From positions 1-64,000 of the forward strand of contig CACAYF010000006.1 of NCBI GenBank assembly GCA_902536655.1: a stretch of DNA of 64,000 bases, read 5' to 3'. This document shows, one piece after another, positions 1 to 64,000 of the stretch; position 1 is the stretch's first letter; each line of letters starts with the position of its first letter. The notes beneath the pieces were generated by a model. That model did no database searches and was not told the origin of the DNA. It was given only the letters and a program-made list of their open reading frames with translations. This stretch comes from an uncultured Alphaproteobacteria bacterium (GTDB lineage Bacteria > Pseudomonadota > Alphaproteobacteria > Methylaequorales > Methylaequoraceae). Made by a program: the position numbers and the translations under genes.

Positions 1-1
1 A

Positions 2-133
2 AAAATTTCTGAAATTAGTTCTGAAAGCAGTTTACTAAATTACCAAAATAATCAAAGATTTGCCTCAATACAAATTTTTGAAAAAACTTTTATTGGATCT
101 AAAGTAAAGATAACAGTTACAGAAGTTGAATAG
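2..133 (+). CDS. C-terminal fragment of an unidentified protein, cut by the window start
   Basis: An open frame runs in from the window edge and ends at TAG 131-133, giving about 43 residues that finish in GSKVKITVTEVE. The piece is polar with a beta-strand-like end, and I do not recognise the family. It lies on the recombinase side of tRNA-Leu, so by position it would belong to an integrated element rather than the core chromosome. It points toward the recombinase gene, which is on the other strand. The 78 bases between the two stops (134-211) are AT-rich, and I see no hairpin or gene there. The reading frame is seen directly; element membership is inferred. Confidence 0.45.
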   Translation, partial: KISEISSESSLLNYQNNQRFASIQIFEKTFIGSKVKITVTEVE

Positions 134-211
134 AGTTTATAATAAATAAAATATAAGTGAGTGCATAACATAATAGAAATTAATTTATTCACACAATTGT
201 ATCTGATATTC

Positions 212-1474
212 TCAAATTATTTTAATTTGGTCCATCCAACTTGATTTTATATCTAGTGTCACTTCACTTTTATAGAAAGATTCTCTATTTGCCATTCCAA
301 TGAGGTCACAAATAACTGACTCTGGACAGTTTACTGATTTTAATCTTTCTATTACAGAATATTTAAATGAAATTGAGGTTTTACTACTTGATATTTTTTT
401 CAGTTCATCATTTAATTTTTTTTCATACTGAAACTTATGTAGTTCAATATTATCAAAATAATTTTTAAGTAAGGAACCTCTATCGGAAAATTTATAAATT
501 TTTTCAATTTTAGATAGTGAGATTCCTACCAAAGGTATTACTCTTCTTTTATATATATTTTTTATCTTTCTGATGGAGTTTGATCTAATAATTATATATG
601 GGTTATATTTATTGAGATCAACATCCTCTGCTTCTAAACCAATAATTTCAGAATATGAACACCCTGTATCCAGCATTATGCCACTCATACAACTAATGAA
701 AGTATTATTTTTAAGACAAAAATCTTTAATTCTTATTAATTCTTGATCTGAGAATTTTTGATAACTACTTTTAGTGAAAATATTTGGCCATTTAAGACCT
801 AAAAATGGATTTTTTTTATCTACTAAGTATTTTTGAAAAATCACTGAAAAAAAATTATGTAGATTAGATTGATTCCTCTTACCTGAAGAAATTCTATCTA
901 ATTTAATAAAGTGGCTTTTAAAAGTGTTGGCATCGTTAGTGTTATATGAGTCTATTGGTTTATCTCCACAAATCTCTATTAAAAGTGAAAGAGATTTTTT
1001 TATTGAATATAACTTTTTTTTGTCATTTGAAATATTCATATCTTTTAAATATTCGTCAACAAGTGTACTTAAAGAAATTTCTTCTGATGTACTATTATCT
1101 AAAAGAATTCTTTCAATAGAAATGTTGTTGTCATTACTGAGGTTTTTATTTTTTAAAAGATTTATCAAGTCTTTTTTACTAAAAAATAGTTTGTTAACTA
1201 AATCATCGAAATCGTCAATAAAGCGTAATGTATATTTTTGCGAATCAAATTCATTATTAAAGAATTTTTTAAAATATTTATTCGAATAATTTTCTGCAAT
1301 TTGAAACATTTTTTTATGTTCTAAAGCCTGAAGTTTTGCTCTTTTGATAGCTATTGGAATTTTATTTGTTTTTAAAGAGATTTTGAGTGTTTTTCTTCCC
1401 AATAAATTTGAAAGTTTTGAAGGTACGGCTCTTTGGTACCAATATTGATTCCCATGTTTATAGATATATTTCAT
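212..1474 (-). CDS. tyrosine recombinase/integrase, DUF6538-type N-terminus, active site substituted
   Basis: 420 residues. The N-terminus (YIYKHGNQYWYQRAVPSKL) resembles the DUF6538 arm-binding region of alphaproteobacterial phage-type integrases. The C-terminal catalytic fold is recognisable from DTGCSYSEIIGL near residue 270, RRVIPLVG in the beta hairpin and a terminal FYKSEVTL...W segment. Related proteins carry R, H/K, R, H/W and a Tyr nucleophile. Here the first Arg position (TGxR) is Ser, the HxxR motif reads ISFK, the LGH/GGW position reads IGMA, and only the Tyr remains. ATG at 1474 is preceded by AGAAG. The gene starts 14 nt after the tRNA-Leu 3' end, the classic place for an integrase of an element inserted in a tRNA. 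It may be catalytically dead or repurposed. The frame is fully open. Confidence 0.8.
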   Translation of the reverse strand: MKYIYKHGNQYWYQRAVPSKLSNLLGRKTLKISLKTNKIPIAIKRAKLQALEHKKMFQIAENYSNKYFKKFFNNEFDSQKYTLRFIDDFDDLVNKLFFSKKDLINLLKNKNLSNDNNISIERILLDNSTSEEISLSTLVDEYLKDMNISNDKKKLYSIKKSLSLLIEICGDKPIDSYNTNDANTFKSHFIKLDRISSGKRNQSNLHNFFSVIFQKYLVDKKNPFLGLKWPNIFTKSSYQKFSDQELIRIKDFCLKNNTFISCMSGIMLDTGCSYSEIIGLEAEDVDLNKYNPYIIIRSNSIRKIKNIYKRRVIPLVGISLSKIEKIYKFSDRGSLLKNYFDNIELHKFQYEKKLNDELKKISSSKTSISFKYSVIERLKSVNCPESVICDLIGMANRESFYKSEVTLDIKSSWMDQIKII

Positions 1475-1488
1475 ACTTCTAATTTCGC

Positions 1489-1577
1489 TGGTGCGGTCGA
1501 GAAGACTCGAACTTCCACAGGCAATTAAGCCTACAACGACCTCAACGTTGCGCGTCTACCAGTTCCGCCACGACCGC
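1489..1577 (-). tRNA. tRNA-Leu(GAG)
   Basis: The cloverleaf reads on the minus strand: acceptor GCGGTCG pairs with CGACCGC, the anticodon loop is TTGAGGT with anticodon GAG, there is a long variable arm as expected for Leu, the T-loop is TTCGAGT, and CCA is encoded. Its 5' end is 6 nt beyond the pccA stop codon, so it may be transcribed with pccBA. Its 3' end abuts the recombinase gene and is the likely attachment site. Confidence 0.95.
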
Positions 1578-1583
1578 ATGAGT

Positions 1584-3572
1584 TTATTCAAATTCGAGGA
1601 TTATTTGGTCAACTTCAAGACTATCTCCCTCAGAACAATTTATTTTTTTTATCTTTGTTTTCTTTTCTGATTTAATAATATTTTCCATTTTCATAGCCTC
1701 TATAATAGCTAATGGCTGATTTTCTTCTATTTCTTGATCTTTTTTTACTAGAATTGATACCAACAATCCTGGCATAGGTGCCATCAAATATTTTGAATTA
1801 TCTTCTTTCTTTCTTGGAATCATGAAATTATTTAATTCAGAATGTCTATTCGAGAGGACAAGAATGTCGTGTATTGCTCCTTTGTGATTTATTGAAAACT
1901 TTGGACCATTTCTTTTGATACTAAAATACATCAAGCTATTATCAATTATTGCAGAAAACAGTGGATAACCTATTTTCCAATTGCTTTTAAGGTTCAGATA
2001 TTTTTTATCTACGTAGATATCATAACTTTTATTAAAATTATTAAATGAAATAGCAACGTTGGATTTATTTTCTTTATCAATTACGCACCAATTATTATCA
2101 ACAGTTTTGTTAAAACCTTTTAATTGATTTGAAATTGAAGCCGCCCTTAATAGATATTTATAATTTATGAAAGTTGCGACTGCGTATAATATTGTTTTGT
2201 CTTTAAGATCTGTTATGTATGGATTGAATCCCTTATTATAATTTTCTGCGATAAACGATGTAGAATAATCTCCATTTAAAAATTCTGGTTTTTGGATAAT
2301 ATTTGATACAAAGTCTTTATTGGTTTTTACTCCCTCAATAAAGTATTTATCTAAAGCATTGACCATTTCTAGAATTGTGTCTTTTCTTTTATTGGTATAA
2401 GTACATAACTTTGATATCATCGGGTCGTAGTACATGCTAATTTCTGACCCTTCAACAACGCCAGAGTCAACTCTTATATTTTTTCCTGATGGTTCGATAT
2501 ATCTTGTCAATCTCCCAATACTAGGAAGAAAGTTTTTAGAAGAGTCCTCAGCATAGATTCTGCATTCCAAAGCTGACCCATCAAATTTTATTTGATCTTG
2601 GGACAATGAAAGCTTTTCCCCGGAAGCAATTCTAAGCATCTGTTCAACTAAATCAACTCCAGTTATTAACTCAGTTACAGGGTGTTCGACTTGGAGTCTA
2701 GTATTCATTTCAAGGAAATAAAAGTTTTTATCTTTGTCAACAACAAACTCCACAGTTCCTGCAGAATAATAACCAACAGCTTTGGCTAGTTGAATAGCTT
2801 CATTTACCATTTTCTCTCTTAAAGTCTTTGTTACAAATATACTTGGAGCTTCTTCAATAACTTTTTGATGTCTTCTTTGAATTGTACACTCCCTCTCTCC
2901 AAGATGAATGAAATTCCCAAACTGATCACCGAGGACCTGAATTTCTATGTGTTTTGGAAATTCAATGAATTTTTCTATGAAAACCCTCTCATCTCCAAAG
3001 CTTGATTTAGCTTCATTAATTGCAGAGTTAAAATTATCTTCTAATTCCTTTTCATTAAATGCAACTCGCATCCCTTTACCTCCTCCACCTGCAGATGCCT
3101 TAACCATCAAAGGATATCCAATTATTTTTGCCTGTTTAATGGCGCTGTTTATATCTGAAACAACTTCTAAACCACCCGGCACAACAGAGACACCTGCTGC
3201 CTTTGCAATTTTTTTTGATCTTATCTTATCTCCCATAGACGAAATAGCTTCACTGGGTGGACCGATGAAAGTCTTACCAATTTTATTAACCTCGTCTCTA
3301 AAGTTTACATTTTCTGATAGAAAGCCGTATCCAGGATGTACACCGTCTGCGTTAGACTTTTTCGTTGCATCAATTATTTTATCAATTCTAAGATAACTAT
3401 CTATGGAAGTGTCCCCACCTATATTTATACATTCGTCTGACATATTTACGTGAGGTGCATTTAAGTCTGGATCAGAGCAAATAGATACAGTTTTTATTCC
3501 CATCTGATGAGCAGTTTTGATTATTCTGCAAGCAATTTCCCCTCTATTGGCTATTAAAATCTTTTTCAACAT
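1584..3572 (-). CDS. pccA: propionyl-CoA carboxylase alpha subunit (biotin carboxylase + BCCP)
   Basis: 662 residues, the usual length for an acyl-CoA carboxylase alpha chain. The N-terminal half is biotin carboxylase: ILIANRGEIACRI at the start, the ATP-grasp glycine loop KASAGGGGKGMR near 158-169, and ERECTIQRRHQKV near 226-238. The C-terminus is a biotinyl domain with EAMKMEN, making Lys628 the biotin site. Paired with PccB one base upstream, it carboxylates propionyl-CoA to methylmalonyl-CoA in the cytoplasm. The middle region between the carboxylase and the biotinyl domain (about 455-590) is poorly conserved by eye, as is normal. Methylcrotonyl- or acetyl-CoA specificity cannot be excluded, but the PccB-like partner favours propionyl-CoA. 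Confidence 0.92.
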   Translation of the reverse strand: MLKKILIANRGEIACRIIKTAHQMGIKTVSICSDPDLNAPHVNMSDECINIGGDTSIDSYLRIDKIIDATKKSNADGVHPGYGFLSENVNFRDEVNKIGKTFIGPPSEAISSMGDKIRSKKIAKAAGVSVVPGGLEVVSDINSAIKQAKIIGYPLMVKASAGGGGKGMRVAFNEKELEDNFNSAINEAKSSFGDERVFIEKFIEFPKHIEIQVLGDQFGNFIHLGERECTIQRRHQKVIEEAPSIFVTKTLREKMVNEAIQLAKAVGYYSAGTVEFVVDKDKNFYFLEMNTRLQVEHPVTELITGVDLVEQMLRIASGEKLSLSQDQIKFDGSALECRIYAEDSSKNFLPSIGRLTRYIEPSGKNIRVDSGVVEGSEISMYYDPMISKLCTYTNKRKDTILEMVNALDKYFIEGVKTNKDFVSNIIQKPEFLNGDYSTSFIAENYNKGFNPYITDLKDKTILYAVATFINYKYLLRAASISNQLKGFNKTVDNNWCVIDKENKSNVAISFNNFNKSYDIYVDKKYLNLKSNWKIGYPLFSAIIDNSLMYFSIKRNGPKFSINHKGAIHDILVLSNRHSELNNFMIPRKKEDNSKYLMAPMPGLLVSILVKKDQEIEENQPLAIIEAMKMENIIKSEKKTKIKKINCSEGDSLEVDQIILEFE

Positions 3573-3573
3573 G

Positions 3574-5106
3574 TTAGAGAGGAATATTGTCGTGTTTTTT
3601 CCACGGGTTTTTTAGTTTTTTGTTTTTAAGCATTTCAAGTGATCTACATATTCTTTTTCTTGTTGCATTAGGCATAATTACATCATCTATAAATCCCCTA
3701 CTTCCGGCTATAAAAGGGTTAGCAAGTTTTTCTCTATATTCATTTGTTTTCTTTTCAATCTTTTCTATGTCCCCTAATTCTCCTCTAAAGATAATTTCAA
3801 CTGCCCCTTTTGGACCCATCACAGCTATTTCGGCTTGAGGCCATGCGTAGTTTACATCACCTCTCAAATGTTTAGAGCTCATTACATCATAAGCGCCACC
3901 GTATGCTTTCCTTGTAATAATTGTTATTTTTGGTACTGTCGCTTCTGCGAAAGCAAATAAGAGTTTGGCTCCATGTTTAATGATGCCGTTATACTCTTGA
4001 GAAGTTCCGGGAAGAAACCCAGGGACATCAACAAAAGTTATTATTGGTATGTTAAAACAATCACAAAATCTTACAAAACGTGCTGCTTTGCGAGCAGAAT
4101 TATTGTCAAGGCAACCGGCAAGTACCATTGGTTGATTAGCTACTATACCAATTGGAGCCCCAGACATTCTTGCAAATCCAGTAATAATATTTGCAGCATA
4201 ATCAGGTTGTGTCTCGAAGAAATCTCTATCGTCTACTACCTTTGTTATTAACTCTTTCATATCGTATGGCTTGTTCGGGTTTTCTGGAATTAATGTATCA
4301 AGTGATTGTTCCAGTCTGTCAACCGGATCTTCAGACCTTCTCGTAGGGGGTAATTCTTTGTTAGAAGACGGTAGAAAGCCCATAAATCGTCTAAGTTGAA
4401 ATAATGCTTCAACATCGTTATTAAAAGCCAGGTCTGCTACTCCCGATTTTTTGGTATGAGTGGATGCACCACCAAGTTCTTCGTGACTTACTTCTTCATG
4501 AGTAACTGTTTTAAGGACGTCAGGGCCCGTCACAAACATATAAGATGTATCTTTTACCATGAAAATAAAGTCAGTCATTGCAGGACTGTAAACAGCCCCT
4601 CCAGCACAGGGTCCCATTATAACGGAGATTTGAGGAATCACGCCTGATGAGAGAACGTTCCTTTGAAAAACCTCAGCGTAACCTGCTAGTGAGGCAACTC
4701 CTTCTTGAATTCTTGCTCCTCCGGAGTCGTTGAGTCCAATGACTGGAGCGCCGACTTGCAAAGCCTTGTCCATAATCTTTGAAATCTTTTCTGCGTGTGA
4801 TTCAGAAAGTGATCCTCCAAAAACTGTAAAATCTTGGCTAAAAACAAATGTAAGTCTTCCGTTTATTGTACCATAGCCAGTTACAACGCCGTCTCCAGGA
4901 ATTTTTTGTTTTTCCATGTCAAACTCAGAACATCTATGCTCAACAAACATGTCCCATTCTTCAAATGTTCCTTCGTCTAATAAAATTTCAATTCTTTCTC
5001 TAGAAGTCAACTTACCTTTTTTATGTTGACTATCCTGCCTGTTCTTTCCACCCCCAAGTATAGCCTGGTTACGCTTTGAATCTAATTTTTTTAAGATGTC
5101 TCTCAT
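3574..5106 (-). CDS. pccB: propionyl-CoA carboxylase beta subunit (carboxyltransferase)
   Basis: 510 residues, the standard PccB length. The carboxyltransferase crotonase-like fold is shown by [20 protein letters not shown] near 90, the oxyanion/acyl-CoA loop [26 protein letters not shown] near 165, and the second half [20 protein letters not shown] followed by [13 protein letters not shown]. It transfers CO2 from carboxybiotin on PccA to propionyl-CoA. pccB precedes pccA with one base between them, an obvious two-gene unit. Propionyl-CoA would come from odd-chain fatty acids, branched amino acids or DMSP-type compounds; the methylmalonyl-CoA mutase needed next is not in this window but would use B12, which the TonB receptor unit at about 40.6-43.6 kb may supply (inference). 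Confidence 0.93.
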
Positions 5107-5142
5107 ATTTAAGTGTAAATTATATTTATATTTATAGATTAA

Positions 5143-5805
5143 TTAACTTATATTTTTAAAAAAAAATGAAATATTTTTTATTATTTTTATAAAATCCTCG
5201 TTCATTGATAATTGTTCATCTACAACACCCCATCTTTTTTGCTGATAATTATACTCTAAGTTTGTTAATTTATATAGGGTCTTATAATTGATTTTTTTAT
5301 TTATGAAAAAATAGCTTAAAATAACGGATTTAGTTAATGATGATAATTTAAAAAGTGTTGTTAATTTAAAAATATCTAACTTATCCAAATATGATTTGAA
5401 TGATAAGTTTTTTATATTACTTGAATGTACAATAGAAAAAATTTTTTCCAAATTACAATCAAATAGCTTCTCAAATTTAGATATAAATGGATCAAATTCT
5501 TTTTCCATAATTTTAAGTAATTCATTTTCATCAAAAAATCTAAACAATAAAATATCAAAATTAAGCAATTCTATTATTTTTTTTTTTATTTGTTCAATCT
5601 CATCTTTGCTTAAGTTACATGAAAAAAGTGTAAGATTTGTTAATGAGTTAGGGTCCTTTGATTTCACACCAGTAAGATATTCTCGAACAATTAGTTCGGC
5701 ATGTTTTTTTCTTTTAACAAACAATATATTACCGTTTTCAGTTTTTAAATTCTGACTATTTTTTTTAAATCCAAAATTGTTGTTAATCTTGACAATTTTT
5801 ATCAT
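5143..5805 (-). CDS. ATP12-family F1-ATPase assembly chaperone
   Basis: 220 residues, divergent and K/N-rich, but with the family landmarks in order: a VKRKKHAELIVREYL-type start, FDILLFRFFDENELLK near 100 (matching the family's DLL-YR--P--L), FDPFISKFEKLF (matching WDP-L-W), and a C-terminal YQQKRWGVVDEQ matching the diagnostic Q--WG-DEE segment. In mitochondria ATP12 binds F1 alpha subunits before assembly, and alphaproteobacterial homologues are presumed to act similarly. It overlaps the upstream pseudouridine synthase by 4 nt (ATGA), and the two are often neighbours in Alphaproteobacteria. Confidence rests on motif pattern plus context. Confidence 0.8.
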   Translation of the reverse strand: MIKIVKINNNFGFKKNSQNLKTENGNILFVKRKKHAELIVREYLTGVKSKDPNSLTNLTLFSCNLSKDEIEQIKKKIIELLNFDILLFRFFDENELLKIMEKEFDPFISKFEKLFDCNLEKIFSIVHSSNIKNLSFKSYLDKLDIFKLTTLFKLSSLTKSVILSYFFINKKINYKTLYKLTNLEYNYQQKRWGVVDEQLSMNEDFIKIIKNISFFFKNIS

Positions 5806-6770
5806 TTATTGATCAGTTTAAAGTTTTCTGATTCGACAAACTCTAAATCATAATTAGTCAAATCATTATCAAATCCATTTTCACTTAGTGTAGTCATGAA
5901 AAAAATTGGCAAAGGCGCAACAATTTTTTTTATACTTTTATTTTGCTCTTGAAACTTTAGTGAGTAGGAATGCAAATGAAGATCTTTTACATCTGAAACA
6001 AATTCTGAATTTTTTAATGATTTAAACTTTGTTTCTCCATAAATTTGATTGCCAATTGAATTGAGATGATCTCTAATTTGATGTTTCCTCCCAGTTATAG
6101 GTTTTATGGCTAAGAAAGAAAGTTCGTTATTTTGTGCCAAAACCTTATATAAAGTAATGGATGATAAGCTTTTTTCTATCCCAATTTTTAAATCTATTTT
6201 TGCCACCTTATGTTTGAGTCTTCCACACACAACTGCCAAATAAACCTTTTCAATCTCTCTTTTTTTAAATAATTCACCGTAGTATCTCGAAGAAGGTAAT
6301 GATCTAGCAATCATTAAAAGTCCTGAAGTCTGTTTATCAATTCTATGAACTAATTTTGGTCTTTCTTCTAAATTGAATTTCAAAGAATCGAGCATTATGT
6401 CAATATTTAGTTTGACATTGGTTCCACCTTGAACCGCTAAACCAGAGGGTTTATTTAATAATATTTTAAACTCATCTTTGTAAACAACAAGTTTCTTTAT
6501 AAATTCTGCAAATTTTTTGTTGTATTTTTCTTTTTTATCAAAACTTGGTTCCTCTTGGATGGTCCTTGTAAAATTAATTTTATCTCCAATTCTTAGAACA
6601 GTATTATTTTTTACCCTTTTTCCATTTACTCTTACTATCCCCTTTCTTAGTAATTTACAAAGAGTTGGATAGGTAATAAAAGAAATATTTTTTTTTAACC
6701 AATAATCTAATCTCTGACTGTTAAAATCTCTAGAAACTGTCCATAGTTTAATTTTTTTTTTGGTAACCAT
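5802..6770 (-). CDS. rluC: RluA-family large-subunit pseudouridine synthase
   Basis: 322 residues. An S4-like RNA-binding domain lies in the first about 90 residues (RLDYWLKK...LLRKGIVRVNGKRVK). The catalytic domain has LLNKPSGLAVQGG and HRIDKQTSG, where the Asp is the catalytic nucleophile, then ITGRKHQIR near 225. It isomerises specific uridines in 23S rRNA. RluC-type is the likeliest assignment, but RluA-family members cannot be separated reliably by eye. It lies 19 nt after rplQ and may be a readthrough gene of the alpha operon. Its stop overlaps the start of the ATP12 gene. Confidence 0.85.
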   Translation of the reverse strand: MVTKKKIKLWTVSRDFNSQRLDYWLKKNISFITYPTLCKLLRKGIVRVNGKRVKNNTVLRIGDKINFTRTIQEEPSFDKKEKYNKKFAEFIKKLVVYKDEFKILLNKPSGLAVQGGTNVKLNIDIMLDSLKFNLEERPKLVHRIDKQTSGLLMIARSLPSSRYYGELFKKREIEKVYLAVVCGRLKHKVAKIDLKIGIEKSLSSITLYKVLAQNNELSFLAIKPITGRKHQIRDHLNSIGNQIYGETKFKSLKNSEFVSDVKDLHLHSYSLKFQEQNKSIKKIVAPLPIFFMTTLSENGFDNDLTNYDLEFVESENFKLINK

Positions 6771-6789
6771 TAGAGGTTGTAAAAGAAAA

Positions 6790-7353
6790 TTACTTATCTT
6801 TTTTTATAGATTTTTTATCTGTTACTTTATCTTTTTCTTTATTTTTGGCATTGTCTTGGTCTTTGACTTTTTCTATTGTTTGGTTATTAGGTTTTTGAGA
6901 TTCAACAGAAGAAGCTTTATCCTGAGGCATAGGAGCTCCACTTTCTTTATTTTTATTTTTTTCTCTTAATTTATCCTCAATACCTTTAACATTTACGTCT
7001 CTTTCCACTAACTCAATTACTGCTTTTGGTGCTGAATCTCCATATCTAAATCCAGATTTTAAAATTCTTACATATCCGCCATTTCTTTTTTGATACCTTT
7101 TACCTAAAACGTTGAACACTTTTTCCACAATTTTTTGATCACCAAGATATGAATATACTTTTCTTTTTGCAGCTAAAGTATCTGTTTTTCCAATAGTTAG
7201 AATTTTTTCTACAAATGGTCTTAAATCTTTTGCTTTTGGAAGTGTGGTTTCTATTTGCTCATGTATAATGAGAGATTTACTTAGGTTTTTAAGTAAAGAT
7301 AGTCTATGACTAGTTTTTCGGTTAAGTTTTCTTCCAGAAATATTGTGTCTCAT
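6790..7353 (-). CDS. rplQ: 50S ribosomal protein L17 with C-terminal tail
   Basis: The core is residues 1-120 (MRHNISGRKLNRKTSHR..., RNGGYVRILKSGFRYGDSAPKA). Residues 121-187 form a Lys/Asp/Asn/Gln-rich, low-complexity tail with no hydrophobic content, so the protein is about 65 residues longer than a minimal L17. L17 sits near the peptide exit on the 50S surface. It is the last ribosomal gene of the alpha operon, 15 nt after rpoA. Confidence 0.95.
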   Translation of the reverse strand: MRHNISGRKLNRKTSHRLSLLKNLSKSLIIHEQIETTLPKAKDLRPFVEKILTIGKTDTLAAKRKVYSYLGDQKIVEKVFNVLGKRYQKRNGGYVRILKSGFRYGDSAPKAVIELVERDVNVKGIEDKLREKNKNKESGAPMPQDKASSVESQKPNNQTIEKVKDQDNAKNKEKDKVTDKKSIKKDK

Positions 7354-7368
7354 AATCTTTCCTACAAA

Positions 7369-8382
7369 TTAATAAGGGTCATCAAGCTTTCTTCGTATCT
7401 CTTCGATATTTTCTGGAGGCCAACCCTCAATTTTCATTCCAAGTTCTAGATTCATTGTTGAAAGTATTTCTTTAATTTCATTTAAGGATTTTCTTCCAAA
7501 GTTAGGAGTTCTTAACATTTCAGATTCAGTTTTTTGAACTAAATCTCCAATATAAATTATTTCGTCATTTTTAAGACAATTTGCCGATCTAACTGAAAGC
7601 TCTAACTCCTCTACTTTTCGGAGCAGATTTACATTAAGGGATGGTTCTTCAGTTGCTGGTGCTACAACTTCTTCATCCGGTTCTTCAAAATTAATAAATA
7701 ACTTTAGTTGTTCATCTATTATTCGCGCTGCATAGGCAACTGAGTCTTCAGGAACAACAGATCCGTTGGTTTCAATATTCATTATAAGTTTATCATAGTC
7801 AGTCACTTGACCCACTCTAGAGTTTTCAACCCTAAACGAAACCCTCCTAACTGGCGAAAAAAAAGAATCAATGAATATAGTGCCTAAAGGGGCCTCATTT
7901 CTTTGCTTAAAAGCAGGAACATAACCCTTGCCCTCCTCTACATTTAGAGTTATGTTTACTTTAGCTTTTGAGTCTAATGTTAAAAGATGAAGATCTTTAT
8001 TTAAAACCTCAACGTGAGCGCCGCAATCAATATCTCCAGCAGAAATAACTTTAGGTCCATTTGCTTTTATATATATTTTTGTAGATTCAACGTCATTTAG
8101 TTTTATAGCTAGTTGTTTTATATTTAGTATAATATCAGTTACATCTTCAATAACTCCAGGTATAGCTGAAAACTCGTGTGTTACACCTTCAACGTGTATC
8201 GAAGTAACTGCTGCTCCACGTATTGAAGAAAGAAGAACCCTTCTCAACATGTTTCCTAGTGTTTGTCCATACCCGCTTTCCAGCGGTTCAGCAACAAGTT
8301 CAGCGGATTTTGTGTTGTCCTCATTCTTGGTAAATTCAATTTTTTTTGGTTTTATTAGTTCTTTCCAGTTTTTATTTATCAC
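7369..8382 (-). CDS. rpoA: RNA polymerase alpha subunit
   Basis: 337 residues, full length. The N-terminal dimerisation domain has [18 protein letters not shown] near 38-55. The C-terminal domain (about 255-325) has [12 protein letters not shown] and [18 protein letters not shown], the helix-hairpin-helix surface that binds UP elements and activators. An acidic linker ([16 protein letters not shown]) joins the two domains. It is in the standard alpha-operon position between rpsK and rplQ. Confidence 0.98.
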
Positions 8383-8409
8383 GTATTACTTCCCTTTTAA
8401 ATATTAAAT

Positions 8410-8799
8410 CTATACTCTTCTTTTTTTTGAAGGTCGGCAGCCATTGTGTGGGATAGGTGTTATATCTTTAATAACAGTTATATTTAAACCTGTTGATCCC
8501 AAGGCTCTTATTGCTGACTCTCTTCCATTACCAGGTCCTTTAATTACAACTTCTACATGCTTCATTCCGTGTTCCATGGCTTTCTTACCTGCTTCTTCGG
8601 CTGCAAGCTGAGCAGCAAATGGGGTTGATTTTCTGGAACCTTTAAATCCTTTATTTCCTGAGGAGGACCAAGAAATGGCATTACCAGATGTATCTGTTAT
8701 TGTAATAATAGTGTTGTTGAAAGTAGAGTTTATATGAGCAATGCCGGATGGGATATTTTTTTTTGTTTTCTTTTTAGATTTTGTAGCTTTGGTTACCAT
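8410..8799 (-). CDS. rpsK: 30S ribosomal protein S11
   Basis: 129 residues. After a Lys-rich start come [38 protein letters not shown] and [13 protein letters not shown], ending in the conserved [12 protein letters not shown]. It forms part of the 30S platform next to the mRNA exit. It lies 5 nt after rpsM and 27 nt before rpoA. Confidence 0.98.
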
Positions 8800-8804
8800 A
8801 TTAA

Positions 8805-9179
8805 TTATACTGCTTTCTTCTTCCCGGCTATTGGGATAGCTTTTCCTTTTCTTGTTCTTGCATTAGTGTGCGTTCTTTGTCCTCTAACAGGAAGTTTTTT
8901 TCTATGTCTTAACCCCCTGTAACAACCCAGGTCTGTTAATCTTTTTATTCTTACAGAAACTTCTCTTCTTAAGTCGCCCTCCACTAGAAAATTCTTATCA
9001 ATAAATTCTCTAATTTTAATTATTTCATCTTCGTTAAGGTTATTTACTCTTTTACTTCCATCTATATTAATTTTCTCGCAAATATCTTTTGAAAACTTTG
9101 GGCCAATGCCATAGATATAAGTCAAAGCTATAATCAACCTTTTGTTTGTTGGAACGTTAACTCCTGCAATTCTCGCCAC
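8805..9179 (-). CDS. rpsM: 30S ribosomal protein S13 (GTG start)
   Basis: 124 residues: [28 protein letters not shown] and the conserved C-terminal [17 protein letters not shown]. The start codon is GTG at 9177-9179, supported by AGAGGA six nucleotides upstream and by the family N-terminus. It is the first gene after the strong promoter at 9208-9235, so it begins a separately promoted alpha operon rpsM-rpsK-rpoA-rplQ. Confidence 0.97.
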
Positions 9180-9207
9180 TTAATTCCTCTTATAAATCCA
9201 AACCTGG

Positions 9208-9235
9208 ATTATATTTTTTTTTTGTTTTAAGTCAA
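9208..9235 (-). promoter_or_regulatory. promoter of the alpha operon
   Basis: On the minus strand, TTGACT (9235-9230) and a perfect TATAAT (9213-9208) are 16 nt apart, and the spacer is almost all A. A start near 9201 gives a leader of about 22 nt to the rpsM GTG. A small hairpin, AATCCA-GGTT-TGGATT (9210-9195), overlaps the -10 and start site. This is the best consensus match in the window. Confidence 0.75.
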
Positions 9236-9239
9236 CACA

Positions 9240-9815
9240 CTAACAAATAATCTTTGTTATTTCAGCGTAAACTTCATTTACCATTTGCATACCGTTAATT
9301 TTACTAATTATTCCTTTTTCTTCATAGTAACCAACTATTGGTAGTGTAGACGATTTAAAAACTTCTATTCTATTTAATAGAGTTTTAGAGTTATCATCCT
9401 TCCTCTTTTCGCTATCTTTAGTTTCATTTGCTCTAGTATTAATTCTCTCTTGAAGAATTTGGAAATCAATTTCAAAAAAAATTGCATGATCAAGTTTTAT
9501 TGATACGTTTTCTAAAGATGAGTCTAAAACTTTAGCCTGTTTAAGGTTTCTTGGAAAGCCGTCGAAAACTATATTTTCTTTTTTATGTTTTTCAACTTTT
9601 TTAACAATTATGTCTATTACTATATCGTCTGGAACCAATTCACCGGATTCCATAAGATCTTTTACTTTCTTGCCTAGGTCTGAATTACTATTTGATATTT
9701 CAGATCTAAGGAGATCCCCAGTAGATAACTGAACAAAATTATCTTTTTCAACTAATAGTTTTGATTGGGTTCCTTTTCCGCATCCTGGAGGACCAAGTAA
9801 CACTATCTTTTTCAT
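9240..9815 (-). CDS. adk: adenylate kinase, short-LID form
   Basis: 191 residues. The Walker A loop GPPGCGKGTQ is at 7-16, FDGFPRN near 85, and the short form of the LID lies around RINTRANETKD. There are no zinc-binding cysteines and the roughly 27-residue LID insertion of long-type enzymes is missing. It interconverts 2 ADP with ATP and AMP. It follows secY with a 4-nt overlap, as in spc operons generally. Confidence 0.97.
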   Translation of the reverse strand: MKKIVLLGPPGCGKGTQSKLLVEKDNFVQLSTGDLLRSEISNSNSDLGKKVKDLMESGELVPDDIVIDIIVKKVEKHKKENIVFDGFPRNLKQAKVLDSSLENVSIKLDHAIFFEIDFQILQERINTRANETKDSEKRKDDNSKTLLNRIEVFKSSTLPIVGYYEEKGIISKINGMQMVNEVYAEITKIIC

Positions 9816-11155
9816 CTTCCTCTTCTAAGATTAGACTTTTTAATTAATCCTTCATATTGATGGGCTAACAAATATGATTGAATTTGATTAACTGTATCCA
9901 TTGTTACGCTCACAACAATTAATAAGCTGGTCCCTCCAAAATAGAATGGAACTTTATATTTAGAAATTAGTAATTCTGGCAGTAAACAGATAAGTGAGAG
10001 ATATATTGCTCCTAGAACAGTCAACCTAGTAAGTATGTAATCAAGATAATTAGCAGTATTTTCACCTGGTCTTATTCCGGGGACGAAACCACCATATTTT
10101 TTTAAATTGTCAGCAGTGTCTTTTGGGTTAAAAACAATTGCAGTATAGAAAAAGGCAAAAAACATTATCATTGAAATATATACTGTTAGATATACTGGGT
10201 GTCCTCGACTTAAAAATAAACTAATCGTATTCAGCCACTCAGGTCCTCCACCTGCATTAAAACTTACGAATGTAATTGGTAACAACAACAGCGAACTCGC
10301 AAATATTGGAGGAATAACTCCTGCTGTATTAATTTTTAATGGTAAGTGAGAGGATTCTGCAACTTTATTTCCAGCACCAGGTTGTCTTTTTGGATATTGA
10401 ATAGTTATCCTTCTTTGAGCTCTCTCAATAAATACCATAAATGCGATGACCGAAACTGACATAATTATAAGGAAAACTATAAAAAGTGTTGACAATGCAC
10501 CGGTTCTCCCAAGTTCGAAAGTAGTGCTCAAAGCTAATGGTAATTGAGCAACTATACCAGTAAAAATGATTAAAGAAATGCCGTTGCCAATCCCTCTTTG
10601 AGTTATTTGTTCACCAAGCCAAACTAAAAACAAAGTACCTGAAACCAATGTTACGACAGTAACAAATCTGAAAAACATCCCTGGATCCATTACTGCCTGC
10701 ATACCTTGACTATTTGACATATTTTCGACTCCTACTGCCACACCATACCCTTGAACTGTTGCCAAGAAAACAGTTCCATATCTGGCATATTGATTTATTT
10801 TTTTTCGTCCAATTTCACCTTCCTTTTTTAATTGTTCAAGTGTCGGTGAAATTACTGTGAGTAATTGCATAATAATACTTGCAGAAATATATGGCATTAT
10901 ATTTAGAGCAAAAACTGTCATTCTTCCTAGTGCTCCACCAGCAAACATGTCAAACATTCCCAAAATACCTCCAACATTTCTCTCAAAAACTTTCTCAAGA
11001 GCAACTGGGTCAATACCGGGTATCGGTATGTAGGAACCAAACCTGTAAACTATAAGAGCTAAAAGTGTAAATAAAATTCTTTTTTTTAAATCGTCTGCTT
11101 TAGTGATTGATCCAAAGTTGATTCTAGATGCGAGTTGTTCTGAAACTGATGCCAT
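9812..11155 (-). CDS. secY: protein translocase channel subunit SecY
   Basis: 447 residues with about ten hydrophobic segments. Landmarks are RILFTLLALIVYRFGSYIPIPGID at the first membrane segment (plug region after it), QYPKRQPG near the ribosome-binding loop, and NTANYLDYILTRLTVLGA near the end. It forms the SecYEG channel in the inner membrane. It lies between rplO (2 nt upstream) and adk. Its partner secE is at 36373-36558. Confidence 0.98.
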   Translation of the reverse strand: MASVSEQLASRINFGSITKADDLKKRILFTLLALIVYRFGSYIPIPGIDPVALEKVFERNVGGILGMFDMFAGGALGRMTVFALNIMPYISASIIMQLLTVISPTLEQLKKEGEIGRKKINQYARYGTVFLATVQGYGVAVGVENMSNSQGMQAVMDPGMFFRFVTVVTLVSGTLFLVWLGEQITQRGIGNGISLIIFTGIVAQLPLALSTTFELGRTGALSTLFIVFLIIMSVSVIAFMVFIERAQRRITIQYPKRQPGAGNKVAESSHLPLKINTAGVIPPIFASSLLLLPITFVSFNAGGGPEWLNTISLFLSRGHPVYLTVYISMIMFFAFFYTAIVFNPKDTADNLKKYGGFVPGIRPGENTANYLDYILTRLTVLGAIYLSLICLLPELLISKYKVPFYFGGTSLLIVVSVTMDTVNQIQSYLLAHQYEGLIKKSNLRRGR

Positions 11156-11157
11156 AT

Positions 11158-11847
11158 TTATTTACTTTTTTTTGGGGTGTTTGTTACTTTTGTTGTTTTT
11201 GTAGTTTCTTTTTTTATATTATGTGATTTTTTCATTTCTTTTTTAGAATTAGGACTTGTATTTTTTGAAATTGATTTTGACTTTTCTTGATCATTTTTGA
11301 TTTCACTTTTTTTTGAACCGATTACTTTCTTTTGTTTGTAAACTTTTTTAGAGTTTTTGTCTTCCTTCTTATCATTGACCCTTTTTATTTTTCTAAATTT
11401 AACAATATTTATCGATCCCCCAATTCGTTCAAACTCTTTCTTGGCAGAATCAGATGCTGAATGCGATTCTAGGTTAACAGCTTTATTTAATTTTTGACCT
11501 AGTAAAATTTTTATAAAGACATTTTTTTTTAATTTTGAATGTATTGATAACTCATTGATAGAGAGCTTAGAATTTTCTTTTATAATTTTCTTCTCAAGTA
11601 AATTATTAATTAGATCTGTTTTCAGAATTATTTTATTTATTTTTTTTCTAGATTTAAAACCATGCTTTGGCATTCTCATGTGCAGAGGCATTTGACCTCC
11701 TTCAAAACCGTTTATTGAAACACCAGTTCTTGATTTTTGCCCTTTCATACCCCTTCCAGCAGTTTTTCCTTTTCCTGAACCAATTCCTCTTCCAACTCTT
11801 TTACGTTTTTTTAATTTAAAATCTGTTTTTATTTCATTTAATTTCAT
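11158..11847 (-). CDS. rplO: 50S ribosomal protein L15 with long basic C-terminal tail
   Basis: The core spans residues 1-150, with [18 protein letters not shown] and GQKSRTG near the N-terminus and the typical [16 protein letters not shown] end. Residues 151-229 are an added Lys/Ser/Thr/Asn-rich tail with no predicted fold, making the protein about half as long again as a standard L15. L15 helps organise 23S rRNA during 50S assembly. It is translated 2 nt after rpmD. Confidence 0.96.
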
Positions 11848-11849
11848 AA

Positions 11850-12047
11850 TTATTTTACCTCATTAACTTTTATCAAGTGCTTCACCTTGTTGATCATTCC
11901 TATAACTGCAGAATTGCTTTCAAGAGTTCTTTCTCTATTAATTTTATTCAGACCCAAACTTACAAGAATCTTTCTTTGTTTATTATTTCTTCCGATTGGA
12001 CTTTTAAGTTGTTTAATCTTAATTTTTGGCACCTTCAACTCCAACAT
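11850..12047 (-). CDS. rpmD: 50S ribosomal protein L30
   Basis: 65 residues from ATG 12047, with the L30 signature [10 protein letters not shown] and [12 protein letters not shown]. An internal GTG at 12032 has GGAG six nucleotides upstream and would give 60 residues beginning VPKIKIKQ, closer to the family N-terminus, so the true start could be either. The gene overlaps the end of rpsE by 29 nt (ATG) or 14 nt (GTG). Confidence 0.93.
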
Positions 12048-12987
12048 GAGAAACTTTTCTTCTTTTTGTTATATCATTAATTTTCAATCCCCTTCTTGAT
12101 GCAATGATTTTCGGTGAGGAAGCAGACCTTAGAGCCTCAAAGGTAGCTCTAACCATATTATGAGGATTGGACGTTCCGACAGACTTTGCAACGATGTCTT
12201 GAATTCCAAGAGCTTCAAAAACAGCTCTCATTGGTCCACCTGCAATAACCCCTGTTCCTGAGGGGGCGCTTCTAAGATAAACCTTACCTGAATCAAACCT
12301 TCCTTTTATATCGTGGTGCAACGTTCTTCCTTGCCTTAATGGAACTCTAATCATCCGTGTTTTTGCCTCATCAGTAGCTTTTTTTATTGCTTCTGGAACC
12401 TCTTTTGCCTTTCCTTTTCCATGTCCAACCATTCCTTGTCCATCTCCTACAACAACTAATGCAGCAAAACTGAATCTTCTGCCTCCTTTAACAACCTTTG
12501 CAACTCTGTTGATGCTAACTAGTTTTTCAATATATTCCGGTTGTTCATTAGTTTTGTTATTGAAATCTGGGTTATTAAACTTTGCATCATTGTGTTTGTT
12601 TTCTCCATTATTTACTTTTTTTGTTTTATTTGCGGATGTTGCAAAAGTTTTTACTCCCTTTGTGCTAGTTGTTTTTAAACTAGAATTTTGTTCATTATCT
12701 TTTTCTTCTTTAATTTGAGAGGTTTTCTGATTTAAATTTTCTGTTACTTGATCAGAATCAATTGATGATTTTTTGCTTTTTTCAACATCAAGAGGTTTTG
12801 GTTCTTTGTTTTTACTATCACTTACTTTTTTCTCAAGTTCTGTAGATGCAGCATCACCCCTGTTATCATTTTTTATTTTATCCTCGGATTTCTTAAGATT
12901 AGCATCATTTGTTGCATCCAATTTTTTATCATTAGATGGATCCTTAATGTTATTAGTTTTATTTAATTCTTTTTTATCTTCACTCAT
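12019..12987 (-). CDS. rpsE: 30S ribosomal protein S5 with 150-residue N-terminal extension
   Basis: Residues 151-322 are an ordinary S5: [53 protein letters not shown] and [13 protein letters not shown]. Residues 1-150 are Asp/Lys/Asn/Ser/Thr-rich, low-complexity and lack hydrophobic stretches. The extension is in frame with no stop, and ATG 12987 follows rplR by 9 nt. The core has no obvious good internal start at its beginning, which supports translation of the long form. S5 lines the mRNA entry tunnel and helps fidelity. The role of the extension is unknown. Confidence 0.95.
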
Positions 12988-12996
12988 ATTTAATCC

Positions 12997-13350
12997 CTAA
13001 AACTTTATACCTTTTGATCTAATTCCCATTGCTAGTTCTTTGATTCTGCCATGATATAAATATCCCCCCCTGTCAAATGTAAATTTATCACTAATCTTTT
13101 TCTCTTTTATCAAATCTCCTATTTTTTCTCCAACTTTAAAAGCAACTTCTTTTGGTTTACTTTTATTTTTTTTAAAAGAATCATCATGTGATGATGCTGA
13201 CATAAGTGTTTTTCCTTTTTTATCATCAATTACTTGAATGTAAATATGCTTTGATGATCTAAACGCGCAAAGTCTTAAATTGGACATTCTTTTCACTTTT
13301 GATCGTATTCTTAATGATCTTTTATTTTTTAAATCTTTTTTTGAAATCAT
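12997..13350 (-). CDS. rplR: 50S ribosomal protein L18
   Basis: 117 residues: RSLRIRSKVKR, LCAFRSSKHIYIQVIDDKKGKTL and FDRGGYLYHGRIKELA. It binds 5S rRNA with L5 in the central protuberance. Its ATG overlaps the rplF stop (4 nt), which suggests coupled translation. Confidence 0.98.
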   Translation of the reverse strand: MISKKDLKNKRSLRIRSKVKRMSNLRLCAFRSSKHIYIQVIDDKKGKTLMSASSHDDSFKKNKSKPKEVAFKVGEKIGDLIKEKKISDKFTFDRGGYLYHGRIKELAMGIRSKGIKF

Positions 13351-13880
13351 TTCTTTTTTCCTTCTTTTCTTTTTATAATTTCATCTTTATATTTTACACC
13401 TTTACCTTTATAAGGTTCAGGTTTCCTAAAAGATCTGATATTAGCAGCGACTTGACCTACCTTCTGCTTATCTATCCCAGATATTTTTATTTGAGTTGGT
13501 TTTGGAACCTCAACTTTAAGATCATCTGGAACATCAAAATTAATCGGATGCGAATAACCTAGTAAGAGTTCTAAGATTTTACCTTTTTGGGTTGCTTTAT
13601 ATCCTACACCATTGAGCTCTAACTCTTTTACAAAACCACTTGAAACTCCTTCAACTATATTTCTAATTCTAGATCTAACCGTTCCCCACATTTTTTGTTG
13701 AGAAATTGAATCTCCAGACTTGTGAACATGAATAGCCCTATCCTTAACCTCAACTTTAGCATTGGATTTGAAATCGTATGAAAGCTCTCCAAGCTTACCT
13801 TTTGCAAAAATAACATTGTTTTCTATTTTTATCTCAGTATTCTCTGGTATACTAATTGGTATTCTTCCGCTTCTAGACAC
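13347..13880 (-). CDS. rplF: 50S ribosomal protein L6
   Basis: 177 residues with the two tandem L6 folds: SRSGRIPISIP at the start, VSSGFVKELELNGVGYKA near 80, and the C-terminal signature FRKPEPYKGKGVKY. It binds near the sarcin-ricin loop, where EF-Tu and EF-G act. It lies 9 nt after rpsH. Confidence 0.98.
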   Translation of the reverse strand: MSRSGRIPISIPENTEIKIENNVIFAKGKLGELSYDFKSNAKVEVKDRAIHVHKSGDSISQQKMWGTVRSRIRNIVEGVSSGFVKELELNGVGYKATQKGKILELLLGYSHPINFDVPDDLKVEVPKPTQIKISGIDKQKVGQVAANIRSFRKPEPYKGKGVKYKDEIIKRKEGKKK

Positions 13881-13889
13881 TTATATCTC

Positions 13890-14288
13890 CTAAAAAACCT
13901 TACACAAAATTTCGCCACCAACGTTTTCATTTCTAGCTTCGCTATCAGAAAGCACGCCCTTTGACGTCGACAAGATTGATATTCCAAGACCATCAAAATT
14001 TCTTTGCAAGTCTCCAATTTTTGAGTAAACCCTTCTACCAGGTGTAGATACTCTTGAAATTTCTTTTATTACAGGTTCTCCGTCTACATATTTTAATTCA
14101 ATCTGAAAATTATTTTTGTGATTTTCTAACTCAATTTTTTTAAATCCTCTAATATATCCCTCCCTATATAGTACATCAAGGACGTTACCCCTAAACCTTG
14201 ACGCTGGCATTAGGACCGAATCTTTTCTTCGTATTTGACCATTTCTTATCCTTGTTAACATATCACCCAATGGGTCTGACAAACTCAT
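13890..14288 (-). CDS. rpsH: 30S ribosomal protein S8
   Basis: 132 residues: MSLSDPLGDMLTRIRNGQ, GYIRGFKKIE, VSTPGRRVYSK and GLGISILSTSKGVLSDSEAR. It is a primary 16S binder of the 30S body and, in E. coli, the autogenous repressor of the spc operon. I see no mimic of its 16S site between rplX and rplE here (7-nt gap), so that control is not evident. Confidence 0.98.
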   Translation of the reverse strand: MSLSDPLGDMLTRIRNGQIRRKDSVLMPASRFRGNVLDVLYREGYIRGFKKIELENHKNNFQIELKYVDGEPVIKEISRVSTPGRRVYSKIGDLQRNFDGLGISILSTSKGVLSDSEARNENVGGEILCKVF

Positions 14289-14310
14289 ATTTATTATCCT
14301 TTCTCTTAAT

Positions 14311-14616
14311 CTACCAGCTTGATTTTGTTATTCCTGGGATTTGACCGATAGCAGCTAACTCTCTAAAAGCTATCCTCGACAACTTAAATTTTCTATAAAC
14401 ACCTCGAGATCTTCCTGTAAGTTCGCACCTGTTTCTTATTCTTACTTTTGAGGCATTCCGTGGAATTTTTGATAATTGCAATCTAGCTTTAAACTGTTCA
14501 TCTGGGCTTAATTTTTTATTGTTTGCAATTTTTAATAGTTTATTCCGTTTAGATTTATACTTATTATACATTTTTATTCTTTTTTTATTTCTCTCAATAA
14601 TACTTAACTTAGACAT
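14311..14616 (-). CDS. rpsN: 30S ribosomal protein S14, zinc-free type
   Basis: 101 residues, the long C-minus form: only one Cys, within [12 protein letters not shown], instead of the four zinc ligands of the short form. It ends in the conserved [11 protein letters not shown]. It lies in the 30S head, 22 nt before rpsH. Confidence 0.98.
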
Positions 14617-14625
14617 AAATACTCC

Positions 14626-15165
14626 TTAATCCTTAAACGGTAGGTTAAAACTTTTTAATAATTCATAGGCGTGATCTTGGTTAGTGGTTGTTGTGGTTAT
14701 AGTAATATCCATTCCTCTTATTTTATCAACTTTATCATAGTCAATCTCAGGAAAAATTATTTGTTCTTTAATACCAATTGAATAGTTACCATTCCCATCA
14801 AAAGATTTTTTTGAAAGACCTTTAAAATCTCTTACCCTCGGTAAAGCTATAAATATTAGACGATCCAAAAACTCAAACATACGTTTTTTACGCAATGTCA
14901 CTTTACACCCAATATTAACTCCTTTTCTCAATTTAAAACCTGCAATTGATTTTTTTGCTTTAGTAATAACTGGTTTTTGTCCTGTAATAAGAGAGAGATC
15001 TTCAATTGCCTTATTGATGACCTTTGAATCAGAAACAGCTTCACCTACTCCCATATTAACAACAATTTTAGCTAGTTTTGGAACTTCAAAGATATTCTTA
15101 AAGTTAAACTTTTCTTTGAGCTGACCTCTTATTTCAGATTCATATTTTTCTGCTAATCTTGCCAT
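14626..15165 (-). CDS. rplE: 50S ribosomal protein L5
   Basis: 179 residues: [16 protein letters not shown] near 30, [21 protein letters not shown], the RVRDFKGL loop, and [15 protein letters not shown] near the C-terminus. It contacts 5S rRNA and P-site tRNA in the central protuberance. Standard spc-operon position between rplX and rpsN. Confidence 0.98.
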
Positions 15166-15172
15166 ATTTATC

Positions 15173-15496
15173 CTAGTTTAAAGTTTCTCCTGATTTTTTA
15201 AAAAATCTAACTTTTTTTCCATCTTTCAAGAACTTAAAACCTACTCTTGAAGGTTTGTTTGTTTTTGGATCAATTAACGATAACTTACTTATATGCATCG
15301 GCATTTCTATGCTTTCAATTCCACCTTTTTGTGTTGCTGATTGTTTTGTATGTTTTTTAACAATATTAGCTCCCTCAACAATAGCTTTAATTGGTTTATC
15401 TTTTCCTTTAACAATCTTTAGGATTCTTCCTGTCTTACCTTTATCTTTACCTGATAATACAATCACATTATCTCCTTTTTTAATCTTAGCTGACAT
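15173..15496 (-). CDS. rplX: 50S ribosomal protein L24
   Basis: 107 residues. The KOW motif is near the N-terminus ([21 protein letters not shown]), followed by [13 protein letters not shown]. It is an assembly initiator next to the exit tunnel. It abuts rplN with no intervening base. Confidence 0.98.
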
Positions 15497-15865
15497 TTAT
15501 AAAACCTCCGGAGCTAAAGATATTATCTTCATATATTTCTTAGCTCTTAATTCTCTGGTAACTGGACCAAATATTCTAGTCCCCAGAGGCTCTCCATTAT
15601 TATTAATTAGAACAGCTGCATTTCTGTCAAATCTTATGGAAGATCCGTCTGATCTATAAACTTCTTTAGCAGTCCTAACGATTACTGCTTTGTGAATTTC
15701 TCCTTTTTTAACTTTTCCTCTTGGTATAGCATCTTTCACAGTAATAACTATTACATCACCAACAGAAGCAAATCGTCTTTTTGAACCACCAAGTACCTTA
15801 ATACATTGGATTTTTTTTGCTCCTGAATTATCTGCAACTAATAAATTTGATTGCATTTGTATCAT
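15497..15865 (-). CDS. rplN: 50S ribosomal protein L14
   Basis: 122 residues, starting [17 protein letters not shown], with [11 protein letters not shown] and the C-terminal [13 protein letters not shown]. It forms an intersubunit bridge and is the docking site of RsfS in other bacteria. It is 9 nt after rpsQ. Confidence 0.98.
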
Positions 15866-15874
15866 AATTTAACC

Positions 15875-16102
15875 CTAACTAATTACTATCCATTTTTTGG
15901 TTTTTGAAATAGGCTTATTTTCTTGTATCGAAACAAGCTGACCAATCTTATATTTGTTTTCCTCATCATGAACAGAATATTTTTTAGATCGATTAATATA
16001 CTTCTTATATACTGGGTGCATCACCTTGCGACTAACTTTTACTGTAATTGTTTTCTCTGCCTTATCAGATACAACCACTCCCTTTAAAATTCTTTTTGGC
16101 AT
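15875..16102 (-). CDS. rpsQ: 30S ribosomal protein S17
   Basis: 75 residues: [34 protein letters not shown] and the C-terminal [11 protein letters not shown]. It is a primary 16S-binding OB-fold protein, in the usual order rpmC-rpsQ-rplN, 3 nt after rpmC. Confidence 0.97.
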
Positions 16103-16105
16103 TTC

Positions 16106-16315
16106 TTATTTTTTACCTTTCATTTTTTTGTTGAAATTTAATGCGGTTTTGATTCTTGCAATTTGTTTTTTTACAACTGAAATTCTTGCTGTCTTTTCAA
16201 GTTGACCTGAGCTTTTTTGAAATCTGAGATTAAGTGATTCTTTTCTCAAAACACTGATTTTGTCTTTAAGAGTGGTGGTATCAAGTTTTAAAAGCTCTGA
16301 AAATTTATCCATCAC
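16106..16315 (-). CDS. rpmC: 50S ribosomal protein L29
   Basis: 69 residues, two helices: [27 protein letters not shown] and the signature [19 protein letters not shown]. It sits at the exit tunnel, where SRP and trigger factor dock. Two Met codons open the frame (16315 and 16312). The first overlaps the rplP stop by 4 nt, suggesting coupling. Confidence 0.96.
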
Positions 16316-16725
16316 GAACCTAACCTTGTTACGAATTTTGTTTTATTTGGTAGTTTGGCAGAAGCTAAGTCAAATGCTTCTGCAGCTAAACTCTTGGGAA
16401 CACCGTCAATTTCAAACAGAATCTTACCTGGTTTAACTTTTGCAGCCCAAAATTCCACCGCACCCTTACCTTTACCTTGTCTCACTTCAGCAGGCTTTTT
16501 TGAAACAGGAACGTCAGGAAAAATACGAATCCAGACCCTACCAGATCTTTTTAAATGCCTTGAAATACATCTACGAGCCGATTCAATTTGTCTAGATGTG
16601 ATTCTTGCTGGTGTTAAAGCTTTCAATCCAAATGAACCAAAATTTAAAAAGTTGCCTCCTTTAGAGACCCCATGCATTCTTCCTTTAAATTGTTTTCTGA
16701 ACTTAGGTTTTTTTGGTTGTAACAT
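16312..16725 (-). CDS. rplP: 50S ribosomal protein L16
   Basis: 137 residues: [39 protein letters not shown] and the conserved [21 protein letters not shown], which contains the Arg that some bacteria hydroxylate. It helps position A-site tRNA. It is 2 nt after rpsC. Confidence 0.98.
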
Positions 16726-16727
16726 TT

Positions 16728-17417
16728 TTAACTATCTACTTTCTTTAATTCATCATTAGGAACTTTATCAGTATTATTATCGTTCATCTCTCTTTCAAAT
16801 TTTTCACCTTTAAATATCCATACTTTCACTCCGCAAATGCCATAAGTAGTGTTTGCTCTTGATACTCCATAATCAACGTCTGCTCTGAGTGTATGAAGTG
16901 GAACTCTTCCCTCTCTGTACCACTCAGTTCTGGCAATTTCAGCACCTCCAAGCCTGCCACTGCAATTTACTCTTATTCCTTCTGCACCCAGTCTCATTGC
17001 AGATTGAACGGCCCTTTTCATTGCTCTTCTAAATGCAACTCTTTTTTCTAGCTGTTGGGCTATATTATCTGCAACTAATTGGGAATCAAGCTCAGGTTTT
17101 TTTATCTCAACTATATTAATATTCACATCCCCACTAACCAATTTTGTTACTGATTTTTTTAATTTCTCAATATCAGAGCCCTTTTTACCAATTATTACAC
17201 CAGGTCTTGACGAATAAAGTGTAATATTTGCCAACTTTGCTGGTCTTTCTATTACTATTTTTGAGATTCCTGCAGAACTCAATCTTTTCATTAGAAATCT
17301 TCTAAGATTAATATCTTCTTGAAGAAGTTCAGAGTAATTTTTTTCTGAAAACCATCTTGACTCCCAAGACTTAATTATGCCCAACCTCAAACCAATTGGA
17401 TTAGTTTTTTGTCCCAT
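16728..17417 (-). CDS. rpsC: 30S ribosomal protein S3
   Basis: 229 residues. It opens [14 protein letters not shown], has the KH domain with [16 protein letters not shown] near 65-80, and [23 protein letters not shown] in the C-terminal domain. It lies at the mRNA entry channel with S4 and S5. The last 20 residues are a polar tail. It overlaps the end of rplV by 17 nt. Confidence 0.98.
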
Positions 17418-17829
17418 TGTCTTCCTTTATTTTTTTTTTAACAATTTGTTTTTTTTCTTTCGACTCTTCTTTTTCTTGAACTAGTATTCTAATTCTTGAA
17501 AAAGTCTTTAAGATTTTTCCAGCTCTTCCTCTGGCTCTTGGTCTAAACCTCTTAAGAACCATTGATTTTCCAACACTTGCTTCTTTAACAAATAATTTGT
17601 CAATATCAAGTTGATGATTATTCTCTGCATTAGAAATTGCAGATTTTAAAATTTTTAAAATATCTCCAGATATTCTTCTTTTGGAAAAGATTAAATTGTT
17701 TATAGCTTTTTCAACCTTAAGACCTCTTATTAATCCCAAAACTAAATTTGTTTTTTGTGGACTAGATTTTAAAGACTTTCCAATTGCTTTAACCACTGTA
17801 TTTTGATCATTGTCTATTTTTTTTGCCAT
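17401..17829 (-). CDS. rplV: 50S ribosomal protein L22
   Basis: 142 residues. The core ends near residue 112 with [20 protein letters not shown], the hairpin region that lines the exit tunnel. About 25 further Lys/Glu-rich residues ([18 protein letters not shown]) form a tail that runs over the start of rpsC. Helix motif [14 protein letters not shown] is at the N-terminal side. Confidence 0.97.
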
Positions 17830-17844
17830 AATCTCTAAAATTTC

Positions 17845-18117
17845 CTACGATGTTTTCTTATCAGCATTATGCCCTTTATAAGTTCTGGTCGGGGAAAATT
17901 CTCCAAATTTGTGACCAACCATGTTTTCACTTACAGTCACTGGTATATGTTTTTTACCGTTATGAACCCCAAATGTTAAACCAACAAACTCTGGTAGAAT
18001 GGTAGATCTTCTAGACCAAGTTTTTATTACGTCATTTCTTCCAGAACTTTTCACCACCTCAGCCTTCTTTATCAAATAAACATCGACAAATGGTCCCTTC
18101 CATACTGATCTAGACAT
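17845..18117 (-). CDS. rpsS: 30S ribosomal protein S19
   Basis: 90 residues: [27 protein letters not shown], and [23 protein letters not shown]. It forms a head complex with S13. Its first base is shared with the rplB stop, a one-base overlap. Confidence 0.98.
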
Positions 18118-18941
18118 TATTTTTTACCTCTTCTAATTATATATTTATCAGTTCTTTTATTGTTTCTAGTTTTCTTTCCCTTTGCTGAAAAACCTTTTCT
18201 TGAAACTGGATTTCTACCACCAGAAGTTCTTCCTTCTCCACCTCCATGTGGATGATCGACAGGATTCATTGCAACACCTCTAACAACAGGACGGACACCC
18301 ATCCAACGTTTTCTCCCTGCTTTACCAAGTTTAGTGTTTTTGTTATCTGGATTTGAAACCATTCCAATAGTTGCGCGGCACTCTATCCTCACCATTCTTA
18401 TTTCGCCAGATGAGAGTTTAATTTGAGCATATTCAGAGTCTTTTCCAATAAGTTGGCTGTAGGTCCCCGCGGATCTATTTAGTTGTCCACCTTTACCAGG
18501 TTTCATTTCAACATTATGTATTAGGGTATCTGTTGGAATATTTTTTAATTGCATACAGTTTCCTACTTTTATGTCTGCTTTATCTGATGAAATAATTTTG
18601 TCACCTACCTTTAATTTTTGAGGTGAAATTATATACGAGAATATGCCGTTTTCATACTTGACTAATGCAATATTAGCTGTTCTGTTAGGATCATATTCAA
18701 TTCTTTCAACGATAGCAAATATGTCATTAATATTTCTTTTAAAATCTACCAACCTATATTTTCTTTTATGCCCTCCGCCCTGTCTTCTTGAGGTTAGATG
18801 ACCGAAATTATTTCTCCCACCGCTTTTTGATAAACCTTTAGTAAGTTTCTTAAATGGTTTGCCTTTATGCAAATCGCTATGATCAGTTAGTACAAGTCCT
18901 CTCTGACCAGCAGTATTAGGTTTGAATTGTTTTAATGCCAT
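18117..18941 (-). CDS. rplB: 50S ribosomal protein L2
   Basis: 274 residues. [21 protein letters not shown] and [19 protein letters not shown] are in the N-terminal half. The C-terminal half has [19 protein letters not shown], whose His is at the peptidyl-transferase periphery, and ends [11 protein letters not shown]. Essential for subunit association. Confidence 0.98.
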
Positions 18942-18944
18942 AAT

Positions 18945-19250
18945 CTACTTGACCTCTACCGTCGTATCTATTGTATTTCCTTCAGCAAGTTTGACGAATG
19001 CTTTTTTAAAATCAGGTCGTTTACCTGCAATATTTCTAAATTTTTTAATTTTACCGTTTTGATTAAGCGTATTTACTGACAATACTTTTACATTAAATAA
19101 TTTTTCAATCGCTTGCTTAATCTGAGGTTTGGTTGATTTATTTGAAACTTTAAAAACATAATAATTAAACTGCGAAACATATGTGGATTTTTCTGAAATC
19201 AATGGATTTCTGATAACTTCAAATAACTTCTGAGTTGAAAATTTTTTCAT
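18945..19250 (-). CDS. rplW: 50S ribosomal protein L23
   Basis: 101 residues: VIRNPLISEKSTYVSQFNYYVFKV near the start and IEKLFNVKVLSVNTLN in the middle. It is the chaperone and SRP docking protein at the exit tunnel. Its ATG overlaps the rplD stop (4 nt). Confidence 0.97.
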   Translation of the reverse strand: MKKFSTQKLFEVIRNPLISEKSTYVSQFNYYVFKVSNKSTKPQIKQAIEKLFNVKVLSVNTLNQNGKIKKFRNIAGKRPDFKKAFVKLAEGNTIDTTVEVK

Positions 19251-19870
19251 TTATTCAACCTCTCATGAATACCATTCACTGCGCTGGATGAAAAAATCAA
19301 ATAGTCTCTTTTCAATATATCGTAAACATTCAGCCCCACTAAAGGTAATATGTCGATTTTAGGAACATTCTTAGCCGCAAGTAAAAAATTTTTATCAATG
19401 TCTTTATCTTCAACAAATAGCGCAGAATCTATTTTAAGGTTAGAGAGCTTGTTTTTAAAAAGGCTAGTCTTTGGTTTTGCGATTTTTAGCTCATCAATTA
19501 TTTTAAATTTACCATCTTTGAGCTTTTTAGATAAGACCATTTTAAGAGCTAATTTTTTAATTTTTTTTGGAAGTTTATGCGCGTGTGATCTTACTTGTGG
19601 ACCAAAAATAACAGCTCCTCCTCTCATTTGGGGTGATCTTTTACTACCTTGCCTTGCACTACCAGTTCCTTTTTGTTTGAATGGCTTTTTTGTAGTTCCA
19701 GAAATTTCAGAAATACCTTTGGTCTTATGGTTTCCACTTCTTCTTTTAGAAAGTTGATATCTAACCATTCTATAAATAATTTCATCTTTAATTTCAATTG
19801 AAAAGATAGACTTATCAAGATCAATTTCTTTCAGAGTTTTGTTATCTAATGTGTTTATTTTTTCTTTCAT
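19247..19870 (-). CDS. rplD: 50S ribosomal protein L4
   Basis: 207 residues. RMVRYQLSKRRSGNHKTKG and KQKGTGSARQGSKRSPQMRGGAVIFGP form the extended loop that reaches the exit tunnel. The C-terminal part has VGLNVYDILKRDYLIF. In E. coli L4 also represses the S10 operon. No S10 leader of that type is visible before rpsJ here. Confidence 0.97.
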   Translation of the reverse strand: MKEKINTLDNKTLKEIDLDKSIFSIEIKDEIIYRMVRYQLSKRRSGNHKTKGISEISGTTKKPFKQKGTGSARQGSKRSPQMRGGAVIFGPQVRSHAHKLPKKIKKLALKMVLSKKLKDGKFKIIDELKIAKPKTSLFKNKLSNLKIDSALFVEDKDIDKNFLLAAKNVPKIDILPLVGLNVYDILKRDYLIFSSSAVNGIHERLNK

Positions 19871-19878
19871 CTCATTAA

Positions 19879-20736
19879 TTATTTAGGGTTTTCTGTTTGT
19901 TTTGAATCAGTGTTTAATTGAATATTTTTTTCATCTTCTTTTACATTATTGTTTTCAACATTTTTTTGTGTTTTGTCATTTTCAACATTTTCTGAGGTTG
20001 TGGTCGTAACTTTTTCAGGTGGATTGGTGTTGATATTTTGAGGGGTTTCAGAAGATGACTCTTCATTTATGTTTTTATTAATTCCTTCATTTATAGAGAT
20101 CTTTTGATTTTTCTTAACTGCATCAACAATCTTTAATATTGAACCTTTATGACCAGGAACTGCTCCTTTTAGGATGATAAGATTGTTTTCAGTATCAATA
20201 TTTAAAATCTTTAAGTTTTGGATTGTAGTTTTTTTATTACCAAGTCGCCCAGCCATTTTTTTCCCTTTAAAGACTTTACCAGGGTCTTGACATTGACCTG
20301 TTGATCCATGTGACCTGTGAGATATCGATACACCGTGGGTAGCTCTGTTTCCTGAAAAGTTGTGTCTTTTCATCCCACCAGCAAAACCTTTACCAATAGA
20401 GTTTGAAGTTACGTCGACAAACTGCCCTACTATAAAGTTTGATACGCTTAATTTGTCTCCAACTTTAAAACGGCTTGGTTCTGTTAACCTAAATTCTTTA
20501 GAATGAAAGAAAGCTTTTAGTTTATTTTTCTTCAAAAATTCTTTAAATGGCTTATTTATAGATTTTGAATAACTTCCATGAGAAAGAGTCACAGCATTGT
20601 ATCCGTCTTTATCATAATTTTTGAGAGAAACAACTTGGCAATCTCTTACCTGGAGAACAGTAACGGAATGGTTGATTTTATCTTTATCATAAAATCGAGA
20701 CATTCCAACTTTTTCAGCTAATAAACCTTCCCTCAT
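19879..20736 (-). CDS. rplC: 50S ribosomal protein L3 with C-terminal tail
   Basis: The core is residues 1-210: KVGMSRFYDKD at the start, SIGKGFAGGMKRHNF near 113, and SHRSHGSTGQCQDPGKVFKGKKMAG, where Gln150 is the position methylated by PrmB in other bacteria. Residues 211-285 are an extra Asn/Thr/Glu/Lys-rich, low-complexity tail with no counterpart in ordinary L3. It is 8 nt after rpsJ. Confidence 0.96.
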   Translation of the reverse strand: MREGLLAEKVGMSRFYDKDKINHSVTVLQVRDCQVVSLKNYDKDGYNAVTLSHGSYSKSINKPFKEFLKKNKLKAFFHSKEFRLTEPSRFKVGDKLSVSNFIVGQFVDVTSNSIGKGFAGGMKRHNFSGNRATHGVSISHRSHGSTGQCQDPGKVFKGKKMAGRLGNKKTTIQNLKILNIDTENNLIILKGAVPGHKGSILKIVDAVKKNQKISINEGINKNINEESSSETPQNINTNPPEKVTTTTSENVENDKTQKNVENNNVKEDEKNIQLNTDSKQTENPK

Positions 20737-20744
20737 AAATTCAC

Positions 20745-21053
20745 CTAAATTTTAATTTCTATATCAACCCCTGCAGCCAATTCTAATTTTTGAAGTGCAT
20801 CAACAGTTTGAGGTGTCCACTCAGTAATATCCATCATTCGTTTATGCGTTCTCATCTCTAACTGATCACGTGATTTTTTATCAACGTGAGGAGATTTTAA
20901 TATTGTAAATTTTTCAATCATTGTTGGTAGAGGTATAGGACCTTTAACATTGGCGCCAGTCCTTTTAGCAGTATTAACAATCTCTAGTGTTGTTTGATCT
21001 AACACTCTGTGATCAAATGCTTTAAGCCTGATGCGAATGTTTTGACTAGCCAT
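20745..21053 (-). CDS. rpsJ: 30S ribosomal protein S10 / NusE
   Basis: 102 residues: [44 protein letters not shown] and [10 protein letters not shown]. It works in the 30S head and, with NusB (gene at 59056-59517), in antitermination. It follows tuf by 22 nt, so the S10 cluster probably continues from the str promoter. Confidence 0.98.
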
Positions 21054-21075
21054 GTTTCAAAGTCCTAAATAAATA

Positions 21076-22266
21076 TTATTCGACAATCTCAGCAACAACG
21101 CCAGCTCCTACGGTTCTGCCACCTTCTCTGATAGCGAACTTTAAGCCTTTATCCATTGCAATTGGGGTTAACAATTCAACTGAAACAGACACATTGTCAC
21201 CTGGCATGACCATTTCAGTTCCAGAAGGTAATTCTATGGTTCCGGTGACGTCGGTAGTTCTGAAATAGAATTGAGGTCTATAATTTTTGAAAAATGGGGT
21301 ATGCCTACCTCCCTCATCTTTGTTCAATATGTATGCCTCTGCTTTAAATTTTTTGTGAGGTTTAATGGACCCTGGCTTTGCTAGAACTTGACCTCTTTCC
21401 ACTTCTTCTCTTTTGGTCCCTCTAAGTAATACACCTACATTGTCACCAGCTTCACCTCTGTCTAAAAGCTTCCTGAACATTTCAACCCCAGTGCAAACAG
21501 TTTTCTGAGTTTCTTTAATTCCCGTTATCTCTATTTCGTCGTTTACATTTACAACACCTCTTTCAACCCTTCCTGTTACAACTGTTCCTCTTCCTGAAAT
21601 AGAGAATACATCTTCAATTGGCATCAAGAAATCTTGATCAAGTGGTCTGGCTGGTTGAGGTATGTGTTCATCAACTTTTTGCATCAATTCTAGAATGGCC
21701 TTTTTGCCAGTATCTTCATTTGTATTTTCAATTGCTGCAAGAGCTGATCCTTTAACAATTGGGATATTATCGCCGTCAAACTCATATTTCGATAAAAGTT
21801 CTCTAACCTCCATTTCAACTAAATCTAGAAGCTCGGGATCATCTACCTGGTCAACTTTGTTCATAAAGACAACAATAGATGGGACGCCAACTTGCCTAGC
21901 CAATAAAATATGCTCCTTAGTTTGAGGCATAGGACCGTCTGCTGCAGAGACAACAAGTATTGCGCCATCCATTTGGGCTGCACCTGTTATCATATTTTTT
22001 ACATAATCTGCATGACCTGGACAATCAACGTGAGCATAGTGTCTTTTTTCTGTTTGATATTCAACGTGTGCTGTAGAAATTGTTATACCTCTTTCTTTTT
22101 CCTCTGGTGCTTTATCTATTTGTGCATAATCCATAGCCGTGGCCCCACCAGTTTCAGATAAAACTTTAGTTATTGCTGCAGTTAATGTTGTTTTTCCATG
22201 ATCAACATGACCAATTGTACCAATGTTGCAATGTGGTTTACTTCTGTCGAATTTTTCTTTTGCCAT
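21076..22266 (-). CDS. tuf: elongation factor Tu
   Basis: 396 residues. GTPase motifs: GHVDHGKTT (G1), DCPGHADY (G3) and NKVD (G4). The switch region is [12 protein letters not shown]. Domains 2 and 3 include [13 protein letters not shown] and the C-terminal [12 protein letters not shown]. It delivers aminoacyl-tRNA to the ribosome. It lies between fusA and rpsJ; no second copy is in this window, and the place where many bacteria have tufB (before secE) carries cobB and tRNAs instead. Confidence 0.99.
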
Positions 22267-22290
22267 TTTAATTACTCCTTATTTAAAAAA

Positions 22291-24372
22291 TTAACCAGAA
22301 ACTTTTTCCTTAACTTCTTCAGCAACATTATGAGGAACCTCCTCATAGTGATCAAAAGTCATGGTGTAACTAGCTCTACCCTGGCTCATAGAGCGTAAAT
22401 TATTAACATATCCAAACATATTGGCTAAAGGGACCATTCCATTTACAACATGATTTACTCCCCTCTGCTCCATACCTGAAACTTGACCTCTTCTTGAGTT
22501 TAAATCTCCAATGATATCTCCCATATATTCTTCAGGAGTTACAACCTCTACTTTCATCATCGGTTCTAACAAGACAGCTTTTGCTTTTGGCATTGCCTCT
22601 CTGAATGCTGCCCTCGCAGCGATTTCAAATGCCATAACACTAGAGTCAACGTCATGAAACGCACCATCAACAAGTGTACATTTAAAGTCGATGACTGGGA
22701 AACCAGCTAAAAATCCAGATTCTGTTGATGCTTTCAAACCTTTTTCAACACCAGGAATATATTCTTTAGGAACTCTTCCTCCAACAATTTTGCTTTCAAA
22801 AACAAATCCACCACCCTTAGCAAGTGGTTCAAATTCCATTACAACCTTAGCAAATTGTCCTGCCCCGCCTGATTGTTTTTTGTGTGTATAATCAATTGAA
22901 GTTGGTTGGGTTATTGTTTCTCTGTATGCAACTTGTGGGGCTCCAACCGTTGCATCAACTTTAAATTCTCTCAGCATTCTATCAACTAAAATTTCTAAGT
23001 GTAGTTCTCCCATCCCTTTCATAACTGTTTGGCCTGATTCGTGATCGATACTCACTTTAAAAGAAGGATCCTCAGCTGCAAGACGTTGCAAGGCGATACC
23101 CATCTTTTCCTGATCCGCTTTTGTCTTTGGCTCAACTGCAACTTCAATAACTGGATCTGGAAATTCCATTCTCTCTAATATGACCGCATCTTCGGGATTA
23201 CATAAAGTATCTCCTGTAGTTGTATCTTTTAAACCAGCAACAGCAATTATATCACCTGCATAAGCTGTTTTAATGTCTTCACGAGAATTAGAATGCATTT
23301 GTAGCATTCTTCCAAATCTTTCTCTTTTGTCTTTCACAGAATTTAAAACAGAACTACCAGCTTCTATTTTTCCAGAATAAACCCTCATGAAGGTTAAAGA
23401 ACCAACAAAAGGATCATTCATAATTTTGAAAGCAAGAGCTGAGAAAGGTTCTTCGTCAGAGCTTTTGCGAGTTACGGACTCATCTTCCTTTTGATATTTA
23501 ACGCCCTTAATTGCAGGAACATCCAATGGTGACGGAAGGAAATCTACGACTGCATCTAACATTGGTTGAACTCCTTTATTTTTGAATGCACTTCCACAAA
23601 GAACAGGGACAAATTTGCTCCCAATGGTTCCAGCCCTCACTAATTTCTTGATTTCCTCCTCAGAGGGTGTGGAACCATCGAGGTATTTTTCCATAATTTC
23701 ATCATCAAGTTCGACAACGGTTTCTATTAGTTTTTCTCTGTATTTATTTGCTTCTTCTACTATGTCAGAGGGGATATCTTCGTCAGTGAATTTAGCTCCA
23801 AGCGTTTCTTCTTGCCACACAATTGCTCTCATTCTGATCAAATCAATAACTCCTTTGAAGTCTGATTCAGCTCCCAGAGGTAACTGCAACACAAGAGGAA
23901 CTGCTCCAAGCCTTTCGACAATCATGTCGACACATCTGTAAAAGTTAGCTCCAATCCTGTCCATTTTATTTATAAAACACATTCTTGGTACACCGTATTT
24001 GTCAGCTTGTCTCCATACTGTTTCAGACTGAGGTTCAACACCAGCTACAGAATCAAAAACACAGACGCTTCCGTCAAGTACTCTTAGTGATCTTTCAACT
24101 TCAATTGTGAAATCTACATGTCCTGGTGTATCTATAATGTTAATTCTTTTGTCATTCCAAAAACACGTTGTAGCAGCTGAGGTGATTGTTATACCTCTTT
24201 CTTGTTCTTGTTCCATCCAATCCATTGTAGCTGCGCCGTCATGAACCTCACCTATTTTATGAGATACACCAGTATAGTATAAAATTCTCTCAGTTGTGGT
24301 TGTTTTACCGGCATCTATGTGAGCCATTATTCCAATATTTCTGTAATTATCTAAATTTGTTTTTCTAGTCAT
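22291..24372 (-). CDS. fusA: elongation factor G
   Basis: 693 residues from ATG 24372 ([20 protein letters not shown]). I chose this start because it gives the family N-terminus, leaves 4 nt after the rpsG stop and has GGTGA upstream; the open frame extends further into rpsG but is not family-like there. GTPase motifs are [20 protein letters not shown] and NKMDR. Domain IV has the GGAGQFAKV-type segment near residue 505. It catalyses translocation. Confidence 0.98.
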
Positions 24373-24376
24373 TGTA

Positions 24377-25227
<851 letters not shown>

Positions 25228-25292
25228 TTTTCCCCTTAATAAATAGTTAGAAATTGTGTTTGGCTTTTGGGCCACTACCAATTATTCGTTGA

Positions 25293-25320
25293 AAATTAAC
25301 ACATCTTCAATGACTGTCAA
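25293..25320 (-). promoter_or_regulatory. promoter of the str/S10 operons
   Basis: In the 113-nt gap between rpoC and rpsL, the minus strand reads TTGACA (25320-25315), 16 nt of spacer, then TAATTT (25298-25293). The leader to rpsL is about 60 nt and contains GGC-CCAAAA-GCC, a short hairpin. A run of 12 T (minus strand) just after the rpoC stop has no stem in front of it, so a terminator is not convincing. Confidence 0.65.
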
Positions 25321-25340
25321 CAATAGAAAAAAAAAAAGTA

Positions 25341-28300
25341 TTAAGAAGCTTTTTCTTCGTTTTGCGTTGCCTTACTTAATAACTCTTTGTCCTTTTGGTT
25401 AGCTTCAAGTTTAACCTGAGACATAAAAGATCCTGTGCCACATGGAACCAATCTCCCCACAATAACGTTCTCTTTAAGTCCCATCAAACTATCAACTTTT
25501 CCAGATACAGAAGCTTCCGTTAAAACTCTTGTTGTTTCTTGGAATGAAGCCGCCGACACAAAACTGTCTGTTTGAAGTGAGGCTTTTGTAATACCTAGAA
25601 GAATTTGATACCCTTTTGCTGGCTTCCTATTTTCTTTTTCAGCATTCGTGTTTTGTTCTAGAAATTCTTTTCTACTTACTTGCTCACCAGCTAAAAGTGT
25701 GGTGTCACCTGGATCTGTAATTTCAATTTTTTGCATCATTTGTCTGACTATCACTTCTATATGTTTGTCATTAATTTTAACACCTTGAAGTCTGTAAACA
25801 TCTTGTACTTCTTTTGTAAGATATGTTGAAAGAGCCTCAACTCCTTTAACTCTTAAAATATCATGCGGCACAGAGTTACCATCTACCAAAACATCACCAA
25901 TCTCAACAAAATCACCCTCCTGAACTGTAAGATGTTTAGACTTTGAAATCACATACTCTACAGGACTTAAATTAGAGTCATCAGGAACAATTGAGATTTT
26001 CCTTTTCATTTTATAGTCTTTTCCAAACTCAACCTTTCCAGAAACTTCTGCAATTATTGCATGGTCCTTTGGCTTTCTTGCTTCAAAAAGCTCGGCAACA
26101 CGTGGTAATCCGCCAGTAATATCTTTAGTTTTACTTGATTCCTTCGGTACTCTCGCAATAACATCTCCTTGTTTTATACTTTGATCATTATTTGCACTTA
26201 TAATAGAATCTACTGTAAGTGGATAGTTAGCCATACTACCATTTTCTAAAACTAACGCTTCTCCGTTTGACTTTTTATCATGAATTTCGAGTCGAGGAAC
26301 GAGATCTTGATTTTTTGTCTGTTGTTTCCAATCAATGACTATATTACTTGACAAACCTGTTGATTCGTCGATGATTTCTCTTGTAGTAATACCTTCCTCG
26401 AGATCTTTAAATTTTATTATACCACTGGTCTGCGCAATAATAGGTAAAGTAAAAGGGTCCCATTCTGCAATGATATCATTTGATTTTACATCTTTACCAT
26501 CTGTAAAATTCACTTTACAACCAAACGGTAATCTGTGTTTAGCTTTTTCTTTATTATTTTCGTCTAAAATTAAAAGGGAAGCGTTTCTTGACATATTAAT
26601 AATGTTTCCGGAACTATCTTTTGCAGATTTTAAGTTGATATACTTTATTTTACCCTTGACCTTTGACTCAATATTTGAAATTTCCGTACCTTTTTGAGCT
26701 GCACCACCAATGTGAAATGTTCTCATAGTTAGCTGTGTTCCTGGTTCTCCAATCGACTGTGCTGCTATAACTCCAACTGCTTCTCCAACATTCACTGGTG
26801 TTCCTCTTGCAAGATCCCTTCCGTAACACTTTGCACAAACCCCAAACTCAGCTTCACAAGTCAAAACAGATCTTACTTTTATTTGTTCAAATCCAACTTT
26901 ATCAATCAAAGATAAGTTTTCTTCTGATACGATGTCACCAGACTTCGCAATTATTTTATTGTCTTTATCAATTAAGTCTTCAGCCAAAGTTCTTCCTAAA
27001 ACTCTCTCTGATAAAGGCTCAACAACTTCACCTCCTTCTACAAGTTCACTTAAAGTAATAAATTTCGTTGTAAAACAATCTTCGACAGTTATGATTGAAT
27101 CCTGTGCCACATCTACTAAGCGTCTGGTTAGGTATCCAGAATTGGCAGTCTTAAGAGCAGTATCAGCCAAACCTTTTCGTGCACCGTGACTTGAATTAAA
27201 ATATTCTAGAACGGTTAAACCCTCTTTAAAATTCGAAACAATTGGAGTCTCAATTATTTCTCCTGAAGGTTTTGCCATCAAACCTCTCATCCCCGATAAC
27301 TGCTTAAGTTGGGCTGCTGACCCCCTAGCACCAGAATCAGCCATCATATATACAGAGTTAAAGTTTTCGACTTTATCTGATTCCTTGGGGACAAGGATCT
27401 TCATCATTTCATCAGCAACTGAATCTGAACATTTTGCCCATGCGTCAACAACTTTGTTATACTTTTCTCCCTTAGTAATTAGACCCTCAGAATACTGTTT
27501 TTCATATGATTTAACTTTGTTTTCTGTATCATCCAGCAAACTCGTCTTTTCAGAAGGAATTAGTAGATCGTCTTTTCCAAAAGATATTCCTGCTTTGCAT
27601 GCTTCTCTAAAACCAATTTCCATAAGTTTGTCAGCAAAGATAACTGTTTTTTTCTGACCGCAATGTCTGTAAACTAAATCAATTGCATTGCTTATTTCTT
27701 TCTTTGTAAGAACCTTATTAATTATATCAAAATTAACTTTTGGGTGTTTTGGGAGAATTTCACTTATTAACATTCTACCTGGTGTTGTTAAAACTGTTTG
27801 AGTAATTGGCTCAAAGTTTTCATTTACAGTTTTAAATCTGCATTTAATTTTAGAGTGTAATGAAACATTTTTTTGTTCAATAGCTATGAGCAGCTCTTCT
27901 ATCGAAGAAAAAATCATTCCCTCACCTAAACCACCTGGACTCATTAAACTTAAATAATATAAACCTAAGATCATATCTTGTGATGGGACAATGATAGGTT
28001 TTCCATTAGCAGGAGATAAAATATTATTAGTTGACATCATTAGTACTCGTGCCTCAAGTTGAGATTCAAGTGATAACGGTACGTGAACTGCCATTTGATC
28101 TCCGTCAAAATCAGCGTTAAAGGCAGTGCAGACTAAGGGATGAAGTTGAATTGCTTTACCCTCTATCAAAATTGGTTCAAATGCCTGGATTCCTAATCTG
28201 TGTAAAGTTGGAGCTCTATTAAGAAGTACTGGGTGTTCTCTTATGACCTCTGCGAGAATATCCCACACTTCTGGTCTTTCTTTTTCAACCATTTTTTTTG

Positions 28301-29489
28301 CAGCTTTTACAGTTGTTGCTAAATTATATTTTTCTAACTTCGAATATATGAATGGTTTAAAAAGTTCAATTGCCATTTTTTTGGGGATACCACATTGATG
28401 GAGTTTGAGTTCGGGGCCAACTACGATAACTGACCTTCCAGAATAATCAACACGTTTTCCTAAAAGATTTTGTCTAAACCTTCCTTGTTTTCCTTTAAGC
28501 ATATCGGATAAAGATTTAAGTGGTCTTTTGTTTGTGCCAGTTATAACCCTTCCTCGTCTACCATTATCGAAGAGTGCATCACACGCTTCTTGAAGCATTC
28601 TTTTCTCATTTCTTACAATTATATCAGGAGCTTTCAAAGTTAATAGCCTTTGTAATCTATTATTTCTGTTGATAACTCTTCTGTACAAGTCATTCAAGTC
28701 AGAGGTTGCAAATCTACCTCCATCCAGAGGAACAAGTGGTCTTAACTCAGGAGGAATAACTGGAATTACATTTAAAATCATCCATTCTGGTTTTAGTTTA
28801 GAACCAATAAACGCTTCTATGAGTTTCAGTCTTTTAACTAATTTTTTCTTTTTTGTTTCAGATGATGTTGTATTTAGTTCTTCCCTTACTATTTTTTGTT
28901 CATCTTGAAGATTTATTTCTGAAAGTAACTTTTGAATAGCTTCGGCACCTATCATGCTTTGGAAACTCTCTCCAAATTCTTCTTTTAACTCAGTATTCTC
29001 TTCATCAGATAAAATCTGAAATTTTTTAATTGATTTTACCATTCCAGGTTCAGTAACAATAAAGCTTTCAAAATAAAGAACTTTTTCTAAATCTTTTAGA
29101 GCTAAATCCAACAGCAATCCAATTCTACTTGGCAAGGATTTCAGAAACCAAATATGAGCAACCGGTGCGGCTAGTGGAATATGTCCCATTCTTTCTCTTC
29201 TAACTTTGGTTAACGTGACTTCTACTCCGCATTTTTCACAAATTATACCTTTAAATTTCATTCTTTTATATTTGCCACAAACGCATTCATAGTCTTTAAT
29301 TGGTCCAAATATACGAGCACAAAACAATCCACTTCTTTCAGGCTTAAAAGTTCTGTAATTTATTGTTTCTGGTTTTTTAATCTCTCCATGTGACCATGAT
29401 ATAATTTCGTCAGGGCTTGCTATAGAAATTCTTAAGTGGTCAAAGTTTACAAAGCTGGGTTTTTCTATAAGTTTGATTAGTTCATTCAT
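25341..29489 (-). CDS. rpoC: RNA polymerase beta' subunit
   Basis: 1382 residues. The N-terminal zinc site has [20 protein letters not shown] (residues about 70-90). The catalytic magnesium motif [12 protein letters not shown] is near 460. A second zinc site is [15 protein letters not shown] near 900, followed by the trigger-loop region [19 protein letters not shown]. It is 8 nt after rpoB. No inteins or large insertions were seen. Confidence 0.99.
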
Positions 29490-29497
29490 TTTTACCT

Positions 29498-32400
29498 CTA
29501 GTTCACATTTCGTTCTAACAGTTCAACATTTAAACCCAGAGATTTTAACTCCATGATTAAAACATTGAAAGATTCAGGAATGCCGGATTCAATATTGTCG
29601 TCGCCTCTTACGATTGTTTCATAAGCCTTAGTTCTGCCAGACACATCGTCAGACTTAACAGTTAACATTTCTTGCAGGGTATAAGAGGCTCCATATGCCT
29701 CTAAAGCCCAAACTTCCATTTCACCAAACCTTTGACCACCAAACTGCGCCTTACCACCTAAAGGCTGTTGTGTAACAAGACTGTAAGGACCAATTGACCT
29801 GGCGTGAATCTTGTCATCGACAAGGTGATTTAGTTTTAACATGTATATTTGTCCAACAGTGATAGGTCTATCGAAATAGTTTCCTGTTCTGCCATCAATT
29901 AATTTTTGCTGACCACTTGTATGACTGGATGCCAAGGTAAAATAACTATTAATATCCAGTTCTTTTGCACCGTCAAATACAGGAGTAGCAAAAGGAACAC
30001 CTGTCTTGAGTTGCATGGCTCTTTGGATCATTTCACTATCTGACAGTTTGGATATTCTTTCGTTAAAAATTTCTTCACCATAGACGTCTTTAAATAAATT
30101 TTTAATTTTACCAATGTTAGATTTATCGTTATTCGCACCTAATGCAAGACTATAAAATTTCTTACCTAAATCTACTGAAGCAGCACCCAAATGGGTTTCT
30201 AGTATCTGACCAACATTCATTCTAGAGGGAACCCCAAGAGGATTAAGAACAATATCTACTGGAGTACCATCTTCCATGTAGGGCATGTCCTCAACCGGAA
30301 TAATTCTTGAGATCACACCTTTATTTCCATGTCTTCCTGCCATTTTATCCCCAGGGGCAAGTTGTCTTTTAACAGCAACAAAAACTTTTACAAGTTTCAT
30401 TACACCTGGCATTAGTTCGTCACCAGATTGGACTTTGTCGACTTTGGACTGGAAAGTTTTGTTCAATAATTCAAGACTTTGATTAAAAGCATCATTCAGT
30501 GATTCTATTTTCTTCATTGTTGAGTCAGATTTAATTGAAATCTTTTTTAATTCTGAAAGTTTTGATTCATCTAAGATTTCCTTTGTAAGTTTAATAGCTT
30601 TTGGTTTTTTTTCTAATCCGCTTTCGTACTCTTGATTAAGCAACAATGATTTTAGGTTATTTTTAAAACTTGACTCAAGAATAAATCTTTCATCTTCCAT
30701 GTCTATATGAAGTTGTTCTATTTGGGTTCGTTCATTAGATAAGGATCTCTCATCTTTATCGATTCCTCTTCTTGAAAAAACTCTTACTTCAACAACAGTT
30801 CCTGTTACTCCGGGAGGCAGTCTAAGGGAAGTATCTTTGACGTCTGCAGCTTTTTCTCCAAAAATTGCTCTGAGAAGCTTCTCTTCAGGCGTCATTGGAG
30901 ATTCTCCTTTAGGTGTAACTTTTCCAACCAAAATGTCTCCTGGGCTGACCTTTGCACCAATATGCACAATTCCGGCTTCATCAAGATTGGTCAAAGATTC
31001 TTCTCCAATATTAGGGATATCTCGTGTTATTTCTTCTTGTCCAAGCTTCGTATCTCTTGCAAGAATCTCAAACTCTTGAATATGGATTGAAGTAAAAACA
31101 TCATCCACAACCAACTTTTCTGAGATCAAAATGGAATCTTCGTAGTTGTAACCATTCCAGGGCATAAAAGCGACAGTAACATTCTTTCCTAAAGCGAGTT
31201 CTCCAGTTTTTGATGCAGGTCCATCTGCAATAATGTCTCCTGTTTCAACAAAATCTCCTTCCTTCACCAATGGAGTTTGATTAATACACGTATCTTGATT
31301 TGATCTTTGAAACTTACTTAATCTGTAAATATCAACCCCTGTATCTCTATCACTTTTGTGGGATGCGCTAATAACTATTCTGGAAGAATCCACTTGATTC
31401 ACAAAACCAGATCTTTTTGCAACTACAACAACTCCTGAATCTCTTGCAACAACAGATTCCATACCCGTTCCAACGAAAGGTGATTCACTTTTTAGAAGTG
31501 GTACTGCTTGACGCATCATATTCGAGCCCATTAGAGCTCTGTTAGCATCATCATTTTCAAGAAAAGGTATCAAAGCTGCAGCAACGGAAACTAGTTGTTT
31601 TGGTGAGACATCAATGAAATCAACATCCTTTGGATCCAACATTAAAAAATCTCCACTCTTTCTACAAGAAATAAATGTTCGTTCGAAAGATCCATTGTTT
31701 TTTAATGGCTCGTTGGCTTGTGCTATTGCATATTTTTCCTCTTCCATCGCAGAAAGATAAACGATTTCTGATGTAACTTTGGAATTCATTACTTTTCTGT
31801 ATGGTGTTTCTATAAACCCATATGTATTCACTTTTGAATATGTGGCTAAGGAATTTATCAATCCGATGTTTGGACCTTCAGGAGTTTCAATAGGACATAT
31901 CCTTCCATAATGAGAAGGGTGAACATCTCTTACTTCGAATCCTGCTCGTTCTCTTGAAAGTCCTCCAGGACCTAGTGCAGAAAGCCGTCTTTTATGTGTA
32001 ATTTCAGACAACGGGTTTGTTTGATCCATGAATTGTGAAAGTTGACTTTGCCCAAAAAATTCTCTTATAGCTGCAGAAGCTGGTTTGGGATTAACAAGGT
32101 CGTTTGGCATAACAGTTTCAATATCGGGCGCATTTGTCATTCTTTCTTTTATTGCTCTTTCCATTCTGATGACTCCCAAGGTATATTGATTTTCTAGTAA
32201 TTCCCCTACTGATCTTACTCTTCTATTCCCAAGATGGTCTATATCATCAATGTGTCCATTCCCGTCTTTGAGCCCGGCCAAATAACTTATAATTTTAATT
32301 ATGTCATCGTTCTGCAGAACTCTTAAATTCAAATCTGTATCAAGGTTTAGTCTAGTATTAATTTTAAGTCTTCCAACGGGAGAGAGATCATAACGATCTC

Positions 32401-33673
32401 TGTCAAAAAAAAGATTGCGAAAAAGTTTGTCTGCTGACTCAACAGTTGGAGGTTCACCAGGTCTTAATATTTTGTAGATTTCCGTAATAGCATCATTTCT
32501 ATTTTTATTTTTATCAGCAAAGAAAGTATCTCTTATATACGAGCCTTGTTGGTTGGAATTAATATGTAAGATATCAAACTCATTGATATTTTTTTCATCC
32601 AAATATTTTAATGTATTTTCAGTTATTTGATCACCAGCTTCAAAATAAATGATTCCATTATTTGCATCATAAATATCATTTGCTAAAAACTTTTCATGGA
32701 TTGTGGTATTGTCTAAAAATAGATTTTTGACAGCATTTTCTGATAATTTTTTTTGTACAACAATGTTAAATTTTTCCCCAGACTTTGCATATATTTTTCC
32801 TGTTTCTGAATCAATTAAATCAAACTCGAGCTTCGTCCCAATAAAATCGTCTTTATTATACTTAATTTGCCAACCTTTATTTTTTCTTTTCAAGGTAGAT
32901 GTTTTATAGAAAAATTTGAACAACTCCTCTTGTGTCATACCATTAATTTTGTTGTAGTCGATTTCTTTTCCTTCTTTAATACAATTTTCTCTGTATTTTG
33001 AGGATTTTGAATTGTCCAAAGCTAAAAGTAGTGATGAGGCAAGAAGCTTTCTTCTTTTATCAATTCTTACATACATTAAGTCTTTCGGGTCAAATTCAAA
33101 ATCTATCCATGAACCATTGTAAGGTATTAATCTGGAAGCGAATAGGAACTTTCCAGATGAATGACTTTTTCCTTTGTCATGGTCGAAGAAAACTCCAGGA
33201 GATCTGTGCATCTGAGAAACAACTACCCTTGTTGTTCCATTGAAAACAAAAGTACCTTTAGATGTCATTAAAGGCATGTCACCAAGATATACGTCTTGCT
33301 CTTTGATGTCCTTAACAGAGGAAATACCCGTTTCTTCGTCTATTTCCCTAATAATCAAGTTTAAAGTGACTTTAAGAAGAGATCCATAGGTTCCACCTCT
33401 CTGAATGCATTCCTCAACATCATATTTAGGATCTTCAAGTTCATATTTTACGAAACGCAATTCAGCTACACCTGAAAAGTCTGTAATTGGAAAAACTTTA
33501 TTGAATACAGCTTGAAGACCTATATCCTCTCTTTCATCAGGTTTTATGTCTTTTTGTAAGAAAAGATCGTAAGAGTTTTTTTGAATTTCCAAAAGATTTG
33601 GCATATTGACCAAATCTGGAATTTTTCCGAAGCTTTTTCTGATGTTATGCTTGTCAGTGAATGATTTTTTCAT
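29498..33673 (-). CDS. rpoB: RNA polymerase beta subunit
   Basis: 1391 residues. The rifampicin-pocket segment reads [20 protein letters not shown], with the Asp, His and later Ser positions wild-type and a Thr where E. coli has the first Asn of the NN pair. [13 protein letters not shown] and [17 protein letters not shown] are the active-site and catalytic-core landmarks. The start [19 protein letters not shown] lies 6 nt after rplL. Length and domain order are normal. Confidence 0.99.
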
Positions 33674-33679
33674 ATGATG

Positions 33680-34060
33680 CTACTTAAGTTCTACAGTTGC
33701 GCCAGCCTCTTCAAGCTGTTTTTTGAACTTTTCAGCATCTTCCTTATTAACACCATCTTTGAGCTTACTTGGAGCTCCTTCAACTAAATCTTTAGCTTCT
33801 TTTAAACCAAGACCAGTAATTGTCCTTACTTCTTTAATAACATTTATTTTTTTATCACCAGAAGCGGCCAGATGAATTTCAAACTCAGTTTTTTCCTCAC
33901 TAGCAGCTGAATCTGCAGGTGCCCCTCCAGCTGCAGCTGCAACTGCGACCGGCGCGGCAGCGGATACGCCCCATTTTTCTTCTAGAATTTTAGTTAATTC
34001 TGAAGCCTCTAGAACAGTTAGCGTAGATAAATCTTCAGCAATTTTTTGTACATCAGCCAT
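33680..34060 (-). CDS. rplL: 50S ribosomal protein L7/L12
   Basis: 126 residues. The N-terminal dimerisation helices are followed by an Ala/Gly-rich hinge ([15 protein letters not shown]) and the factor-binding domain with [24 protein letters not shown]. Stalk protein that recruits translation GTPases. It is 17 nt after rplJ, and its output is likely set by the L10 leader upstream. Confidence 0.98.
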
Positions 34061-34077
34061 AGTCTTACTCCTTAAAT

Positions 34078-34593
34078 TTAATTATTGGTTTTATATTTTT
34101 CATTGATAACTCTAACGATATTAGATTGGTTCTTTTGAAGTATAGAGACAATGTTTGTCTGCGTTGCAACAAGCAAACCAACTATTTTCGCTCTTATTTC
34201 CTCCAGAGAAGGGAGTGATGCAAGATTTTTAATTTCGTCAATACTTAATTCTTTGTCACCCATTACTCCACCTAAAATTTTAAAGTTTTCGTTTTCTTTA
34301 GCAAACTTTACTAGAACTTTAGATGTAGAAATTGGATCTTTTGAATATGCAACAGAGGTAGGACCTACGAATAATTTTTCAGCAATTTTAAAGTTAGTGT
34401 TTTGTATAGCTCTTTTTACAAGTGTATTTTTAGCTACTCTAAAATAAGAGTCTGAATTACTTTTAACTTCTTTGCGCAAACTTGAAATCTCTGAAACCTT
34501 TAGCCCTTTATAGTCTGCTATCAGTAAAAACTCAGAATCTTTCAATGCTTTGTTAAATTCAGCTACGAACTCTTGCTTCTCAGATCTTTGCAT
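34078..34593 (-). CDS. rplJ: 50S ribosomal protein L10
   Basis: 171 residues: [21 protein letters not shown] near 24, [22 protein letters not shown], and the L12-binding C-terminal helix. It forms the stalk base with L7/L12 and, in other bacteria, represses its own mRNA as the L10-L12 complex. The leader structure at 34616-34690 fits that control. Confidence 0.97.
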
Positions 34594-34615
34594 TTATTAT
34601 TTAACCTCCAAAAAA

Positions 34616-34690
34616 ACTGTCCGAGTAAGAATTTTTTTGCAAATCTATCCAGGGGATTAACGCTAAGAGCAACCTGAAGTCTCTGACAGT
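34616..34690 (-). promoter_or_regulatory. L10 leader (autoregulatory mRNA structure)
   Basis: The 111-nt gap between rplA and rplJ holds a structured leader. On the minus strand ACTGTC (34690-34685) pairs with GACAGT (34621-34616) to close a domain that contains AGAGACTTCAGG and ATCCCCTGGATAG, resembling the conserved elements of the L10 leader family. The closing strand is followed by seven T, then GGAGG as the rplJ ribosome site. The pairing is seen in the sequence; family identity is by resemblance. Confidence 0.75.
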
Positions 34691-34704
34691 ATAATTTTTT
34701 TATA

Positions 34705-35394
34705 TTACATAACACTTGTTGGATCAACTTGCAACCCCGGACCCATTGTTGAATTAATAAAAAATCTTTTGATGAAAATTCCTTTAGAAGTCTCTGGTTT
34801 TTTCTTCTTAATTTCGCCTACAAGAAATTCTATATTTTTCTTAAGTTCATCTTTTGAGAAACTAATCTTTCCAATAGAAACGTGAATTATACCAGCTTTA
34901 TCTGTTTTGTATTCGACTTGACCTAGTTTTATATTTTTAATTGCTGTTGCTACATCATTTGCTACAGTCCCAAGTTTTGGATTTGGCATCAAGCCTTTTG
35001 GACCCAGAATTTGTCCCAAAGCGCTTACCTTAACCATCATCTTTGGAGTTGAAATGCATTTATCAAAATTCAGCTCTCCTTTTTTAATGCTGTCGATCAA
35101 CTCGTCACCCCCTACAACCTCAGCTCCTGCAGCTTTTGCTTTATCTATATCATCTCCATCAGCAAATACCGCAATCTTAACATTTTTTTTTGGCATTTTT
35201 GGAAGGCTCGTAACACCTCTTATCTGTTGATCAGATTTCTTTGCATCAATGCCTAAAATAATTGATACGTCCAGTGATTCGTCAAAATTCCCCGATGCAA
35301 ACTTTTTAGAGATATCGAGAGCTTCTTCTAGTTTGTGCAAAGTTTTTTCTTTAATTTCTTGTTTAATTAGTTTTAATTTTTTTGTATTTTTCAT
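34705..35394 (-). CDS. rplA: 50S ribosomal protein L1
   Basis: 229 residues. [15 protein letters not shown] is the L1 signature near 128-142; [14 protein letters not shown] and a [13 protein letters not shown] segment follow the family. It forms the mobile L1 stalk at the E site. Its start overlaps the rplK stop by 4 nt. Transcription must pass the L10 leader to reach rplJ. Confidence 0.98.
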
Positions 35395-35819
35395 TTTTCT
35401 ACCTTTATTCCCATAGACCTTGCTGTCCCGGCTACCATTTTTTTTGCAGATTCTATGTTATCTGTGTTTAGGTCATTAATTTTATCTTGTGCAATTTGGT
35501 TTATATCGTTTTCTGATATAGATGCAATAACTTCTTTACCAGGAGTTTTTGAAGCCTTTTTTAATTTTAAAGCTTTCTTAATAAAAAACGAAACAGGAGG
35601 TGACTTCGTTTCAAATGTAAAACTTTTATCTACGAAAACAGTAATTATTACTGGGATTGGCATTCCTTGCTCCAGCTTTTGGGTAGAAGCATTAAAGGCT
35701 TTGCAAAACTCCATTATATTTACTCCTTTTTGTCCTAGTGCAGGACCAACAGGGGGAGACGGGTTAGCTTGACCAGCTGGTATTTGAAGTTTTATGTATC
35801 CATCTATTTTTTTTGCCAT
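35391..35819 (-). CDS. rplK: 50S ribosomal protein L11
   Basis: 142 residues. [27 protein letters not shown] is the conserved N-terminal domain, and [12 protein letters not shown] closes the rRNA-binding C-terminal domain. It shapes the GTPase-associated centre that thiostrepton targets. It is 17 nt after nusG. Confidence 0.98.
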
Positions 35820-35836
35820 AATTTTTCTCCTTTGAA

Positions 35837-36367
35837 CTAAATCTTTTCAACTTGTGAATAATCTAAATTAACTGGAGTGGATCTTCCAAAGATTGAAACA
35901 CTTACTTTCAATCTAGCTTTCTCTTCATCTACCTCTTCAACCATTCCATTAAAAGAAGAAAAAGGTCCGTCTGAAACCCTTACTTGCTCACCAATTTCAA
36001 AACTCACAGATGGCTTTGGCTTTTCCAATCCATCTTTCATTTGATTCAGAATTGAGTCAATTTCATTCTGTGATACTGGAATAGGCTCACCTTTTTTACC
36101 CCCTAAAAATCCATATACTTTAGGAAGTCCTTTTACAATGTGCCAAATTTCGTCATCCATAACCATCTGAATTAAAATATATCCTGGAAAAAACTTCCTC
36201 TCAGAACTGACTTTTTTTCCTTTTTTCATTTCTATAACTTCTTCTGAAGGTATAAGGATTTTAGAAATGTTTTCTCTGAGACCTTTTTTTTCAGTTTGGG
36301 CTAAAAGCTCTTTTTCAATTTTTTTTTCGTTACCAGAGTAAACCTGAAGTATATACCAATTTAACAT
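35837..36367 (-). CDS. nusG: transcription elongation/antitermination factor NusG
   Basis: 176 residues. The N-terminal NGN domain has [18 protein letters not shown] and [23 protein letters not shown]. The C-terminal KOW domain has [24 protein letters not shown]. It links RNA polymerase to Rho or S10. It lies 5 nt after secE in the canonical order secE-nusG-rplK-rplA. Confidence 0.98.
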
Positions 36368-36372
36368 AAAAC

Positions 36373-36558
36373 TTAGAATAAAATAAATTCAACTCCAAAC
36401 GATATAATTTTATCAACCAACAAAAAAAAGATTGAAGAAATCAAAACAAAAATAAAAACCATTATTGTTGTTGTTATAACCTCAGGCTTTGTTGGCCAAG
36501 TAATTTTCAAAGCCTCTTGCTTAACCTCTTTATAAAATGTAAGAATTTTTTGCATCAT
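36373..36558 (-). CDS. secE: protein translocase subunit SecE (short form)
   Basis: 61 residues from ATG 36558 (MMQKILTFYKEVKQEALKITWPTK), the family start; a second ATG follows at 36555. The conserved amphipathic segment VKQEALKITWPTKPEV precedes a single transmembrane helix (TTTIMVFIFVLISSIFFLLV). The open frame extends upstream to 36699 but would overlap cobB and has no family similarity, so it is rejected. First gene of the secE-nusG-ribosomal-rpoBC cluster. Confidence 0.95.
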   Translation of the reverse strand: MMQKILTFYKEVKQEALKITWPTKPEVITTTIMVFIFVLISSIFFLLVDKIISFGVEFILF

Positions 36559-36598
36559 ATTTTTTAGATTATTTTTTTTGGTATTGTTAACATAAACT

Positions 36599-36629
36599 AA
36601 TATAAAATCAAACAGCAAATTTATTTCAA
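36599..36629 (-). promoter_or_regulatory. possible secE promoter
   Basis: On the minus strand TTGAAA (36629-36624) and TATATT (36604-36599) are 19 nt apart in the 70-nt gap between divergent secE and cobB; the -35 overlaps the cobB start codon. Spacing is long and the match weak. Readthrough from the tRNAs upstream would be an alternative. Confidence 0.3.
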
Positions 36630-37351
36630 TGAGCATATTTAACAAAAATATTTTTATTTTAACAGGTGCAGGAATTTCGAAGGAAAGTGGAATAAACACT
36701 TTCAGGGAGAAAGATGGTTTGTGGGATAATTATAAGATTGAAGATGTTTGTACACCAGATGCTTTTAAAAGAAATCCGGATTTAGTAAATAATTTTTATA
36801 ACGAGAGGAAATCTCAATTAAAAAGTCCAAAAATTAAACCTAATGAAGCCCATCTCTCCCTTGCAGAATTAGAAAAAAATTGCTCTGGAGAGTTTTTAAT
36901 TGTAACTCAAAATATCGATAATCTTCATGAAAGAGCTGGTTCAAAAAAAATTCTTCATATGCATGGCTCACTCGAACATGCATATTGCATGTATTGTAAT
37001 CAAAAAGTAGTTTTAAACTTCAAGTTATCAACTAGTTATAAATGTAGGAACTGTTTAAATAAAGGAATGGTGAGGGTTGATGTTGTATGGTTTGGTGAAC
37101 AACCAAAATATTTAGAAGAAATTTATAATTTTTTAGAGAAAACAGAAGTTTTCATCTCTATTGGAACTTCAAACAATGTTTACCCTGCTGCTAGTTTTAT
37201 TGATTATTTAAATCAACTTAATAAGAAGATTTTTATGTACGAGTTCAATCTTGAGGAAACAATCAAAACATCACAGTTCGATCAAACATACTTTGGACCT
37301 GCAACTCAAACTATACCAAAGTTTGTGGAAGATTTAATAAATGATTTGTGA
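36629..37351 (+). CDS. cobB: sirtuin NAD-dependent protein deacylase (CobB type)
   Basis: 240 residues. The Rossmann-fold NAD site is ILTGAGISKESGINTFR; QNIDNLHERAG and MHGSLEHAYC carry the catalytic His. Zinc ligands are CMYCNQ and CRNC. The FYNERKSQL segment has the Tyr and Arg spaced as in class III sirtuins, which favour succinyl/malonyl-lysine. It removes acyl groups from lysines using NAD. It lies on the plus strand inside an otherwise minus-strand tRNA/secE region, antisense to any tRNA-to-secE transcript. Confidence 0.92.
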   Translation: MSIFNKNIFILTGAGISKESGINTFREKDGLWDNYKIEDVCTPDAFKRNPDLVNNFYNERKSQLKSPKIKPNEAHLSLAELEKNCSGEFLIVTQNIDNLHERAGSKKILHMHGSLEHAYCMYCNQKVVLNFKLSTSYKCRNCLNKGMVRVDVVWFGEQPKYLEEIYNFLEKTEVFISIGTSNNVYPAASFIDYLNQLNKKIFMYEFNLEETIKTSQFDQTYFGPATQTIPKFVEDLINDL

Positions 37352-37352
37352 A

Positions 37353-37428
37353 TGGCAGGGGCGGAGAGACTCGAACTCACGACCTACGGTTTTGGAGACC
37401 GTCGCTCTACCAACTGAGCTACACCCCT
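37353..37428 (-). tRNA. tRNA-Trp(CCA)
   Basis: The minus-strand cloverleaf starts AGGGGTGTAGCTC, with anticodon stem ACGGT/ACCGT around loop CTCCAAA (anticodon CCA), T-loop TTCGAGT and encoded CCA. It lies one base past the cobB stop on the opposite strand. Confidence 0.97.
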
Positions 37429-37432
37429 TCAA

Positions 37433-37506
37433 TGGAGCGGGTGAAGGGAATCGAACCCTCGTAACCAGCTTGGAAGGCTGGGGCTTTACCACTAAGCTAC
37501 ACCCGC
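37433..37506 (-). tRNA. tRNA-Gly(TCC)
   Basis: The minus-strand cloverleaf starts GCGGGTGTAGCTT, with stem CCAGC/GCTGG around loop CTTCCAA (anticodon TCC), T-loop TTCGATT and encoded CCA. It lies 4 nt upstream of tRNA-Trp and is probably on the same transcript. Confidence 0.97.
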
Positions 37507-37566
37507 AAAAAAAAATAAAAAAATCCTCAACATAATGTGATAAACTTTTAATAAATACAACTATTA

Positions 37567-37887
37567 ATGACATTTACGATATTACACAATAAAAATTGCT
37601 CTAAATCTAGAGCTTGTATTCAAATTTTAGAAAGCGAAAATAAAGATTTTAAAATTAGGGAATATCTAAAAGATCCTTTATCTATTGATGAGATTAAACA
37701 TTTGGTCCAAAATTTTTTGGGAAATAAATTTGATATTTTAAGAAATAAGACTGAAAAAGATTTTGATAATAAGAATTTAATAAAATTTATATTTGAAAAT
37801 CAAAAAGATCTTCAAAGACCAATCTTTTTTGATGGTAAATATTATATTGTATGTAGACCACCAGATAAGGAACTGGAATACGTTTAG
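37567..37887 (+). CDS. arsC: ArsC-family (arsenate reductase/Spx-like) thioredoxin-fold protein
   Basis: 106 residues. ILHNKNCSKSRACIQIL at the N-terminus holds the family CxKSR catalytic motif, and RPIFFDGKYYIVCRPPDK near 85 matches the conserved RP...RP anion-binding end. Glutaredoxin-coupled arsenate reductases of this type are about 115 residues; YffB-like proteins of unknown substrate look similar, so the arsenate role is not assured. No ars operon genes are nearby. It lies on the plus strand between tRNA-Gly and tRNA-Tyr. Confidence 0.8.
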   Translation: MTFTILHNKNCSKSRACIQILESENKDFKIREYLKDPLSIDEIKHLVQNFLGNKFDILRNKTEKDFDNKNLIKFIFENQKDLQRPIFFDGKYYIVCRPPDKELEYV

Positions 37888-37892
37888 AAAAG

Positions 37893-37978
37893 TGGTGGAG
37901 GGAGTAGGATTTGAACCTACGTAGGCTTACGCCGTCAGATTTACAGTCTGATGTATTTGACCACTCTACCATCCCTCC
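37893..37978 (-). tRNA. tRNA-Tyr(GTA)
   Basis: The minus-strand cloverleaf starts GGAGGGATGGTAGAG, with anticodon loop around CTGTAAA (anticodon GTA), a long variable arm (CGGCGTAAGCC region), T-loop TTCAAAT and encoded CCA. It begins the minus-strand tRNA series and is separated from tRNA-Gly by arsC. Confidence 0.97.
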
Positions 37979-37988
37979 ATAAGATGAA

Positions 37989-38018
37989 TGTATACTTTTA
38001 AAGCCTATGAATTGTAAA
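37989..38018 (-). promoter_or_regulatory. possible tRNA-Tyr promoter
   Basis: On the minus strand TTTACA (38018-38013) and TATACA (37994-37989) are 18 nt apart and would start transcription about 5 to 10 nt before tRNA-Tyr. The gap also has to hold the rlmB promoter on the other strand. Confidence 0.4.
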
Positions 38019-38047
38019 GGAAAAAAAATTTAATTTATTATAAATAA

Positions 38048-38767
38048 ATGGATAATCAAATAGACACAATAATGGGACAACATGCAGCACTAGCTGCAAT
38101 TGAAAACTCAAAAAGAATTATAATTTCCTTAAAATGTACAAAAGAGTTTTTTGAAAAAAATAAATTTGTAATTGAAAATAGAGGAATAAGTAAACTTTAT
38201 ATCGTTTCCAGAAAAGAAATAGATTCTGAAATTAAAAATAATGTTCACCAAGGTATTTTATTAAAATGTAAAAGTTTAAAACAAATTAGTTTGGAGGAAA
38301 TTAATCAAAATGAAAAAAACATTTTAATATTAGATTCTTTAAATGATTCACAAAATGTTGGATCAATTTTAAGAACATCTTATTTATTTGGAGTAAAAAC
38401 AATAATTTCAAATAAAGATAATTCTTTCAAAATAAATCCATTTTTAATTAAATCAGCAAGCGGAGCATTTGAAAAAATAAATTTTATTGAAGTTATTAAC
38501 TTAAATAGAACAGTTGATAAATTGAAAAAAATGGGTTATTGGATTGTGGGATTTGATGTGAATGCTAAAAATAATATTAACGAGGTACCGAAAGATCTAA
38601 AAAAAGTTTTAATATTTGGATCTGAAAGTAAAGGAATCAGGCCGCTAGTTTTAAAAAACTGTGATTTCAAAACTAAAATAAAATTAAACGTAGAAGACGA
38701 AAAAATTGAAAGTTTAAATGTTTCCAATTGCGTTTCTATTGCATTATTCGAGTGTCTAAAAAAATGA
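38048..38767 (+). CDS. rlmB: TrmH/SpoU-family 23S rRNA 2'-O-methyltransferase (RlmB-like)
   Basis: 239 residues. A short N-terminal L30e-like substrate domain (GQHAALAAIENSKR) precedes the SPOUT domain: LDSLNDSQNVGSILRTSYLFG near 100, LIFGSESKGIRPLVLKNCD near 196, and LNVSNCVSIALFECL at the end, the knot that binds AdoMet. Likely target is the conserved G in the 23S peptidyl-transferase loop. Its stop overlaps the next start (ATGA). Confidence 0.9.
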   Translation: MDNQIDTIMGQHAALAAIENSKRIIISLKCTKEFFEKNKFVIENRGISKLYIVSRKEIDSEIKNNVHQGILLKCKSLKQISLEEINQNEKNILILDSLNDSQNVGSILRTSYLFGVKTIISNKDNSFKINPFLIKSASGAFEKINFIEVINLNRTVDKLKKMGYWIVGFDVNAKNNINEVPKDLKKVLIFGSESKGIRPLVLKNCDFKTKIKLNVEDEKIESLNVSNCVSIALFECLKK

Positions 38768-39381
38768 GAGAGCTTCCAGAATTTTATAATTCTCTTGAAG
38801 AAACTAGGAAAGAAATTTTTTCTCTCCTTTTCCAAGGTGTAAAAAAAAGAAAATCTAATTTTCATAATCTTGTCCTAAATACAATAGATTTACAAAATAA
38901 ACCTGATGCAAGAACCGTTGTATTAAGAAGTTTTTCGCAAGAAAATCTAACTATTGGTATTCATACAGATAATAGATCTGAAAAAGTTCAACATTTAAAA
39001 AAAAATAACTTTACGTGTTTGGTTTTTTATGATGATCAAAAAAAAATTCAACTAAGAATTCGGGGTACAACGAAGTTAGAGGAATCTAAAAAAGAGTCCT
39101 GGGATAAACTTACGAATTGGTCTAAGAGGTGTTACTTAACATCCAAACCTCCTGGGCAAGTTTCGAACAATCCAACTTCTGGTTTTCCAAAAAAATTTGA
39201 ATCAGAAGCGCCCTCCTCTGAAGAATCTCAGAAAGGTTTAGAAAATTTTACCGTCGTAAGAATTTTTATAGATGAAATAGAGTGGTTATTCCTTGCAAGT
39301 CAAGGACATAGGAGAGCTTTATTTAAAGTAAATAGAGATAATTCTAATCTCAGCATTGAATCAAAATGGTTAGTTCCTTAA
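38764..39381 (+). CDS. FMN-binding pyridoxamine 5'-phosphate oxidase-like protein
   Basis: 205 residues from ATG 38764, chosen because it overlaps the rlmB stop as ATGA and begins RELPEFYNSLEETRKEIF. The split-barrel landmarks are DARTVVLRSF near 50, TDNRSEKVQHLKKN near 70, and QLRIRGTTKLEE. The end reads EWLFLASQGHRRALF. It resembles the Alr4036-type oxidase family more than canonical PdxH, so the substrate is not certain. Its end overlaps the next gene by 16 nt, forming a three-gene run with rlmB. Confidence 0.75.
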   Translation: MRELPEFYNSLEETRKEIFSLLFQGVKKRKSNFHNLVLNTIDLQNKPDARTVVLRSFSQENLTIGIHTDNRSEKVQHLKKNNFTCLVFYDDQKKIQLRIRGTTKLEESKKESWDKLTNWSKRCYLTSKPPGQVSNNPTSGFPKKFESEAPSSEESQKGLENFTVVRIFIDEIEWLFLASQGHRRALFKVNRDNSNLSIESKWLVP

Positions 39382-39968
39382 AATTTGAATTATTTTTTAT
39401 TTATTTATTCTTACCATTTTTCATTCTTATTTTTCATTCTAAGATACTAATATTCACTTTAATGTATTGCGTCTTTATATTTTCATTTCTAAAGCTAAGA
39501 AACGACGAAAGTTTTGAATTAAAGTCATTAACAAAAAAAATAAATTGGAAAATCTCTTTCATTTTTTTTTTTGTATTTCTTATTTTAAGCTATTTGTATG
39601 TTTTACTTTATGACCCAACTCTTCTTTTTAGTTTTCCAAAAAATAATTTTCTATTGTGGGTTATAGTAATGTTTATCTATCCATTTTTTTCAGTAATTCC
39701 ACAAGAAATTATCTACAGAGTTTACTTTTATCAAAGATACAAGAAACTTTTCAGTGGTAATTTATTATTACTCTCACTTTTAAATTTATTTTTTTTTTCT
39801 TTTGCTCACATTGTTTTTAATAATCCTCATGCGATTTTAATAACAGCAATTGCTTCACCAATTTTTTCTTACTTGTATATAAAAGAATCATTTTTAACAT
39901 GTGTTTTGGTGCATTCTCTCGGAGGACAAATTCTTTTCACTTTTGGCTTAGGAAAATATTTTTACTAG
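39366..39968 (+). CDS. CPBP-family intramembrane metalloprotease
   Basis: 200 residues, strongly hydrophobic with about six membrane segments. The three CPBP (Rce1/Abi) motifs are present in order: PQEIIYRVYFYQRY (motif 1, Gln in place of the first Glu of EExxxR), FFFSFAHIVFNN (motif 2 His) and VHSLGGQILF (motif 3 His). The PQE variant also occurs in a recognisable subfamily, from memory. The substrate is unknown; bacterial members act in membrane protein processing or bacteriocin immunity. Its stop shares CTAG with the msrA stop. Confidence 0.75.
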   Translation: MVSSLKFELFFIYLFLPFFILIFHSKILIFTLMYCVFIFSFLKLRNDESFELKSLTKKINWKISFIFFFVFLILSYLYVLLYDPTLLFSFPKNNFLLWVIVMFIYPFFSVIPQEIIYRVYFYQRYKKLFSGNLLLLSLLNLFFFSFAHIVFNNPHAILITAIASPIFSYLYIKESFLTCVLVHSLGGQILFTFGLGKYFY

Positions 39969-40510
39969 TTGTAATTAGCACCAGTTCCTTTTAAACCACA
40001 ATATCCATTTGGGTTTTTATGTAAATACTTTTGATGATAGTCTTCAGCTAAATAAAATTTATCAAGAATTACTATCTCGGTTTTAATTGATCCATATGAT
40101 AGTTTATCTAATTCAGTTTGAAATTTTTTTTTGGAATTCTGTAGAAGTTCAATTTCTTTACTATTATTTGATAAAATAATTGATCTGTATTGACTACCAA
40201 TATCATTTCCTTGTCTATTTAATTGAGTAGGATCGTGAGACTCCCAAAAAATTTTTAGTAATTGATTTAAACTTACTATTTGTTGATCATAAATAACTTT
40301 TACAACTTCTGCATGACCTGTATCGCCATTACAAACAGTTTCATAATTTGGGTCTTTAGTATGACCCCCAGCGTATCCGACGGCAGTTGTGAACAACCCA
40401 TTTAACTGCCAAAATTTTCTTTCAGCTCCCCAAAAACAACCCATACCAAAGAAAATCTGAGAGAGATGGTTTGGCTTATCTATTGTAAGATCTTTATCAA
40501 ATATACTCAT
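39965..40510 (-). CDS. msrA: peptide methionine-S-sulfoxide reductase
   Basis: 181 residues. The catalytic GCFWGAERKFW is near residue 20, then GYAGGHTKDPNYETVC and GHAEVVKV. The C-terminal DYHQKYLHKNPNGYCGLKG places the usual resolving Cys near the end. It repairs the S-epimer of oxidised Met. It lies divergent from the riboswitch/TonB unit and convergent with the CPBP gene. Confidence 0.96.
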   Translation of the reverse strand: MSIFDKDLTIDKPNHLSQIFFGMGCFWGAERKFWQLNGLFTTAVGYAGGHTKDPNYETVCNGDTGHAEVVKVIYDQQIVSLNQLLKIFWESHDPTQLNRQGNDIGSQYRSIILSNNSKEIELLQNSKKKFQTELDKLSYGSIKTEIVILDKFYLAEDYHQKYLHKNPNGYCGLKGTGANYN

Positions 40511-40534
40511 AACTGGTCTTGTTTTACAATTTAA

Positions 40535-40562
40535 TTGACTTTAGGTATTATAGAAATAATAT
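40535..40562 (+). promoter_or_regulatory. promoter of the cobalamin-riboswitch transcript
   Basis: TTGACT (40535-40540), a 16-nt spacer and TAATAT (40557-40562). A start near 40569 would place the RNA 5' end just before the aptamer at about 40577, which supports both calls. Confidence 0.65.
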
Positions 40563-40576
40563 GATAAATATATTTA

Positions 40577-40757
40577 GTGCCTGCAAGGGTTAAAAGGGAA
40601 ACTAGTTAAAGTCTAGTACAGCCCCCGCTACTGTAAATTGTGTGTTTTGTCAATGTGCCACTGATATAATTGGGAAGGCGACAAAAACCAAAAGCAATGA
40701 GTCAGGAAACCTGCTAAGTTAGCGTCATTCAATCAGACTACGGGTAGGTCTTCTGAT
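40577..40757 (+). promoter_or_regulatory. cobalamin (AdoCbl-type) riboswitch aptamer
   Basis: The aptamer landmarks are in order: GGTTAAAAGGGAA near 40588, CAGCCCCCGCTACTGTAA near 40619-40636, GCCACTG...GGGAAGGC near 40667-40679, and the B12 box AGTCAGGAAACCTGCT near 40700-40715. An ATCAGA/TCTGAT hairpin (40732-40757) follows, the expected place for the kissing-loop partner. It precedes a TonB-dependent receptor, so ligand is expected to lower uptake when B12 is plentiful. Confidence 0.88.
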
Positions 40758-40763
40758 ATGGAA

Positions 40764-40799
40764 AATCCATCGTGGTGACGTGTTAACCATGGTGGGATT
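40764..40799 (+). promoter_or_regulatory. hairpin in the riboswitch expression platform
   Basis: AATCCATCGTGGT (40764-40776) pairs with ACCATGGTGGGATT (40786-40799) with one bulged G and two G-U pairs, loop of nine. No T-run follows directly, so it looks more like a structural or translation-control element than an intrinsic terminator. It lies between the aptamer and the receptor start. Confidence 0.5.
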
Positions 40800-40824
40800 C
40801 AACACTCTCACTTATTTTAATTAT

Positions 40825-40844
40825 TTTCAGATACTAATCTGAGA
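40825..40844 (+). promoter_or_regulatory. hairpin next to the receptor ribosome-binding site
   Basis: TTTCAGAT and ATCTGAGA pair around loop ACTA (40825-40844), ending one base before the AAGGA site (40845-40849). The ATG follows at 40855. It could gate ribosome access together with the upstream riboswitch; this role is inferred from position only. Confidence 0.4.
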
Positions 40845-40854
40845 AAGGAAAAAT

Positions 40855-42840
40855 ATGTGGAAACCTCTTTTTTTAACTTTTGTAATATTTATTGCCAGTC
40901 TTAATCAAGAAATAAAAGCTCAAACGATTGAAGATGAAATTATTGTACAATCTACTAAACTTCAAGTTGATGGAATCTATGGTGCTGAAACATATACAAT
41001 AACTAAACGTGATATTCAAAATTCAACAAGTGAATCGATTGTTGATTTGATAACAAAATACCCTGGTGTAAAAAAACAATTTGATATATATGGAACTGGG
41101 TTTGGTGTAGGGTCGAGAATTGATATCAGAGGTTTTGCGGACACAGCTAGGGACAATACTGCAATTCTTATAAATGGCCAAAAACTCACAATGGGTGATA
41201 TGAGTTTGGTTGATCTATCAATTATACCGATTGACAGTATTCAGAAAATAGAAATTACTAAAGGTAACAATTCAGTTCTTTATGGAAATAACTCGTCTGC
41301 AGGGACTGTAAATATTATTACTGACACCCTTCCTGATCAAAAAGACTCTTTGTTTACCAAATTCATTGCAGGTTCATTTGGTAAGTTCGAAGGTGCGTTA
41401 TCAGGTACAAAAACAGCAGACATATATTCAATAACTGGGAATACAAATTTCGTATCGACAGATGGTTTCAGAAGAAATAATGCACTTAATCAAAGGAACG
41501 GAAGTATTGAATTTAAAGGAGTCAGTGAAAACCTGTCATACCACATTAATGTTTTATCACACAATCAATTTCTTGAATTACCCGGAATTAGGCTAACAAC
41601 TGATTACTGGGAAGACCCAAGAGGTACTGGCACACCCACTCAATTTAATCAAAGAAATGGGTACAAATCATTTTATGGAATTGGCTATTCACCAATCAAT
41701 GATCATCAAATTATTATTGATGGTAGTTACAGCTTTGATAAAAGTCAGGGCAATTTGGGTGAGTTTTCAGACACAGAAATATATAATTATCAAATTTCCC
41801 CAAGATATCTTTTTCAAAGTAATATCAATCAAATTGAGTTAGACAATATTATTGGAATCGATCTTATTTACGCTAACTATTACTCCGATAGAATGCAACT
41901 TGATGGAAGGCATTATTATACGAATTTTAAAATGATTGATAAAACAACCGCTTTTTATTTTAACTCAAATATAAAATTGAATCAGCAAAATAAGTTTTCT
42001 TTTGGGGCTAGATATCATGGTAACTGGCTAAGAGCTTCCAACAGTGTAACAACAGGAGCTTATTATGGTGGAACGTATACTGATAAATCATCAGAGAATT
42101 TTTCAAACCCACAGTTTGCATATCATTTTGGTTATGAATACTTACTCAATAAAGACAACACTATTTCTACAAAACTTGGAAGAAGTTTTAGGTATCCTAA
42201 TTTAGACGAGAGAATTGGATTAAACAATGTAAGTTTTAATTTAGGTCCTCAGAAATCTCATGATTTTGAAATTAGTCACAAACTCAATTTTAAGAATCTT
42301 AATGTTTCAACAACTTTTTATTACATGAGATTACGTGCTGAAATCTCCACTACTGACAATTCATTTGCCAACAGAAATTTAGCGCCCACTGAAAGATATG
42401 GCATTGAAAATAGCTTTCGATATACTTTTTCAAAAAAAGTAAGTTTGGAAAATAATTTTACTCTTACGCAAGCAAAATTTCGCGGAGGAGACAGGAACGG
42501 AAATGATCTACCAGGTGTTCCTGCTTACGTTGATTCTTTTCAAATTAGTTATTCACCTTTAGATAATCTATCAACTTATTTTAATTTTTATTATCAATCT
42601 AATTCAAAAATGATTAATGATTTTAGAAATTTCCAAATTGCTGCGAAAGGTTATCATACCTTAAACATTGGATTTACTGGAAAATATAATGGTTTTAAAG
42701 CTTCATTGGCTCTAAATAATTTACAAAATAAAAAATATTATAATTATGCAGTTGGTTCAGGAAGTGGAGTGTATGGAGTAGCGTCTTATTACCCACTACC
42801 GGGGTTTAATACATTATTTAAAATTTCTAAGCAATTTTAA
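40855..42840 (+). CDS. btuB: TonB-dependent outer-membrane receptor, probably cobalamin (BtuB-like)
   Basis: 661 residues. A signal peptide ends around KAQ (residues 1-23), followed by a TonB box-like EDEIIVQS. The plug domain (about 25-150) includes DLITKYPGVKKQF, RIDIRGFADTA and ITKGNNSVLYGNNSSAGTVNII. The rest is beta-barrel, ending in a C-terminal Phe for BAM recognition. The upstream B12 riboswitch makes cobalamin or a cobinamide-type corrinoid the likeliest substrate. tonB follows after one base. No btuF/C/D or exbB/D genes are in the window. Confidence 0.88.
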   Translation: MWKPLFLTFVIFIASLNQEIKAQTIEDEIIVQSTKLQVDGIYGAETYTITKRDIQNSTSESIVDLITKYPGVKKQFDIYGTGFGVGSRIDIRGFADTARDNTAILINGQKLTMGDMSLVDLSIIPIDSIQKIEITKGNNSVLYGNNSSAGTVNIITDTLPDQKDSLFTKFIAGSFGKFEGALSGTKTADIYSITGNTNFVSTDGFRRNNALNQRNGSIEFKGVSENLSYHINVLSHNQFLELPGIRLTTDYWEDPRGTGTPTQFNQRNGYKSFYGIGYSPINDHQIIIDGSYSFDKSQGNLGEFSDTEIYNYQISPRYLFQSNINQIELDNIIGIDLIYANYYSDRMQLDGRHYYTNFKMIDKTTAFYFNSNIKLNQQNKFSFGARYHGNWLRASNSVTTGAYYGGTYTDKSSENFSNPQFAYHFGYEYLLNKDNTISTKLGRSFRYPNLDERIGLNNVSFNLGPQKSHDFEISHKLNFKNLNVSTTFYYMRLRAEISTTDNSFANRNLAPTERYGIENSFRYTFSKKVSLENNFTLTQAKFRGGDRNGNDLPGVPAYVDSFQISYSPLDNLSTYFNFYYQSNSKMINDFRNFQIAAKGYHTLNIGFTGKYNGFKASLALNNLQNKKYYNYAVGSGSGVYGVASYYPLPGFNTLFKISKQF

Positions 42841-42841
42841 A

Positions 42842-43558
42842 ATGAATATTACTTTTTTAAAAAGTCTAATAATTTCATTTGGATTTCATGCACTTGCAAT
42901 CTCGCTTTTCTTTATGGACAAGAAGGAATTTAAGAAAAGCGATACCTCAATGACTGAAATTATTATTTTATCATCGACCGAAAATAATAAGATTGAAAAG
43001 AAAAAAATAAATATCCAGAAAACCACTAAAAAAACTAAAGATGTTGAAGATAAAATTACTGAACAGAATAATTTAGTTTCTTCAGTAGAAAAAAATGAAA
43101 ATAAACTTTATAAAGCTTCAAAAGTAAATTTAACTTTAAATAATGGTGAAAAAAAGAATTTAAATAATTCTTTTTTAGAAAATAAATCTTTTAAGAATCC
43201 TGATAATACTAAAATGCCATTAAACGATAAAACCAAAAATTTTTCAGAAAATCAGAACAGCAAAAGTACTTTTCAATCAAGCGCAACTTATAAAATTGGT
43301 TCTGCTAAAAATCCGCATCCAACTTATCCTCTGATTGCCAGAAAAAAAGGATGGGAAGGTAGAGTAATAATTCAAGCTGAAATTGACAGAGAAGGAAATG
43401 TCTATGAAATAAAAGTGTTAGAATCTAGTGGTTTTAAAGTACTTGATAATGCTAGCCTAGAAACGCTAAAAAAATGGAAATTCACACCTGCCAGAATCGG
43501 AAATAAATTTGTTGATGATACGGTAAATATCCCAGTCAAATTTCTTATAACAAATTAG
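42842..43558 (+). CDS. tonB: energy transducer TonB
   Basis: 238 residues. An N-terminal anchor helix (LIISFGFHALAISLFF) is followed by a Lys/Asn/Ser-rich periplasmic spacer (residues 35-150) in place of the usual Pro-rich one. The C-terminal TonB domain has PTYPLIARKKGWEGRVIIQA and VLESSGFKVLDNASLETLKKWKF, ending PVKFLITN. It carries inner-membrane energy to the receptor encoded just upstream. Its separation by one base suggests co-regulation by the riboswitch, unusual in that TonB often serves several receptors. Confidence 0.93.
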   Translation: MNITFLKSLIISFGFHALAISLFFMDKKEFKKSDTSMTEIIILSSTENNKIEKKKINIQKTTKKTKDVEDKITEQNNLVSSVEKNENKLYKASKVNLTLNNGEKKNLNNSFLENKSFKNPDNTKMPLNDKTKNFSENQNSKSTFQSSATYKIGSAKNPHPTYPLIARKKGWEGRVIIQAEIDREGNVYEIKVLESSGFKVLDNASLETLKKWKFTPARIGNKFVDDTVNIPVKFLITN

Positions 43559-43579
43559 CTTTATATAGAATTGTTAATA

Positions 43580-43655
43580 TGGCGTCCCCTACGGGATTCG
43601 AACCCGTGTTGCCGCCGTGAAAGGGCGGTGTCCTGAACCACTAGACGAAGGGGAC
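43580..43655 (-). tRNA. tRNA-Glu(TTC)
   Basis: The minus-strand cloverleaf starts GTCCCCTTCGTCTAG, with stem CCGCC/GGCGG around loop CTTTCAC (anticodon TTC), T-loop TTCGAAT and encoded CCA. It is convergent with tonB, 21 nt away. Confidence 0.97.
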
Positions 43656-43726
43656 AAATAATACTTGCAAATAAGATATATGAATATATATATAATCTTT
43701 TTAATTTATAAGTAAATTGTTTTGTT

Positions 43727-44074
43727 ATGAGAAATTTAGCTTTTTTAATCTTAACTATTCTGTTCTTCCCTGTTTCATCTTTAGTGGGGAAAGAGGCACC
43801 GAACCAGCTATGTAATATCAGAGGTTATGAGATAATTTTTCCTTATGAAAAAGCAATTAATGAAATCAAAAATAAATTTCAAAACGCTCCAAGTATTAAA
43901 GAGTCTGAATTAACGAGATTTAAAAAGCATTTTGAGCAAAATTTTTATGGCATTCCACTCTACAAAGAAGCTGGATGTTCGAATGCTAGATTATCGGAAT
44001 ATTTAAACTGCCTAATATCCACTGACGATTCAGATTGCAAAATCTATTACACTCAGATGAGAATTGTAGATTAA
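43727..44074 (+). CDS. small exported protein of unknown function, four cysteines
   Basis: 115 residues. Residues 1-20 form a signal peptide (MRNLAFLILTILFFPVSS), and the rest is soluble and periplasmic. It has four Cys, one near residue 28 and three in the last 35 residues (AGCSNARLSEYLNCL...DCK), which could make two disulfides. I do not recognise the family. It stands alone between tRNA-Glu and recJ and shares its stop TTAA with recJ. The signal peptide and normal composition argue for a real gene. Confidence 0.65.
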   Translation: MRNLAFLILTILFFPVSSLVGKEAPNQLCNIRGYEIIFPYEKAINEIKNKFQNAPSIKESELTRFKKHFEQNFYGIPLYKEAGCSNARLSEYLNCLISTDDSDCKIYYTQMRIVD

Positions 44075-45840
44075 ATAATAATATCCTCAAGATTTAATTC
44101 GACATTTTCCTGACCATCCCAATTGTTAAGGGTTAAAGAAACCAAAGCACTTTTTATAGGCGCTGAACTTTCGATAACATCACCTAATTTTGTTCCTAAC
44201 GAACCAAAGGAAATAGCCTTAATACGTGTAGAATAAAAATCTTCAAAATAAAAAGAAAGATGTTTTTCACCTACAATTCTTGGATATCTAATTACCACAT
44301 CGTTTAGAATAAATTTAGGTTTAGGATTACCTATACCAAAAGGGGAGAATTTATTAATTTCATGAAATAACTGATTGTCAATAGTCGAAAGTTTTAACTC
44401 AGAATCATAGTTTTTTTTTAAATTCGCAATGTTTGCAACAAACTTATTTTTTAAAAAAAGTTTAAAGTCTCCGATTTTAGAACTTTCTATTTTAAAACCA
44501 CCAGCCATTTTATGACCTCCGCCAGAAGTTAATATGCCATCATTTACTGAGTCAAGAATAAACTTTCCAATATCAAAACTCCTAACTGATCTACATGAAG
44601 CAGAACATATTTCAGTATCTTCTGAAATTACAATTGAAGGTCTCATAAATTTGTTAGTTAATTTTGACGCGACTATGCCAAGGACTCCTGGATGCCAGTT
44701 TTTATTGTGTACGCAAATAATATTTTGATCCCCTAGGATAACTTGACTTATTGCTTCTCTCTCAACTTTATTCTCTATGCTTTTTCTGAGATTATTAAAA
44801 TCACAGAGTTTTTTTGAAAGTATGTTAGACATGTTTGAATCTTTAGACGTTAAAAGATTAACTCCTGTCCTTGAATTCCCAACTCTTCCTCCTGCATTTA
44901 TTCTAGGCCCTATGATAAAACCTAAATGATATTCATTTAAAAATTGGTTTATTGAAGATTCTTGTATCAAGGCATTAAGTCCAATATTTTTCGTTTTGTT
45001 AATTATTTTGATACCTTGTTTTACGAAAGCCCTATTGAATTTATCTAATTTTACTAAATCACAGATGGTTGCAAGAGCAACTAGGTCTAAATATTTTATT
45101 AAATTTGGTAATTTTAATTTATACGAGTTGTTTTTTTTTAATTCTCTACTTATAGAAATTATTAAGAAAAAAGTAACACCAGTGGCGCAGAGATTGTCCA
45201 GGTTTGAGATATCTTTGTCTTTTTTTGGATTAATTATAGCAAATGCTTTTGGTAATAATCTTGACTGTTGATGGTGATCAACAACAATAACATCAACATT
45301 TCTTTTTGTTATAAATTCAATTGCTTCGAATGAGGTCGTTCCACAATCAAGAGTTAAAACCAGAAAGCAGCCTTTTTGTTTTAGTGATTGAAAAGCATCT
45401 ATATTTGGTCCATACCCCTCCTTAATTCTATCAGGAATATAAAATTCATACTCAACTCCAATTTCGGCAAAGAAATTACAAATAAGAGAAGTTGCGCTTG
45501 ACCCATCAACATCATAATCTCCAAGAACTCCTATTTTTTGTTTATTTAAAATACAGTCGACTATCTTTTTTGAAGCTTTCTCCATATCATCCAAAACAAA
45601 TGGATCAGGAATGGTTGTTTTAATTTTTGGATTAGTGTAATTTTCAAGATTTTTTGAGTTAATACCTCTAGCAACTGCCAGTTTAGCAATACATGTATCT
45701 ATACCTAATTCATTCTTTAGAATAGCAACTTCATTATTATTTATTTGTTTTTCACTCCACAAAAAACCACTTATCGAGTAATTATATTTTTCGGTATTGT
45801 TTTTTTTATTTCCTTCAATTAAATTAACATTAGTTGTCAT
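44071..45840 (-). CDS. recJ: single-stranded-DNA-specific 5'-3' exonuclease RecJ
   Basis: 589 residues. DHH-phosphoesterase motifs: GVLGDYDVDGSSATS near 98, LDCGTT, VVDHHQ near 170 and NPKKDKD. The DHHA1 domain has GGGHKMAGGFKI near 460. It degrades ssDNA in RecF-type and mismatch repair. Its start is 22 bp from the divergent pfp start, so promoters must lie inside coding sequence. Its stop overlaps the small exported gene by 4 nt. Confidence 0.96.
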   Translation of the reverse strand: MTTNVNLIEGNKKNNTEKYNYSISGFLWSEKQINNNEVAILKNELGIDTCIAKLAVARGINSKNLENYTNPKIKTTIPDPFVLDDMEKASKKIVDCILNKQKIGVLGDYDVDGSSATSLICNFFAEIGVEYEFYIPDRIKEGYGPNIDAFQSLKQKGCFLVLTLDCGTTSFEAIEFITKRNVDVIVVDHHQQSRLLPKAFAIINPKKDKDISNLDNLCATGVTFFLIISISRELKKNNSYKLKLPNLIKYLDLVALATICDLVKLDKFNRAFVKQGIKIINKTKNIGLNALIQESSINQFLNEYHLGFIIGPRINAGGRVGNSRTGVNLLTSKDSNMSNILSKKLCDFNNLRKSIENKVEREAISQVILGDQNIICVHNKNWHPGVLGIVASKLTNKFMRPSIVISEDTEICSASCRSVRSFDIGKFILDSVNDGILTSGGGHKMAGGFKIESSKIGDFKLFLKNKFVANIANLKKNYDSELKLSTIDNQLFHEINKFSPFGIGNPKPKFILNDVVIRYPRIVGEKHLSFYFEDFYSTRIKAISFGSLGTKLGDVIESSAPIKSALVSLTLNNWDGQENVELNLEDIII

Positions 45841-45862
45841 ATGAAAAACTTATCACAGTTTT

Positions 45863-47056
45863 ATGCCCAATAATAACAATATATTAATCGCTCAAGGTGG
45901 AGGCCCTACTAACGTAATAAATCAGTCACTAGCAGGTATAATTATTAATGAAAAAAAAAATAAATCAAAAATTTTTGGTTCTCTTAATGGAGTAAATGGG
46001 ATTATCAATAATAACTTCGTTACATTAAACAATATATTACCTGATGAAATAACAATGCTTAGAAATACCCCAGGGGCTGCCCTGGGTTCAACCAGGGATA
46101 AACCTGATCAAAAATATTGTGAAGAAATTTACAATGTCCTAAAAAAAAAAAAAATTAATAAGTTTTATTACATCGGGGGTAATGACTCTTCAGATAGTCT
46201 TCGAATCATTTCTCAATACTCTAAAGAAAAAAACTATTCTCTTCAATGCATTCATGTTCCAAAAACCATTGACAATGATTTAGTTTTAAATGATCACACA
46301 CCTGGTTTCGGGTCAGCTGCAAAATATGTCGCACAATTATTTTCTGGGATAAATTTTGATGTAAGATCGCTTCCAGGGGTTTACATAGGTGTTGTTATGG
46401 GAAGACATGCAGGATTCTTAACTGCTTCCTCTTCAATTTTAAGAAATAAAAGTAGCGATGGTCCTCATATTATATTGATACCAGAATTTTCATTTAACAT
46501 AAAAGATTTTATAACTAGCATAAAATCAGTTTTTAATAAATATGGGCGTTGCATTATTGCTGTTTCAGAAGGTATAAAAAACAAAAATAATATTCTATAC
46601 TCAAAGAAAATCCAATCTTCAAGTGAATATGACGATCATGGAAATATTCAATTGTCTGGTTCAGGAATGCTTGGAGATTTTTTAGCTAACGAGGTTAAAA
46701 ATAAGTTAAAAATATCTAGAGTAAGAGCTGATACTTTAGGTTATTCTCAAAGGTGTTTTTTGGGATCAGCTTCAGAAATTGACCAAAAAGAGGCATTCCA
46801 GATTGGTCTAAAAGCTGTTTCTTTTTCAAATGCTAACAAAAATTCTTTTTCAATAGGTATAGAGGAAAGAAAATTTTTTTCAAAAAAATATAATCCAAAA
46901 TTTATTGTAAATAAGTTAATTGATATTGCGGGTAAAACCAAAATAATGCCTGGTAAATTTTACAATTCTAAGAAATTTGATGTGACAAATGACTTCTTGA
47001 ACTATTGTAGACCTTTGATTGGCAAAAAATTCCCAAGAACTACATCAATTGTTTAA
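45863..47056 (+). CDS. pfp: diphosphate-dependent phosphofructokinase (PPi-PFK)
   Basis: 397 residues. GGGPTNVINQSLAGI opens the fold, GGNDSSDSLR and HVPKTIDNDL are the active-site loops, and VVMGRHAGFL binds sugar phosphate. ATP-dependent enzymes have Gly at the fourth position of GGDGS and Gly in PGTIDND. Here they are Asp and Lys, the PPi-dependent pattern. It runs F6P + PPi to F1,6BP reversibly, allowing glycolysis or gluconeogenesis. The A14 run at 46141-46154 encodes most of four Lys. It is convergent with hom, sharing TTAA. Confidence 0.9.
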   Translation: MPNNNNILIAQGGGPTNVINQSLAGIIINEKKNKSKIFGSLNGVNGIINNNFVTLNNILPDEITMLRNTPGAALGSTRDKPDQKYCEEIYNVLKKKKINKFYYIGGNDSSDSLRIISQYSKEKNYSLQCIHVPKTIDNDLVLNDHTPGFGSAAKYVAQLFSGINFDVRSLPGVYIGVVMGRHAGFLTASSSILRNKSSDGPHIILIPEFSFNIKDFITSIKSVFNKYGRCIIAVSEGIKNKNNILYSKKIQSSSEYDDHGNIQLSGSGMLGDFLANEVKNKLKISRVRADTLGYSQRCFLGSASEIDQKEAFQIGLKAVSFSNANKNSFSIGIEERKFFSKKYNPKFIVNKLIDIAGKTKIMPGKFYNSKKFDVTNDFLNYCRPLIGKKFPRTTSIV

Positions 47057-48330
47057 TAATTTTCAATTCTAAAATAAACTGTTTTTTTTCTTATAAAGTT
47101 TTGTCTATTTATCTGTTTTAATGCTTTCATCATATTTTTTTCTAAACAATTGTGAGTTGTAATTACAATTGTTGCATCATTCGAATTTTCAAACTCCATT
47201 TCCTTTTGAAGCATTGATTTCATTGAGATTTTAAATATTTTGAATTGATTAGCTATTCCTGAAATTACGCCAGGTTTATCATATGTAGTGAATCTAAGGT
47301 AATAGCTACCAAACCTTGATTGAAGGCTAGTTTCTTCATAATGAAACTTATGACTTTTTTTAAAACCATTTTTTCTTCTTGTTGATAAACTAATTATATC
47401 ACTCAAAACTGAGGTTGCTGTTGGATGTGCACCAGCTCCTTCACCAACGAAGCAACTTTTTTTACAAAAATTAGATTCCACAACTATTCCATTATAAACA
47501 CCGTCTATTTTTGCAATAAAAGAATCTTTAGATAACAAACATGGATAAACGAAGTTTTTGATATTTTTATTCCTTAATTCGGTTAAACCAAGCAATTTAA
47601 TTTTATAACCAAGAGAATCTGCGATTTCTAAATCTTGAAGATCAACATTTTCAATACCTTCATTATCAATTTTCAAAACGTTTTTATAACATCCAAAAGC
47701 CAATGATGAAAGAATCGAAAGTTTGTGGGCAGTATCTGTTCCGTCAATATCAAACTTTGGATCTGCCTCTGCGTAACCTAATTTTTGAGCATCGCTTAGT
47801 ATAGTCTTAAAATCTTTTTTGTATAAAAGCATATTACTTAAGATATAATTTGAAGTCCCATTTAATATGCCGTAGATTTTTGAAATTTTATTTGACAATA
47901 AAAACTCATCAATAACTTTTATAATTGGAATTCCTCCAGCAACTGCCGCTTCATATTTTAACAAACAATCATTTTTTTCCATTAATGAGTGTAATTGATG
48001 CCAAAATTTGGATACAAGAGCCTTGTTAGCTGTTACAACATTTTTTTTCTCACGAAGTGCATTAAAAACTATTTCTTTGGATACTCCTTTTTCTCCTCCA
48101 ATTAATTCAACCAATATATCATAATTATTAAATTTTAATAATTCTTTAGCATCATCGAAAAAAACAGTGTTTTTAAAAGTAGCACCCTTAAATTCTTGTT
48201 TTTTTCGACTGGCAATAGCTGAAATTTCTATTTTTGATTGTTTATCCTTGTATTTTAATAATAAATCTATAAGACCCTTGCCAACGGTTCCAACACCAGC
48301 TATTGCTATCTTTGTTTTGCTATCCAACAC
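47053..48330 (-). CDS. hom: homoserine dehydrogenase
   Basis: 425 residues. The NAD(P) fold has AIAGVGTVGKGLIDLL, the catalytic domain has GGIPIIKVIDEFL, GILNGTSNYIL and AEADPKFDIDGTDTAHKL, and a C-terminal ACT-like region (after about 350) is predicted to bind regulators such as threonine. It reduces aspartate semialdehyde to homoserine for Met, Thr and Ile. The start is GTG at 48330, 3 nt after the OmpA-like gene. No clear ribosome site is visible. Confidence 0.95.
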   Translation of the reverse strand: MLDSKTKIAIAGVGTVGKGLIDLLLKYKDKQSKIEISAIASRKKQEFKGATFKNTVFFDDAKELLKFNNYDILVELIGGEKGVSKEIVFNALREKKNVVTANKALVSKFWHQLHSLMEKNDCLLKYEAAVAGGIPIIKVIDEFLLSNKISKIYGILNGTSNYILSNMLLYKKDFKTILSDAQKLGYAEADPKFDIDGTDTAHKLSILSSLAFGCYKNVLKIDNEGIENVDLQDLEIADSLGYKIKLLGLTELRNKNIKNFVYPCLLSKDSFIAKIDGVYNGIVVESNFCKKSCFVGEGAGAHPTATSVLSDIISLSTRRKNGFKKSHKFHYEETSLQSRFGSYYLRFTTYDKPGVISGIANQFKIFKISMKSMLQKEMEFENSNDATIVITTHNCLEKNMMKALKQINRQNFIRKKTVYFRIENY

Positions 48331-48333
48331 AAA

Positions 48334-49089
48334 TTAATAGATTAAAAAAATTTCTGTTCTCTGGTTTGCTTTCGTGCCAGCAGGCATATTCTCTTTAAAA
48401 AGTGGTTTTGTGTCTGATACTGCTTCTGTTAATAGATTACTACTAGGGAAGTTATGTTTCTTAATAAAAATATCAGCTACAGATTGTGCTCTCCTATCAG
48501 AAATATTAAAATTTACTAGCTTGTGTTTGGCTAATGGCATATCTTTTGTTCTTATGCTTGCATGACCAACTATTTTTATTTTTGCTTCCCTCTCTTTCGC
48601 AATTTTTGCAATTTTTTTAATTTTTCTCAAGCCAGAACCGTCAACTTGACTTGAGCCACTGTAGAAATTAATTGTCGCAACCCTGTATTGTATTTTGTCA
48701 TTAATACTGAGTTTAGGAAGTGGAATTTCAAGATTTTGCAAAGAAGCATTTTCTTCAATTTTTTCATTTTCAGCGATTTCAACAACAGGTGTTTCAACAG
48801 TCTCCGCTGGAGACTCATCTGCCTGACCTTGATCAAGTAGAACGCTATCATATTCCTGAGTCGGTGATGGGTCTAATTTTTCTTCAGATATTTCTAGTTC
48901 TGGCTCCTTATTTAGTTCTGGGAGAGTTGAATTTGTCTCTTCTTGTTGTATGTCTGACAGAAGTTGACCAACCTCATCTACCGGTTCAACGTCAGATTGG
49001 CCTGTTCCAATAATGTCAGAAACAGAGATACATCCGCTCAGAAGTAAAAAAAATAATAAAATTTGATATTTTTGTGTGATTTTTTTCAA
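48334..49089 (-). CDS. OmpA-like lipoprotein (TTG start)
   Basis: 251 residues. A signal peptide ends in the lipobox LLSGC, giving a lipid anchor on Cys. An acidic Glu/Pro/Ser linker spans residues 30-120. The C-terminal OmpA domain (about 135-251) has ATINFYSGSSQVDGSGL, IKIVGHASIRTKD and NFNISDRRAQSVADIFIK, the peptidoglycan-binding pattern. It is a Pal-like envelope tether, but pal's tol neighbours are absent. The start is TTG 49089, with AAGGAAG upstream at good spacing; no ATG fits. Confidence 0.85.
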   Translation of the reverse strand: MKKITQKYQILLFFLLLSGCISVSDIIGTGQSDVEPVDEVGQLLSDIQQEETNSTLPELNKEPELEISEEKLDPSPTQEYDSVLLDQGQADESPAETVETPVVEIAENEKIEENASLQNLEIPLPKLSINDKIQYRVATINFYSGSSQVDGSGLRKIKKIAKIAKEREAKIKIVGHASIRTKDMPLAKHKLVNFNISDRRAQSVADIFIKKHNFPSSNLLTEAVSDTKPLFKENMPAGTKANQRTEIFLIY

Positions 49090-49137
49090 ATTAACTTCCT
49101 TACTTAAGAAGTATAGTTAAAAAAAAGAAATCTGAAA

Positions 49138-49677
49138 CTACTTTTTTAAAAATTCTTGACTAAGATTGTAATATACGTCAGGGGTATTTATCAACAATCT
49201 TTCTTCTGTGTCTGAAATTTTTCTTACAAATCGAGCAGGATTTCCTGCCCATAACTCCCTGGTTTTTACTTTTGTTCCTGGTGGCACGATAGCTCCGGCT
49301 GCAATAAACGCAAAATCTTCTATTTTTGATTGATCTAAAATTACTGAACCCATACCTATGAGAGAATTTTTCCCGATTTCACATGCATGAATAGTGGCAT
49401 TGTGACCTATTGTAACGTTATCAGAAATGATTGTTGGGCTTCCTTTTTTTCCTTTAGCTGAAAAACCATAGGAAGAAACGTGAATTACTGTACCATCTTG
49501 AATATTACATTTTTTTCCAATTCTGACATAATTAACGTCCGCCCTTATTACTGAGTTATACCAAATATTCGATTGGTCTTCGATATTTACGTCACCAATT
49601 ATCATTACACCATCTGCTAGGAAGACTGAATCTTTAATTTTCGGAATTTTATCTTTATATTTCAAAATTTTGTTCAC
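49138..49677 (-). CDS. gamma-carbonic-anhydrase-like hexapeptide-repeat protein (GTG start)
   Basis: 179 residues of left-handed beta-helix repeats: NIWYNSVIRADVNYVRIGKK and IQDGTVIHVSS, then IGHNATIHACEIG. The three His in VIHV and IGHNATIH are placed like the zinc ligands of gamma carbonic anhydrases (YrdA/PaaY-like proteins share them), so activity is not certain. The start is GTG 49677, whose first base is the last of the argC TAG stop (TAGTG), a stop-start overlap. Confidence 0.85.
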   Translation of the reverse strand: MNKILKYKDKIPKIKDSVFLADGVMIIGDVNIEDQSNIWYNSVIRADVNYVRIGKKCNIQDGTVIHVSSYGFSAKGKKGSPTIISDNVTIGHNATIHACEIGKNSLIGMGSVILDQSKIEDFAFIAAGAIVPPGTKVKTRELWAGNPARFVRKISDTEERLLINTPDVYYNLSQEFLKK

Positions 49678-50690
49678 TAGATTAAGGACTCCGTTTCCTC
49701 AAAATCAAACATGATATTCATGTTTTGTATAGCTTGTCCTGCAGCTCCTTTTACTAAATTATCAATACAACTTACAATTACTATTTTTTTTTTTGAATAA
49801 TCTGAAAATAAATTTATTGCCATATTATTTGTATTTAGAACTTCCTTGACCTGAGGAACTTTATTACCTGAGTAAACCTTTATAAAAGGTTCGTCGATGT
49901 AGAAGTTTTTTATAGTTTTGTAGTAATCTTTTTCATTAAATTCTTTTTCTAAATAAATCGTGGACTGTATTCCCGTTATAATTGGTAAAACATGAGGAAC
50001 AAAAGTAAAGGATACTTTTTTATTAATAAGTCTGACTTCTTGTTCAATTTCTGGATAATGTTTATGTCTTTCAATACCGTAGGAAAAAAAATTACCACTT
50101 ATTTCAGAAAAAAGATTTTCGACTCTTGGTTGTTTACCCGCTCCACTTATACCTGATTTTGAATCAATTATTATATCTTTAATACTAAATTTCTTCTCTT
50201 TAATCAAAGGAATGAGCGGAAGTAAAATAGACGTTGGGTAACATCCTGGATTTGAAATAAATTTACTATTCTTTATTTTTTTTCTGTAAACCTCAGATAA
50301 ACCGTAACAAAATTTCTCTTTAAGTGCATACGATTCATGAGATAAATTATAAAACTCTTGGTATTTTTCTTTAGAATTAAGCCTGAAGTCGCCAGATAAA
50401 TCTATAATAGAAATTTTAGGGTCGAGATTTTTTATGATTTCTTTTTGCAATTTACCATTAGGCAGACAACTAAAAATTAAATCTGTTTTACTAAAATCAA
50501 AATCTTTATAATTGGAAATTTTAATTTCATTATATTTGTTTAAATTTTCAAATAAATCTCCTAATTTTTTTCCTAATGTTGAACTACCAAAGACACCAAG
50601 TAAATTAGTTTGCTTATGTTTATCTAAATAGTAAAGAAGTTTTGATCCAGTATAACCGGATACACCAAAGATACACACATTTAATGACAT
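49677..50690 (-). CDS. argC: N-acetyl-gamma-glutamyl-phosphate reductase
   Basis: 337 residues. GVSGYTGSKLLYYL is the NAD(P) loop, LSGDFRL follows, and FISNPGCYPTSILLPL has the catalytic Cys. FVPHVLPIITGIQSTIYL is in the C-terminal domain. Third step of arginine synthesis. The position after rplM-rpsI is a common alphaproteobacterial order; it lies 3 nt downstream of rpsI. Confidence 0.96.
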   Translation of the reverse strand: MSLNVCIFGVSGYTGSKLLYYLDKHKQTNLLGVFGSSTLGKKLGDLFENLNKYNEIKISNYKDFDFSKTDLIFSCLPNGKLQKEIIKNLDPKISIIDLSGDFRLNSKEKYQEFYNLSHESYALKEKFCYGLSEVYRKKIKNSKFISNPGCYPTSILLPLIPLIKEKKFSIKDIIIDSKSGISGAGKQPRVENLFSEISGNFFSYGIERHKHYPEIEQEVRLINKKVSFTFVPHVLPIITGIQSTIYLEKEFNEKDYYKTIKNFYIDEPFIKVYSGNKVPQVKEVLNTNNMAINLFSDYSKKKIVIVSCIDNLVKGAAGQAIQNMNIMFDFEETESLI

Positions 50691-50693
50691 ATC

Positions 50694-51158
50694 TTATCTT
50701 TTTGAAAATTGTGGGCTTCTTCTAGCTTTATGTTTACCAAATTTTTTTCTTTCAACTTTTCGGGCATCACGAGTTAAAAATCCGGCTTTTTTTAATTTTT
50801 TTCTTAAAGAAGGATCAAAGTTTACAAGAGCTCTGCTAATACCATGTCTTAAAGCTCCAGCTTGTCCAGACAACCCACCACCAGAAACTGTCGCAAAAAC
50901 TTCAAGTTTATCTAGATAATCAGTTTTAAATAGTGGCTCTTCAAGGATTGTACTGTATATTTTTCTTTTGAAATAATCTTTGCTGGATTTTCCATTTACT
51001 GAAATTTTGTTGCTTCCATGTTTAAGCCATACTCTAGATACAGAAGTTTTTCTTCTTCCAGTGGCGTATGCTCTTCCTAAATTATCGAGTTTTGGAGCTC
51101 TTGGCGAAGCGCTATCTGCACTTTCAATGTTATTTTCTTCTAAAACTTTTTCATTCAT
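50694..51158 (-). CDS. rpsI: 30S ribosomal protein S9
   Basis: 154 residues. The core starts at about residue 29 with RAYATGRRKTSVSRVWL, and has LSGQAGALRHGISRALVNFD and the C-terminal KFGKHKARRSPQFSKR, whose final Arg touches P-site tRNA. The first 28 residues are a polar Glu/Asn/Ser extension. The start overlaps the rplM stop by 4 nt. Confidence 0.97.
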   Translation of the reverse strand: MNEKVLEENNIESADSASPRAPKLDNLGRAYATGRRKTSVSRVWLKHGSNKISVNGKSSKDYFKRKIYSTILEEPLFKTDYLDKLEVFATVSGGGLSGQAGALRHGISRALVNFDPSLRKKLKKAGFLTRDARKVERKKFGKHKARRSPQFSKR

Positions 51159-51619
51159 CGATTCACTCTGTTTTTTCTATTAAGAGAACCAAAGTCAAAA
51201 GTTTCTGGTTTTTGTGCTTCTAATTTATGATGTTCGTCTTTAAAAATTCTTAAATTGGAAAGTTGTTTTTTTGTTAAAGCGTTTGATGTCATCATTCTTT
51301 CAACAGCTTTTTTTATTATTGATTCAGGGTTAGTGCCTTTGATTATGTCCTTAAAATACAACTCTTTAAGACCACCTGGATAACCTGTATGCTTGTAATA
51401 TTTTTTTGCTTTAACCTTGTTACCAGTCATCATAACTTTTTTTGCATTTATAACAACAACGTTATCACCACAATCCAGGTGTGGAGTAAAAATTGTTTTA
51501 TGTTTTCCCCTTAAAATGGACGCTATTTTTGCAGCTAATCTTCCAAGAACTAAGCCGTCTGCATCTATTAGATACCATTTTTTTTTAATGTCTTTTTTTT
51601 TTAAACTATAGGTCAACAT
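51155..51619 (-). CDS. rplM: 50S ribosomal protein L13
   Basis: 154 residues: WYLIDADGLVLGRLAAKIASILRGK near 15-40, GDNVVVINAKKVMMTGNK, KYYKHTGYPGGLKE. An early 50S assembly protein. The promoter at 51629-51656 would start transcription only a few bases before ATG 51619, with no ribosome site in between, suggesting a leaderless mRNA or readthrough from cutA. Confidence 0.98.
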   Translation of the reverse strand: MLTYSLKKKDIKKKWYLIDADGLVLGRLAAKIASILRGKHKTIFTPHLDCGDNVVVINAKKVMMTGNKVKAKKYYKHTGYPGGLKELYFKDIIKGTNPESIIKKAVERMMTSNALTKKQLSNLRIFKDEHHKLEAQKPETFDFGSLNRKNRVNR

Positions 51620-51628
51620 ACCATATGC

Positions 51629-51656
51629 AAAATAGCTTAAAATTATTTAGTGTCAA
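51629..51656 (-). promoter_or_regulatory. promoter of rplM-rpsI
   Basis: On the minus strand TTGACA (51656-51651), a 16-nt spacer and TATTTT (51634-51629). The -10 ends 9 bases before the rplM start, so initiation would be at about 51622. Confidence 0.6.
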
Positions 51657-51664
51657 CAACAAAA

Positions 51665-51985
51665 CTAACTTTTATGTGTTTGCAGAGCCCATGAAAGATA
51701 TTTTCTGTTCACTTTTTTTGTCTCCAATTGAATCACAAAAGGTATGTCATATGGGTGGGTATTTTTTATTAAATTCTCAACTTTATTTTTAGAAAGAAAT
51801 GTTTTAATTATAAGTATTGATTCGTTAGATTTTTTTATGGATCCATCATCTTTGTAATAACTTTCAATGTTTTTAATTAGGTTTACACATACAACCATTT
51901 TGTCATTAAGTACTGCTTTAGCAAGCTCTTTTGATTCCCTAGCTGATCCACAAGTTGTGTAAAAAATATTTATACTTGAACTCAT
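51665..51985 (-). CDS. cutA: CutA-family divalent-cation tolerance protein
   Basis: 106 residues, ferredoxin-like: YTTCGSARESKELAKAVLNDKMVVCVNLI and HPYDIPFVIQLETKKVNRKYLSWA match CutA1, a stable trimer linked to copper tolerance in E. coli, where the evidence is debated. It lies between tRNA-Pro and rplM on the minus strand. Confidence 0.92.
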   Translation of the reverse strand: MSSSINIFYTTCGSARESKELAKAVLNDKMVVCVNLIKNIESYYKDDGSIKKSNESILIIKTFLSKNKVENLIKNTHPYDIPFVIQLETKKVNRKYLSWALQTHKS

Positions 51986-51991
51986 ATTTTA

Positions 51992-52070
51992 TGGTCGGGG
52001 CGACTGGATTTGAACCAGCGACCTCCCGCCCCCCAGACGGACGCGCTAAACCAGACTGCGCTACGCCCCG
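51992..52070 (-). tRNA. tRNA-Pro(GGG)
   Basis: The minus-strand cloverleaf starts CGGGGCGTAGCGC, with a GC-rich anticodon arm around loop CTGGGGG (anticodon GGG), T-loop TTCAAAT and encoded CCA. Its first 10 nt overlap the end of the merR coding region, so it must be cut from that transcript or have its own promoter inside merR. Confidence 0.95.
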
Positions 52071-52390
52071 TTTGATATAGTATTTCTAATCTCAACAATA
52101 AGATCCTCAATTTCGTTAATTATAACTTTTTTTTTAGATTGAACATTTGATTTATTCTTTTCTTTAAAATAAAGATTTACTCCTTCGATTGAATATTTTT
52201 TCTTTTGTAGGAGAAATTTAATTTCTTTTAATATCTGCATCTGATTACTTGAATAATATCTCGTTCCACCGGGTTTCCTTATTGGTTTTAAAATATTAAT
52301 TTTTTTTTCCCAGAAACGTATAACATAAATTGGTAAGTTCAGTTCCTTAGATATGAGTCCGATTTTTTTGAGAACGTTATTTCGCGTCAT
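52061..52390 (-). CDS. MerR-family transcriptional regulator
   Basis: 109 residues. The winged helix is clear: GLISKELNLPIYVIRFWEKK, then KPIRKPGGTRYYSSNQMQIL and LLQKKKYSIEGVNLYF. Almost no effector domain follows (about 35 residues), as in the short MerR protein found after ihfA in many Proteobacteria. Its target is unknown. The stop TAG lies within the tRNA-Pro acceptor region. Its start overlaps ihfA by 14 nt. Confidence 0.92.
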   Translation of the reverse strand: MTRNNVLKKIGLISKELNLPIYVIRFWEKKINILKPIRKPGGTRYYSSNQMQILKEIKFLLQKKKYSIEGVNLYFKEKNKSNVQSKKKVIINEIEDLIVEIRNTISNGA

Positions 52391-52691
52391 TTTTCCCTGA
52401 ACTTGTATTTATTAAGTTTATAAGAAAGTTTGAAGGTTTAAATCTTATGACATTTCTCTGAGAGATCATTACTTCTTCTTTTGTTTTTGGATTTCTTCCA
52501 ATTCTGGCTTTTTTATTTTTAATTTTAAAAATTCCAAAATTAACTATTTTTACATCTTTTTGTTTGATTAATTGTGACGAAATAATATTTACAAAGGACT
52601 CAAAAAAAAATTTACACTCTCTTTTTGATAACCCAATATTTTCATTTAAATGACTAACAACCTTTTCTTTAGTCAGAACTTTTTTTGACAT
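52377..52691 (-). CDS. ihfA: integration host factor alpha subunit
   Basis: 104 residues from ATG 52691; a TTG two codons earlier is the alternative. The HU-fold landmarks are LSKRECKFFFESFVNII, VKIVNFGIFKIKNKKARIGRNPKT (the DNA-intercalating arm with its Pro) and VIRFKPSNFL. It bends DNA as a heterodimer with IhfB, whose gene is not in this window. It lies 16 nt after fabH, in the standard fabH-ihfA-merR order. Confidence 0.92.
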   Translation of the reverse strand: MSKKVLTKEKVVSHLNENIGLSKRECKFFFESFVNIISSQLIKQKDVKIVNFGIFKIKNKKARIGRNPKTKEEVMISQRNVIRFKPSNFLINLINTSSGKNDAK

Positions 52692-52707
52692 TAACAAATT
52701 ATATATA

Positions 52708-53667
52708 TCATAACCTCAAAATACAACTACCCCATGTCAATCCCCCTCCAATTGCACATAAAGCTAATACATCGTTATTCTTAATTGTATTATTTTCAAT
52801 CGAACTCGACAAAGCCAAAGGTATTGAAGCTGCGGACGTATTAGCATGAAGTTTCACTGTACTTATCGTTTTTTGTTCATTAATACCAAGTTTTTTTGCT
52901 GTACTTGAAATTATTCTTTGATTTGCTTGGTGAGGTATAAACCAATTTATGTCGTCAATATTCAAGTTACAATCATCCAGCGCTTCTATTGTTGCTTCAG
53001 ATAATTTGTTAACTGCTTGCTTGAAGACATCTTGACCGTTCATTCGAATTTTTCCAACTTTTTGATTTTTTGAAGGTCCTCCATCACTAAATAGACTATC
53101 ATGCCATGAACCGTCTGAAAAAAGTTTTGTAGATAGCACTCCAGATTCGCCATCAGATTGTCCTAATATTATTGCTCCGGCTCCATCTCCAAATAGCACG
53201 CAAGTTCTTCTATCACTCCAATCAACGATTTTTGACAAAGTTTCAGCTCCAATAATAAGAATTTTTTTTGCTTTATTACATTTTATGAGTGAATCGGCAA
53301 TTTCAAGCGAATAGATAAAACCTGAACAAACTGCCTGAACATCAAATGCAGGAATATTTTTCATTCCTAATTGTGTCTGTACTTTTGTAGCAGTTGATGG
53401 AAATGTTTCATCAGGTGTAGTAGTCGCAAGAATAATACAATCAATGTCATTGCTTTTTAAATTAGCAGATTTTAAAGCTTTTTTTGATGCCATTACAGCA
53501 AGGTCTGAGGTTAATTCATCTTTTAAAACTACATGCCTTTGTTTTATTCCAGTCCTAGTGAAAATCCATTCATCTGAAGTATCTACAAATTCTAAGAGAT
53601 CTTTGTTTTTCAAAACTTTTGAGGGTAGAAAATAACCATGACCTAAAATTTTTGAACGAATTAGCAT
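52708..53667 (-). CDS. fabH: beta-ketoacyl-ACP synthase III
   Basis: 319 residues. The catalytic triad is visible: Cys in VQAVCSGFIY near 112, His in WFIPHQANQRI near 246, Asn in HANTSAASIP near 276. It condenses acetyl-CoA with malonyl-ACP to start fatty acid synthesis. It follows plsX with no gap. Confidence 0.97.
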   Translation of the reverse strand: MLIRSKILGHGYFLPSKVLKNKDLLEFVDTSDEWIFTRTGIKQRHVVLKDELTSDLAVMASKKALKSANLKSNDIDCIILATTTPDETFPSTATKVQTQLGMKNIPAFDVQAVCSGFIYSLEIADSLIKCNKAKKILIIGAETLSKIVDWSDRRTCVLFGDGAGAIILGQSDGESGVLSTKLFSDGSWHDSLFSDGGPSKNQKVGKIRMNGQDVFKQAVNKLSEATIEALDDCNLNIDDINWFIPHQANQRIISSTAKKLGINEQKTISTVKLHANTSAASIPLALSSSIENNTIKNNDVLALCAIGGGLTWGSCILRL

Positions 53668-54678
53668 TTATTTATACAATTCTAGCTTTTTTTCAATTTG
53701 ATTAATATACGAATTTTCAATTAGAGAGACTGCAACCCCTATAGCGTTACAAAAACCAAAAGCATCTGTTCCACCATGACTCTTCACTACTATTCCATTT
53801 AAGCCCAACAATACTGCACCATTATATTTGCGTGGATCAATTCTAGTTTTGAATCTATTTAAAGCTGGTTTTGAAAGAAGGTATCCAATTTTTGAAATAA
53901 ATGAACTGTTGTATGAATTTTTTAAGAATGTGAAAATCAGTTCCGCTACACCTTCAGCAGTTTTTAAAGCTATATTTCCAGAAAATCCGTCTGTAACTAC
54001 AACATCAACAATACCTTTATTAATATCATTACCCTCAACAAAACCATGAAAATTAATTTTTTTATCTATTTTTGTAAGATCTGAGTGTGTTTGTTTAACC
54101 ATCTCATTACCTTTAATAAGTTCAGAACCCACATTTAATAAGCCTATCTTTGGCCTCTGTATTCCGAGCACTGCTTGAGAAAATATGTCACCCATTAATG
54201 CAAACTGTACTAAATTATCATTTGAACAATCGACATTTGCACCCAAGTCCAATATCACCGTTTGACCTTTCATAGTAGGCATCAGACCTGCTATTGCTGG
54301 TCGGTTGATTCCTTTCAATGTCTTCAATACAAACTTTGATATCGCCATGAGAGCTCCAGTGTTTCCAGCTGATACGAAACCGTGAGATTCACTATTCGAT
54401 AGATTGTTGATACCAAGTCTCATGCTTGACTTTTTTAGTTTTCTTAATGCAGTTACTGGTTCATCATCTGATTTTATATTTTCTTCGGTATGAAAAAATT
54501 CGGCATTAATAACACCAGATTTTTTTAATTCTGGTTCGGATATATTTTGATCTCCAAACAATTTAAATTTAACGTTTGGATAGATTTTGGATGCCATCTT
54601 AACGCCTTCTACAGTTGCCTTTGGACCTTGATCTCCTCCCATAACATCGATGGCCAATACTATTTCTTTCAAAATCAA
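53668..54678 (-). CDS. plsX: phosphate acyltransferase PlsX
   Basis: 336 residues: VLAIDVMGGDQGPKATVEGV at the start, SAGNTGALMAIS near 105, LDLGANVDC near 145 and VVTDGFSGNIALKT near 230. It makes acyl-phosphate from acyl-ACP for PlsY in phospholipid synthesis. It lies between rpmF (8 nt) and fabH (abutting). Confidence 0.97.
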   Translation of the reverse strand: MILKEIVLAIDVMGGDQGPKATVEGVKMASKIYPNVKFKLFGDQNISEPELKKSGVINAEFFHTEENIKSDDEPVTALRKLKKSSMRLGINNLSNSESHGFVSAGNTGALMAISKFVLKTLKGINRPAIAGLMPTMKGQTVILDLGANVDCSNDNLVQFALMGDIFSQAVLGIQRPKIGLLNVGSELIKGNEMVKQTHSDLTKIDKKINFHGFVEGNDINKGIVDVVVTDGFSGNIALKTAEGVAELIFTFLKNSYNSSFISKIGYLLSKPALNRFKTRIDPRKYNGAVLLGLNGIVVKSHGGTDAFGFCNAIGVAVSLIENSYINQIEKKLELYK

Positions 54679-54686
54679 CCCTTGTT

Positions 54687-54899
54687 TTACTTTTCGGTAT
54701 CTAAATCAGAATCCTCACTAGACTCTGTCTTATCAATGATTTCTTTTTTATTATAATAACCGCATGAATTACAAATATGATGAGGAAGTTTGAATTCACC
54801 ACAGTTAGGACATTCAGTTGAATTAACCGCAAACTGTGAATGATGAGACCTTCGTTTACCTTTTCTGGATGGTGTTGTTTTTCTTTTTGGAACTGCCAC
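54687..54899 (-). CDS. rpmF: 50S ribosomal protein L32 (GTG start)
   Basis: 70 residues: MAVPKRKTTPSRKGKRRSHH, then a zinc finger with CPNCGEFKLPHHICNSC and an acidic C-terminal tail. The start is GTG 54899. In many Alphaproteobacteria a YceD/DUF177 gene lies before rpmF; here only 75 AT-rich bases separate it from the bc1 chaperone. Confidence 0.97.
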   Translation of the reverse strand: MAVPKRKTTPSRKGKRRSHHSQFAVNSTECPNCGEFKLPHHICNSCGYYNKKEIIDKTESSEDSDLDTEK

Positions 54900-54974
54900 T
54901 TTATATTTTCCTTAAAATAGTATTCTTGACTTGTACATAAATTTAAAAAAATAACAATATATTTTTTAAATACT

Positions 54975-55478
54975 TTATTTACTTACGAATAGATCTGCTT
55001 TCCAGAAGTCTTTCTGGTCAAGTTTCTTCAAATAAATTAAATTAAGGCTTAAGTAATCAGTCATTAATTTTGAAGCTACAGGGCCTTTTAAATTTTTATT
55101 GATAACCTCTTTTAATTTTTTTTTTCCTGCGATTTCAAAATTATCAAATATTTCGCTAAACGTATATAATCTACCATAAAAATTTTCTACAAATTTTCTT
55201 ATTTTTTTTCTCAAACTTGTTTCCGAGCCTCCAAGCTCTATAACCATTCCTTCAAGATCTTTTATAAAAATATTTATTAAATATTCTAGATATTTTTCAT
55301 TCATATTTTTTGTTTTCATGTACCACAGAATAAGTATAAAATTCAGCTGAAAAAATTCTCTAAAGTGATCAGTATTATTAGGGCCAGACTTTAAGGAATA
55401 ATAAGAAACTTTTGATTCCTCAACTATTTTGTAGTAAATATTATTTAAATCTTTTTTTTTTTTATTAAAAATTAACAT
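54975..55478 (-). CDS. CBP3-type ubiquinol-cytochrome c chaperone
   Basis: 167 residues. The N-terminus (YYKIVEESKVSYYSL) and the central MVIELGGSETSLRKKIRKF...ENFYGRLYTF match the ubiquinol-cytochrome c chaperone family, in which the diagnostic segment reads like D--LRE-GVGD---K--M-----FYGR. Its mitochondrial counterpart CBP3 assists cytochrome b assembly into bc1. The position beside bamE and rpmF supports this. It is very divergent, so confidence is moderate. Its start is one base from the divergent bamE start. Confidence 0.75.
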   Translation of the reverse strand: MLIFNKKKKDLNNIYYKIVEESKVSYYSLKSGPNNTDHFREFFQLNFILILWYMKTKNMNEKYLEYLINIFIKDLEGMVIELGGSETSLRKKIRKFVENFYGRLYTFSEIFDNFEIAGKKKLKEVINKNLKGPVASKLMTDYLSLNLIYLKKLDQKDFWKADLFVSK

Positions 55479-55479
55479 T

Positions 55480-55941
55480 ATGAGATATTTTATTTATTTA
55501 ATCTTTTCTATAGTTTTGTCATCATGTATTTCAAAAAAAATTATAAATGGTAATTTGCCAGACGCAGATACAATTTCTCTTCTTAAAATTGGGCAAGACG
55601 ACAAGAACTCTGTAGCAAAAATTTTAGGCGAACCGTCATTTAAAGGTAGTTTGGGTGATGATGCATATTATTATGTTGGAAGTTTAAAATCAAAAATTGC
55701 ATTCCTAAAATCTAATGTTAGAGAACAATATATATTAGAATTAAAATTCAGTAAAAGTAATAAGCTTAAAAATATATATTTTTATGATAAGTCATTATCT
55801 ACAGATGTAGCAATGTCTTCACTTGAAACTAAAACTGATGGTGCAAAACAATCCTTTTTTCAACAGATTTTAGGTAATTTTGGGGTTCCAGGTATGAAAA
55901 GAGGTGGAGCAATTTTAGGCAGTGGTAAAGCTGATGACTAA
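55480..55941 (+). CDS. bamE: outer-membrane assembly lipoprotein BamE
   Basis: 153 residues. A signal peptide ends in the lipobox LSSC near residue 16. The SmpA/OmlA fold has ISLLKIGQDDKNSVAKILGEPSFKG, with the tight turn GEPS, and YYYVGSLKSK. The C-terminal 45 residues are a polar, Gly-rich extension. It stabilises the BAM complex. It stands alone on the plus strand, convergent with hppA 4 nt away. Confidence 0.9.
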   Translation: MRYFIYLIFSIVLSSCISKKIINGNLPDADTISLLKIGQDDKNSVAKILGEPSFKGSLGDDAYYYVGSLKSKIAFLKSNVREQYILELKFSKSNKLKNIYFYDKSLSTDVAMSSLETKTDGAKQSFFQQILGNFGVPGMKRGGAILGSGKADD

Positions 55942-55945
55942 AGAG

Positions 55946-58045
55946 CTATGACAACATTGATAACAGAAGAATTGAAACAATATTAATGATTTTTATCATT
56001 GGGTTAATAGCTGGACCTGCTGTATCCTTGTAAGGGTCTCCTACTGTGTCACCAGTCACTGCTGCTTTATGAGCATCTGAGTTTTTTCCGCCAAAGTTTC
56101 CATCCTCTATGTATTTTTTAGCATTATCCCAAGCACCACCTCCTGAAGTCATAGAAATTGCAACAAATAAACCTGTGACTATCGTACCCAGTAGCATTGC
56201 ACCAACTGTTGTAAATGCAGGAGCAGATTCGCCTGAGATAATATAAATTAAATAATAGGTCACAAACGGAGCCAAAACAGGAAGCATCGATGGAAGTATC
56301 ATTGCATAAATTGCTTCTTTAGTTAATATATCAACTGCTTTTCCGTATTCTGGTTTAGATTTACCTGTCATAATTCCTTTATTTTCTGAAAATTGTCTTC
56401 TGACTTCGTTGACTATCTTTTCTGCTGTTTTGCCTACAGCAGTCATACCCATAGAACCAAAAAGATAAGGTAACATGCCACCTATTAAAAGACCCACAAC
56501 AACATATGGATCATCTAATGCAAATTTGATATCTAAGTTTGGAAAATAATATTTTAAATCTTGCGTATAAGCTCCGAACAAAACTAAAGAAGCGAGTCCC
56601 GCTGAACCAATCGCATAACCCTTCGTTACTGCTTTTGTTGTGTTTCCAACAGCGTCAAGAGCATCGGTTGTTTTCCTAACATCTTCTGGAAGATTAGACA
56701 TTTCAGCAATCCCCCCAGCGTTGTCTGTGACAGGACCATATGCATCAAGCGCTACAATCATACCAGCTAAGGCCAACATTGTAGTGGCTGCAATAGAAAT
56801 TCCGTAAAGTCCGGCAAACTTATAAGATAAAACAATTCCTAAAATAATTACAAATGTGGGTAAGGCCGTAGCTTGCATTGAAACTGCTAAACCCTGAATT
56901 ATGTTTGTAGCATGACCAGATTGAGAAGATCGAGCAACTGATTTAACAGGTCCAAATTCTGTACTTGTGTAATATTCTGTTATCCAAACTATAAGTCCTG
57001 TAACAGCTAACCCAATTAAAGCACAATAAAATAAATCTATACCTAAGAATGATTCAATAAAAAGATCACTATTTATTATTAGCTTGTCCGCACCTATAAA
57101 AAAATCAGTAACAATGTAAATTAAAATTATCGAAACACCTGCAGTAATTATCAAACCCTTGTAGAGAGCTCCCATTATATTTTGGGAGCCATCATTTAAC
57201 TTTACATAATAAGCTCCTATTAATGACGAAACAATACATACACCAGCAATTAATAAAGGAAACATCATGAATTTTTGTTGATCTCCAAAGTCAAATAGTA
57301 TAAGTCCTAGAACCATTGTGCCAACAATTGTAACCGCATATGTTTCGAAAAGATCAGCCGCCATACCAGCACAATCTCCAACATTATCTCCAACATTATC
57401 AGCAATTACAGCTGGGTTTCTTGGATCATCCTCAGGAATACCGGCCTCTATTTTTCCTACTAAATCTGCTCCAACATCTGCCCCCTTAGTAAAAATTCCT
57501 CCCCCAAGTCTTGCAAAAATTGAGATCAACGAAGCTCCAAAGCTTAATGCAATCATCGCTTCGACAATTTCTCTTCCTTGTGATTCACCCAGTTTCAGGT
57601 ATAAAAACCAATAATAACCAACCAGTCCCAAGAGACCAAACCCAACAACTAAAAATCCTGTGATTGCTCCCGATTTAAATGATATATCCAGTGCTTTGTC
57701 AAGACTTTGAGTAGCTGCTTGTGTTGTTCTGACGTTTGCTCTTACAGATACAAACATTCCAACATAACCAGCCAACCCAGACAAAAAAGCCCCAATAATA
57801 AACCCTATTGCTACATAAGGATTATGTATAAGAAAATAAAGTAAAAGAGCTATTAAAAAGCCTACAATTGAAATTGTGATATATTGTCTATTAAGATATG
57901 CCTGGGCGCCTTCTTGAATAGCGGCAGCAATCTCTATCATTCTTTCGCTACCTTGGGGTTCTTTTAATATGTTCTTTGTGGTAAAAGCACCAAAACCAAT
58001 CGATAGTAAAGAGCAGAGCAAAATGATTGAAAATTCGAGAATCAT
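55946..58045 (-). CDS. hppA: K+-independent proton-translocating pyrophosphatase
   Basis: 699 residues, about 16 membrane helices. The PPi site is [20 protein letters not shown] and [20 protein letters not shown] near 180-230, with a second acidic motif near [16 protein letters not shown]. The K+-dependence determinant reads [10 protein letters not shown], with Lys and Thr at the positions where K+-dependent enzymes have Ala and Gly. It pumps H+ on PPi hydrolysis. With PPi-dependent PFK (45863-47056) it implies a PPi-linked energy economy. Confidence 0.96.
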
Positions 58046-58070
58046 ATTAAAAAAACCTGATAAAACAAAC

Positions 58071-58098
58071 CTTATAACACATTAGATTCGATGATCAA
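58071..58098 (-). promoter_or_regulatory. promoter of hppA
   Basis: On the minus strand TTGATC (58098-58093), a 16-nt spacer and TATAAG (58076-58071), in the 64-nt gap between thiL and hppA. The leader would be about 20 nt. Confidence 0.55.
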
Positions 58099-58109
58099 TA
58101 ATTAATTAA

Positions 58110-59063
58110 TTAAAAATGGCTAAAACCAGATTTTCTTGTTTTAAATTCTTTACCCTTACTATCAAATATTCTTACTCCTTTACCGCTCGAAAAATAACCT
58201 ATTTTAGAAATTCCCTTTAAATTTTTGTCAAGTTTTTGTTTTTTTGATAAACAAAAAAGTAGTTCATAATCTTCTCCACCAGACAGAATTATTTCCCAGA
58301 TATCGTTTACTTTTCTTTTATTTTTCGTAAATAATTCTTTAGATGCGCATGATAAAGGAATTTTATCTAAGAAAATATTTGCCTGTTTATTCGATTGCTT
58401 GGCTATGAATGAAAGTTCTTCCAACAAACCATCAGAAATGTCTGTACAGAAATCTGCGTTATTTAATAATTTTTTACCAACTGAGAGTCTTGGTTCAGGA
58501 AGAAGTAATTTTTGAATCAATCTTTTTTTACTTTTTGTTGAGCAATTAAAAATCAGATCATTTGACATAAGTTCATAACCTAACCCTGCGTCTCCAATGC
58601 AACCAGTGACAAAAATACCAGAATTAGATTTGGTATAGTTTTTTTCATGACAATAAGAATCAGTCTTACCTAAAATAGTTAAAGATAAAAAAATTTTATC
58701 AGAGCTGCTCATATCTCCACCATAGAGTTTAAGATTGAACTTTTTCATGTCTAATTTCAAACCTGTAGTAAAATTTTTTAACCAACATTGAGATTTATGT
58801 TTAGGTATTGCAATATTTAAAAAAAATCCTGTCGGAACTGCACCCATTGCCGCAATATCAGATAAATTTATTCTTATAAGCTTTTTTGCTAATAAATTTG
58901 GATCAACACATTTTTTAAAATGTTTGTCTTCTATCATCATGTCTGTTGATATAACAAGATTGTGTTTTTTAAAATAAGCTGCATCATTTTTTAAAAATAA
59001 AGATTCCTTATTTTGAGCAAGCGGCAATAAGTATTTTTCAATTAATTTTTTTTCATTATTCAT
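58110..59063 (-). CDS. thiL: thiamine-monophosphate kinase
   Basis: 317 residues. DMMIEDKHFKK near 42, IRINLSDIAAMGAVPTGFFL, GGDMSSSDKIFLSLTILGKT and the C-terminal ILSGGEDYELLF are family landmarks. It phosphorylates thiamine monophosphate to the active diphosphate. It overlaps nusB by 8 nt, in the common order ribH-nusB-thiL. Confidence 0.94.
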   Translation of the reverse strand: MNNEKKLIEKYLLPLAQNKESLFLKNDAAYFKKHNLVISTDMMIEDKHFKKCVDPNLLAKKLIRINLSDIAAMGAVPTGFFLNIAIPKHKSQCWLKNFTTGLKLDMKKFNLKLYGGDMSSSDKIFLSLTILGKTDSYCHEKNYTKSNSGIFVTGCIGDAGLGYELMSNDLIFNCSTKSKKRLIQKLLLPEPRLSVGKKLLNNADFCTDISDGLLEELSFIAKQSNKQANIFLDKIPLSCASKELFTKNKRKVNDIWEIILSGGEDYELLFCLSKKQKLDKNLKGISKIGYFSSGKGVRIFDSKGKEFKTRKSGFSHF

Positions 59064-59517
59064 GAATTTCTAATTTCTTATGAATTTTATCAAGAATTGC
59101 ATTTATAAAGTTATTGTCTTTCTCAATACTAAAAGATTCAGCTAACATTAAATATTCAGTTATTATAATGCCCATCGAAGTTTTGGGATAAGTGATCATT
59201 TCAGAAGTAGCAACTCTTAAAAGTGCTTGTAATACCTTTGGTAATCTTTTAAACGTCCAACTTTTCTCTAGATTGTTAGAGATCAAACCAAGAATGAAAT
59301 CTTCATTTTCAAAAACATTATTGAAAATTTTTTTAAAAAAAACTTTATCAAATGTTTTTTTTCCTAGATTGAAATCTAAATCAATATGAAACTTAAAATC
59401 ATTTTGTGAAATAAATTCTCTTTCAATTTGCTTCTGATCAAAACCAAAACTTTGATTAAATATTGCTTGCACTGCTAAATATCTAGAAAAAGATTTTGAA
59501 TGAATTTTGCCTTTCAT
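59056..59517 (-). CDS. nusB: transcription antitermination factor NusB
   Basis: 153 residues, helical: SRYLAVQAIFNQSFG near the N-terminus, LPKVLQALLRVATSEMITYPKT and ITEYLMLAESFSIEKDNNFINAILDKI at the end. It works with S10 in rRNA antitermination. A 99-nt gap separates it from ribH upstream; I see only AT-rich sequence with weak promoter-like elements and no gene. Confidence 0.92.
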   Translation of the reverse strand: MKGKIHSKSFSRYLAVQAIFNQSFGFDQKQIEREFISQNDFKFHIDLDFNLGKKTFDKVFFKKIFNNVFENEDFILGLISNNLEKSWTFKRLPKVLQALLRVATSEMITYPKTSMGIIITEYLMLAESFSIEKDNNFINAILDKIHKKLEIHE

Positions 59518-59616
59518 ATTTTTTTAGACCCTAAATAAAAAAAAATATTAAGAAATCATATAACACCATATCAATTTGACTATTGTTTATTAAAGATGTC
59601 CACAAAAATTAAAATT

Positions 59617-60042
59617 CTATAGTTTTAATGTTTTAATAAGATTGCAACAAACCATGGCGGCTTTTCCTCCAAAATTTTTTTTTTTTATGTCAGATCTTTC
59701 TTTAGCCTGTTTTAAGTTGTTGACTGTTAAAATAGCTGAACCAAGTGGTAAAACCTTCTTGTATACTAATGAATAGATTTCATTCATAGAAATATTTTTC
59801 ACAACATCGTAGTGATCTGTTTCTCCTTTTATAATACATCCAAGTACAATAAACCCTGAATAATCATTCTGAAATTTGTGAAGTAAAAAAGGGATTTCTA
59901 ATGAACCATCAACCCTTATTTTGTCAAAAAGAAAATTATTAGATATCAGATATGATTCTGCACCGTTGATAAGATTCTCTGATATTTCAGGATAAAAATC
60001 AGAAAAAATAATTAAGACTTTTTTAGATTTTTTTTGTGCCAT
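59617..60042 (-). CDS. ribH: 6,7-dimethyl-8-ribityllumazine synthase
   Basis: 141 residues. VDGSLEIPFLLHKF near 43, IVLGCIIKGETDHYDVV near 64-80 (the usual catalytic His is at this H), and PLGSAILTVNN near 97. It condenses the pyrimidine with dihydroxybutanone phosphate. It overlaps ribBA by 20 nt. Confidence 0.94.
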   Translation of the reverse strand: MAQKKSKKVLIIFSDFYPEISENLINGAESYLISNNFLFDKIRVDGSLEIPFLLHKFQNDYSGFIVLGCIIKGETDHYDVVKNISMNEIYSLVYKKVLPLGSAILTVNNLKQAKERSDIKKKNFGGKAAMVCCNLIKTLKL

Positions 60043-61102
60043 TAATCTCTAATCCAAAACCATCTATTCCAACAATATTTTTTGATGATTTAGTTAACAA
60101 AATTATTTTTTTAACACCCAGATCTAGGAGAATTTGAGCACCAACCCCATATTCTTTTAAAATGTTATTCTTATTTTGTGATAACGTTGAATTTTTTTTT
60201 TTCAGTTCTTTATCTGGGTTTCTCACAATTACAATAACTCCGTGATCATTTTTACAAATAATTTCTAAAGATTTTTCAAGATCATTATTTTTTAAATCAA
60301 GTAAATCTGAAATTATATTTAAACTATGCATTCTTACTAATACACTTTTATTTCTCTTTATCTTTCCTTTCACTAAAACTAGGTGCTCAGTTTCGTCTAT
60401 AAGATTCTTATAAACAAATAACTTAAATTCCCCAAACCTAGGAAGGCTTATATCATCTTTTTTAATGCATTTAACAAATTTGTCTTTTTTTAATTTATAT
60501 TCAATTAAATCCTTTATTGATGACATTTTAAGATTATGTTGTTTACAAAATTTTCTAAGGTCATCAAAACGTGCCATTGAACCATCGTCATTCATTATTT
60601 CACAAATAACGCCATAGGGGCTTGAATTTCCATTCGCAAGTCTGGATAAATCAACAGCAGCTTCTGTGTGTCCGGCTCTTTCTAGAACTCCTCCGTCTTT
60701 AGCTAACAAAGGAAAAATATGACCTGGACTTACTAAATCAGTTGATTTGGATTTATGAGAAACTGCAACTTTTATGGTTTGTGACCTATCCCGGGCACTA
60801 ATACCAGTTGTTACTCCCCTCTTTGCCTCAATTGAGACAGTGAATGCCGTTCTGTGTCTGCTATGATTATCGTCGGTCATGAGTTTTAAATTTAGCTTTT
60901 TAAATCTTTTTTTATCTAAAGCCAGACAAATCAAACCACGAGCATATTTCGCCATAAAATTTATTTTTTGAGGAGAAACATGCGTTGCAGAAAAAACAAG
61001 GTCACCTTCATTCTCTCTTTTTTCGTCATCGACTATTACAACCATCTTTCCTTTAGATAAATCTTTTATAATTTGAGAAATTGAGGAAAAACTTGTTTTC
61101 AT
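60023..61102 (-). CDS. ribB: 3,4-dihydroxy-2-butanone 4-phosphate synthase with degenerate GTP cyclohydrolase II half
   Basis: 359 residues. The RibB half (1-205) is intact: VIVDDEKRENEGDLVF, DNHSRHRTAFTVSIEAKRGVTTG, SPGHIFPLLAKDGGVLERAGHTEAAVDL. The RibA-like half (206-359) keeps length but lacks the three zinc Cys and the EGRGIGL loop; only GVGAQILLDLGVKKIILLT resembles the family. It should make dihydroxybutanone phosphate but not open GTP. A separate ribA is expected elsewhere. It overlaps ribE by 4 nt. Confidence 0.9.
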   Translation of the reverse strand: MKTSFSSISQIIKDLSKGKMVVIVDDEKRENEGDLVFSATHVSPQKINFMAKYARGLICLALDKKRFKKLNLKLMTDDNHSRHRTAFTVSIEAKRGVTTGISARDRSQTIKVAVSHKSKSTDLVSPGHIFPLLAKDGGVLERAGHTEAAVDLSRLANGNSSPYGVICEIMNDDGSMARFDDLRKFCKQHNLKMSSIKDLIEYKLKKDKFVKCIKKDDISLPRFGEFKLFVYKNLIDETEHLVLVKGKIKRNKSVLVRMHSLNIISDLLDLKNNDLEKSLEIICKNDHGVIVIVRNPDKELKKKNSTLSQNKNNILKEYGVGAQILLDLGVKKIILLTKSSKNIVGIDGFGLEINGTKKI

Positions 61103-61674
61103 TTCTTCAAAGCCTTAAAAACATACCTAGCTATCATATCTATTTCTAAATTAAATTTGTCTCCAATTGAGCAAAACTTCAGGTTTGTATTTTCCCATGT
61201 AAAAGGTACAACACTTATATCAAAATTTGCTCCATCAACGTTGTTGACTGTCAAAGAAATCCCATCAATAGTAATAGAACATTTATTTGTTAAATATTTA
61301 GACAAGTCAGAAGACACTGAAAAGTTTAAAATCCAGGAGTCTTTGTCAATTTTTATATCATTAAGTGTTGAAAGACCATCAACATGACCAAAAACAAGAT
61401 GACCGCCCAAATCGTCACCAATTTTTAGTGATTTTTCTAGATTTAGTTTATCACCTTCCTTCTTTGTATTAAAATTTGTTTTAGAAATTGTTTCAGATGA
61501 TAAATTACAAAAAAAAACATTCTCCTCAAAACTACTAACAGTTAAGCATACACCTGAACATGATATTGATTCGCCTAGTATCAAATCATCAAAACCTGAT
61601 TTTATTCCAAGAATTCTTGATTTTAAATTCCAAGAATGAATAACACCAACTTTTTTAATTATTCCTGTAAACAT
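61099..61674 (-). CDS. ribE: riboflavin synthase (alpha chain)
   Basis: 191 residues, two similar barrels. The N-terminal MFTGIIKKVG, then SCSGVCLTV and KIGDDLGGHLVFGHVDG belong to barrel one and the linker; the second has SITIDGISLTVNNVDG. It dismutates two lumazines to riboflavin. It lies between ribD (3 nt) and ribBA. Confidence 0.96.
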   Translation of the reverse strand: MFTGIIKKVGVIHSWNLKSRILGIKSGFDDLILGESISCSGVCLTVSSFEENVFFCNLSSETISKTNFNTKKEGDKLNLEKSLKIGDDLGGHLVFGHVDGLSTLNDIKIDKDSWILNFSVSSDLSKYLTNKCSITIDGISLTVNNVDGANFDISVVPFTWENTNLKFCSIGDKFNLEIDMIARYVFKALKK

Positions 61675-61677
61675 ATT

Positions 61678-62778
61678 TTAATCTTTATAATTTTCTAATA
61701 TTTCCATAGTATTATTTTTTACAATGGATAAATGTGTATGTTTAAAAGATATTTTCTTATTTTTCAAAATGTTAAACGCACTAATTCCTTTGCCACCAAT
61801 AAAGTAATTAGATCTAAAAATGATTAAACGATCAACCAACCCTTCATTAAGAAATGACGTAAAAATCTTTCCCCCTCCCTCAACAAATAAGCTACAAACT
61901 CCTATTTTAGCAAGCTCTTCAAGAATATTGGATAATTTAAACCTTTTCTTATCTAACAAAAATATTTTAACTTTTTTTTCTTCAATTTGTTTTATTATTT
62001 GATTTTTATTCTTAAGCGTAAAAATAATCGTTGGGTTAAATTTACAATTTTTAAAAATATATGAATTTAAGTTGAGATCTAATTTTTTGGATAGAATAAT
62101 TCTTATTGGAGAAAATCTTTTTAAACCCTCAATTCTACAGTTTAGTTTTGGATTATCAATATTAACCGTATTTTTACCAACCAAAATAGCGTCTGCTTCC
62201 GATCTCATGATATGAACAATTTTTTTTACTTGATTATTTGTGATTTTGTCTGATTTATTTAGCTTAGACGAAATTTTAGTATCTAGTGACGATCCAATTT
62301 TTAAGGTAACTTTTGGACGATGAAACTTTCTATTTAAAATATATCCACTATAAATTTGTTTGGTTTCTTCAGTCAAAATACCCCCTAAAACCTCTAAGCC
62401 ATTTTTTTTTAATAATTTTTCCCCTAATCCGTTTACTCGTTTATCAGGATCTCTTAGTGAAAAAACAACTCTGTTGATTTTTGATTTTAAAATCTTTGAT
62501 ACACATGATTCGTCTCTTCCGCAATGACAACATGGTTCTAAAGTTGAATAAAGCGTATAATGATGTTTTTTTCTAAAATTCATTTTACTTAAAGCAACTG
62601 CCTCTGCATGAGGTCTGCCACCTTCAAAAGTATAACCAAAAGAAACAATCTTATTTAGAGTTTTTCTTAAATTTGACTCGACTATCAATGAGACAACAGG
62701 TGGGTTTGGAAAGGTCGTTCCAATTATTTTTTTTAAAAGAAAAATAGAAATTTTAATGTATTTTATATCTAAATCCAC
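61678..62778 (-). CDS. ribD: bifunctional deaminase/reductase of riboflavin synthesis
   Basis: 366 residues. The zinc deaminase has GRPHAEAVAL near 55 and TLEPCCHCGRDESC near 80, an unusually Cys-rich version of the motif. The reductase (from about 150) has KIGSSLDTKISS, ILVGKNTVNIDNPKL and LFVEGGGKIFTSFL. It performs the two steps between the GTP cyclohydrolase product and ribitylaminopyrimidine phosphate. It is 3 nt downstream of nrdR. Confidence 0.96.
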   Translation of the reverse strand: MDLDIKYIKISIFLLKKIIGTTFPNPPVVSLIVESNLRKTLNKIVSFGYTFEGGRPHAEAVALSKMNFRKKHHYTLYSTLEPCCHCGRDESCVSKILKSKINRVVFSLRDPDKRVNGLGEKLLKKNGLEVLGGILTEETKQIYSGYILNRKFHRPKVTLKIGSSLDTKISSKLNKSDKITNNQVKKIVHIMRSEADAILVGKNTVNIDNPKLNCRIEGLKRFSPIRIILSKKLDLNLNSYIFKNCKFNPTIIFTLKNKNQIIKQIEEKKVKIFLLDKKRFKLSNILEELAKIGVCSLFVEGGGKIFTSFLNEGLVDRLIIFRSNYFIGGKGISAFNILKNKKISFKHTHLSIVKNNTMEILENYKD

Positions 62779-62781
62779 TTC

Positions 62782-63243
62782 CTATTCGTTTTTAAGATTT
62801 AAATTTTTATCTATAAATTTTCTAAAATCATCAGTTTCTTGAAAATCTTTGTACACGGAAGCAAACCGCAAATAAGCAACTCTATCTAATTCTTTTAGAG
62901 CATCCATTACAAGTTCTCCAATTACTTTAGTTGGAATTTCAGTTTCGCCTGAACTCTCAAGTCTTCTTTGTATGCTATTGGTTATTAATTCTATCTGTTC
63001 TGAGTCGACTGGTCGTTTTCTACAAGAAATGTTTATGGATCTTACAAGTTTCTCTCTTTCGAATACTGTCCTAGTTTGATCTTTTTTAATTACCATTAAT
63101 TCTCTTAATTGAACTCTCTCAAAAGTTGTGAATCTGGCTGCACATGCTGGACACTGTCTCCTTCTTCTTATAGAGCTATTATCCTCTGACGGTCTTGAAT
63201 CCTTGACTTGCGTTTCGTCATGACCACAAAATGGACATCTCAT
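62782..63243 (-). CDS. nrdR: transcriptional repressor NrdR
   Basis: 153 residues. The zinc ribbon [17 protein letters not shown]...[16 protein letters not shown] (four Cys) is followed by an ATP-cone ([17 protein letters not shown]). It represses ribonucleotide reductase genes in response to dNTP/ATP. It sits between glyA and ribD as in many Alphaproteobacteria. Confidence 0.97.
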
Positions 63244-63301
63244 AAAATAGCTTACCTATCTCTAGTAAAAAGCAAATAATTTCTTCTACAGTAAATGGAT
63301 G

Positions 63302-64000
63302 TTAAATAGCAGTACTGTAAATTGGAAATTTTTCACATAAAGCTTTCACTTTTGATTTCACTTCCTTTTCAACCTTGGAATTATCTTCTGGGTTTAAGGA
63401 CAAACCGTCTAAAACATCTCCGATTAGATTGCCTACCATACGAAATTCTTCTTTTCCAAAACCTCTGCTTGTACCAGCAGGCGTTCCAAGTCTTATACCT
63501 GAAGTTACGAATGGGCTTTCCGGGTCAAATGGGACGCCATTTTTATTGCATGTTATACCAGCATTCTCAAGTGATTTCTCCGCAGCTTTACCTGTTAACT
63601 TTTTAGGTCTCAAATCAACCAGTACAAGGTGAGTGTCTGTTCCACCTGAAACCACTTCAAGGCCTCTTTCTAACATTACTTCTGATAGAGTTTTAGAATT
63701 AGCAACAACAGATTCAATATAATGTTTAAAATCTGGTTGTAGTGCTTCACCAAAAGCTACAGCTTTGGCGCATATCACATGCATAAGTGGTCCACCTTGC
63801 AAGCCTGGAAAAACAGCAGAATTAATTTTTTTGGCATGACCTTCGTTGTTTGTAAGAATTATACCGCCTCGTGGACCTCTGAGCGTTTTGTGGGTTGTTG
63901 ATGTTACTACGTCTGCAAACTCTAGTGGATTTGGGTAGAGTCCTGTAGCTACTAAGCCAGCAAAATGCGCCATATCTACTAAGAAAAGAGCTCCAACTTT
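63302..64000 (-). CDS. glyA: serine hydroxymethyltransferase, 3' part (5' end beyond window)
   Basis: 232 residues are visible and the frame continues past base 64000 ([17 protein letters not shown]). [18 protein letters not shown] holds the PLP-binding Lys; [12 protein letters not shown] and [21 protein letters not shown] are typical of the C-terminal domain. It converts serine and THF to glycine and methylene-THF. Its stop is 58 nt before the nrdR start. Confidence 0.97.

Follow-up and report, generated by a model that had tools for sequence, protein, structure and literature searches.

What keeps the reading frame of an integrase intact once most of its catalytic residues have been replaced? 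This question is raised by a minus-strand open reading frame near one end of the window (the whole 64,000-nucleotide stretch of DNA that was analysed), whose product resembles a tyrosine recombinase. The frame begins with ATG and contains zero internal stops over its 420 aa, as the preliminary description of this DNA had reported. Because the window starts at a contig end (G000:C6:1), the downstream flank of the gene was taken from relatives.

Table 1. Features of the integrase-like gene and its surroundings in the window
Feature	Position	Strand	Basis or remark
c1, small lipoprotein-like gene, convergent, conserved; 3' end only (contig edge)	1..133	+	sequence and synteny
Predicted catalytically dead tyrosine recombinase (putative domesticated integrase), 420 aa	212..1474	-	sequence, Pfam, orthologues, dN/dS
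Degenerate catalytic domain, residues 241-418	221..754	-	sub-threshold PF00589; Foldseek (low-confidence model)
Tyr401, invariant in 20/20 orthologues reaching the position	272..274	-	orthologue alignment
Met394-Ala395 at the Trp (GGW) position	290..295	-	alignment
I-S-F-K (368-371) replacing H-x-x-R of active relatives	362..373	-	alignment
Lys305, beta-hairpin Lys position, varying among orthologues	560..562	-	alignment
Ser273 replacing catalytic Arg I of active relatives	656..658	-	alignment
Core-binding-like helical region, about residues 135-230	785..1072	-	model helices and Foldseek
DUF6538 domain, N-terminal, residues 1-58	1301..1474	-	Pfam PF20172; secondary structure; most conserved part of the family
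tRNA-Leu(GAG)	1489..1577	-	CCA end 14 bp upstream of the integrase-like ATG, same strand
Biotin-carboxylase-like (pccA-like) gene	1584..3572	-	6 bp from tRNA-Leu(GAG); conserved upstream flank

Fold and catalytic residues

By searching Pfam, PF20172 (DUF6538) was found on residues 3-58 with 43.3 bits, above the gathering cut-off of 27, and Phage_integrase (PF00589) gave a sub-threshold match of 16.1 bits against 27.1. DUF6538 is present in all 17 orthologues scanned, and PF00589 appears weakly in 6 of them. The full-length AlphaFold2 model, computed from a four-row alignment, is poor (pLDDT 57); its Foldseek matches at E<=0.001 are exclusively tyrosine recombinases, and in this weak model the helical region matches the lambda Int core-binding domain 2oxo with a TM score of 0.76 on the target. 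The fold is thus recognisable from the alignment to active relatives and from these structural matches, as had been proposed, and the order of DUF6538 followed by a degenerate catalytic domain, according to Pfam, the alignment to active relatives and Foldseek with the weak model, is that of tyrosine recombinases. On the other hand, the protein scores 18 bits with the XerD equivalog model, whose cut-off is 329.6, and is not identified as an XerC/XerD chromosome-dimer recombinase; phmmer against all PDB chains returned no relative of solved structure at E<=1.

The N domain was modelled with a pLDDT of 78 and a predicted order of two beta strands, a helix, a beta strand and a long helix. This order fits that of integrase arm-binding domains. 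A fold search of the N-domain model gave no significant PDB match, and DUF6538 is presumed to be an arm-site DNA-binding domain.

The protein was aligned with 19 active relatives, one of them encoded on a phage contig and the other 18 at loci in alphaproteobacterial families other than the window's, in which R, K, H, R and Y are each present in 19/19. At these columns the window protein has S273, K305, I368, K371 and Y401, and the GGW segment lies opposite I392-G393-M394-A395, where different alignments place the W over M394 or over A395. The preliminary description had read the Arg of TGxR as Ser, HxxR as ISFK and GGW as IGMA, and had proposed an alignment with DUF6538-type integrases; that alignment confirms all three readings, the catalytic Arg, His, Arg and Trp being replaced. 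Its further statement that a Tyr alone is left holds for Tyr401 and needs correction for Lys305, which is present too, in a column that is variable among orthologues. Across 18-20 orthologues, the Arg I column contains S/T/K/M/N and Arg in none, the beta-hairpin Lys column K/N/I/H/R, the His column I/V/Q/K/S/T/G/Y/L and His in none, the Arg II column K/R/G/C, and the Trp column neither Trp nor His in any. By contrast with these columns, Arg297, Arg302 and Arg311 of the beta region are invariant among orthologues. As judged from the alignment, the R-K-H-R-(H/W)-Y set of an active integrase is incomplete in this family, with R, H, R and W conserved nowhere among the orthologues.

Vertical inheritance and selection

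The gene was sought in 32 genomes of the window's family (the whole order as sampled) and was found in 20 of them, as a single copy in each, at 34-89% identity. All full-length orthologues are open, and the other pieces lie at contig ends or are split across contigs. tRNA-Leu(GAG) stands immediately upstream in every copy with a visible 5' flank, and the order pccA-like gene, tRNA-Leu(GAG), integrase-like gene, convergent lipoprotein-like c1 is conserved in relatives. Seven other genomes have the tRNA-Leu(GAG) locus and lack the gene. In a species tree built from seven flanking housekeeping proteins, with which the gene tree is broadly in agreement, 19 carriers and these 7 non-carriers occupy the two sides of one branch (support 100/100); therefore, a single gain (or a single loss) accounts for the distribution, with no loss among the carriers sampled. 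In five genomes, drawn from several genera (L066, L015, L071, L075, L076), an mgtE-like gene is located between tRNA-Leu/the integrase-like gene and c1; one of the five, G019, is without the integrase-like gene.

No genes of an integrative element surround the integrase-like gene, which is alone between tRNA-Leu and c1, and no consistent attR copy (duplicated tRNA end) was detected downstream (of 18 genomes, the majority gave P of 0.6-1.0). A genomic island was rejected on these grounds, namely a single gene, no element genes and no consistent attR copy. Phage or plasmid relatives were absent from the tblastn results, as were relatives in IMG/VR with a family query; PADLOC matched no defence-system family, and no published report of this gene was found in the open-access literature searched. 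A second DUF6538-like integrase, non-orthologous to the window gene and with apparently intact catalytic motifs, was observed at G001:C1:114003-114542 (L087).

The preliminary description had left a choice between recent decay and a retained DNA-binding role, and had proposed the computation of dN/dS on orthologues as a check. For orthologue pairs with open frames and dS of 0.2-1.0, dN/dS is 0.11-0.33 over the whole gene and less than 0.5 in each of three regions, all well below 1, and in most pairs it is lowest in residues 1-60. In a simulation of neutral drift, about 5 stops accumulated at 0.05 substitutions per site and about 9 at 0.1, and P(open) was 0 in 2000 runs at 0.1; thus, an intact frame by chance is excluded, in line with the earlier expectation that decay would bring stops. 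A pseudogene underway, with its frame still unbroken, might be proposed because the catalytic residues are lost and the gene has a higher evolutionary rate than the genes beside it. However, interior copies are all open, the identical losses are common to all orthologues down to 34% identity in seven genera, the N domain is nearly frozen, and in the simulation 0.05-0.1 substitutions per site are enough to break the frame. With dN/dS this low, recent decay is therefore ruled out, its probability being negligible.

The alternative that the preliminary description had offered, a retained DNA-binding role, gains support from the distribution of conservation within the protein. The mean pairwise identity of the N domain is 0.66-0.70 in the window family versus 0.40-0.41 in the active relatives, whereas that of the catalytic domain is 0.42 in the window family versus 0.57-0.60 in the active relatives; the overall means are similar (0.40 and 0.47, respectively). 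Conservation is thus flipped, the N domain being the most conserved part in the window family and the catalytic domain in the active relatives. A conserved tandem repeat, which matches the position of repeats in active relatives and may be the bound site, also supports such a role.

Tandem repeats beside tRNA genes and at gene ends

In the active DUF6538 relatives, the integrase gene lies directly 3' of a tRNA at 13 of 18 bacterial loci, four of these tRNAs being tRNA-Leu(GAG), and these 13 genes start approximately 60-90 bp past the tRNA on the same strand. When exact 8-bp tandem repeats were counted around the active loci, a peak appeared at period 12 (8 events, compared with 0-2 at most other periods), and among repeats in the 60 bp surrounding the start codon, the best one has period 12 in 14 of 19 loci; these period-12 repeats lie over the integrase start codon itself. 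The Fisher-combined P for this enrichment is about 1e-14, with the qualification that some loci are interrelated and not fully independent. The repeat at the tRNA-Leu(GAG) locus of G331 is GGTCGTAGAAATGGTCGTAG, and TGACGTACAAAATGACGTACAA and GGTAGACCGAATGGTAGACC are further tandem repeats of active relatives.

All 32 genomes of the window's family were searched with patterns for two head-to-tail TGTRGTA copies at a period of 11 bp (TGTRGTA-N4-TGTRGTA). In seven genomes, belonging to four genera (G015, G016, G020, G022, G023, G025 and G026), the tandem repeat stands beside the start of the integrase-like gene, as a TTGTGGTAGAAATGTAGTATT-like sequence between tRNA-Leu and the ATG. It also occurs 3' of tRNA-Ser(GCT) in 16 genomes of four genera (candidate site TTGTGGTAGAAATGTGGTATT), 15 of them with an offset of +3 to +83 bp and G030 with +245; G020 has the repeat at two successive 11-bp steps. 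A further location is 1-3 bp past the stop codon of m16 in all 14 genomes that have m16 (four genera), where the flanks are unalignable between genomes although the tandem site is kept. The m16 gene (L212:1754-2371 = G001:C12:12253-12870) encodes a predicted secreted protein of 206 aa without a Pfam family; in G003 it is broken by a frameshift, and the tandem site after its stop is still present. m16 was found in carrier-side genomes only, so the absence of its site from non-carriers is no independent test.

In the whole genome of G000, a search allowing up to one mismatch gives just two matches, the tRNA-Ser site and the m16 site. The 25 carrier-side genomes together contain about 20 exact copies, of which two or so are likely due to chance, and the 7 genomes that lack the integrase-like gene contain none; since the gene and the sites arose on one shared branch, this co-occurrence counts as one event. 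The window itself contains no TGTRGTA tandem copy, and the gene-side site is missing from the window's genus, where the ATG is 8-14 bp past the tRNA; consequently, autoregulation cannot be general. In G021 the site is absent at the three main loci (integrase-like gene start, tRNA-Ser(GCT) and m16), and the motif match on contig G021:C40 was set aside because it lies inside a coding region. Partial matches in non-carriers (the first half-site only in G013/14, and TGTGGTTG in G027/28) were attributed to chance or to coding sequence and discounted, and 8 exact 18-mer matches in viral contigs were likewise discounted, being by a rough estimate close to chance for the size of the collection. Matches by TonB-receptor and tungstate-binding-protein-like genes were observed in G025, G026 and G020 (L217, L221, L220), and this neighbourhood is a possible fourth conserved location of the site. 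A motif-like match in G006 (C7:60803, L135) lies within a region of repeated 'GATGAGACTTCTGTGTC'-type units.

By comparing the two groups, the same layout of tRNA, tandem repeat and ATG was found in the active relatives and in the genera that keep the gene-side site, and GTAGAAATG is common to the G331 tRNA-Leu(GAG) repeat GGTCGTAGAAATGGTCGTAG and TTGTGGTAGAAATGTGGTAT; the repeat period is 11 bp in the window family versus mostly 12 bp in the active relatives. These similarities suggest that the TGTRGTA tandem is probably an old arm-type or operator site of the integrase, which would have persisted alongside the domain recognising it. In general, the window family resembles the tRNA-targeting DUF6538 integrases of Alphaproteobacteria (PF20172 plus PF00589) in domain order, in its place 3' of a tRNA, in strand, in the use of tRNA-Leu(GAG), as in four active loci, and in the tandem repeats by the start codon. 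It differs from them in lacking R/H/R/W and a surrounding element, in being vertically inherited, and in having an N domain more conserved than its catalytic domain.

Possible roles and competing explanations

The reading that we favour, and consider reasonably likely, is that of a domesticated, catalytically dead integrase that would bind arm-type sites as a regulator or site occupant; as far as the sequences indicate, its survival is probably explained by DNA binding, with the tandem repeat at a few gene ends as the recognised sequence. The gene may be what remains of an integrative element that exploited tRNA-Leu(GAG) in the lineage's ancestor. Once Arg, His, Arg and Trp were lost, the protein could presumably no longer cut and join DNA, and selection would have retained it for binding. 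The DUF6538 N domain would read the two head-to-tail TGTRGTA copies, one helical turn apart, while the remainder of the protein would supply dimer or co-operative contacts, and the occupied sites would be the one 3' of tRNA-Ser(GCT), the one at the m16 3' end and, in some genera, the one beside its own gene. We infer both this binding and its effect: the bound protein might limit transcription past these 3' ends, its own gene included, and/or might keep other integrases off tRNA attachment sites. A stronger version of the proposal, in which the protein would have become a dedicated, site-specific factor for gene 3' ends, stopping transcription as a DNA roadblock after tRNA-Leu, tRNA-Ser and the secreted-protein gene and/or guarding tRNA attachment sites from incoming elements, is tentative and somewhat doubtful.

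Streamlined small genomes usually lose useless genes. If the favoured reading is true, a dead integrase would be chromosomal and vertically inherited in small streamlined genomes, and because the tandem repeats at the 3' ends of tRNAs and genes provide a concrete target, its use is directly testable. To our knowledge, there are very few cases of bacterial tyrosine recombinases turned non-catalytic DNA binders, namely MrpR and TnsF, both on mobile elements.

MrpR, the master repressor of the B. subtilis prophage SPbeta, has the tyrosine-recombinase fold with R replaced by V/S, H by N and W by V, and with Tyr and Lys kept; its Tyr is required for DNA binding and stability, and recombination is absent (PMC10516654). 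It represses via a repeated element, and its authors suggested that such recruitment is wider than assumed (PMC10516654). MrpR is the best precedent for a dead integrase acting as a DNA-binding regulator, as the window protein also combines a recombinase fold without catalytic Arg/His/Trp with a retained Tyr and Lys. For the repeated element bound by MrpR, the conserved tandem motif at several loci is a candidate counterpart. MrpR is a Firmicutes prophage repressor, whereas the window protein is chromosomal and lineage-wide, with no prophage, and has an extra DUF6538 N domain; phmmer against all PDB chains gave no sequence homology to MrpR (PDB 8A0A) at E<=1. Similarly, TnsF of Tn6022-type Tn7 elements keeps an inactivated tyrosine-recombinase domain for recognition (PMC10293859). 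The window protein shares with it a dead domain that has been kept, in TnsF for sequence recognition, but TnsF carries zinc fingers and functions in the transposition of Tn7, whereas the N-terminus of the window protein is DUF6538. No Tn7 genes or zinc fingers were found at the window locus, whose flanks are housekeeping genes.

The motif could instead belong to another regulator, with the conserved dead integrase in a DNA-binding or structural role of its own and the link coincidental. Boxes of the OmpR/PhoB type are 7-bp direct repeats with a 4-bp spacer, and the 7+4 bp geometry of TGTRGTA is that of the OmpR family; moreover, gene and motif share one phylogenetic event, and the motif is missing by the gene in the window's genus. 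However, the motif between tRNA and ATG stands where active relatives have their own tandem repeats, the sites lie at 3' ends outside promoters, before a convergent gene (tRNA-Ser) or just past stop codons, and about two copies per genome are few for a global regulator. This explanation is therefore unlikely. The idea that the protein acts through protein or RNA contacts, for example by pairing with an active recombinase as one of its subunits or by binding the motif in the transcript, is less likely still. Every site lies in a transcribed 3' end in sense orientation, and G001 has another integrase with intact motifs, but protein searches revealed no second tyrosine recombinase of this kind common to all carriers, the N domain belongs to the integrase DNA-binding class, and the one-turn tandem spacing suits duplex DNA.

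It is very improbable that the window protein still recombines DNA by means of an unusual active site built from Tyr401 and other basic residues. The invariance of Tyr401 and of the three beta-region Arg residues would agree with such a site, yet all four of the other positions (Arg I, His, Arg II and Trp) have lost the catalytic residue and vary freely, and Arg302 and Arg311 are common to active relatives, which have the full catalytic set besides. Neither an element, nor an attR copy, nor a partner was found at the locus, and MrpR retains its Tyr and Lys without recombination (PMC10516654). A domesticated, DNA-binding integrase thus remains the favoured reading.

Two minor observations concern the neighbourhood of the gene. 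Between G000 and G003, dS is 0.175 in the integrase-like gene and 0.61-0.83 in the neighbouring pccA/pccB, and this contrast (noted for G003 and G005) suggests homologous recombination across the locus at 212-3572 of the window. A 220-aa open reading frame at 5143-5805 on the minus strand, flanked by pccB-like and pseudouridine-synthase-like genes, has no NCBIfam match and is conserved in the family with dN/dS of 0.15-0.23.
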